Positions 1 through 32,178 of a DNA stretch of 32,178 bases are shown here, in pieces. The position numbers were made by a program, and so were the translations under genes. Each line of letters opens with the position of its first letter. Position 1 is the stretch's first letter. A model generated the notes under the pieces. That model made no database searches. It had not been told where the DNA came from and saw only the letters and a list, made by a program, of their open reading frames with translations. This DNA is from Candidatus Desulfolinea nitratireducens. Its GTDB lineage: Bacteria; Chloroflexota; Anaerolineae; Anaerolineales; Villigracilaceae. The stretch is taken from assembly GCA_014382535.1 (NCBI GenBank), contig JACNJN010000060.1:1-32178 (forward strand), in the 5' to 3' direction.

Positions 1-59
1 TCCTGCAAGTTTACTCAATTTTCTCATTCTTGGTTTAAAATGACCGAACCGAAAGTGAT

Positions 60-1196
60 ATGTTCAGCATTGGCCAGGAATTAAACGGGACACAGCATCG
101 CGATGAAAACTGGCGTGAAATAGCTGCGGCGGTTCGTGAAGAATATGACGGTCCGATCCTCTATTCTCCAGATTCGACCGGTGGGGAAAACTGGCTGGAA
201 ATAACTTGGTGGGATGCTGTGGATGCAATCGGTATTCATCCTTATGACGCCCGATTATCTGACCATGATGACCCGACAGTTGATGAGATGATTGAATATT
301 TAACCCCTGCTGTAGATCGCCTCGAAGTTCTTTCTAAAGAATTTGACCGCCCGGTTATCATTACCGAGCTTGCTTATTCAAGCATTGATGGTATGAGTGC
401 AGGCTCATCGATATATTATCAGCCCGCTACAACCTATGATGTTGATCTACAAGAACATGCAGATGTTTACGAAGCATTGATACAAGCTTTCAGCGGTAGA
501 CCTTGGTGGAAAGGTTTGTTTTTAGGAAATTATTTTCCGACAAATGATACTCTAATCACTCCCCCAAACAATATTTTCTTCTCAACCTATGGGAAACCGG
601 CAGAGAATGTTCTACGATCATTTTATGGTGCGGAGCCCCAACCTGCTTGGGTAGCTCCTGAACCCCCAGATATTGAGGACATGAGTATCCAGATTATTTA
701 TGATGATGTATTTCGGAATAATTGGGGATACTGGCCTCCTAACAACAACTTTGACATCATGGACATTTCCCAAAAGGATATTGTTGTTGATGGGGTAGCG
801 ATAGAAATTGTTCTTGATTCTTATGCAGACTTGCGGATTTCGCCCCCCGCCTCCGAAAATATCTCTGAGTATCAGTGGATTTCTTTTGACCTATATTCAG
901 AAGCAGAAGATGTTTGGGATCAAGGCCAAGGAAATTTTCACCCGGTCAATCTGTTAATGGTTATGTTTGGAAGCTATTATCAGGCAACGCCCTTTTCCGT
1001 GGAAATTACGGCTACACCTTATTTAGATGAAACACTAAAAGCCAAACATTGGCATCATGTTGTGATTCCAATTGAAGATTTTGGGCCAGTACGATCTCGT
1101 TCTGTTGATGATATTTCAATCCGTAACATTTCGCCTAATACAGTAAAAATTTATCTTGATAATATACAATTACTTAAAGAAAAGCCTGCTGAATAA
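60..1196 (+). CDS. Glycoside hydrolase (clan GH-A TIM-barrel, GH113-like), C-terminal part, with beta-sandwich domain
   Basis: This is the C-terminal part of a probably extracellular glycan-degrading enzyme. Residues 1-200 look like the second half of a clan GH-A TIM barrel. The motif SIGQELNG (E7) fits the acid/base glutamate and VIITELAYS (E103) the nucleophile, and the spacing and the GIHPYD motif recall GH113 mannanases. Residues about 210-375 are rich in Asp, aromatic residues and beta strands (IIYDD near 213, IYLDNIQLL at the end) and resemble a carbohydrate-binding-type beta-sandwich. No start with a Shine-Dalgarno sequence is visible at 60. Upstream there is a stop in the same frame (36-38), while another frame of 1-54 reads like barrel sequence, so the gene is probably cut by the window edge and may carry a frameshift near 52-57. 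The exact GH family is uncertain. Confidence 0.7.
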   Translation: MFSIGQELNGTQHRDENWREIAAAVREEYDGPILYSPDSTGGENWLEITWWDAVDAIGIHPYDARLSDHDDPTVDEMIEYLTPAVDRLEVLSKEFDRPVIITELAYSSIDGMSAGSSIYYQPATTYDVDLQEHADVYEALIQAFSGRPWWKGLFLGNYFPTNDTLITPPNNIFFSTYGKPAENVLRSFYGAEPQPAWVAPEPPDIEDMSIQIIYDDVFRNNWGYWPPNNNFDIMDISQKDIVVDGVAIEIVLDSYADLRISPPASENISEYQWISFDLYSEAEDVWDQGQGNFHPVNLLMVMFGSYYQATPFSVEITATPYLDETLKAKHWHHVVIPIEDFGPVRSRSVDDISIRNISPNTVKIYLDNIQLLKEKPAE

Positions 1197-1462
1197 TCTT
1201 CACAAAGACAACTGCTCGATATGTGGTTTATTTGTTCTCTAAGCCCATTAATTTACTTGTAGGTACTCGAGATACCGAATTTTTCGAAGCTGGAGCATAT
1301 CGATTTGTAAATGATGCAGAAACACTAGCAAAAGGAGTTATTGAAGTACTCTATTTGCTTCGAAATTCATTATTTCACGGAGAAATTGTCCCTAATAATG
1401 ATGCTCAACATATTTATGCAGCTGCATATCATATTTTGCATGAACTAGTTCAAGCCTTGTAA
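1193..1462 (+). pseudogene. C-terminal fragment of a HEPN-like protein
   Basis: The reading frame is open from 1193 and ends at 1462, with only a GTG (1223) as a possible start and no Shine-Dalgarno sequence. The product would be about 79-90 residues. Its C-terminal half contains LYLLRNSLFHGE, an R-x4-H motif as in HEPN domains, followed by a helix ending in ILHELV. This matches the end of longer uncharacterised HEPN-type proteins (established family feature: the R-x4-6-H motif is the RNase or RNA-binding site in many of them). The N-terminal part is missing, so I read it as a truncated remnant. It lies 26 bp after the hydrolase stop in AT-rich DNA. It could instead be a small intact gene. 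Confidence 0.45.
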
Positions 1463-1498
1463 TATATATTATAGGTTTCCTTTAGCAATTCCCAAAAC

Positions 1499-1522
1499 AA
1501 AAACGCCCATTCGGGTGTTTTT
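1499..1522 (+). terminator. Rho-independent terminator after the HEPN-like fragment
   Basis: A 10-bp stem (AAAAACGCCC at 1499-1508, GGGTGTTTTT at 1513-1522, one G-T pair) with a 4-base loop ends in a T run. It closes the plus-strand transcript of the hydrolase and HEPN fragment. Confidence 0.75.
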
Positions 1523-1563
1523 ATTACCATTGCACTTCGATAGATTTACTACCGAATAAAAAT

Positions 1564-1575
1564 GTGCCCCCACGG
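1564..1575. repeat. 12-bp direct repeat of the tRNA-Glu 3' end (att-like site)
   Basis: GTGCCCCCACGG here is identical to 2713-2724, which covers the 3' terminus of tRNA-Glu (the tRNA is on the minus strand). Both copies are in the same orientation, and the second copy lies downstream of the tRNA 3' end. This is the usual geometry of attL/attR around an element integrated at a tRNA gene. Confidence 0.5.
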
Positions 1576-1589
1576 TATTATTGTCACCA

Positions 1590-1618
1590 TTGACTAAATA
1601 TTGACAAAATCATATACT
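1590..1618 (+). promoter_or_regulatory. Sigma70-type promoter of the DUF3467/toxin-antitoxin unit
   Basis: TTGACT (1590-1595) and TATACT (1613-1618) are separated by 17 bp. They lie 62 bp ahead of the DUF3467 start and directly inside the att-like repeat at 1564, so the three-gene unit carries its own promoter. Confidence 0.6.
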
Positions 1619-1679
1619 ATATATACCAACAAAGTAAGACATACCTAATTACTTTTTTGCTATGAGGAGAAAAATAAGG

Positions 1680-2000
1680 ATGCCAGATAAGAAAAAGCCT
1701 GAAATCAAAGAGAAGGCGATTCGTTTGATTTGGGATTCGCCCGAGGGACTTCCAGCGTATGCAAATCAAATACAAGTAACCCACGCTGGAGGAAATGATT
1801 TCCATATCTATTTTGGTTATGTGGCACCTCCGTTGACGCATGGTTTAACAGAAGAAGAGATAGAGGAAATGCCCGACAAGTTATCGATAAAGCCTCTGAC
1901 AAACATTGTCATCACTCCAGATATGATGAGAGCAATTGTTCAAGTATTATCCGACAATCTTGACAAATATGATGAACGGGAGAAGGGAAAAGATAAATGA
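1680..2000 (+). CDS. DUF3467 family protein
   Basis: The product is 106 residues from the ATG at 1680, the start that places AGGAG (1665-1669) upstream. An earlier in-frame ATG at 1662 would lie before that Shine-Dalgarno sequence. Features of the family are visible: LPAYANQIQV near the N-terminus, FHIYFGYVAPP in the middle, and a C-terminal ITPDMMRAIVQVLSDNLDKYD helix. The function of DUF3467 proteins is not established. The stop overlaps the next start by 4 nt (ATGA at 1997-2000), so translation is probably coupled to the putative antitoxin. The charged C-terminal tail is rich in Lys, Glu and Asp. Confidence 0.7.
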   Translation: MPDKKKPEIKEKAIRLIWDSPEGLPAYANQIQVTHAGGNDFHIYFGYVAPPLTHGLTEEEIEEMPDKLSIKPLTNIVITPDMMRAIVQVLSDNLDKYDEREKGKDK

Positions 2001-2281
2001 CGGCGGAAATGATGCAAATCCCAATTACCGACAATAGAATCAGCGGGTCCAGTTATTTAGGAAAAGCTGGTGGGACGAATGAAACATATATCCAGCACGA
2101 CGGAAATATAATAAAAGTTCGTGTCGATCAACTTTGGTTCTGGACTGATGAATGGCAAGCGCGTCACGAAACCGCTGTTGCGGATTTAGACGAGGGGAGA
2201 CATACTGTTTATGAAACGGGAGAAGATTTATTTGCGGCAATGGGCGAAGCAATAACGCGTAATGAAACACGTAACGGCTGA
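1997..2281 (+). CDS. Putative antitoxin of a type II toxin-antitoxin pair
   Basis: This 94-residue protein overlaps the DUF3467 stop by 4 nt and the downstream toxin-like gene by 20 nt. The C-terminal half (WTDEWQARHETAVADLDEG, then TGEDLFAAM) has the pattern of the tails of many small antitoxins: W-x3-W, an acidic helix, a G-R-h turn, then an 'eeLfaal' segment. The N-terminal half may be a small beta domain of AbrB/MazE type, but I cannot show this. Antitoxin identity rests on its position next to a RelE/ParE-like gene and on this tail. Such proteins usually neutralise the toxin and repress their own promoter, here probably the one at 1590-1618. Confidence 0.55.
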   Translation: MTAEMMQIPITDNRISGSSYLGKAGGTNETYIQHDGNIIKVRVDQLWFWTDEWQARHETAVADLDEGRHTVYETGEDLFAAMGEAITRNETRNG

Positions 2282-2534
2282 TGGCTTTTGGGCATCTTTC
2301 AATGGCCTACCCATAAGTATTCAAAAGGAAGCACAAGATAAATTTGCACTATTTATTGAGAACCCACGGCACCCATCTTTGCGAACGAAAAAGATGGAAG
2401 GAAAAGATGGGATATATGAGGGGCACGTTACTCTCGGCTATGTTTTTACGTACAGATACAATATAAGGGATGGTGAAAAAGTAATCGAATCTTTGGATAT
2501 TGGCAAACACGACGTCGTTTTCAATAGAGCCTAA
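2262..2534 (+). CDS. RelE/ParE-family toxin
   Basis: This 90-residue protein has the compact RelE/ParE layout: FWASFNGLPISIQKEAQDKF (two helices), then NPRHPSLRTKKM, the characteristic 'NP.HpsL..k' segment, then the beta-hairpins VTLGYVFTYRYNI and VIESLDIGKHDVV. Known members act as ribosome-dependent mRNA endonucleases or gyrase poisons. Which applies here cannot be told. The YRYNI strand and a terminal His (GKHDVVF) fit the RelE side. The start overlaps the putative antitoxin by 20 nt, which suggests translational coupling. The unit lies between the tRNA-Glu gene and its repeat. Confidence 0.7.
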   Translation: MKHVTADGFWASFNGLPISIQKEAQDKFALFIENPRHPSLRTKKMEGKDGIYEGHVTLGYVFTYRYNIRDGEKVIESLDIGKHDVVFNRA

Positions 2535-2562
2535 AAGCCAGCTAATCGCAGGCCTTTTTCTA
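2532..2562 (+). terminator. Weak terminator-like hairpin after the toxin gene
   Basis: AAAAGCC and GGCCTTTTT can pair with one bulge across an 11-base loop, directly at the toxin stop codon, and the structure ends in a T run. The stem is imperfect, so this is a weak call. Confidence 0.3.
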
Positions 2563-2648
2563 TACTTTAGAGTGCAAATTTCGCACCCATTAATAATGCT
2601 AAAACGGCTTATCTCTATTCCAGCGGGCTACGGCGATTAAAAAAACAA

Positions 2649-2677
2649 AGAAAGCCCCACTATTAGCGGGGCTTTCT
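2649..2677 (-). terminator. Terminator of the tRNA-Glu transcript
   Basis: AGAAAGCCCC (2649-2658) and GGGGCTTTCT (2668-2677) form a perfect 10-bp stem with a 9-base loop. On the minus strand it is followed by a T-rich run (2641-2648), so it terminates the tRNA transcript. Confidence 0.75.
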
Positions 2678-2713
2678 GATGATGGGGTGGGCACATGTTT
2701 GCCTATAGAGAAG

Positions 2714-2786
2714 TGCCCCCACGGGGATTCGAACCCCGGTCTTGACCTTGAAAGGGTCACGTCCTGGTCCCCTAGACGATGGGGGC
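2714..2786 (-). tRNA. tRNA-Glu (TTC anticodon)
   Basis: Read on the minus strand, 2786 to 2714 folds as a 73-nt cloverleaf. The acceptor stem GCCCCCA pairs with TGGGGGC. The anticodon stem TGACC/GGTCA closes the loop CTTTCAA with anticodon TTC. The T arm is CCGGGGTTCGAATCCCCG. CCA is not encoded. A sigma70-type promoter lies upstream (2809-2837) and a terminator downstream (2649-2677), so it is a single-gene transcript. Its last 11 bases plus one flanking base recur at 1564-1575. Confidence 0.95.
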
Positions 2787-2808
2787 TTGCAAAAAACGTG
2801 CGGGCAAA

Positions 2809-2837
2809 ATTCTATCACGCAGGGAATGATAGGTCAA
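2809..2837 (-). promoter_or_regulatory. Promoter of tRNA-Glu
   Basis: On the minus strand, TTGACC (2837-2832), a 17-bp spacer and TAGAAT (2814-2809) lie about 23 bp upstream of the mature tRNA 5' end. This is a near-consensus sigma70-type promoter. Confidence 0.75.
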
Positions 2838-2906
2838 GCGATTTGGTTAAAATTCACCAGTGATTTGAACAGGTTATTTCCAAACCTATTTCCCAATAAA
2901 ATCAGG

Positions 2907-3464
2907 CTATTTCTTGTCTTTTTCATTTTCCTTGCGTTGGTTGAGAAGACCAAGCAGGTTTACTTGAGTACGATTAAAAAGCATTGCCGTTGACTGGATC
3001 TTTAGGGTTGGAATTAATGTCCCGACTACATTTGCATCATAAAGTGGAATAAAGTCTCGAGTCCCCTCTGACATAAGTACCCTGAAATCAAACCGCCCTT
3101 GCCATTCAATGACCCCTTTCATTTCAAAATCTTCAATTGTTATCCATACTTCATGCTGTGAAGTGGATGCATAACCTCCGCGAGCCAAGGCTTGAGGGCC
3201 AATATCCTCACGACGGCTTAACGAAGCAAGTAGAAGGCGATCTTTCGATAGACGGATCACCTCAAAATGATTAGCCAGTTTTGTTGGCATGTGGATGCGA
3301 GCCAGTTTCGCATCGTGGATTTCCATAAATGAGGTATTTGGGTCGTTAAGCTTCCCAACCATTCCAGTATTCGAAACCAGTATTTTTCCTACAACTCTAT
3401 AACTTGTAGTAAGCATATCAATAGGAACAAAATGATGCGTATGTGAGGGGTTTGGTAGAGACAT
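2907..3464 (-). CDS. Conserved hypothetical protein (unrecognised)
   Basis: I do not recognise this 185-residue protein. It has no signal peptide or membrane segment and contains no Cys pair. It appears mainly beta-rich in the middle (FEVIRLSKDRLLLASL, HEVWITIEDFEMKGVIEWQGRFDFRVLMSEG) with a very basic C-terminal tail (QRKENEKDKK). A VPIDMLTTSYRVVGKILV segment near the N-terminus may start a beta-barrel. Its ATG has a good Shine-Dalgarno sequence (GAGGAAAAG, 3470-3478), and it follows the zinc-finger gene by 17 bp. It is probably the last gene of the lepB operon. Confidence 0.6.
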   Translation of the reverse strand: MSLPNPSHTHHFVPIDMLTTSYRVVGKILVSNTGMVGKLNDPNTSFMEIHDAKLARIHMPTKLANHFEVIRLSKDRLLLASLSRREDIGPQALARGGYASTSQHEVWITIEDFEMKGVIEWQGRFDFRVLMSEGTRDFIPLYDANVVGTLIPTLKIQSTAMLFNRTQVNLLGLLNQRKENEKDKK

Positions 3465-3481
3465 TTCTTTTCCTCGATGGA

Positions 3482-3778
3482 TTATTTGGCAGCAGGTGGG
3501 GCGTTGTCTCCCTGATGTCGTGGCCGTTCCGAATTTTTGCCGTACTCAGGTCTACGCCCGGTATTCGGGTTAAGTAACATAGAAAGCCAGGATATTGCCC
3601 GCTGATCGTATTCCCGTTTTCCGCAAACATCACAAATCCATGCAGGGAAATTGGGAACCGTGATCAATTCTTCGTTCAGCCAGGTGAAATAAGTAAGATA
3701 TCTTGGGCGAACAATGCCCGCCTGACAATCCTGGCAAGGATAACTTTCGGGGAGTTCAGTGTTTTTGATCATATTCAT
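3482..3778 (-). CDS. Small YgiT-type zinc-finger protein
   Basis: This 98-residue protein has two Cys pairs. CQDC lies near residues 15-18 and CDVC near 49-52, with the segment ITVPNFPAWICDVCGKREYD between and around them. This is the layout of YgiT-type zinc-finger domains, known from the N-terminus of MqsA antitoxins but also from stand-alone proteins. There is no MqsR-like toxin or HTH domain here, so a toxin-antitoxin role is not supported. The C-terminal tail is basic and proline-rich. The start lies 1 nt after the lepB stop, so the genes are probably co-translated. Confidence 0.6.
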   Translation of the reverse strand: MNMIKNTELPESYPCQDCQAGIVRPRYLTYFTWLNEELITVPNFPAWICDVCGKREYDQRAISWLSMLLNPNTGRRPEYGKNSERPRHQGDNAPPAAK

Positions 3779-3779
3779 A

Positions 3780-4373
3780 TCAGGGCATCGCCAGGGTTAT
3801 CTGGATATGCTTGAGAGCCTTCCAGTCGGGGGGCGGCCAATAAACTGTGATTGCTTTACCAATAATATTATCCATTGGAACTGCTCCCCAGGAGTGGGAA
3901 TCAGAAGAATTATTGCGGTTGTCGCCCAAGACAAAAATTTGTCCATCTGGTACGCTCCATTGACCAACGTATTGGGGTGTGGCAGCAATATAGGGTTCGT
4001 TTAGGGCTTCCTGGTTCACGCTTACCTGCCCATCAGAAATGATTACCTCATCCCCGGGCAAGCCGATGACACGCTTTATAAAATCCTGATCAGGATCAAC
4101 AGGAAAATGGAAAACAACAATATCACCATATTCGGGGAGATTTGAGCGATAAGATAACTTGTTTACCAAAATATATTGCCCGTCATCGAGGGTAGGGCGC
4201 ATGCTATACCCATCTACCAGGACACGGGCGGTGACGGCATTAATACCAAAGAAGAGGGCAATCGACAAGAGTAATGTTTCCAGTAAATCAAAAATAAAAC
4301 GCAGAAATCCTCTTTTCTTCTCAGGTGGATTTTCTGTTATTAGATCAGTTTCTGGTGTTTGTGGTATATCCAA
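3780..4373 (-). CDS. lepB: Signal peptidase I
   Basis: This is type I signal peptidase, which removes Sec/Tat signal peptides at the outer face of the membrane. After a polar N-terminus there is one membrane anchor (about residues 24-48). Then come the conserved boxes: GYSMRPTL with nucleophile Ser57, DFIKRVIGLPGDE with general base Lys100, and GDNRNNSSDSH near 150-160. The length (197 aa) is normal for bacterial forms with one anchor. The only plausible start is TTG at 4373, spaced 7 nt from GGAGG. That GGAGG forms part of the 3' arm of the terminator hairpin of the upstream gene (4380-4402), an unusual arrangement. Two small genes follow closely. Confidence 0.93.
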   Translation of the reverse strand: MDIPQTPETDLITENPPEKKRGFLRFIFDLLETLLLSIALFFGINAVTARVLVDGYSMRPTLDDGQYILVNKLSYRSNLPEYGDIVVFHFPVDPDQDFIKRVIGLPGDEVIISDGQVSVNQEALNEPYIAATPQYVGQWSVPDGQIFVLGDNRNNSSDSHSWGAVPMDNIIGKAITVYWPPPDWKALKHIQITLAMP

Positions 4374-4402
4374 AAAAAAGCCTCCAAAGCTTGTTGGGAG
4401 GC
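4372..4402 (-). terminator. Terminator hairpin overlapping the lepB ribosome-binding site
   Basis: On the minus strand, GCCTCC (4402-4397) and GGAGGC (4385-4380) pair, with extra AA/TT pairs near the loop, and eight T residues follow (4379-4372). It lies 12 bp after the methyltransferase stop. The 3' arm contains the GGAGG that precedes the lepB TTG start, so folding would both terminate the transcript and hide the lepB ribosome-binding site. Confidence 0.7.
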
Positions 4403-4413
4403 ATTATACTGCA

Positions 4414-5178
4414 TTATCCCACCGCCGTACGCCCCCAAATATAGTGCGTTGGTACATATAAAACCCGTTCCCCGTTCAGCCATGCGGCCTTATCCAAGGC
4501 ATTCAATTTTTGGAGGCGTTCATCCGCAATTTGTCCCGCTAAATCAGATTCCAATATTGCCCATTCCAATTCCCGTTCCTCCTCGCTGAGCGGATCGCTC
4601 CCTTCTTTTGAAATTGCCCCCGCTTCAATAATGTTGATCCCAGCTTCGAAAAAAAGCTCCGCTAAATTTTCGCCGATACCAGGATCCGCTCCTTGCCGCC
4701 GCAGCGCATCTCTTTGCCATTTTCCCAGTGGTTCAAGAGCCGCAGGCTTGTCTACGCGGTGGTTATAATCAGGTTCGGCAAAAGCGATGATATCGCCACC
4801 GGCCTTGGTCACACGGGTCATTTCGCGGATCGCATCCAGTGGGTGCGGCAACCAGAGAAGCAGGAAGTGGCAGAAAACGACCTCGAAGCTTTCAATAGCA
4901 TAGGGAAGGGAAAAAGCATCGCCGCAGGTTAACGGGGGTGAAATTAGGATATTGGATTTTGCCTCTTTAAGGGAGGCAAACTGAATATCGAGTCCGTGCA
5001 CGGTGGCCGGTGTGGAAATTTCTGAAAGTATCGCCCCTGTCCCACAGCCTACTTCAAGGGCGCGAGAGGCCTGATCCAATCCTGCTTCTTTAAAGAGGTA
5101 AGCGCGCAGCTCACGAGTCCAGTTGGCCTGCTGGACGTAACGGTTATGCCACCCCCCCTTTAATTCCCCCCCGCTCAC
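4414..5178 (-). CDS. Class I SAM-dependent methyltransferase
   Basis: This is a Rossmann-fold methyltransferase. Motif I is ALEVGCGTGAILSEI, the acidic residue of motif II lies in VHGLDIQFASLKEA, and CGDAFSLPYAIESFEVVFCHFLLLWL followed by REMTRVTKAGGDIIAFAEPDY gives motifs III-V, as in UbiE/Methyltransf_11 enzymes. The substrate is not evident. The start is uncertain. No ATG lies in frame before the conserved WHNRYVQQANWT segment, and the region upstream is a G/C-rich palindromic repeat. The GTG at 5178, inside that repeat, gives 254 residues. A TTG at 5238 is the only earlier option and would overlap the phosphatase gene. A repeat insertion may have replaced the original start. Confidence 0.8.
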   Translation of the reverse strand: MSGGELKGGWHNRYVQQANWTRELRAYLFKEAGLDQASRALEVGCGTGAILSEISTPATVHGLDIQFASLKEAKSNILISPPLTCGDAFSLPYAIESFEVVFCHFLLLWLPHPLDAIREMTRVTKAGGDIIAFAEPDYNHRVDKPAALEPLGKWQRDALRRQGADPGIGENLAELFFEAGINIIEAGAISKEGSDPLSEEERELEWAILESDLAGQIADERLQKLNALDKAAWLNGERVLYVPTHYIWGRTAVG

Positions 5179-5212
5179 GGGGGGGATGCCCAGGTGGGCA
5201 GGGGAGGGAGGA
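5151..5212. repeat. G/C-rich palindromic repeat at the phosphatase-methyltransferase junction
   Basis: Two hairpins follow each other: a C7/G7 stem (about 5165-5186) around GCTCA, and TGCCCA/TGGGCA (about 5187-5201) around GG. Runs of C and G flank them. The composition differs sharply from neighbouring coding DNA and looks like a dispersed REP-type element. It supplies the N-terminal codons of the methyltransferase reading frame. Confidence 0.6.
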
Positions 5213-5215
5213 GAG

Positions 5216-5716
5216 TCATTTCTTCCAGTTCCGCACAAAATCTTTTTGATCCTCTGTTTGCGGAGATGGGGCGTAATAACAAAGCTGATCCACTTTTAGC
5301 AGGGCTTCTGCGCCATCCAAGCCACTCTCGACAAAATAACAGCCAACTGCCGTACCTGTGCGCCCCATCCCTGCCCAACAATGGATATATGGTTTGCCTC
5401 CATCGGCTAGGGCCTGGTGGATGGTATCGAGGATGACGCGCATTTCTTTGGGTGAAGGGATGCCAAAATCGCCAATGGAGAAGCGATAATAATTGGTTTC
5501 AATCTGATAATAGCCAGCTCTTTCGAGCAAAACATGTTCGTAGGGGATGCGTTCACCGGGCGTGGTCAGGTCGATATAAGTGGTGATGCCGGCTTCAAGG
5601 AGGGCGTCTATCCGATTTTCGGTTTTGCCTTCATTAAAGCGATGGCCCGGGTATTCACCCGCCATAAATTTATCGGGCAGGACCCAGTAGGAGTTGTAAC
5701 GAGGGAGTTTAGACAT
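5216..5716 (-). CDS. Dual-specificity/tyrosine protein phosphatase-like protein
   Basis: The Cys-based phosphatase signature YIHCWAGMGRTGTAVG (HC-x5-R) is intact and gives the catalytic Cys and phosphate-binding Arg. A likely general-acid Asp lies in YRFSIGDFGIPSP. The N-terminal segment (YWVLPDKFMAGEYPG) is typical of small bacterial dual-specificity phosphatases. The product has 166 residues from ATG 5716, which overlaps the PilZ stop by 8 nt. A longer reading frame to 5770 would run well into the PilZ gene and lacks a better ribosome site. The substrate is unknown. Coupling to a PilZ gene suggests a signalling role, but this is inference. Confidence 0.82.
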   Translation of the reverse strand: MSKLPRYNSYWVLPDKFMAGEYPGHRFNEGKTENRIDALLEAGITTYIDLTTPGERIPYEHVLLERAGYYQIETNYYRFSIGDFGIPSPKEMRVILDTIHQALADGGKPYIHCWAGMGRTGTAVGCYFVESGLDGAEALLKVDQLCYYAPSPQTEDQKDFVRNWKK

Positions 5717-6101
5717 GATTTGGTTCGCTGGCGGCGGCTTGGTTATCGACATCATCGCGGCGAAACTCATAGGTTTCGATCATTTGAGTGATAATGGGTT
5801 TTTTTTCTTCAGCAAGTTCGACGAATTGGAAGCCAACATTCATGAGCTTGGGATCCAGGTCAGGGCGGCTCCAGGCAACGCGGACCTTAACCTTTAGTAT
5901 ATTTTCTGTAAATGAAGGGATCTCAGGCAGATCAATATATAACTCGATTTCTTTGTTTACTTCCAGATCTTCTTTGCTGATCACCATTAATCCATCCAGG
6001 GTGATGTCACAAAGATAACCAAGTATCTTCCCCGTGCTTTGTTCATAGACATTTGAGTAAGCCATCAGATATTTGCGAGGGAGTTTTCGCTTTTCTTCCA
6101 T
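5709..6101 (-). CDS. PilZ-domain protein (putative c-di-GMP binding)
   Basis: This is a 130-residue single-domain protein. It starts with EEKRKLPRKYLM, which contains the R-x3-R pattern of PilZ domains, followed by the second motif DITLDGLMV (D-x-S/T-x-x-G) and the beta-barrel strands VKVRVAWSRPDLDPKLMNVGFQFVEL. Both c-di-GMP contact motifs are therefore present. The start at 6101 is chosen because AAGGAGG sits 8 nt upstream. A frame extension to 6131 would overlap the preceding gene. It overlaps the phosphatase gene at its 3' end. Confidence 0.85.
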   Translation of the reverse strand: MEEKRKLPRKYLMAYSNVYEQSTGKILGYLCDITLDGLMVISKEDLEVNKEIELYIDLPEIPSFTENILKVKVRVAWSRPDLDPKLMNVGFQFVELAEEKKPIITQMIETYEFRRDDVDNQAAASEPNHV

Positions 6102-6114
6102 AAGTTGAACCTCC

Positions 6115-6558
6115 TTATTTGGTGGTTTCAATAATATCTTCTGTTAATTGCGCTGCGTATCGGACCAGCTGCGGACAAGTCGTATTGAATACTCCACTAT
6201 TTCGTGCTTTTTCCAGATCTTCTGACGTATTGAGATGATGACCAAGCAAATCCCTGCAAAGGAGTGAGCCATTTTCTTCTTTGAAACGTTGCATAAGTTT
6301 CTGACTGGCCTGGCGGACCTTTTCTTCATCATCCGCTATCTCCGAGCCATATTTCAACCCCAAAGTCATCAAGGCGCCAGTGACTGCGCCGCAAACCTCG
6401 CCCTGACGAACCATTCCGCCGCCAAAGGCTGAGGCTATCTTGAGGGCAGCCTCCTGCGATAGTCCAAGCTCAGGCGCGAAAGCTGAGAAAACAGATTGAG
6501 AGCAGGAAAAACCTTTCCCAAATTGAGTAGCAGCGTATTCAATATTTTTATTTGGCAT
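6115..6558 (-). CDS. C_GCAxxG_C_C family (redox-type) protein
   Basis: This 147-residue protein has four conserved-looking cysteines: C19 (FSCSQSVF), C56 (GEVCGAVTGALMTLG), C101 (LLCRDLLG) and C128 (TTCPQLVRYAA). The pattern and the surrounding sequence match the C_GCAxxG_C_C family. Members are predicted to be redox-active or metal-binding, without a firmly established role. There is no signal peptide. It begins 11 bp after the ICMT-like gene and ends close to the PilZ gene, within the same minus-strand run. A link to the cysteine-rich DUF2207 tail encoded upstream is possible but only inferred. Confidence 0.8.
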   Translation of the reverse strand: MPNKNIEYAATQFGKGFSCSQSVFSAFAPELGLSQEAALKIASAFGGGMVRQGEVCGAVTGALMTLGLKYGSEIADDEEKVRQASQKLMQRFKEENGSLLCRDLLGHHLNTSEDLEKARNSGVFNTTCPQLVRYAAQLTEDIIETTK

Positions 6559-6569
6559 GATGTAATTCC

Positions 6570-7148
6570 TTAAAGGTATGGGATGAGACGGTTCGTTTTT
6601 TTCATATAGGCACGATATTCCTCGCCAAAATGTTCCAGCATCATTTTTTCTTCTCGTGGCATCCTGGTTAGATAAAGGGGTATAAAAAGGATGAGCAGGC
6701 CGAAACCGGCAATCCAGTTATGGATCAGCAAAGGTTGGGCAATTGCCCAGATGAACATCGCCGCGTAGACTGGATGGCGCAAATGAGCGTAAACTCCCTT
6801 TGTCACCAGAACTTGTTTGGTGAGAATCTCCATCCTTGCAGACCAGTTGCTTCCCAAATCCGCGTAGGCACGCTTGTAAAGCCAAAGCGATGCGGTGAAA
6901 AGCAGTACCCCAATCCAGCCAGCCCAGTAGGGGAGCGTGTAATCAGCGAATGAGAGCCATTCGCCAAATATATAGAAAAAAGGGATCAGCTGCCAGAAGA
7001 CCCAGGTGCTTAGTTCAAGGATTATATCGCCAGGCCTGGCGACCAGGGCTACCCGCTTTTTTGCTTTATATTCACGGACGCGTGGAATATAAATGGCAAT
7101 TTGATAGATCAATAGCCCGATAATCCAAATGACATCAAATATGCTCAT
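6570..7148 (-). CDS. Isoprenylcysteine carboxyl methyltransferase (ICMT)-like membrane protein
   Basis: This 192-residue protein has about five membrane segments. The C-terminal catalytic region of the ICMT/PEMT family is present: RHPVYAAMFIWAIAQPLL for SAM binding and PREEKMMLEHFGEEYRAYMKKTNRLIPYL at the end. Eukaryotic ICMT methylates a C-terminal prenyl-cysteine. Bacterial homologues are mostly uncharacterised, and some act on lipids or quinones. The start ATG overlaps the stop of the preceding radical SAM-like gene (ATGA, 7145-7148), so the two are translationally coupled. Given the Cys-Ala tail protein in the same run, a role in modifying that tail is a testable inference, not something the sequence shows. 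Confidence 0.82.
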   Translation of the reverse strand: MSIFDVIWIIGLLIYQIAIYIPRVREYKAKKRVALVARPGDIILELSTWVFWQLIPFFYIFGEWLSFADYTLPYWAGWIGVLLFTASLWLYKRAYADLGSNWSARMEILTKQVLVTKGVYAHLRHPVYAAMFIWAIAQPLLIHNWIAGFGLLILFIPLYLTRMPREEKMMLEHFGEEYRAYMKKTNRLIPYL

Positions 7149-8293
7149 TTATTTTTCCAAATAGAAGCCCAATCATCGTGAAGGAAGTTGCCCAATATTT
7201 GATCGGGCATGCCCTGCATGGGGAGTACATCCCCGTCTGGTTCGACATAGAGCCAGACTTTGCCCGCCCCATCCGGGAAATGCTCTTTGGTGGTTTCAAG
7301 GGTGATGGGATGGTGGGCCGAGTAGGGGACTGGCAGATCCCATGTCAGCGAAATACCCAGACGAGCAGCCTGCTCCCGGGCAGACAATAGAGTCTCATCC
7401 TGATCGGGGGTACAGGTCAACGAAAGCGAGGTCACTTCGAGAGCTGCCAGCTTTTCAAGTGTCTCTCCAATGTTATCAGCATTTTTCTCAGTGATTGTCA
7501 GATGAACTGTGGTAAATAGGTCCGCTGGCATAATGGCCTCAAGGGCCTGCCAGGATTTTTTCTTTTCAGATTGAAGGAGGAAGAGCAGATGGTCGAGTCC
7601 CGTTTGCAGGAGGGTGTTTAAATATGCTGCGTTGGCTAATTTTAGTCCATCGCTGAGCAGCCCGCTGACCATGCCTTTTTCTTCAGCATAGGCAATTAAT
7701 TCTGGCAGATCCTCACGGAGGGTGGGTTCGCCTCCAGTAAAGGTAACGTGTGGGATTCCCGCAGCCCAGGCTTTGTCGAGGATAGACGTCCACTCAGCGG
7801 TGGCAAGCTCACGGTCGACTCGTTTCGTCGGCGCGTCATCAGCGGAGGCACCCTTGGGCAGCTCATAGGTTAGGGCGCAATCAAGACGCAGCGGAGCCGT
7901 TAATCCAGTCGAGTGGGGAGCGACACGGTCAAATCCCAGATAAGAGACGGGATCTACATCTTCAGTGTGGACAAGGCTATCTATTCTTTCAGAGAAGATC
8001 TGATAATCCTGCAGGGCCTGTTCTGCCTTGACATGATAGCGTTTGGAAACAGCTTCTGCAGCCTCATTTTCATCTGTCCCTTTAATGAAATGATAGGCGT
8101 ATTCTGTTGCCGTGGGGTTGAGATGCAACACTGTGGAGGCGTTCACAACAAGCAGGCTGCTCCCATCTCCGTGCATGCGCAGATGCAGGCGATAAGGAAC
8201 TTCGTCATCTTCAGGCGATTGAAAATGAAGCACACCCGCTGGCAGAGGCCTGGCGGGGGTAAAAAAATCTCGGACACTGTCGAAGATACTCAT
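7145..8293 (-). CDS. Cluster-less radical SAM-like paralogue with PqqD-like domain
   Basis: This 382-residue protein is clearly related to the protein encoded at 8324-9751. Residues about 35-110 form the same PqqD-like domain (LLVVNASTVLHLNPTATEYA). Residues 137-380 follow the radical SAM barrel, including an intact TFTGGEPTLREDLPEL (GGEP at 187-190). Where the partner has C-x3-C-x2-C, this one reads LTYELPKGASADDAPTKR with no cysteine. The whole protein has only two cysteines (139, 294), so it cannot bind the canonical SAM [4Fe-4S] cluster. It also stops before the SPASM cysteines, at the equivalent of SIWNHK. It has a good Shine-Dalgarno sequence (AAAGGAG) and begins 30 bp after its partner. 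It is probably a non-catalytic partner or scaffold. Confidence 0.85.
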   Translation of the reverse strand: MSIFDSVRDFFTPARPLPAGVLHFQSPEDDEVPYRLHLRMHGDGSSLLVVNASTVLHLNPTATEYAYHFIKGTDENEAAEAVSKRYHVKAEQALQDYQIFSERIDSLVHTEDVDPVSYLGFDRVAPHSTGLTAPLRLDCALTYELPKGASADDAPTKRVDRELATAEWTSILDKAWAAGIPHVTFTGGEPTLREDLPELIAYAEEKGMVSGLLSDGLKLANAAYLNTLLQTGLDHLLFLLQSEKKKSWQALEAIMPADLFTTVHLTITEKNADNIGETLEKLAALEVTSLSLTCTPDQDETLLSAREQAARLGISLTWDLPVPYSAHHPITLETTKEHFPDGAGKVWLYVEPDGDVLPMQGMPDQILGNFLHDDWASIWKNK

Positions 8294-8323
8294 GGAGTGC
8301 TCCTTTTTATATCTTTAAATAGT

Positions 8324-9751
8324 TTACTGAATTTCCAACATATCCAACTTCACAAAATCATCCTGCGCAAATTGAAGCGGGCAGCCACCACCACATTCGG
8401 CGAGTAAGTCACAGCCGCCACATTTTTCTGGCAGTGCCATGCGTTCGCGTAGCTGTGTTGAAAGCTTGTGATTCCAGATCGAATCCCAGCTATCGTGAAG
8501 AAGATTGCCAACTGGTTTGTAGTAAGACTGGCAGGGCAGTACCGCACCATCCGGCTCAACGCACATATTATAGAGCGCGGCTGTGCAGCCCTTGATCCCC
8601 AGATCAAGCTTCATCGGATCAAAATTACAATATTGGGTCGGGGTGTACCAGATCAGTTTTTGACCGCGCATTTCAGTTTTTAGTTTTGCGATTTCTAGCA
8701 ACGGGGCCAGTTCGCTTTCCGGCAGACCAGTGCCAACAGTTGTGCCATGACCGGAATAGATCAATGCGTTCAGTCCAATTGTAGGCACGCCCAACTTCCC
8801 CAGAAAGTCCAGAGTTGCCGGGATGGTGTGAACATTATCCTGGAGCATGGTCGTATTGGTCATCACATAAAGCGGGCTATCCAGAACGTTTTCCAGCCCG
8901 CGGATAGTTTGCCGATGCGCACCTTTGGAGAGCACCATCTGGTCGTGGATGGCAGCATCATCCGATTCGACCGTGATCTGGACGTGGTCCAGGCCAGCGG
9001 AGACCAACCGCGCGAGATAGGTTGCATCCGCTAAACGACGGGCATTTGTGTTCATCCCGGTGATCTGACCGTTTGTCTCGGCGTGGGCGACCAGCTCCGG
9101 CAAGGCCTCGACGAGGGTTGGTTCACCTCCAGTGAAGACAACATGGGGAATACCCAATTCCCAGGTGATGTCGAGAACACGTTTCCACTCCTCAACGCTC
9201 AATTCAGGGTAGTTTCGTTCGCGGGCGTTATAACAATGGGCGCAATCGTTATTGCAGCGATAGGTGAGGGCTAAATCCATTCGATAAGGTGCGCTGGGAC
9301 GGGCGCTGAAGGGCATATTCATATCCAGATCCAACTCATGGACCGGGCAGGCGCCATTGGGACGGATCAGCTCGTCGATTTGCAGGTTGATCGTTTGCAG
9401 GTCTGAAAGCACCTGCTCCCGCCCAACTGAGTAAGCATTGCGAACCGTTCTGACGATCTCTTTTACGCTTTTCTTTTCCAAGGCGAGATATGCCATCAAG
9501 GCAGCCGTCGGGTTCAGGTGCATAACCTGATTGGCGTTGACGATCAACGTCCCATGGCCGTCTGGATCAAGGCGCAGATGGATGCGCGATTTCTCCTCGC
9601 CGTTTTCGTGGCGATAATGATAAATTCGGGCGGATTCCGAAGTCTCCAGACTTTGGAATTGTTGTGTATCCCCACTTTCTGGAGACAATGGATTCCAAAA
9701 TCTCCTGATTTTTGAGATTGCGCTATTCATACCGTTAAAATTCGGGAACAT
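8324..9751 (-). CDS. Radical SAM/SPASM protein with N-terminal PqqD-like domain
   Basis: This is a 475-residue putative peptide- or protein-modifying enzyme. Residues about 55-130 form a PqqD-like domain (GTLIVNANQVMHLNPTAALM), the type of domain that recognises leader peptides in RiPP pathways. The radical SAM core begins at 158 with CNNDCAHC (C166, C170, C173) and has GGEP at 208-211. The C-terminal SPASM region offers C375, C389, C397, C407, C444, C447, C453 and C457, enough for auxiliary Fe-S clusters. GGAG lies upstream of ATG 9751. Residues about 8-40 are encoded by a REP-like repeat (9636-9735), and the paralogue downstream lacks them. The likely target is the Cys-Ala tail of the DUF2207 protein upstream. 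Confidence 0.9.
   Translation of the reverse strand: MFPNFNGMNSAISKIRRFWNPLSPESGDTQQFQSLETSESARIYHYRHENGEEKSRIHLRLDPDGHGTLIVNANQVMHLNPTAALMAYLALEKKSVKEIVRTVRNAYSVGREQVLSDLQTINLQIDELIRPNGACPVHELDLDMNMPFSARPSAPYRMDLALTYRCNNDCAHCYNARERNYPELSVEEWKRVLDITWELGIPHVVFTGGEPTLVEALPELVAHAETNGQITGMNTNARRLADATYLARLVSAGLDHVQITVESDDAAIHDQMVLSKGAHRQTIRGLENVLDSPLYVMTNTTMLQDNVHTIPATLDFLGKLGVPTIGLNALIYSGHGTTVGTGLPESELAPLLEIAKLKTEMRGQKLIWYTPTQYCNFDPMKLDLGIKGCTAALYNMCVEPDGAVLPCQSYYKPVGNLLHDSWDSIWNHKLSTQLRERMALPEKCGGCDLLAECGGGCPLQFAQDDFVKLDMLEIQ
9636..9735. repeat. REP-like repeat inside the 5' end of the radical SAM gene
   Basis: It contains imperfect palindromes (TTCCGAAGTCTCCAGACTTTGGAA at about 9636-9659, in two arms; CCACTTTCTGGAGACAATGG; ATTCCAAAATCTCCTGATTT). 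It ends in GCGCTAT and matches 10331-10386 in the same orientation. It encodes about residues 8-40 of the radical SAM protein. It is probably a substrate repeat of the transposase at 9774-10268. Confidence 0.65.
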
Positions 9752-9773
9752 TATTTACTTCTCCATCTGTATG

Positions 9774-10268
9774 TTAACCAGTCCAGGTATCTATTGATAA
9801 AAATGTACGGTAATTGCTAAAAGCGTACTCTTCAGCTTGATCTACAATTCCATGTTTGACTGGGTTTAAAAAGACATAGTTTAATCGCGCCTGATAATCT
9901 TGCTCTGATCGTATGCATGAATCCCAATAGTTCCACCAAACCTTGCGTCCAGGAGTTTGGTCTTCGGCATTCCACTTCCTGGCGGTAAATTTATGATAAC
10001 TTGCGATAAATTTAGGCATATTTATCTTTTTTTCAGGTGATCGAACAATAGCGTGGTAGTGATTGTTAAGAACAACCCAAGCAATGACTACCCAATGATA
10101 AATTTCAGATGCCTTTAGGAATGCACTTATCCAATCGAGTTTGCGGTTGTCAGACTGTAAATAAGCTTCTTTTTTGTAAGTAGAGGCAGTAAGCATATAA
10201 AGTCTATCCGTCAAAAAGAGATGTGGCGGGTTGTGCTTTGCTTGTTTGAATATGCCATTATCGCGCAT
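9774..10268 (-). CDS. REP-associated tyrosine transposase (RAYT, IS200-like Y1 family)
   Basis: This 164-residue protein carries the HUH motif as LNNHYHAIVR (H70, H72). A C-terminal helix contains EQDYQARLNYVFLNPVKHGIV, in which Y131 is the probable catalytic tyrosine. The N-terminal strand HLFLTDRLYMLTAST and the WVVIAWVVL strand complete the single-domain fold. Such proteins mobilise or maintain REP palindromes rather than full insertion sequences. REP-like repeats indeed flank it on both sides in the same orientation (9636-9735 and 10331-10386), and no IS ends are seen. It interrupts the run between the DUF2207 gene and the radical SAM genes. A weak Shine-Dalgarno sequence (AGGAAG) precedes ATG 10268. 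Confidence 0.88.
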   Translation of the reverse strand: MRDNGIFKQAKHNPPHLFLTDRLYMLTASTYKKEAYLQSDNRKLDWISAFLKASEIYHWVVIAWVVLNNHYHAIVRSPEKKINMPKFIASYHKFTARKWNAEDQTPGRKVWWNYWDSCIRSEQDYQARLNYVFLNPVKHGIVDQAEEYAFSNYRTFLSIDTWTG

Positions 10269-10330
10269 TATTGCTTCCTATTAATTGCGTAGTTCGAAAT
10301 CAACAGTTTCGGAGTAGTCGTTGCAAAGTC

Positions 10331-10386
10331 CCAACGTCTCCAGACGTTGGATTCCAAAATCGCCAGATTTTGGGAATGGCGCTACC
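10331..10386. repeat. REP-like repeat at the end of the DUF2207 gene
   Basis: A palindrome, CCAACGTCTCC AGACGTTGG (10331-10350), is followed by TCCAAAATC/GATTTTGGGA around GCCA. The repeat ends at GCGCTACC, which includes the stop codon of the DUF2207 gene (10382-10384). It matches the second half of 9636-9735 in the same orientation. Confidence 0.7.
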
Positions 10387-12061
10387 GTCCGCCACCAGCG
10401 CAGGCACAAGCACATCCAGCACAGGCGCAAGCACAGGCACAACCGCTACCTCCACTGCTGCGACCACTGGAAGTGGGTTTCGGCGGGGGATTGGTGACAC
10501 CAGTCACTTTGCCGGTGAAATCATTCAGATTGCCGATCACCTTATCGGAGAATCCTTGTACACCAGTGACCATCGAAGCAGCAAAATCTGCGCCGGGGAG
10601 TTGGGGCATGGAGGAGGTCAGGCTTTTCCCTGGCGTGGAGGATGTTGGGATACTGAAGGGTTTAGATGCGGAGCCAGCAGGCCGAGTGTACGAAGGATCG
10701 TAGCGTCCCCACCACATTGGCACAAAGACCGGGCCTGTGCGGAAGACATCCCGTGTACGATTGTCGAAATCCTTATCCAGCATGGTCCATTCAAGGGCCT
10801 CGTCATACATTTCGCTTTTTATTTCGGGTGTATCCGCAGCTTCGATCTGTTTCCAGGCGCGTTCCATGATATTTTTATAAAAAGCCAGTGTTTCCTTGCG
10901 ACTGAACCCCTTCATCTTCTTTTCAATGCTTTTGATCAAATTGACGGTCACTTTTTGGAGTTTCTTGCGCTGATCGGCGCGGTTATTTTTCCCATCCGCG
11001 AAGGCTTCCAGAAATTCTTTTTCATATTGATGCAGTTTTTCTGGCAGCGGCGAAGCAACCTTGAGGTTTAGTGGCTCCCGTTTAATAACTTCTGCGGCAT
11101 TCTTCTTGATCACACCAAAAAGGATCATCGTCATCACTTTATCCAGTGGCTCCTGCATCAGGATCGCGGATTCGACCGCTGTCAGCCCACGTTTGATGCC
11201 GTGCCCCTCGATGGCGATCTTTGGGGAGATATATTTCATTTTTCGTTTGCGCTGAGAGATGCCGGTCAGGATGGGAATGCCGAGGAAGAAGAAGGCAAAG
11301 CAACTACACATCAGAATTAAGATAAGATTATCTTCGTTAAACCAGGATGTGTCAAAAGCGGGAGCTGTAACGATGGCAGATTCGGGGATATAACTTTTCG
11401 GGAAGGAGGCGCCAAAAGTATATTGTGTATGCCCGTTTGCATTGGGGCTATGCCAGGTATAGGTAACCCGACCGGTTGTGCTCATCGAAGCCTGTGGTTC
11501 CTGGTCCCCGGGCCAATTTGATGGAAGATGGTAACGGGGCTCATCCGGCTGAATGCCGGTTGGGAGGTGCAGCGATACAGTCAGATCGGTTGAACCGGTG
11601 ACATATTGGCTGCCAAACCAGGTTGTGCCGAAGACTGCGCTGGCATAAGTTTCATCATCATCGTCGGTGTAGAATACATTTTCAATTTTCCCAACGTATA
11701 CATGCACTTTTCCACGCCCGCCAGGAGGAATTGCATAGCTTCCCATATCAACAGCTATGCCATCACCGCTGCCCTGATAGTCGCTGTCAATCGAAACAGC
11801 GTGACCATCTACGTCAGCAACGATACTATTCCAGTCATACCCGGGATGTGGCATGCCCACATCCACGAAATCAATCACATGTGCACCGGGGTTATTTTTA
11901 AAGACAAAGGTGTAATCCAGGGACATGGTCCCATCGTCATTAAAATAAACATGCACAACCTCTTCCTCCAAAATAAAGGAATATGATTGTGCGAGCACGG
12001 TGGATGTTAAACTAAAAACGAGAAGAATAACAATTAAGAAAGCAATTAATCGTGGCTTCAT
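10382..12061 (-). CDS. DUF2207 membrane protein with Cys-Ala repeat C-terminus
   Basis: This 559-residue protein has an N-terminal signal peptide (residues 1-25, cleavage near VLAQS) and an extracytoplasmic beta-rich DUF2207 domain (about 26-235). One or two membrane segments follow (about 245-268, ILILMCSCFAFFFLGIPILTGI). A cytoplasmic region (270-470) is charged and helical. A Ser/Pro-rich linker leads to the extreme C-terminus: Gly, then four Cys-Ala pairs, Gly, three Cys-Ala pairs and Gly-Gly-Gly-Arg. Many DUF2207 proteins end in Gly-rich low complexity, and here seven alternating cysteines replace it. By topology the tail is cytoplasmic and so accessible to a cytoplasmic radical SAM enzyme. 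The start has a strong AAGGAGGAGG. The stop codon lies in a REP-like repeat. Confidence 0.88.
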   Translation of the reverse strand: MKPRLIAFLIVILLVFSLTSTVLAQSYSFILEEEVVHVYFNDDGTMSLDYTFVFKNNPGAHVIDFVDVGMPHPGYDWNSIVADVDGHAVSIDSDYQGSGDGIAVDMGSYAIPPGGRGKVHVYVGKIENVFYTDDDDETYASAVFGTTWFGSQYVTGSTDLTVSLHLPTGIQPDEPRYHLPSNWPGDQEPQASMSTTGRVTYTWHSPNANGHTQYTFGASFPKSYIPESAIVTAPAFDTSWFNEDNLILILMCSCFAFFFLGIPILTGISQRKRKMKYISPKIAIEGHGIKRGLTAVESAILMQEPLDKVMTMILFGVIKKNAAEVIKREPLNLKVASPLPEKLHQYEKEFLEAFADGKNNRADQRKKLQKVTVNLIKSIEKKMKGFSRKETLAFYKNIMERAWKQIEAADTPEIKSEMYDEALEWTMLDKDFDNRTRDVFRTGPVFVPMWWGRYDPSYTRPAGSASKPFSIPTSSTPGKSLTSSMPQLPGADFAASMVTGVQGFSDKVIGNLNDFTGKVTGVTNPPPKPTSSGRSSGGSGCACACACAGCACACAGGGR

Positions 12062-12112
12062 CTGGCCTCCTCCTTAGGGTACTGGTAACCCTATTAATAC
12101 TTTACGATATTT

Positions 12113-12469
12113 CTACCACTTTGGTTCTTCGGTTAATTGATAGCTTGTATCACAATATGGACAAACCACCACTGGTGCGCCCGCGACCATTTTGATGTTT
12201 TTACTGGAAAGTGAACCGCCACAAGATTGGCATTTAAGTGTATCGAGACTGACTTCACCGGGTAGATCTATATTTACCGAGATATTCTGTTCCCCTTCGG
12301 CTGCTTTTGATTTTCGTTGTGCGAACCAGATCAGACCAAAGCCGATTGCCACGCTCAAGCCACCCACGCAAATCCAGGCTGGCTGCGGATTAGAGCCAAA
12401 TGCCCCCCAGATAAACATGACACCAAAAAAGATCAGAATAGCAGCTGCGATATATGCAATCATTTTCAT
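12113..12469 (-). CDS. Membrane protein with C-terminal zinc ribbon
   Basis: This 118-residue protein has two membrane helices (about 4-24 and 32-50), a cytoplasmic acidic linker (GEQNISVNIDLPGEVS), and a zinc ribbon made by CQSC (near 80-83) and CPYC (near 103-106), which enclose GGSLSSKNIKMVAGAPVVV. The Shine-Dalgarno sequence GGAGGAGG precedes ATG 12469. It is the first gene of the minus-strand run and lies 51 bp upstream of the DUF2207 gene. Its function is unknown. A metal-binding or protein-contact role next to a cysteine-rich membrane protein is plausible. Confidence 0.75.
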   Translation of the reverse strand: MKMIAYIAAAILIFFGVMFIWGAFGSNPQPAWICVGGLSVAIGFGLIWFAQRKSKAAEGEQNISVNIDLPGEVSLDTLKCQSCGGSLSSKNIKMVAGAPVVVCPYCDTSYQLTEEPKW

Positions 12470-12494
12470 TGATACCTCCTCCAGTTATCTGCTT

Positions 12495-12524
12495 TTGTGC
12501 AATGAACCTACTTGCTATTATAAT
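12495..12524 (+). promoter_or_regulatory. Probable promoter of the methylmalonyl-CoA mutase gene
   Basis: TTGTGC (12495-12500), an 18-bp spacer and a perfect TATAAT (12519-12524) lie 30 bp ahead of ATG 12555, in the divergent gap to the zinc-ribbon gene. Confidence 0.55.
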
Positions 12525-12554
12525 GGATAGAAATCTTTAAAACATGGTGATTAA

Positions 12555-14207
12555 ATGACAATTTCCGACAAGCTTGAACGCTGGAAAAACGAAATTCTGA
12601 AGCCGACCCTCAATAAGTTTACTGAGCGAAAAGGCAAATTTGAAACATCTTCCGGGATAGAAGTACCTCGTCTCGCACTTCCCCTTGAGCCTGCTCCCGA
12701 TTACGAAGCATCTCTGGGGTTCCCGGGCCAATATCCATTTACGCGCGGCGTTCAGCCGACCATGTACCGTGGACGCTTCTGGACGATGCGCCAATACGCC
12801 GGGTACGCCTCCGCCGAAGAATCAAATGCCCGTTACCGCTATCTGCTTGATCAGGGGCAAACAGGCCTTTCCGTTGCCTTTGATCTCCCGACCCAGATCG
12901 GCTACGATGCCGATGATCCGCTTGCGATCGGGGAGGTTGGCAAAGTCGGGGTTTCGATTTCATCCCTCGACGATATGGCGCAACTCTTCTACGAGATTCC
13001 GCTTGAAAAAGTTTCCACTTCGATGACAATCAACGCCCCGGCTGCGATCCTGCTGGCGATGTATATCGCCGTGGCAAAAAAACAGGGTGCGGATGTGAGC
13101 AAGCTGCGCGGCACGATCCAGAATGATATCCTCAAGGAATACGTTGCGCGCGGGACATACATTTACCCACCAACCCCATCGATGCGATTGATCACGGATA
13201 TCTTTCAATATTGTCAGCAGGAAGTGCCGCGCTGGAACACGATCAGCATTTCGGGCTACCATATTCGCGAGGCCGGCTCGACGGCGGTGCAGGAGATGGC
13301 CTTTACGCTCGCAAACGGGATCGCCTATGTGCAGGCGGCGATTGACGCTGGCCTTGATGTGGATAAGTTTGCCCCGCAGCTTTCCTTCTTTTTTAACGCA
13401 CATAATAATTTGCTTGAAGAAATTGCCAAATACCGCGCTGCCCGCCGACTATGGGCGCGGATGATGAAAGAGCGCTTTGGGGCAAAAGATCCAAAGTCGT
13501 GGAAATTGCGCTTCCACACCCAAACGGCTGGTTCAACCCTGACCGCGCAGCAGCCCGAAAATAACGTCGCCCGCGTCACCATCCAGGCCCTGGCCGCCGT
13601 CCTAGGGGGAACGCAATCCCTGCATACCAACTCCATGGACGAGGCTCTCTGGCTGCCGACTGAGAAATCGGTCCGGGTTGCTTTGCGCACCCAGCAGATT
13701 ATTGCCCACGAGTCTGGCGTAGCGGATTCGATTGATCCCCTGGCGGGATCGTACCTGATCGAGCACCTGACCGATGAGATCGAAAAAGCAGCCGAAGCCT
13801 ATATATCAAAAATCGACGAGATGGGCGGTGCGCTGAATGCGATTGAGCAGGGCTATATGCAGCGGGAAATCCAGAATGCGGCTTATGATGCCCAAAAAGC
13901 GATTGAGCGCGAAGAAGAGATCGTGGTCGGAGTGAATAAATTCCGGGTGGAGGAAAAAATCGACATCGAACGTCTCGCAGTTGACCCCACAATTGAAGAA
14001 TCCCAGCGCGCAAAGTTGAAGGCGATCCGCGCACGCAGGGATGACGCCAAAGTGGCCGAATTGCGTACCAGGATCGAGACCGCAGCCCGTGGCACAGAAA
14101 ACCTGATGCCACTCTTTATCGAGGCGGTTGAGGATGATATGACCCTGGGGGAAATTGCGAATATCTTGCGAGGAGTTTGGGGTGAATATGTGGCGGAGGG
14201 GTTTTAG
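12555..14207 (+). CDS. Methylmalonyl-CoA mutase, large (catalytic) subunit without B12 domain
   Basis: This 550-residue enzyme is the acyl-CoA mutase catalytic subunit that interconverts methylmalonyl-CoA and succinyl-CoA with adenosylcobalamin. Family motifs are clear: [22 protein letters not shown] near 60-82, [19 protein letters not shown], the [10 protein letters not shown] strand, [38 protein letters not shown] and [15 protein letters not shown]. The length matches stand-alone catalytic subunits. The cobalamin-binding domain (DxHxxG) is absent and should be a separate gene, which is not in this window. A related mutase acting on another acyl-CoA (isobutyryl-CoA, for example) cannot be excluded. 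The ribosome site is weak (GGTGA). Confidence 0.92.
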
Positions 14208-14635
14208 CTGGCATTCAGAAGGGCAGGAAGGGGATTTCTTGAATCCACATATTTTTAAATCTTTTTCAAATTCTGAGTTATTGGTCTAAACAATCTTTAT
14301 TTCAATCATACTCTATGCCATTGAGAGCAGCATCTCTTTTAGCTTGCGTTGTCCACCTGCAATTCCTGATCAAGCGCATCGACGGTTGCGCGGGCTTCCT
14401 TGTTGAAAATAGCCACAACTCAGACCATCCAACTTGGGAGAATATTGGTCTTTATCTTATATCCGCGTGGACCATAAGCTTCCTGCAGCGCATAGTTAAA
14501 TAATTTGATGGTTATATCATTTTCAGCTTTTAGATCGACAAAAATTGCCCTAAATGCGCACCTGGGACATAAATTCTGGGTTATAAGCTCTGAAGGATTG
14601 GGTGCACCAATCCCCTTTATTCGTAGGAGGTTCAA
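14208..14635. other. 428-bp gap with a possible decayed minus-strand gene
   Basis: No intact gene is supported. On the minus strand, about 14330-14410 reads VVAIFNKEARATVDALDQEL and ends in a stop, and 14420-14560 reads a plausible helix in another frame. This suggests a frameshifted remnant, but I do not recognise the family. Just before the next gene there is a hairpin (GGATTGG/CCAATCC, 14595-14613) and a strong AGGAGG. Confidence 0.3.
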
Positions 14636-15049
14636 ATGGATTTTTCTTCAATTAACTGGCTCGCCGTCGTAGTCTGTGTTGTGGTGAGCATGATCAGTGG
14701 ATTTCTCTGGTACCATCCCAAGACTTTCTTCCCCGTCTGGTGGAAAGGTATCGGAAAATCTGACGACGGGGCCGGAATGGAAGGTGCTGGCGCATCAACC
14801 TGGATCCTCACCATAATCGCTGCATTCATTCAGGCTGTCTTTGTAGCCCTCTTTTTGGTCAACATGGGTAGCAATACCCTCGCGGCTGGGATGCAGGCTG
14901 GATTTGTGATCTGGCTGGGCATTATTGCCCCGACCAACCTGGTCAATAAATTATTTGCCGGACATGGTCTGAAAGTTTGGGCGATCGAAGCAGGGAATCA
15001 CCTTGTCAATATGCTCCTCTTTGGTGCGATCCTGGCCTCCTGGCAATAA
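14636..15049 (+). CDS. DUF1761 integral membrane protein
   Basis: This 137-residue protein has four membrane segments (about 7-26, 55-75, 82-102 and 115-135). The N-terminal INWLAVVVCVVVSMISGFLWYHPKTFFPVWW contains the conserved aromatic/Pro pattern of DUF1761 proteins, whose function is unknown. AGGAGG (14624-14629) lies 6 nt before ATG. It appears to be a single-gene unit: a hairpin follows at 15077-15102, and the next gene has its own leader. Confidence 0.82.
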   Translation: MDFSSINWLAVVVCVVVSMISGFLWYHPKTFFPVWWKGIGKSDDGAGMEGAGASTWILTIIAAFIQAVFVALFLVNMGSNTLAAGMQAGFVIWLGIIAPTNLVNKLFAGHGLKVWAIEAGNHLVNMLLFGAILASWQ

Positions 15050-15076
15050 ACTCAAAGATCGCAACCTTGTAAAAAA

Positions 15077-15102
15077 GACAGTCGTCCTCCTGGATGACTG
15101 TC
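15077..15102. terminator. Hairpin terminator after the DUF1761 gene
   Basis: GACAGTCGTCC (15077-15087) pairs with GGATGACTGTC (15092-15102), with one G-T pair and loop TCCT. The plus-strand tail (CTTTGCTTTC) is only moderately T-rich. The minus-strand tail is a clean T6. Confidence 0.55.
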
Positions 15103-15237
15103 CTTTGCTTTCTGCTACTAACTTTCTTCTCGCTCTCTTTCGTGTATAATTTTGCATAATGGATTTGTATTATTTTGCACATGCGCCCGGCGGAGTCACC
15201 CAGCTCTACTTTTCTACGATGAACGAGGAGAGTTCTA

Positions 15238-15735
15238 ATGTCAAAGATAGATACCATGGCTCAGGATTTTCTGGCCCAGAAGAAAATAGCCGTTGTCGGT
15301 GTTTCCGAATCACGCGAAACGGGCTGTAATTTGAATTATAAAAAATTCAAGGATGCCGGTTATACCGTCTATGCCATCAACCCAAAAATCGATCAATTTA
15401 AGGGTGATCCCTGTTACCCTGATCTGGCCTCAACGCCAGAAAAACCGGACGCTGTCTTTATCCTCGCTCGCCCAGAAGTCACGGATCAGGTCGTTCAGCA
15501 ATCTGTTGATCTCGGCATCAAGCACGTCTGGATGCATTGCATGATGGGTACCAAGCCCGGGCTGGCAGAAAACATGACCAGCGTCTCGCAGGAAGCGGTC
15601 GCGTTGTGTCGCGAGAATGGCATCCAGGTTATCCCGGGAACCTGTCCGGCTCAATTCCTGAATCCGGATTTTGGACATAAGATGATGCGCGGTCTCTGGC
15701 GGCTGATGGGCAATCTGAAGGTCAACGGAAATTAG
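15238..15735 (+). CDS. CoA-binding domain protein (YccU-like)
   Basis: This 165-residue protein is a single Rossmann-type CoA_binding domain, as in E. coli YccU and the N-terminal part of ADP-forming acyl-CoA synthetases. Visible elements are KKIAVVGVSESRETGCN with the glycine loop, GYTVYAINPK, CYPDLASTPEKPDAVFILARPE, HVWMHCMMG and the C-terminal GIQVIPGTCPAQFL. It lacks the rest of a synthetase, so a regulatory or CoA-sensing role is likely but not established. AGGAG lies 7 nt before ATG. A TATAAT (15145-15150) upstream may be its -10 element, with no good -35. A strong terminator follows. Confidence 0.85.
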   Translation: MSKIDTMAQDFLAQKKIAVVGVSESRETGCNLNYKKFKDAGYTVYAINPKIDQFKGDPCYPDLASTPEKPDAVFILARPEVTDQVVQQSVDLGIKHVWMHCMMGTKPGLAENMTSVSQEAVALCRENGIQVIPGTCPAQFLNPDFGHKMMRGLWRLMGNLKVNGN

Positions 15736-15751
15736 ATAAATAAAATTCAAC

Positions 15752-15779
15752 AAAAAATCTCCCGACCGGGAGATTTTTT
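15752..15779. terminator. Bidirectional terminator between convergent genes
   Basis: AAAAAATCTCCC and GGGAGATTTTTT pair around GACC, with A and T runs on both sides. It serves the CoA-binding gene and the convergent DUF1992 gene. Confidence 0.88.
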
Positions 15780-15796
15780 TGCGTATATATCGATGG

Positions 15797-16138
15797 CTAT
15801 TTTCTGCGTTGCTGCTGGATGCGTTCCATGGCAATATTGAACTCGATTTGAAGCATCTCAATTCGCTCGCGGATTTTAACTTGCCTGTGCTCGTAAGAGT
15901 GCTGGTCGTTATCCTGGCATGCTGCCAACTGATTTTTTAGTTCTGCTATTTTGCGCAGTAGCTCAACTTCCGGTGGTTTCACTCCGGCATTCCTCAAGAT
16001 CGATGTGGCCATCCGAAACTCTTCGGGCGTGTTGAAATACTCGGTCAGATCAATCGGTTTGCCCTTATTTGGCAAATTTTCAAAGTCACCGCGTGCAATG
16101 GCTTCCTGGATCAAGGATTCTACTGATTTGTTGAACAT
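15797..16138 (-). CDS. DUF1992 (DnaJ-homologue subfamily C member 28-like) protein
   Basis: This 113-residue protein matches the DUF1992 pattern throughout: SLIQEAIARGDFENLPNKGKPIDL at the N-terminus, then EEFRMATSILRNAGVKPPEVELLRKIAEL, then a long coiled-coil-like helix to the end. The family is widespread in bacteria and resembles the conserved domain of eukaryotic DNAJC28. Its function is unknown. It is a single gene. Its upstream gap holds a 125-bp MITE-like element. Confidence 0.85.
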   Translation of the reverse strand: MFNKSVESLIQEAIARGDFENLPNKGKPIDLTEYFNTPEEFRMATSILRNAGVKPPEVELLRKIAELKNQLAACQDNDQHSYEHRQVKIRERIEMLQIEFNIAMERIQQQRRK

Positions 16139-16188
16139 TGGTATCTCCGGGTTTTCAAAGGATTATTCATTTCAAGGCAATCGTGTGC

Positions 16189-16313
16189 TATTGATGTTCA
16201 CTAAAGTTGGTTAATTTTCTCTAAGTATAACGTCCCGCAGGTTCCCGTGATTCAGATATTAAAGCAACACAAACCTGCGGGACGCTCACAACCTGTTTAT
16301 CTGAATATCAATA
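16189..16313. mobile_element. MITE-like element, copy 1 (125 bp)
   Basis: The ends are TATTGATGTTCA and, inverted, TATTGATATTCA, forming 12-bp terminal inverted repeats with one mismatch and TA at both borders. An internal 13-bp inverted repeat CGTCCCGCAGGTT/AACCTGCGGGACG lies at 16231-16284. It is about 90% identical to 20753-20877 in the same orientation. It has no coding capacity. The TA borders suggest an IS630/Tc1-mariner-type target, which is inference. Confidence 0.75.
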
Positions 16314-16374
16314 ATCCCTTTGATAAGTCAAATGCCGTCAACGTGTTAGAATCCTTTTACGAGGAGTGATTAAA

Positions 16375-18066
16375 ATGAAACCTGCGCAACTTCGTGCTCG
16401 ATACCGACAAATAATTGGATTTTCTGCTCGGGTGGCTGCCAACCTTATCTTCTGGGATATTTTCTTATCGAGATTGGGATTACGTTCATTAGCCCGAAAA
16501 ACGCGTCCAGTGCGGTTGAAGAAGTTTGCTGTGCAATTTCGTGCCATGGCAATTCGAATGGGTGGGGTGATGATCAAGGTGGGGCAATTTCTCTCATCCC
16601 GTCTGGATGTACTTCCGCCCGAAATTGTTGAGGAACTATCTGGCTTGCAGGATGAGGTTCCGGCAGAAGATTTTGATGCCATCCGTGAACTTGCAGAAGC
16701 TGAACTTGGCGGTTCCCTGGAAAAGAAATTCAAGACCTTTGACGCCACGCCAATGGCAGCCGCCTCTCTGGGGCAAGTCCATCGCGCCTCATTGCTCCCA
16801 GAATCTCAGGAAACAATATTATTTAATAATATTGTTGTCAAAATACAACGCCCGCATATAAAAGAGATCATTGAAGTGGATCTATCGGCCCTGCGACGTG
16901 TGGGTGGTTGGCTGGAGCGATATAAACCGATTCGTCAACGCGCAGATGTTCAGGGTCTGATCGAGGAATTTTCCACCACAATTTATGAAGAGGTCGATTA
17001 TCTGGCTGAGGGAAAGAATGTTGAGATCTTCCAGGAACATTTCGCAGATCATGCGCGTATCCACGTCCCGCGCGTTGTCTGGGAATTTACCAGGCCACAA
17101 GTCTTAACGTTGGAAGATGTCTTTGCGATCAAGATCACCGATTATGATGCGATCACGGCTGCGGGAATTGATCGCGCCGAAGTTGCCCGCGTTTTGCTGG
17201 ATACCTATCTCAAACAGATATTCGAAGATGGTTTTTTTCATGCAGACCCGCATCCAGGTAATCTCTTCGTTACCCCTTTGGCTGGCCCTGACGAAGATGG
17301 ATCTGTTGATTGGAAACTCACCTTTGTTGATTTTGGGATGGTGGGGCGCGTTCCCGACAATTTGCGCGCTGGCTTACGTGAAATGGTGATTGCTGTCGGA
17401 ACGCGCGATGCGAAGAGGTTGGTCCGTGCCTATCAACAACTTGGCTTGCTACTGCCGGGTGCCAACTTGAAGTTAATCGAAGAAGCAGAGTCACAGGTTT
17501 TTGAGCGCTTCTGGGGGAAAAGCATGAGTGAATTGAGGCAGATCAGTCTGGACGAAATGCGGGAGTTTGCGCTACAGTTCCGCGAATTGATGTACGAAAT
17601 GCCTTTTCAGATTCCGCATAACCTGCTTCTGCTGGGGCGTACGGTGGCCATCCTTTCAGGGATGTGCACCGGGCTTGATCCTGACTTCAACCTATGGGAT
17701 CAATTATCGCCTTATGCGCGCAAATTAATTAGCGAAGAGGCCACTTCAAATTGGGATATGTGGTTCAACGAATTGGGAGACCTTGCGAAGACATTAATCG
17801 CGATCCCCGCTCAAACGGGACGTGTGCTGGATAAGATAGAAAAAGGTGATTTAGAGGTGCATATGCCGCGAGTGGCTCAGCAAATATCGCATCTCGAGAG
17901 AGCCGTATACAAGCTGGCCGGTAGCCTGATTTTTGGTGCTGTATTTATTGGTGGAATAGTTCTATATAACGCTGAAAATAGTTTGGCAGGTAGTCTTTTA
18001 TTGGGTACATCTCTGATCGCCTTGGTTTGGACGGTCTTTTTTGCTCGTGGGCATCCCTTGAAATAA
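16375..18066 (+). CDS. ABC1/AarF/UbiB-family atypical kinase
   Basis: This 563-residue protein carries the UbiB hallmarks in order: IKVGQFLSSRLDVLPPEIVEEL (KxGQ motif), ASLGQVHRA (the Ala-rich nucleotide loop), VVKIQRPHI with the ATP-binding Lys, FFHADPHPGNLFV as catalytic loop and VDFGMVG as metal-binding loop. Two C-terminal membrane helices follow (about residues 515-560). In other bacteria the family supports ubiquinone or isoprenoid-lipid metabolism as an ATPase or kinase. The substrate here is unknown. The ATG at 16375 is preferred because GAGGAG lies 8 nt upstream. An in-frame GTG at 16366 overlaps that ribosome site. Confidence 0.92.
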   Translation: MKPAQLRARYRQIIGFSARVAANLIFWDIFLSRLGLRSLARKTRPVRLKKFAVQFRAMAIRMGGVMIKVGQFLSSRLDVLPPEIVEELSGLQDEVPAEDFDAIRELAEAELGGSLEKKFKTFDATPMAAASLGQVHRASLLPESQETILFNNIVVKIQRPHIKEIIEVDLSALRRVGGWLERYKPIRQRADVQGLIEEFSTTIYEEVDYLAEGKNVEIFQEHFADHARIHVPRVVWEFTRPQVLTLEDVFAIKITDYDAITAAGIDRAEVARVLLDTYLKQIFEDGFFHADPHPGNLFVTPLAGPDEDGSVDWKLTFVDFGMVGRVPDNLRAGLREMVIAVGTRDAKRLVRAYQQLGLLLPGANLKLIEEAESQVFERFWGKSMSELRQISLDEMREFALQFRELMYEMPFQIPHNLLLLGRTVAILSGMCTGLDPDFNLWDQLSPYARKLISEEATSNWDMWFNELGDLAKTLIAIPAQTGRVLDKIEKGDLEVHMPRVAQQISHLERAVYKLAGSLIFGAVFIGGIVLYNAENSLAGSLLLGTSLIALVWTVFFARGHPLK

Positions 18067-18077
18067 AATGCCTGAAG

Positions 18078-18107
18078 AAAAAAGCTCCGTTTTAGCGGAG
18101 CTTTTTT
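18078..18107. terminator. Bidirectional terminator between convergent genes
   Basis: AAAAAAGCTCCG (18078-18089) and CGGAGCTTTTTT (18096-18107) form a perfect 12-bp stem with a 6-base loop. It is shared by the UbiB-like gene and the convergent small gene. Confidence 0.88.
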
Positions 18108-18117
18108 GATAGCAGCT

Positions 18118-18351
18118 TTATTTTTTTGTCTTATCTCGCTCTTCGGTTTTCTCAATGGCGGTATCGATCATGCTCCGAAAGGCCATTAAGAATTCTTTAC
18201 GCGCCTTCCGGCGATGTTCTACAAACTCAGGCGGAAAGAGCGCGGCCATACTTTTTTTCATTTCTTCTCGCGCAGAGCGGGCATGCTGACGTGCTTCGTC
18301 AGGGATCCAGTTTTCAAAAGTTTTATTTTTTCGGGCAGTTTTTTCAGTCAT
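18118..18351 (-). CDS. Small charged helical protein (unrecognised)
   Basis: I do not recognise this 77-residue protein. It is highly charged, probably all helical (ARQHARSAREEMKKSMAALFPPEFVEHRRKARKEFL), and has no cysteine or membrane segment. A good AAAGGAG precedes ATG 18351, and a terminator lies after the stop, so expression is likely. Confidence 0.6.
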   Translation of the reverse strand: MTEKTARKNKTFENWIPDEARQHARSAREEMKKSMAALFPPEFVEHRRKARKEFLMAFRSMIDTAIEKTEERDKTKK

Positions 18352-18513
18352 TTTAGTACTCCTTTGACAAAATCATTATAGCCTAAATTTTATACTCCAG
18401 TCAATCTGAGTAAATGATGTGTTAGGATTCTTTAGAATACTGGGTCCTGAAATCATTTTCTGAAATTTCAAATACACAAAAGTGATCGGGGATTCTTTTT
18501 TTGGAGAATAATT

Positions 18514-19464
18514 ATGACAAATAATAAGGATCTTTTTGATACTGCAGCATATGGTGGTGCAGGCTGGTCACCTCGTATAGCTCACTTAAGCGATGAGTTG
18601 GGGGTTCTTTGGGGGAATTGCGGCATCAGCGACGAGTGGTCGCGCCTTAAAGCTGTCCTGTTACATCGGCCCGGACCTGAATTGACAGCTTCCGCGGATC
18701 CAAATGCAATCCAAATGCTGGCCTCCGTTGATCTCGCAAAGGCACAAACCCAGCATGATGCCCTTGCACAAGCTTATCGAGATGCTGGTGTAACCGTGCA
18801 TTATGTTGAACCTGATGGAATGCCAACGCCAAATCAGATCTTTATTGCAGATCTGGTTTTTATGACTCCCGAAGGGGCGATCCTGGCCCGTCCGGCCTCT
18901 ACGGTGCGCGCCGGAGAAGAGAGGTGGGTCGCGCGTAGACTGGCTGAGTTGGGTATACCGATCATCCGCAGTGTGCGTGGTACAGGTACATTTGAGGGAG
19001 CAGACGCAGCCTGGATCGATTCTCAATCAGTAATGATCGGGCGCGGGCTGCGTACCAACGATGAAGGCGCTGCACAGGTTTCCAATACACTCATCGAAAT
19101 GGGAGTGAAGATTATTCAGGTTGATATGCCTGTTGGAACGATGCATTTAATGGGCATGTTGCGGATTGTGGATCATGATCTGGCGATTGCTTGGCCAAAA
19201 CGATTTGTTCATCGCGGAGTGGATCACCTAAAAGAAAATGGTTTTCGGGTCACCTATATTCCAGATGAGGAAGAGGCCATTCAGGGGGCAGCGCTTAACT
19301 TTGTTACCCTTGGCCCGCGCAAAATCTTGATGGTGGCAGGCAATCCTAAAACTCAAGCCTTTTATGAGGGTCTTGGTATCGCCTGCACCGCGGTTGAAGT
19401 TGACGAACTGGTCAAGGCAGCCGGAGCGATTGGATGTTTGAGCGGTGTTTTAGAGCGGGATTAG
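18514..19464 (+). CDS. Amidinotransferase/dimethylargininase-like enzyme (guanidine-modifying superfamily)
   Basis: This 316-residue protein has the pentein fold catalytic set: NQIFIADLVF (D113), GTFEGADAAW (E161, D164), GTMHLMGML with the catalytic His211, and the nucleophile in AIGCLSG (C308). This pattern covers dimethylarginine dimethylaminohydrolases, arginine deiminases and amidinotransferases. The compact length and lack of an arginine deiminase insert favour a DDAH- or citrulline-forming hydrolase, but the substrate cannot be assigned. GGAGA precedes the ATG. The gene converges on lysA with only 26 bp between them. Confidence 0.85.
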   Translation: MTNNKDLFDTAAYGGAGWSPRIAHLSDELGVLWGNCGISDEWSRLKAVLLHRPGPELTASADPNAIQMLASVDLAKAQTQHDALAQAYRDAGVTVHYVEPDGMPTPNQIFIADLVFMTPEGAILARPASTVRAGEERWVARRLAELGIPIIRSVRGTGTFEGADAAWIDSQSVMIGRGLRTNDEGAAQVSNTLIEMGVKIIQVDMPVGTMHLMGMLRIVDHDLAIAWPKRFVHRGVDHLKENGFRVTYIPDEEEAIQGAALNFVTLGPRKILMVAGNPKTQAFYEGLGIACTAVEVDELVKAAGAIGCLSGVLERD

Positions 19465-19490
19465 CGAAGATAAATTCCTCTCTAAATGAT

Positions 19491-20741
19491 TTATTTTCTA
19501 TTTTGGGTGGTGATGTCACGACCATCCAGGTCGGCATAGGTCTCTCGGCGACGAATCAGGCGGTAGCTATCCCCGTCCACCAGGACCTCTGCCGGGAGGG
19601 GGTGGGCATTATAGTGAGACGCCATGCTATAACCATATGCTCCAGTTGTGAGAACAGCCAAGGAATCCCCGCGTTCCAGGGCGGGGAGGTGTCGCTCCCT
19701 GCCAAGATAATCTGCTGATTCACAAACGGGTCCGGCCACATCGGTCAAAAAAAGCTTTTCATTTACCTCATCAATTGGCAGGATATGATGATAAGCGTCG
19801 TATAATGCTGGTCTCAGTAAGGTATTCATGCCTCCATCTACAATGACTGTGCGACGAGAACCAGTTTCTTTTGTTGCCTGTACAGTCAGAAGTAATCCTC
19901 CGGCGTCGGCGATCAGGCTGCGCCCGGGTTCCAGGATTAGCTTCAATGGGCGGGAGAAATGGGCAAGTCGATTGGCAATCGGCTCTGCAAAATCAGTAAA
20001 ACTGGTTGGGGCAGAATCGGGACTATATCCGACAGGAAATCCACCGCCCAGATCGAGCGTATCCCATTCAGGTGGACATTGCTCCAGAAAATCCAATGCT
20101 ATTTCCAGCGCAGACAGGGTCGGTTCCTGGTCAGGGATTTGGGATCCGATATGAATATGCACGCCACATAGATCAAGGTTGGGCCAGTCATGGGAGCGTA
20201 ATTGATGGGCGGTACCCGGGGAAATCCCAAACTTGCTTTCGGCATTTCCCGTAATAATATGTTGATGCGTATCTGGAGAGATATCTGGATTCAGGCGCAA
20301 TAATACAGATGGACGACGACCAAGTTCCCCTGCAATCTGATTGAGTGCCTGCAGTTCGTCACCGGACTCGACACTGATCTTGCTGAGGCCGCTGTGCACA
20401 GCTTGTTTCAACTCGGAGTTGGTTTTGCCAGTCCCCGCGAAAACCACGCCTTCCGGTTTAGCTCCAGCACGTTGGACCCGATGCAATTCTCCCCCAGACA
20501 CAACATCAAAGCCCAGGCCCTGATCGGTGAAGATCTGGAGCAATGCGAGATTATCATTGGCTTTGACCGCGTAACAGACGAGAGGGTTTAACGCAGAAAA
20601 GGCAGTCTGAAACCGGGATATATTTTCACGCAGCCGTTTGGCGGAGTAAACATAAAGAGGGGTGCCAAATTCATTTGACAATTCAGCCAAAGGAATTTGG
20701 TCGCAAAATAAACTTCCCTTATCGTAAGAAAATGTATTCAT
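19491..20741 (-). CDS. lysA: Diaminopimelate decarboxylase
   Basis: This fold-III PLP enzyme converts meso-diaminopimelate to lysine. VCYAVKAND holds the PLP lysine (K60 from the chosen start). GFDVVSGGELHRV, HIHIGSQ, DLGGGFPV, EPGRSLIADAGGLL and GPVCESADYL are the conserved boxes, the last with the Cys-Glu pair of the active site. The length (416 aa) is typical. I start it at ATG 20741. The reading frame continues to 20765, but those codons lie inside a MITE-like element. That element ends 12 bp before the ATG, so the lysA leader and probably its promoter have been altered by the insertion. A very short gap separates it from the convergent amidinotransferase gene. Confidence 0.93.
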   Translation of the reverse strand: MNTFSYDKGSLFCDQIPLAELSNEFGTPLYVYSAKRLRENISRFQTAFSALNPLVCYAVKANDNLALLQIFTDQGLGFDVVSGGELHRVQRAGAKPEGVVFAGTGKTNSELKQAVHSGLSKISVESGDELQALNQIAGELGRRPSVLLRLNPDISPDTHQHIITGNAESKFGISPGTAHQLRSHDWPNLDLCGVHIHIGSQIPDQEPTLSALEIALDFLEQCPPEWDTLDLGGGFPVGYSPDSAPTSFTDFAEPIANRLAHFSRPLKLILEPGRSLIADAGGLLLTVQATKETGSRRTVIVDGGMNTLLRPALYDAYHHILPIDEVNEKLFLTDVAGPVCESADYLGRERHLPALERGDSLAVLTTGAYGYSMASHYNAHPLPAEVLVDGDSYRLIRRRETYADLDGRDITTQNRK

Positions 20742-20752
20742 AGTGGATATCC

Positions 20753-20877
20753 TATTGATGTTCAATAAGGTTGGTTAATTTTCTCTACCTAAAACGTCCC
20801 GCAGGTTCCCGTGATTCAGATTTTAAAGGAACATAAACCTGCGGGACGCTCATAACCTGTTTATCTGAATATCAATA
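20753..20877. mobile_element. MITE-like element, copy 2 (125 bp), upstream of lysA
   Basis: Its terminal inverted repeats, its internal CGTCCCGCAGGTT/AACCTGCGGGACG stem and its length are the same as in 16189-16313. It differs at scattered positions only. It is bordered by TA on both sides. It lies 12 bp upstream of the lysA start. Confidence 0.75.
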
Positions 20878-20898
20878 AATAATTCTAATCGATAGTGA

Positions 20899-20936
20899 CA
20901 GCAAAAAAGGCGATCCAACGGATCGCCTTTTTTGCT
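20899..20936 (-). terminator. Terminator of the amino acid ABC transporter operon
   Basis: AGCAAAAAAGGCGATCC and GGATCGCCTTTTTTGCT pair around AAC, a long perfect stem that includes A and T runs. It lies 13 bp after the aapP stop. Confidence 0.88.
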
Positions 20937-20948
20937 GAAGTTACTTTT

Positions 20949-21719
20949 TTAATGTTGCAAAATTTGCGACAAGAAGAGTTTAGTGCGCTCCTCTTTTGGA
21001 TTATTGAAGAAATCATCAGGCGTGTTTTCTTCAACGATCTTTCCCGCATCCATAAAAATGACCCGGTTCGCTACTTCACGGGCAAAGCCCATTTCGTGAG
21101 TTACAGCCAAAATGGTGTATCCACTGCGGGCCAGGTCGCGCATAACGTCAAGCACCTCACTGATCATTTCAGGATCAAGAGCAGAGGTTGGTTCGTCAAA
21201 TAGCAGAATTTTGGGCTGCATCGTCAGGGTGCGGGCAATAGCCACACGTTGTTGTTGGCCACCAGAAAGCTGGCCAGGGAATTTAGCGGCTTGCTCGGGG
21301 ATGCCAACCCGGTGAAGCCAGGTCATCGCAAGCTCTTCAGCATGGTCACGAGACCATTTTCGGACATTGATCGGTGCCAGCGTGATATTATCCAGCACGG
21401 TCAGATGAGGGAAAAGGTTGAATTGCTGAAATACCATCCCAACCTCGCGGCGAACTACCTGAATATTGCGAAGATCATGGGATAACTCGATCCCATCAAT
21501 GATGATGCGGCCATCCTGATGCTCCTCCAGGCGGTTAAGGCAGCGGATAAAGGTAGACTTGCCTGAGCCTGAGGGACCGATGATAACGATCACTTCACCG
21601 GGTTTGACCCTGAGATCAAGCCCGCGCAGTGCTTCAAACTCTCCGAACCATTTGTGGACATTCTCGCAAACGATAATCTCGTCAACAAAACTTTGTGATG
21701 GACCTTCCATAGTTGCCAT
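20949..21719 (-). CDS. aapP: Polar amino acid ABC transporter, ATP-binding protein
   Basis: This 256-residue protein has [18 protein letters not shown] (Walker A), [17 protein letters not shown] (Q loop), [13 protein letters not shown] (signature), [14 protein letters not shown] (Walker B and D loop) and [12 protein letters not shown] (H loop). This is the GlnQ/AapP/HisP pattern. It energises uptake of polar amino acids with the permeases encoded just upstream. A good AAGGAG precedes the ATG. It is the last gene of the operon (aapJ, aapQ, aapM, aapP). Confidence 0.95.
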
Positions 21720-21788
21720 GATATTTAATCTCCTTCTTACTTTCAGCTGTCGACTCTCTCTGGAGTCAGGCTGTCTGTGGTTTATTTA

Positions 21789-23447
21789 CTAACGTTCACC
21801 TAATCCCAAGCGCACTTCAAGACGGCGGCTATAGGATGACATCAAAAAACTGCCCAGGAAGTATACAACCGCCATGAAAACGTACAATTCGGTTCGTAAT
21901 CCTAGCCACTCATTATTTGCAATCACAACCTTCGAAATTCCTACAAAATCAAATAATCCGACGATTGAAACCAATGAAGACGACTTGAAAGCACCGATGA
22001 ATTGGCCCACGATGGGTGGAATTACAATGCGCAATGCCTGGGGTAAGACGATGAAACGCATCTTTTGCAATCCATTGAAGCCAAGTGAATCTGCGGCTTC
22101 AAACTGACCATGTGGAATGGCTTGCAGCCCACCTCGAATGATTTCCGCTGAGTAGGCGGAGGCAAATAGTGTATACCCGATGATCACTGGCCAGGGCTTT
22201 GGGGTGTAGACACCGGGAGCCAGGAAGAACGGTGCCATAACAATACCCATGAAAAGCAAGGTAATCAGCGGTACGCTCCGAATAAATTCGATAAATGTGG
22301 TACTGGCGCCAGCAACAACATTGCCTTTAAAAGCTCGCTGAAGTATATATGCGACGCCGAATATCAAGAGGGGCCAGAAAGCCAAGAGTCGCTCTATCAG
22401 GTTTCGCGATGTCTCCAGCAACACAGGTGTAGTTGTGAAACCCCATATCATGGCTCCGACTGCCACAGGCCAAACGATCCAGTCTGGTATCCCATAGACC
22501 TCGCTGCGCCGGCCTAATGCCAGGACCATACCAAGCGGCAGGGATAGCACAATGACTGCGCTGGCGATGATCATGGTCAGCAATAAGCCACCCCAGGTAT
22601 CTACATTGATAGGGGGGAAGAATTCGCTTGTACCAATTGTAGACCAAATTGTATAGAGCAAGGGCCATCCCAAGGCAGTGATGATGAAGCTTCGCCAATA
22701 GAATTGGACAACCTTTTGCCACCAAAGAAGCAGATAGATCGCAAGGATCCCCACCTCGGCAATTAGCATTAATTTTATATTATATGGATTATTGGGTGCT
22801 CCAGCCAGGAAAAGATATAAGATGGCCGGAGAAAGCAACCAAACAGTATTAACCACCGTTCGCAGGGCTTTTAATTTCTCCTTCAACTTTGGTCTGCCTG
22901 AAACAAGTGTCAGAACCCACATGACCAGGATGAACCCAAGCGCTATCCAAACTCGCCAGGAATCTTCGGGCGCCATTAGGCCGGTCATTAGTAATTTGCG
23001 AGCCCCAAAGATCACTCCCCAGGTGGCACCTTCTTCGGTGCGAAATTCTGGTGTTGTTTCAAGGGGATTGAAATTGGCATTCACAACTGCCCACTGCCAA
23101 ATGCTGTTGATGGAAAATGCAATGACCAGGATTATTAACAGGGTGAGAATTGTATTTGAAATGGAACTGATCAAATTGTTTTTTAACCAGCGACTAAGTC
23201 TTGAATGCTTAAGACTTAATTCACCTCTGACAACCATAAATATACCAATGACCCAGCCTCCCAAAATGATTCCTGTTGATAATGGTAAATTGTCAAATTG
23301 GCTTATAGCATAGGATATAGTGAATATTGTCAGTAACAATACCCAGATTGCTTGAAACCAGGAGCCAGTGATATTGTCCTGTAAAAATATTTCCCAGTTA
23401 AAGCGTTTGCCGACAGGTTCTTGTATTTGAGTTATAGATTCAGTCAT
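21789..23447 (-). CDS. aapM: Amino acid ABC transporter permease AapM-like
   Basis: This 552-residue inner-membrane permease has the HisM/GlnP-type domain in its C-terminal half: TTFIEFIRSVPLITLLF, then the EAA loop SAEIIRGGLQAIPHGQFEAADSLGFNGLQKMRFIVLPQALRIVIPP. AapM of proteobacteria is known to be near 380 residues. The extra length here is a set of additional hydrophobic segments in the N-terminal 270 residues. It starts 2 bp after the aapQ stop. It should pair with AapQ to form the transport channel. Confidence 0.9.
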   Translation of the reverse strand: MTESITQIQEPVGKRFNWEIFLQDNITGSWFQAIWVLLLTIFTISYAISQFDNLPLSTGIILGGWVIGIFMVVRGELSLKHSRLSRWLKNNLISSISNTILTLLIILVIAFSINSIWQWAVVNANFNPLETTPEFRTEEGATWGVIFGARKLLMTGLMAPEDSWRVWIALGFILVMWVLTLVSGRPKLKEKLKALRTVVNTVWLLSPAILYLFLAGAPNNPYNIKLMLIAEVGILAIYLLLWWQKVVQFYWRSFIITALGWPLLYTIWSTIGTSEFFPPINVDTWGGLLLTMIIASAVIVLSLPLGMVLALGRRSEVYGIPDWIVWPVAVGAMIWGFTTTPVLLETSRNLIERLLAFWPLLIFGVAYILQRAFKGNVVAGASTTFIEFIRSVPLITLLFMGIVMAPFFLAPGVYTPKPWPVIIGYTLFASAYSAEIIRGGLQAIPHGQFEAADSLGFNGLQKMRFIVLPQALRIVIPPIVGQFIGAFKSSSLVSIVGLFDFVGISKVVIANNEWLGLRTELYVFMAVVYFLGSFLMSSYSRRLEVRLGLGER

Positions 23448-23449
23448 GA

Positions 23450-25078
23450 TTATCTCTCCACCAGTTTTGCCCGTTCATTGTACCAATTCAGCACTCCGGA
23501 GAAAACTATACTAATCGTCATGTAGACCAACATCATCAGCACGAAGAGTTGTAAAACCCGTCCAGATTGGTTCATAGTTGTATATGAAACTGCATACATA
23601 TCAGGGAAGCCAATCGCGAAGCCCAAACTTGTGTCCTTGGAGAGACTGAGGAATTCGCCGATCAGTGGAGGTATGATGACCCGCAAAGCTTGTGGCATAA
23701 CGACCAATTGGAGGCGTTGCCCTTCGGAAAGCCCTAAAGCCCGAGCAGCCTCTGATTGACCTTTGGATACCGAGAGAATTCCTGCGCGAACAATTTCTGC
23801 AATAGATCCACCGTAGAAGAGCACCAATGCCATTAATAGCGCTGTAAACTCAGGTCTGACTTTCGAGCCCCCAACCATATTAAGACCTTCAAGTACAGGA
23901 AGGCTCCACACAAGAGGACTTTCCTTGATAGAAATAATTATATTTCCGGTCAGGTTCTCTAGTGTTGCACGTTCCGCAGCCAGGATTGATTTTGACGCGG
24001 CAAATGCTTCACAAGTCCCATCGGCAAATTTTGCAGTGGCCTGGTCTGGGCGGTCTGTTCGATGGATATTGTATGGAATTTTCAAGCCTCGCAGGTGCCG
24101 CGTTAGATTTGCCTCGGACGAGGAATCTTCAAGAACACAAACCTGAAATGCTGCTGCCGAAATTTCTTCCTCAGGTAGTGCTGCGATATCATCGATATGA
24201 TTTACTTTTGCGCGCCTGAGGGTAAATTTTACGAGGTCGCCAACATCGAGGATGCGGCTACCTTTTGTTACCAACATCCCCTGTGTATCAGATACTGCGC
24301 TGGCTGTAAACCAACCAATACTGGCAACAATTACTAAGGAAATGATGCCCAACGCCACGCGGTTACTTGCCTGACCAGTTCGCTCCTCCCGACGCCCCAG
24401 CGATGTCCATAAAACCTGGAATTGAATAATGCCCAGAATTAAGAACGCTATCCAGATTGAAGCTGAGGAGGTAAATATAAGCTTAGGTAAATTTAGGCCA
24501 CGTTCAGATAGAAATATGGGTAAGCCCATGGGTTGTATGGCTTCTTTAAGTGCCGGGAGGGCCAGGACGACCCCAAAATAGATAAATACAATTTGGATTA
24601 GCAGGGGGGTGTTACGCATTAGCTCGACATACCACAAAGCCAATTTGCTAACCAGCCAATTATCTGATAATCGGGCAATACCCGCAATAATGCCAATTAG
24701 GGTTGTGAGCGTAACTCCTAATAATGCAAGCTTCAAGGTGTTGAGAAGACCAACTTTGAAGGCGGTCCAATAGGGATCAGTGTTGACATAATCTATCATG
24801 GTCTCGGCGATATCGAAACCAGATTCACTATCCATGAAGTCGTATGCGCAACGGTAGCTGAATGTGCCATCGCGGCAAATAAATTGTGACTCCCCCAGCC
24901 TGCTGGCATTTTCAGAAAAATTCCCTCCTATTGTTTGGGCGATGATTATAACGAGTAGAATAAAACCTATTTGCCCCAGAACGCCTAAAACGCGTACGTC
25001 AAAGATAAAACTTAGAAAAACTCGCCACCAAGGGCCTTTTTGATCTTCCTGTAATTGGGGAGAGACTTCTTGTTTCAT
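23450..25078 (-). CDS. aapQ: Amino acid ABC transporter permease AapQ-like, with inserted binding-protein-like segment
   Basis: The permease hallmarks are present: LWYVELMRNTPLLIQIVF, then the EAA loop AEIVRAGILSVSKGQSEAARALGLSEGQRLQLVVMPQALRVIIPP. AapQ is typically near 400 residues, and this one has 542. About 110 residues are inserted in the central extracytoplasmic loop. The part encoded at about 23912-24148 resembles residues 185-275 of the AapJ protein next door (VCV, SEANL against TEKNL, GTCEAF against GRCDGW, KSIL, KESPL against KEPL). ATG 25078 is taken as the start. A GTG at 25120 would add 14 residues without a ribosome site. The first loop carries a Cys pair (ICRDGTFSYRC) that may form a disulfide. 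Confidence 0.88.
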   Translation of the reverse strand: MKQEVSPQLQEDQKGPWWRVFLSFIFDVRVLGVLGQIGFILLVIIIAQTIGGNFSENASRLGESQFICRDGTFSYRCAYDFMDSESGFDIAETMIDYVNTDPYWTAFKVGLLNTLKLALLGVTLTTLIGIIAGIARLSDNWLVSKLALWYVELMRNTPLLIQIVFIYFGVVLALPALKEAIQPMGLPIFLSERGLNLPKLIFTSSASIWIAFLILGIIQFQVLWTSLGRREERTGQASNRVALGIISLVIVASIGWFTASAVSDTQGMLVTKGSRILDVGDLVKFTLRRAKVNHIDDIAALPEEEISAAAFQVCVLEDSSSEANLTRHLRGLKIPYNIHRTDRPDQATAKFADGTCEAFAASKSILAAERATLENLTGNIIISIKESPLVWSLPVLEGLNMVGGSKVRPEFTALLMALVLFYGGSIAEIVRAGILSVSKGQSEAARALGLSEGQRLQLVVMPQALRVIIPPLIGEFLSLSKDTSLGFAIGFPDMYAVSYTTMNQSGRVLQLFVLMMLVYMTISIVFSGVLNWYNERAKLVER

Positions 25079-25169
25079 AACTGTTGCCTGCCTTCCCGGT
25101 GGTGATTGCCATTTCACCACATTGTGTAATGGTGTGTATTTTATATATGCTAATACTAAGATTAGAAAT

Positions 25170-25204
25170 AAAGCGACCCGGCGTTTTTTTTGCCGGGTCG
25201 CTTT
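25170..25204 (-). terminator. Hairpin between aapJ and aapQ (likely partial terminator or mRNA stabiliser)
   Basis: AAGCGACCCGGC and GCCGGGTCGCTT form a 13-bp perfect stem. The T run after it on the minus strand is poor (TTTATTTCT). Such a hairpin after a binding-protein gene commonly lowers transcription into the permease genes or protects the 3' end of the upstream message. Confidence 0.65.
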
Positions 25205-25309
25205 TTATGAGCTTAGTACCAGGCAGGGTTGAAAGAAATTAGGGAAGTTTTCCTAATAAAATATCCTGCTGGTCCCCAGTCGATTGATCAACAATGTTAA
25301 CTACTGGGT

Positions 25310-26473
25310 TTAGCGGAACGGGGGCGAATAAAGTATGCCACCATTTGTCCACTGGGCGTTTAAGCCACGTGTCAGACCAAAGGGAGTATCAACACCCAGG
25401 TTGGCTTCGAAGATTTCGCCGTAGTTACCTACTTGGGCGATAATCTGGTAGCAGAAATCGTTGTTCAGACCCATGGCCTGACCAAGATCGCCTTCTACAC
25501 CCAGCAGGTTGAGAATTTGGGGATCGTCTGCGCCGAGCATATCATCAACATTGGCGGAGGTAACACCAAGATCTTCAGCCAGAATGGTGCAGTTGACGGA
25601 CCATTTGACAATATCGAACCAGTTGTCGTCGCCATGGCGAACCAACGGGCCGAGAGGCTCTTTGGACATGGTTTCATCAAGGATCTTGTGTGCAGTGGGG
25701 TCGGCCAAAATGGTGATTGAAGCGATCAAACCAGATTTATCAGTTGTCCAGCCATCGCAGCGGCCCTCATCATAGGCGCCGCGTACGTCAGCGGTTTCAG
25801 CAAATACAACGGGTTCGTAGCTGATTCCGCGGCTGCGGAAGACATCAGCAAGGTTCTTTTCAGTGGTGGTACCAGCGTTTACACATACTGTACCGCCATC
25901 GAGACCTTCAAGAGTATCAATGCCGGAATCTTTGCGGACAGCCATGCCCTGACCATCATAAAAGGTGGTGGGGGCAAAGTTGAAGCCAAGAGAAGTGTCA
26001 CGGCTGACAGTCCAGGTGGTGTTACGGATTAGAACATCAATTTCACCACTTTGTAGAATCGGGAAGCGCTCAGAAGCGTTGCTTGGGCGGGCTTCTGCGG
26101 CGTCGGCATCACCCAATGCTGCAGCAGCTACCACACGGCAGTAATCCCAGTCGAAACCGGTCATGTTGCCATCTGCGTCAGGAACACTGAATCCGGGAAG
26201 ACCACCGCTAACACCACAATTCAAGACACCCAGGCCTTGAACTTTTGCGAGGGTGTCGCCACCACCAGCAAATGTCACAGCAACTTCCACGGTTTCGGTT
26301 TCGGCCGGCATTGCCATTGCCTCTTCGAGTTTGGCATTTGCTGCATCTAGGTCACTTTGCAGGGAATCAATCTCACCCTGCAGAGCAGAAGTATCGCCGC
26401 CGCCGCCACAAGCTGTGACGACCAAGGCTAAAAGTACGAGCACGGCAAAAAAGGGAAATAACTTACGGGACAT
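25310..26473 (-). CDS. aapJ: Amino acid ABC transporter substrate-binding lipoprotein
   Basis: The N-terminus is a lipoprotein signal with lipobox VVTAC (Cys21), followed by a Gly run and a coiled-coil-like spacer (about 30-55, SALQGEIDSLQSDLDAANAK) that keeps the binding domain off the membrane. From 75 on it follows the AapJ/BztA family: LNCGVSGGLPGFS, GFDWDYCRVVAAA, RFPILQSGEIDVLIRNTTWTVSRD, GTVCVNAGTTTEKNL, GRCDGWTTDKSGL and SKEPLGPLVRHGDDNW. The ligand class is polar amino acids, and the exact specificity is unknown. It is first in the operon, with AAGGAGG before the ATG and a hairpin after its stop. The lipid anchor suits a monoderm or Chloroflexota-type envelope. Confidence 0.93.
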   Translation of the reverse strand: MSRKLFPFFAVLVLLALVVTACGGGGDTSALQGEIDSLQSDLDAANAKLEEAMAMPAETETVEVAVTFAGGGDTLAKVQGLGVLNCGVSGGLPGFSVPDADGNMTGFDWDYCRVVAAAALGDADAAEARPSNASERFPILQSGEIDVLIRNTTWTVSRDTSLGFNFAPTTFYDGQGMAVRKDSGIDTLEGLDGGTVCVNAGTTTEKNLADVFRSRGISYEPVVFAETADVRGAYDEGRCDGWTTDKSGLIASITILADPTAHKILDETMSKEPLGPLVRHGDDNWFDIVKWSVNCTILAEDLGVTSANVDDMLGADDPQILNLLGVEGDLGQAMGLNNDFCYQIIAQVGNYGEIFEANLGVDTPFGLTRGLNAQWTNGGILYSPPFR

Positions 26474-26802
26474 AGTAGACTCCTCCTTAGGAGATAGTAA
26501 AGGTTAATTGGATATAATAAAAACTAGGCGTTAGGGTTATAGCACCTCCTTGTCAGCGTACCTATATTGAACAATACGGGGAGATAAAACTCACATTTAT
26601 TGTAGATGAAAGTAATAAATATAACAAGATGATAGTAATAAATTTAGCCAATTTTTATGTAAATTTTATAATACGGAGGTTTATCATGATTATCATCATT
26701 TTTATAAGGGCATATTTTATATTTTCCTTGTGAAAATATGTGACGCAAGGTATAACTTTATTGAGAATTTCTGTAACCCTGGCTAAAATATGGGAGATAG
26801 CA
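26474..26802. promoter_or_regulatory. Divergent regulatory gap between aapJ and the dehydrogenase gene
   Basis: This AT-rich gap must hold promoters for both directions. On the plus strand there is TATAAT at 26667-26672 with a weak -35. On the minus strand, an AAGGAGG (26545-26551) sits well upstream of the aapJ ribosome site without an obvious gene after it. A palindrome TATTGNNCAATA lies near 26565-26576. A micro-ORF (26686-26733) occupies part of the gap. Confidence 0.4.
26686..26733 (+). CDS. Possible 15-residue leader peptide
   Basis: ATG 26686 is preceded by GGAGG with 6-nt spacing, a better ribosome site than that of many long genes here. It encodes a hydrophobic peptide beginning with Met and four Ile and ending at TGA 26731. 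It lies 70 nt before the dehydrogenase start and just after a TATAAT. It may be a regulatory leader peptide or simply chance. Confidence 0.3.
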   Translation: MIIIIFIRAYFIFSL

Positions 26803-27975
26803 ATGAAGATATTACTTTTAGGTGTTGGTATGCAGGGAAAAGCCGCATTGTATGATTTGGTGAATAGTCCAGATGTTTCCCAGATCATTGCTGCCGATAT
26901 TAATTATGATAGCCTGCGGGAGTATGCCGATCAGTTGCAAACACCAAAGTTAAAAACCGTCAAATTGGATGTGCGTGATGATCAAGCTGTAATTAAAGAA
27001 ATGCGTCAGGTGCAGGCTGTGATTATATTGCTTTCACAGGAATTTCGTGAAAACCTGGTTAAATTGGCGATAGAAAGCGGAATTCATTTGATTGAAACTT
27101 CCTATTCTTTGCCAGCCTACGAGGATTTGGGGATCGCTGCAAAAACGAAGGATCTCTCAATCCTGCCCGAATGTGGACTGGATCCGGGGATCGACCTTGT
27201 TCTGGCTGGACGCGCCATCCGAGAATTTGATCTGGTGAGGGCATTGCACGTCTACGGGACAGGGGTTCCCGAGCCGGAGGCTGCCAATAACCCCATCAAA
27301 TATAAAATTTCCTGGACTTTTGCTGGTGTGCTGGGTGCCTATCAGCGCCCTGTGCGGATGCTCAAAGGTGGGCAGGTTGTAGATTTGTCTCCAATCGAGA
27401 TGTTTGATAAGTCAAATATTCACATGGTGGATATGGAGGGACTTGGGCTTATGGAGGCTTACTATAACGGTGATGCGGTCAAATTCCTGGATATTTTTGG
27501 GATCAAAGACACAACAACCGATACAGGACGTTATTCCTTGCGCTGGCCGGGGCATGCCGAATTTTGGACGAAGATGGTGGGCCTGGGTTTCCTGGCCGAT
27601 GAACCTGTTCGTGTGGGCGGCCATGAGATATCACCCCGTCAGTTTGTGCATGATTTATTATCCCCGCAATTGCAATATGAGGAGAATGAGAGAGATATTG
27701 CTGCAATTCGTGTTGTGGTTGAAGGAATGAAGGATGGTCAATCAAAGCGTGTTATTTACCAAATGATTGACAGACGTGATCTGGATACAGGTTTAATGGC
27801 GATGCAGCGCACGGTGGGATTTACAGCCAGCATCGGCGCACAGATGATCTTGCGTGGAGATATCAAGCAGCGTGGTTTATTGACGCCCATTCATGATATT
27901 CCCTCGGATATCTTTATCGCTGAGCTTGAAAAACGGGGTGTTCAAATTCAACGTCAGGAAAAGGAAATCCCATAA
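26803..27975 (+). CDS. Saccharopine dehydrogenase-family oxidoreductase
   Basis: This 390-residue protein starts with a Rossmann NAD(P) motif, MKILLLGVGMQGKAALYDL, continues with VSQIIAADINYDSL (acidic residue after strand 2), and has the C-terminal saccharopine-dehydrogenase-type domain (LPECGLDPGIDLVLAGRAI, PIKYKISWTFAGVLGAY). It resembles lysine 6-dehydrogenase/saccharopine dehydrogenase-like enzymes, though the substrate is not certain. ATG 26803 is chosen because GGGAGA precedes it and the Rossmann strand begins directly after. The frame stays open upstream to 26740. Divergence from an amino acid transporter fits an amino acid catabolic role. Confidence 0.85.
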   Translation: MKILLLGVGMQGKAALYDLVNSPDVSQIIAADINYDSLREYADQLQTPKLKTVKLDVRDDQAVIKEMRQVQAVIILLSQEFRENLVKLAIESGIHLIETSYSLPAYEDLGIAAKTKDLSILPECGLDPGIDLVLAGRAIREFDLVRALHVYGTGVPEPEAANNPIKYKISWTFAGVLGAYQRPVRMLKGGQVVDLSPIEMFDKSNIHMVDMEGLGLMEAYYNGDAVKFLDIFGIKDTTTDTGRYSLRWPGHAEFWTKMVGLGFLADEPVRVGGHEISPRQFVHDLLSPQLQYEENERDIAAIRVVVEGMKDGQSKRVIYQMIDRRDLDTGLMAMQRTVGFTASIGAQMILRGDIKQRGLLTPIHDIPSDIFIAELEKRGVQIQRQEKEIP

Positions 27976-28011
27976 TTTGCTAAAGATGTGATATTTCCTT
28001 TATTTCAGTCG

Positions 28012-28034
28012 AAAGCCATCATCATGGTGGCTTT
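28012..28034. terminator. Terminator between convergent genes
   Basis: AAAGCCATC and GGTGGCTTT pair (one G-T) around ATCAT, between the dehydrogenase stop and the lipoprotein stop. Confidence 0.6.
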
Positions 28035-28043
28035 TCAATTTAA

Positions 28044-28541
28044 TTATTGGGTGTTGAAGTTGCCTATGGGATCGTCGTTCACCCAAATCAGATAGCCTCC
28101 CTTGGGATAATTGCCCATCTCAATCGTAACGTCAAAGGCTCGTAAGACTTGAGCACAGATCACTTCTGGCTCGGCCACTGAATACATTTCCACGATAATA
28201 TTATTCTCATCATCCGGCGGCGGGACATAGACTCGTAGCTCATGGCAGGGAGTCGGCAAATATCCGCTGATATGTAACATGATCTGAATGGGGTCGCTTT
28301 CCGCTGAAAGGAGATCAACTGATTCGGCAAAGGCACTGGCACGGGTCAGCTTGCTATCACCGGGTTGTGGGAGAAAACTTGGCCGCGGAGTTTCATCTGC
28401 TACTGGTAACTCTTCAACCACATTGGTTGGCGCTAATCTCACAGTGGGGATGGTGGTGGTTGGGGTGGTAGGTCTTTCAGTAATATTTGCACAACCAGTT
28501 AGGAATAGAAAGCTGGCAATTAAAAGCAATCTTTCTTTCAT
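28044..28541 (-). CDS. Putative lipoprotein of unknown function
   Basis: This 165-residue protein has a short signal sequence with lipobox FLTGC (Cys17) and a Thr/Pro-rich linker (about 20-60, with PTTPTTTIPT). The small beta-rich domain contains HISGYLPTPCHELRVYVPPPDDENNIIVEMYSV, VICAQVLRAFDVTIEMG and YLIWVND. The two internal Cys could form a disulfide. No family name is certain. It is the last gene downstream of rtcB on the minus strand (60 bp gap). Confidence 0.7.
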   Translation of the reverse strand: MKERLLLIASFLFLTGCANITERPTTPTTTIPTVRLAPTNVVEELPVADETPRPSFLPQPGDSKLTRASAFAESVDLLSAESDPIQIMLHISGYLPTPCHELRVYVPPPDDENNIIVEMYSVAEPEVICAQVLRAFDVTIEMGNYPKGGYLIWVNDDPIGNFNTQ

Positions 28542-28601
28542 ATTACTTTTTCCTCATATAAACCCAAAAAAACAACATAGTAAATCTTTGCGTTGAATAA
28601 C

Positions 28602-30053
28602 TTATCCTTTGATCACAGCCAATGGACGTAGACGAGCAACCTTGCGTGCAATCCCTGCTTCTGACACGGTCTCAACGACCGCGTTCACATCCTTATAAGC
28701 GTTAGGGGCCTCCTCGGCCAAACCTTTCAGTGACCCTGCACGGATGTGGATGCCTTGCTTCCCAAGTTGGCTGCGGAGCGCATCTCCACGGAATTCCTTT
28801 TTCGCCTTCGAGCGGGACATCATTCGTCCGGCACCGTGGCAGGAGGAGCCCAGTGACCGTGTCATGCTCTCTTTTGTGCCGACCAATACCCAGGATGCGG
28901 TCCCCATGCTGCCGGGAACGAGAACGGGTTGACCGATTTTGTTATATTCTGGGGGAAGCCCCGGAGCGCCTGGCCCAAAGGCGCGCGTTGCCCCTTTGCG
29001 ATGTACACAAACCTTGATGCGTTTGTCATTAATCTGATGAACTTCGATCTTGCCCATATTATGGGTAATATCGTAGACCTGATGCAGGTCCCAGTTTTTG
29101 CTCTTCCCCGCGAACGTATCTTCAAAAGCGCGCCGGGCAGCATGTGCCAGCAGTTGACGGTTGACAAATGCAAAATTCGCCGCAGCGCGCATTGCTCCAA
29201 GGTAGGCTGCGCCTTCGGGAGAATCCATCGGCGCGCAGACGAGTTCACGGTCGGGAAGTTTGATATTGTAGCGCTGGACTGCCTTTTGAAAATCGCGCAC
29301 ATAATCGGTGCAGACCTGATGCCCTAATCCGCGGGAGCCAGAGTGGATTTGGACCGCCAGATGGCCTTCCCTTAATCCCATCGCGGAGGCGGCGGTCTCA
29401 TCAAAAATCTCATCAACGATATCTACTTCAATGAAATGATTGCCTGCGCCCAACGAGCCAATTTGGGAGCGTCCGCGATTTTTGGCGCGCTCGCTGACCT
29501 TACGCGGATCTGCGCCCTTAAAAGTGCCGTTTTCTTCAGTGCGGGCCAGATCAGATTTTGTCGCGTAGCCATTATTAAGGGCCCATTTTGACCCATCTCG
29601 GAGCAGTTCTTCCAACTCTGGAAGGGATAGTTTTACCATTCCATCTTTTCCCACGCCACTAGGACAATATTGATTCAGCCGCGTGGCGAGCATCTCCAAA
29701 TGCGGAATTGCGCTCTCAGCCTCGATCTGGGAAGCAAGCAAACGAACCCCACAGTTGATATCGTATCCGATCGCGCCCGGAGAGATTACCCCGATGGGAA
29801 ACTCTGTTGCTGCCACGCCCCCGATCGGAAATCCGTACCCCTGATGCATATCGGGCATCACGATGACTGCCCCTACCAGGCCGGGGAGGGTGGTCGCATT
29901 GACGGCTTGCTCCAGTGATTTGTCCGTTAGTACATGATCGAGCAGTTCCCGCGTGGCAAATATCCGCACGGGGCCGCGCATATCCTCCCGATATGATTGC
30001 GGAATCTCCCATTCGGTTGCGCTGATTTGGATCAGGTCAGAAAGAGCGATCAT
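28602..30053 (-). CDS. rtcB: RNA-splicing ligase RtcB
   Basis: This GTP- and Mn-dependent ligase joins RNA 2',3'-cyclic phosphate (or 3'-phosphate) to 5'-OH ends. The family signatures are intact: [14 protein letters not shown] (metal-binding Asp and Cys), [35 protein letters not shown] and SSCHGAGR with the guanylylated His (H406 from this start). The length (483 aa) is normal for long-type RtcB. ATG 30053 is preferred over an in-frame codon at 30074 because AGGAG lies 5 nt upstream. The archease cofactor gene lies two genes upstream in the same direction, so this is an RNA repair or tRNA splicing unit. A palindromic repeat lies directly upstream. Confidence 0.96.
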
Positions 30054-30067
30054 TTTACTCCTCTCTG

Positions 30068-30152
30068 CCCTCACCCCCGCATCGCTTCGCTCGCTCCCCC
30101 TCTCCCGCGGAGCGGGAGAGGGAAGTTCGAGCGGAGCAAGAACGGGTGAGGG
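30068..30152. repeat. Long palindromic repeat upstream of rtcB
   Basis: CCCTCACCC (30068-30076) pairs with GGGTGAGGG (30144-30152), and CCCTCTCCCGC (30098-30108) with GCGGGAGAGGG (30112-30122). The middle also pairs in part (GCTTCGCTCG against CGAGCGGAGC). The whole can form one extended cruciform. It is a typical dispersed intergenic palindrome and lies 7 bp from the rtcB ribosome site. Confidence 0.75.
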
Positions 30153-30160
30153 AAGTTGTT

Positions 30161-31012
30161 CTACTTTTCAAAAAGACCACGAAGTTCTGCGGTGCGATCC
30201 TCGATGTTTTTTTTATATTTGTTGACAGCTTTTAAACTACTTTCATTGATCCCCATCATGGCATTCTCTGCACGGGCCAGTCCATTGTAGATCAGGCGCA
30301 GCAGCCGCTTGATCTCGTTGGGGTGCAGGTCAAGCATTTCCAGTGTTTTATCCATTTGGATGGTATGTTGACGCATATGCGATTCAAAACGATGCAGCCG
30401 GAAGCGCAAAGTCATCGCCTCTTTTTCCCAATATAAGGTTGTCTTCTCCAGTTCTTCATCGCTGATATCAGCCAGCATGGACAAAGTCCTGGCATGAACA
30501 GTCTCATGATAATCCAGGGCGGCCTCGATTGGTCCGGCAAGGATTGCATCTACTTCAGCATCATTTGTTCCAGAGACCTCTTCCCAAATTTCTTCGGTCA
30601 TTTTGCTCAGCTTCCCATCTCTCAAACGATGATCATTCAGACCGTTTTTTATCGCCACATGGAAGAGCAGATCGGCTTCAACGATATGGGTATAAACCTT
30701 GCGCAGCGACCATTCTCCTTCTGCGGGAACGCGTTCATATTCAGCTGGGTCGATACCGAGTAGTGATGCCTGCAGATCACGAAAGGCGAGATGATAACCG
30801 GCCAAAATATGTTGTGTCTGAGAGAGCGCTTTTTTTCGTCTATGGGACTGAAAAGCTTCCAAAGTCAGTAAATCCTCAAGGGTTCTGAAAAAGGCGAATC
30901 GAAAACCCTCCTCATCGTAATCTTTCCAGACCCATTCGCGTTCCAGATCGGCGTCGGTCATTTCGAGGGCAAATTTTGTAAAATCCTGAATACTATTAAA
31001 AAGGGTGTTCAT
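30161..31012 (-). CDS. DinB-like (four-helix bundle, DinB_2) protein
   Basis: In this 283-residue protein, the middle and C-terminal part (about 80-230) form a DinB/DUF664-type helical bundle. [18 protein letters not shown] supplies the first metal-type His. [24 protein letters not shown] supplies the typical later His residues. The family binds metal and includes thiol-dependent transferases and damage-induced proteins. The substrate here is not visible. The N-terminal 80 residues are less typical and acidic/aromatic. The gene lies between the archease gene and rtcB in the same direction, 11 bp after archease, an arrangement that suggests shared regulation. Confidence 0.75.
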
Positions 31013-31023
31013 TTTCTCTCCAT

Positions 31024-31425
31024 TTACACATCAAATACGATTTCAACTTCCAGTCCGCGTGCGCTCTGCCGTATCTTCAGATTATGAAAGGTGACAGCCT
31101 TGATCTCTTTATCAATGGATGTTATTGCTCCCCCTTCTAATTCAACTTTTAATTGATATCCGTCTATCTTCATTTTACCAATGGGGTTAAATATTAGATT
31201 TTCTGATTCGGCCAGATAAAGTAACTCCTCCAAAAATGCGACCAGGAGACTCTCCGCATCTACCGCATCCAGTGATATCTCCCGTTTCACCCGTGGACTC
31301 TCGGCGGGCTCTGCATTGGCGAGTGCATACATCCCCCGCGCGGATTCTGTCAACAGCCCGGCCAGATCATCCGCCCAAACCCGGAGCGACCAATCGGCGG
31401 TGTGGGAAATCTCTTCAAAAGGCAT
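31024..31425 (-). CDS. Archease (RtcB activator)
   Basis: This 133-residue protein has FEEISHTADWSLRVWADDLAGLLTESARGMYAL at the N-terminus (with the metal-coordinating His and Asp), DAESLLVAFLEELLYLAESENLIF in the middle and the ITSIDKEIKAVTFHNLKI strand-His near the end, all archease features. Archease accelerates RtcB guanylylation and allows multiple turnover. rtcB is two genes downstream on the same strand. It is the first gene of this unit, preceded by a palindromic repeat. Confidence 0.93.
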   Translation of the reverse strand: MPFEEISHTADWSLRVWADDLAGLLTESARGMYALANAEPAESPRVKREISLDAVDAESLLVAFLEELLYLAESENLIFNPIGKMKIDGYQLKVELEGGAITSIDKEIKAVTFHNLKIRQSARGLEVEIVFDV

Positions 31426-31444
31426 ATTATCTTATCCTAAAGCT

Positions 31445-31550
31445 AACCGCCAAAGCGCGAAGGACGCCAAGATTCTTATTTAAATCGCCAAGGAGTAAAA
31501 AGACTTGGCGGCATTAAGAAAAACTCTGCGCTCTCTGCGTCTTGGCGGTT
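31445..31550. repeat. Palindromic CGCCAAG repeat element (about 106 bp)
   Basis: The ends are AACCGCCAA and TTGGCGGTT, and the inner parts hold further CGCCAAG (31465-31471, 31486-31492) and CTTGGCG (31504-31510) copies. It fills the gap between the thioesterase and archease genes. It has no coding content and looks like a non-autonomous dispersed element. Confidence 0.7.
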
Positions 31551-31557
31551 CACGTTT

Positions 31558-32004
31558 CTACTCCCTGTATCGACTCTCTTCAAATAAATGCGGCGCCTCA
31601 ACATAGATCCCTGTACAACTCACCGCGACAGAGCCATCCGGCAAATATATTTCTCCCGTCCCGAAAAATTTGCGACCTTCTTTTCCTGTCATCCGCGCCT
31701 CAACGGTGACGGTGCTATCAATTGGAATCGCCTGTCGATAATTTATATCCATGTTCACTACTGCCACGTTATACCCCGCCCGCCAGATCGCCACACCGAT
31801 CACCTCATCGAGCACAGCTGCCGAGGCCCCGCCGTGGACATGCCCAGGCGGACCCTGTTGTTTGACCGTCAGCATAAATTCGGAAAAGATACTGCCATCT
31901 TCCCTGGCATACCAGGTCAGCCCGACGCCGTGCGGGTTTTGTGTGCCGCATATATAGCAGGGTCCATGTTCAGAAATGGGTTTTAGAGTTGATTGTGTTG
32001 TCAT
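31558..32004 (-). CDS. Hotdog-fold thioesterase (PaaI/YbgC-like)
   Basis: This 148-residue protein has GHVHGGASAAVLDEVIGVAIW, the hotdog-fold motif with the catalytic acidic residue on the central helix. AVVNMDINYRQAIPIDSTVTVEARMTGKEGRKFFGTGEIYLPDGSVAVSCTGIYV follows as the beta-sheet core. The N-terminal CYICGTQNPHGVGL is a feature of a subset of PaaI-like proteins. It probably hydrolyses an acyl-CoA; the substrate is unknown. It is followed by the palindromic repeat, so it is likely a separate transcript from archease. Confidence 0.85.
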   Translation of the reverse strand: MTTQSTLKPISEHGPCYICGTQNPHGVGLTWYAREDGSIFSEFMLTVKQQGPPGHVHGGASAAVLDEVIGVAIWRAGYNVAVVNMDINYRQAIPIDSTVTVEARMTGKEGRKFFGTGEIYLPDGSVAVSCTGIYVEAPHLFEESRYRE

Positions 32005-32050
32005 GGGGATATTGTAATCTCTTTACCGCCTTGCTGAGCGTCATTTTATC

Positions 32051-32178
32051 GTTGCCGGGCGTTAAATAATGGTTGCAGGGTGTAAATAATGGTTGCAGGG
32101 CGTTAAATAATGGTTGCAGGGCGTAAATAATGGTTGCAGGGCGTTAAATAATGGTTGCAGGGCGTTAAATAATGGTTG
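32051..32178. repeat. Tandem repeat of 20/21-bp units at the window end
   Basis: Units alternate regularly in length: GTTAAATAATGGTTGCAGGG plus one base (21 bp) and GTAAATAATGGTTGCAGGGC (20 bp). Five complete units (32061-32163) and one cut by the window end are seen, with a degenerate one before them. No coding content is seen. The array may continue past 32178. Confidence 0.85.

Follow-up and report, generated by a model that had tools for sequence, protein, structure and literature searches.

Enzymes of the PqqD-radical SAM-SPASM type normally act on small peptides. The sactisynthases, which include the sactionine synthase SkfB (PMC6231123), combine an RRE, a radical SAM domain and a SPASM or Twitch domain. 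Large proteins can also be modified by such chemistry, as QhpD introduces thioethers into the gamma subunit of quinohemoprotein amine dehydrogenase, and Ala can accept the thioether, as it does in Trn-beta and ruminococcin C (PMC8172795). TrnC and TrnD form a two-enzyme complex in which the radical chemistry of only one partner is strictly needed (PMC12093266). Membrane proteins of the TIGR04222 family carry Cys-containing tails, predicted to be periplasmic, and have been proposed as substrates of MNIO (DUF692) enzymes (PMC12452194).

We analysed a window of 32,178 nt from an Anaerolineae (Chloroflexota) genome in which a membrane protein with a Cys-Ala tail (SUB, the putative substrate) is encoded together with a radical SAM enzyme (RSAM, the putative tail maturase) and a cluster-less paralogue (PSAM). 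We consider it likely that these genes form a maturation cassette in which RSAM, helped by PSAM, modifies the tail of membrane-anchored SUB. The domain order of RSAM is that of SkfB and the sactisynthases; however, SUB is a 559-aa membrane protein rather than a short leader-core peptide, and the locus has the extra cluster-less paralogue. QhpD, likewise of the SPASM radical SAM type, forms cysteine cross-links inside a functional protein (PMC8172795), but its acceptors are Asp and Glu, which are absent from the SUB tail. With the TIGR04222-MNIO systems the locus shares a Gly/Ser-rich, Cys-containing C-terminal tail on a membrane protein whose gene lies beside that of a Cys-modifying enzyme (PMC12452194), whereas here a radical SAM enzyme replaces the MNIO, the tail is a strict repeat, and it is predicted to be cytoplasmic instead of periplasmic. 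SUB also resembles DUF2207 proteins in its succession of signal peptide, beta ectodomain, TM helix and cytoplasmic domain, although SUB itself has no DUF2207 match. No published description of a SUB/RSAM cassette was found among open-licence papers other than bioRxiv preprints, which is weak evidence of novelty.

Gene order and co-occurrence of SUB and RSAM

The five genes listed in the first-pass annotation are all present on the minus strand between 6570 and 12469. They encode a small membrane protein with a C-terminal zinc ribbon, CQSC...CPYC (ZNR; 12113-12469, from the ORF and homologues), SUB (10382-12061, from the ORF and an AlphaFold model), RSAM (8324-9751, by Pfam), PSAM (7145-8293) and an ICMT-like methyltransferase (6570-7148; NF040696, 195.6 bits), which overlaps PSAM by the 4 nt already reported. 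That gene list had missed a REP-associated tyrosine transposase (RAYT) between SUB and RSAM (9774-10268, minus strand; NF047646, 99.3 bits, cut-off 80), and it had counted the ICMT as a cassette member. We rule out the latter, since the ICMT is found in only 3 of 42 loci, whereas a class I SAM-dependent methyltransferase lying beyond the five genes (MT; 4414-5238, minus strand; Methyltransf_11, 65.0 bits) follows SUB in 31, with PSAM as its immediate predecessor in order-level loci L107-L111 and L113.

Several other neighbours recur over the same 42 loci, and all of these counts are lower bounds because contig ends truncate some of the loci. A ZNR homologue lies upstream of SUB in 39. Optional neighbours include a phosphatase homologue (21 loci; in the window a DSP-type homologue at 5216-5770, by Pfam), a PAS protein (19), a C_GCAxxG_C_C family protein (8; 6115-6558, PF09719, 121.7 bits) and a PilZ-domain protein (5; 5709-6131, by Pfam), the window copies all on the minus strand. 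A protein family of about 335-340 aa with no Pfam match is encoded near RSAM or PSAM in 18 loci, for example at L042:7688-8692 (plus strand) and L049:8926-9936 (minus strand).

RAYT is an insertion and not part of the system, and it is present in 4 of 42 loci; in L036, L041 and L125 it likewise sits between SUB and RSAM. In the window it is flanked by REP-like repeats, and together they span 9630-10384. One copy, at 10330-10384 (unstranded) downstream of the SUB stop codon, is a 76% repeat of that at 9671-9725, which encodes about residues 9-27 of RSAM. Because this second copy falls within the coding region, the N-terminus of RSAM is partly REP-derived in the window genome.

SUB and RSAM are nearly always found together. 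Among 150 genomes of the family, 118 have SUB homologues and 115 have both genes; three have SUB only (these are 65, 66 and 83% complete), two have RSAM only and 30 have neither. The association is strong (odds ratio 575, Fisher p 8e-26), although the genomes share ancestry and the counts are not independent, so that this p value overstates independence. In a sample of 301 genomes from the phylum, the identical 20 carry SUB, RSAM and the doubled CACACAG motif; a 21st SUB match, in G285, is weak (E 5.8e-5), covers part of the ectodomain only and comes with no tail motif.

Gene order is equally constant. In 43 of 43 loci SUB is followed directly by RSAM in the same orientation, with a median gap of 35 nt, and PSAM follows RSAM on that strand in 40. 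Two of the loci lacking PSAM (L118 and L135) stop at a contig edge, and the third, L112, has RSAM without PSAM; the pair of PqqD-radical SAM genes claimed in the first-pass annotation is thus usual and not obligatory. The pattern it had named as speaking against its idea, the tail without the radical SAM gene or the reverse, was seen in none of the intact loci. We inspected two exceptions to the linkage, and both appear to be damaged loci: in L133 the 5′ part of RSAM is lost and SUB is gone, and in L130 PSAM alone is left. Three families of the order have the cassette, and so does one genome from a different class (G159, a bin with 8% estimated contamination), a distribution that speaks against a gene order simply inherited.

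The Cys-Ala tail and its putative maturase

SUB consists of a signal peptide, a beta ectodomain (residues 29-221), a TM helix (243-276), a helical cytoplasmic domain, a conserved helix, a Gly/Ser linker and the tail. It has no match to any Pfam or NCBIfam model, and a sequence search of solved structures gave nothing relevant. The AlphaFold model, of modest confidence (mean pLDDT 67.9), begins with an N-terminal helix (the signal peptide), the beta ectodomain and a long TM helix at 243-276. These are followed by a helical cytoplasmic region and a linker modelled with low confidence, after which two paired helices at 490-523 lead to a disordered tail. The TM helix terminates in the basic stretch SQRKRKMK. 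By the positive-inside rule, an established principle, applied to this helix with its basic end, the tail is predicted to be cytoplasmic; SUB would be a single-pass membrane protein with its ectodomain outside, which fits the earlier proposal that the substrate is the cytoplasmic tail of a membrane-anchored protein. By Foldseek (E about 1e-6, TM-scores low), the predicted fold of residues 29-221 is similar to the N-terminal beta domain of M1 aminopeptidases and OST1, which gives no clue to function.

In the window SUB ends in seven Cys-Ala pairs, as first reported, arranged as four pairs, a Gly and three pairs and followed by GGGR (CACACACAGCACACAGGGR; residues 541-559, 10385-10441, minus strand), and the invariance of this tail marks it as the putative modification site. 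The pattern (CA)3-5-G/A-(CA)3-GGGR-stop is intact in 119 of 120 genomes read, while identity elsewhere in the protein is about 60%. We found CACACACAGCACACAGGGR in 93 genomes, CACACAGCACACAGGGR in 18, CACACACACAGCACACAGGGR in seven and CACACAACACACAGGGR in one; the single further form, CACGRACAGCACACAGGGR, belongs to G005. For the last 17 codons, 119 genomes have 118 DNA versions between them, which differ only synonymously save for one Gly/Ala change. One tail peptide written in 118 ways points to selection on the peptide and rules out a DNA repeat or a compositional artefact.

Over 41 full-length SUBs, the mean majority-residue frequency is 0.99 in the tail and 0.32-0.81 elsewhere, with 0.63 in the ectodomain and 0.71-0.80 in the cytoplasmic domain. 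Residues 487-528 (10478-10603, minus strand), which comprise a conserved helix also seen in the model and the motif TNPPPK, reach 0.73 between variable linkers of 0.32 (the first) and 0.63, and we propose this stretch as a candidate leader-like recognition segment.

The tail also occurs on a second type of protein, a short paralogue of SUB (255 aa; L135:3114-3881, minus strand), which lacks the ectodomain but has the exact tail and adjoins a full-length SUB and RSAM. Parts of SUB are also found elsewhere. A homologue of the cytoplasmic domain with no tail lies more than 20 kb from the radical SAM gene in genome G052 (L131:8794-9504, minus strand), and an 878-aa protein with kinase and sulfatase-modifying-factor domains (L132:6442-9078, minus strand) matches the SUB ectodomain profile with 151.6 bits. 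A search of the phylum for Cys-Ala tails on other proteins returned ten single CACACAG matches, none of them C-terminal and with an in-frame reading that looks like chance; the reversed pattern, used as a control, gave similarly scattered single matches. Neither a SUB nor an RSAM homologue lies near the match in L102.

RSAM has the cluster motif, SPASM cysteines and RRE of a RiPP-type radical SAM/SPASM maturase. As the first-pass annotation had it, this is a radical SAM/SPASM enzyme with a PqqD-like domain, all three Pfam matches being above cut-off (Radical_SAM 85.6 bits, SPASM 36.7 bits and PqqD PF05402 25.2 bits, cut-off 23.4). The PqqD-like RRE spans about residues 42-129 and is modelled as beta strands and then three helices (AlphaFold mean pLDDT 63.3, modest). 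The radical SAM core cysteines C166, C170 and C173 are kept in 45 of 45 homologues, as are the SPASM cysteines C375, C389, C407, C444, C447, C453 and C457, with C397 in 42 of 45. The nearest solved relatives are SkfB and PqqE by profile (SkfB E 1.8e-22) and SkfB, SuiB and PqqE by fold. Among curated maturase models RSAM reached no NCBIfam cut-off and so is assigned to no named family: the best was PqqE with 124.7 of 381 bits, and the sactipeptide and ranthipeptide models SkfB, StsB and AlbA gave 74.1 of 300, 76.6 of 625 and 54.8 of 850 bits. Also as in RiPP systems, the gene for a putative substrate with a conserved core adjoins that of the maturase (43 of 43 loci, invariant tail). A short precursor with leader removal does not apply here, as the putative substrate is membrane-bound and some 550 aa long.

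PSAM was correctly described from the outset as a cluster-less paralogue. Its PqqD-like domain scores 22.1 bits, just below the cut-off of 23.4, and Radical_SAM is matched weakly by a radical SAM-like fold without the cluster cysteines. CxxxCxxC is found in 0 of 42 homologues, while TGGExTLR is kept in 38. PSAM is a putative partner of RSAM.

Distant (CHSA)n cassettes and a possible common scaffold

We observe SUB homologues with a different periodic tail, (CHSA)n, at L127:8666-11808 (same class) and L128:2646-5794 (another class), matching the SUB profile with E values of 2e-12 and 3.9e-17. In both, genes for a divergent RSAM, a coiled-coil-like protein and a Zn-ribbon membrane protein come after that of the homologue. 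These RSAMs are again RRE-radical SAM-SPASM proteins, with 29-34% identity to that of the window, and Ala-Cys is the unit common to the (CA)n and (CHSA)n tails. No further (CHSA)n cassettes beyond these two were found in 201 phylum genomes.

The DUF2207 label first given to SUB does not hold, as SUB has no match to PF09972 at E values up to 10. The distant homologue at L128:4049-5794 does pass the DUF2207 cut-off (25.5 against 24.4 bits), and the link between SUB and this family runs indirectly through it. The cytoplasmic domain of the same protein matches TIGR04222 with 22.8 bits (E 5.9e-5), below the 43-bit cut-off; SUB itself has no TIGR04222 match, and no MNIO was found among the window neighbours scanned. 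Tentatively, and with slightly more doubt than confidence, we suggest that SUB is a scaffold of the DUF2207/TIGR04222 kind with a periodic Cys tail that a PqqD-radical SAM enzyme with a pseudo-enzyme partner matures in place throughout the lineage.

Proposed mechanism, alternatives and significance

In the proposed mechanism, membrane insertion would leave the beta ectodomain of SUB outside and place its C-terminus in the cytoplasm. RSAM, with three predicted Fe-S clusters, would dock on SUB, probably through the 487-528 helix/NPPP segment, and would modify the unstructured (CA)n-G-(CA)3-GGGR tail, where Cys thioether cross-links from sulfur to the alpha- or beta-carbon of Ala are the most likely product. 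PSAM, unable to bind the radical cluster, would hold the substrate or be a partner without catalysis of its own. Assistance or later steps may come from the Zn-ribbon membrane protein and the class I methyltransferase, and the modified tail would remain on SUB. In this scheme the tail is very likely the substrate of RSAM. The maturation idea of the first-pass annotation stands in this central part, with which linkage, invariance and predicted topology are all consistent, and falls where it involved the ICMT and the DUF2207 label.

The product on the tail is less certain, and Cys thioethers are a plausible outcome to which we give nearly even weight. By analogy with Trn-beta, ruminococcin C, QhpD, SkfB and TrnC/TrnD, thioether formation would be the closest enzymology. 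It is possible, if somewhat unlikely, that RSAM modifies the tail in another manner, for example by oxidation of Cys to formylglycine, epimerisation or C-C bond formation, as the SPASM-type enzymes anSME, PqqE and EpeE are among its fold matches and the Ala-Cys dipeptide recurs in both kinds of tail. However, the nearest solved relative in sequence and fold is a sactionine synthase, and the tail has many thiol donors and no aromatic residue.

The tail could bind metal with or without modification. We think it unlikely, however, that it is simply an unmodified metal- or redox-active thiol cluster, like the CxC repeats of metallothionein, with RSAM making some other product such as a small molecule. 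CxC repeats do fit the binding of Cu, Zn or Cd, the neighbouring genes include one for a Zn-ribbon protein and in some loci one for a C_GCAxxG_C_C protein, and RSAM also resembles PqqE, AhbD and NirJ. Yet the tail and RSAM are linked one-to-one, the fixed Gly and the GGGR end are unneeded for metal binding, the RRE domains point to a peptide substrate, and the different Cys tail of the distant cassette pairs with a correspondingly divergent RSAM.

It is quite improbable that SUB serves as a precursor whose modified tail is released by cleavage to give a small cofactor or peptide, in the manner of PQQ or mycofactocin: the PqqE and mycofactocin maturase models do score in the background for RSAM, but no peptidase or exporter is among the identified recurrent neighbours, and this large membrane protein is itself conserved. 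Least probable of all is that shared ancestry alone keeps together genes without joint function, for although a methylmalonyl-CoA mutase gene is also syntenic in 28 of 42 loci, SUB and RSAM are present or absent jointly across the phylum, the unit is found in another class (G159, L112), and the divergent second cassette has the same SUB-RSAM pairing.

Maturation of the SUB tail by RSAM would be an apparently undescribed way of finishing a membrane protein, because such enzymes normally act on small peptides, and the tail concerned is present in more than 100 related bacteria. A repeating tail made of Cys, Ala, Gly and Arg only is an unusually simple substrate, and its chemistry is directly testable. 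The (CHSA)n cassette and the DUF2207 and TIGR04222 links suggest that unrelated Cys-modifying enzymes act on a shared scaffold, and they provide an entry point into these functionally uncharacterised families; if the scaffold reading is true, the cassette is a radical SAM counterpart of the MNIO-TIGR04222 systems, with one scaffold and exchangeable tails and maturases. SUB is kept by most genomes sampled in the bacterial family, and if its tail is modified, radical SAM-RRE chemistry reaches beyond small secreted peptides to a protein that stays permanently anchored in the membrane.
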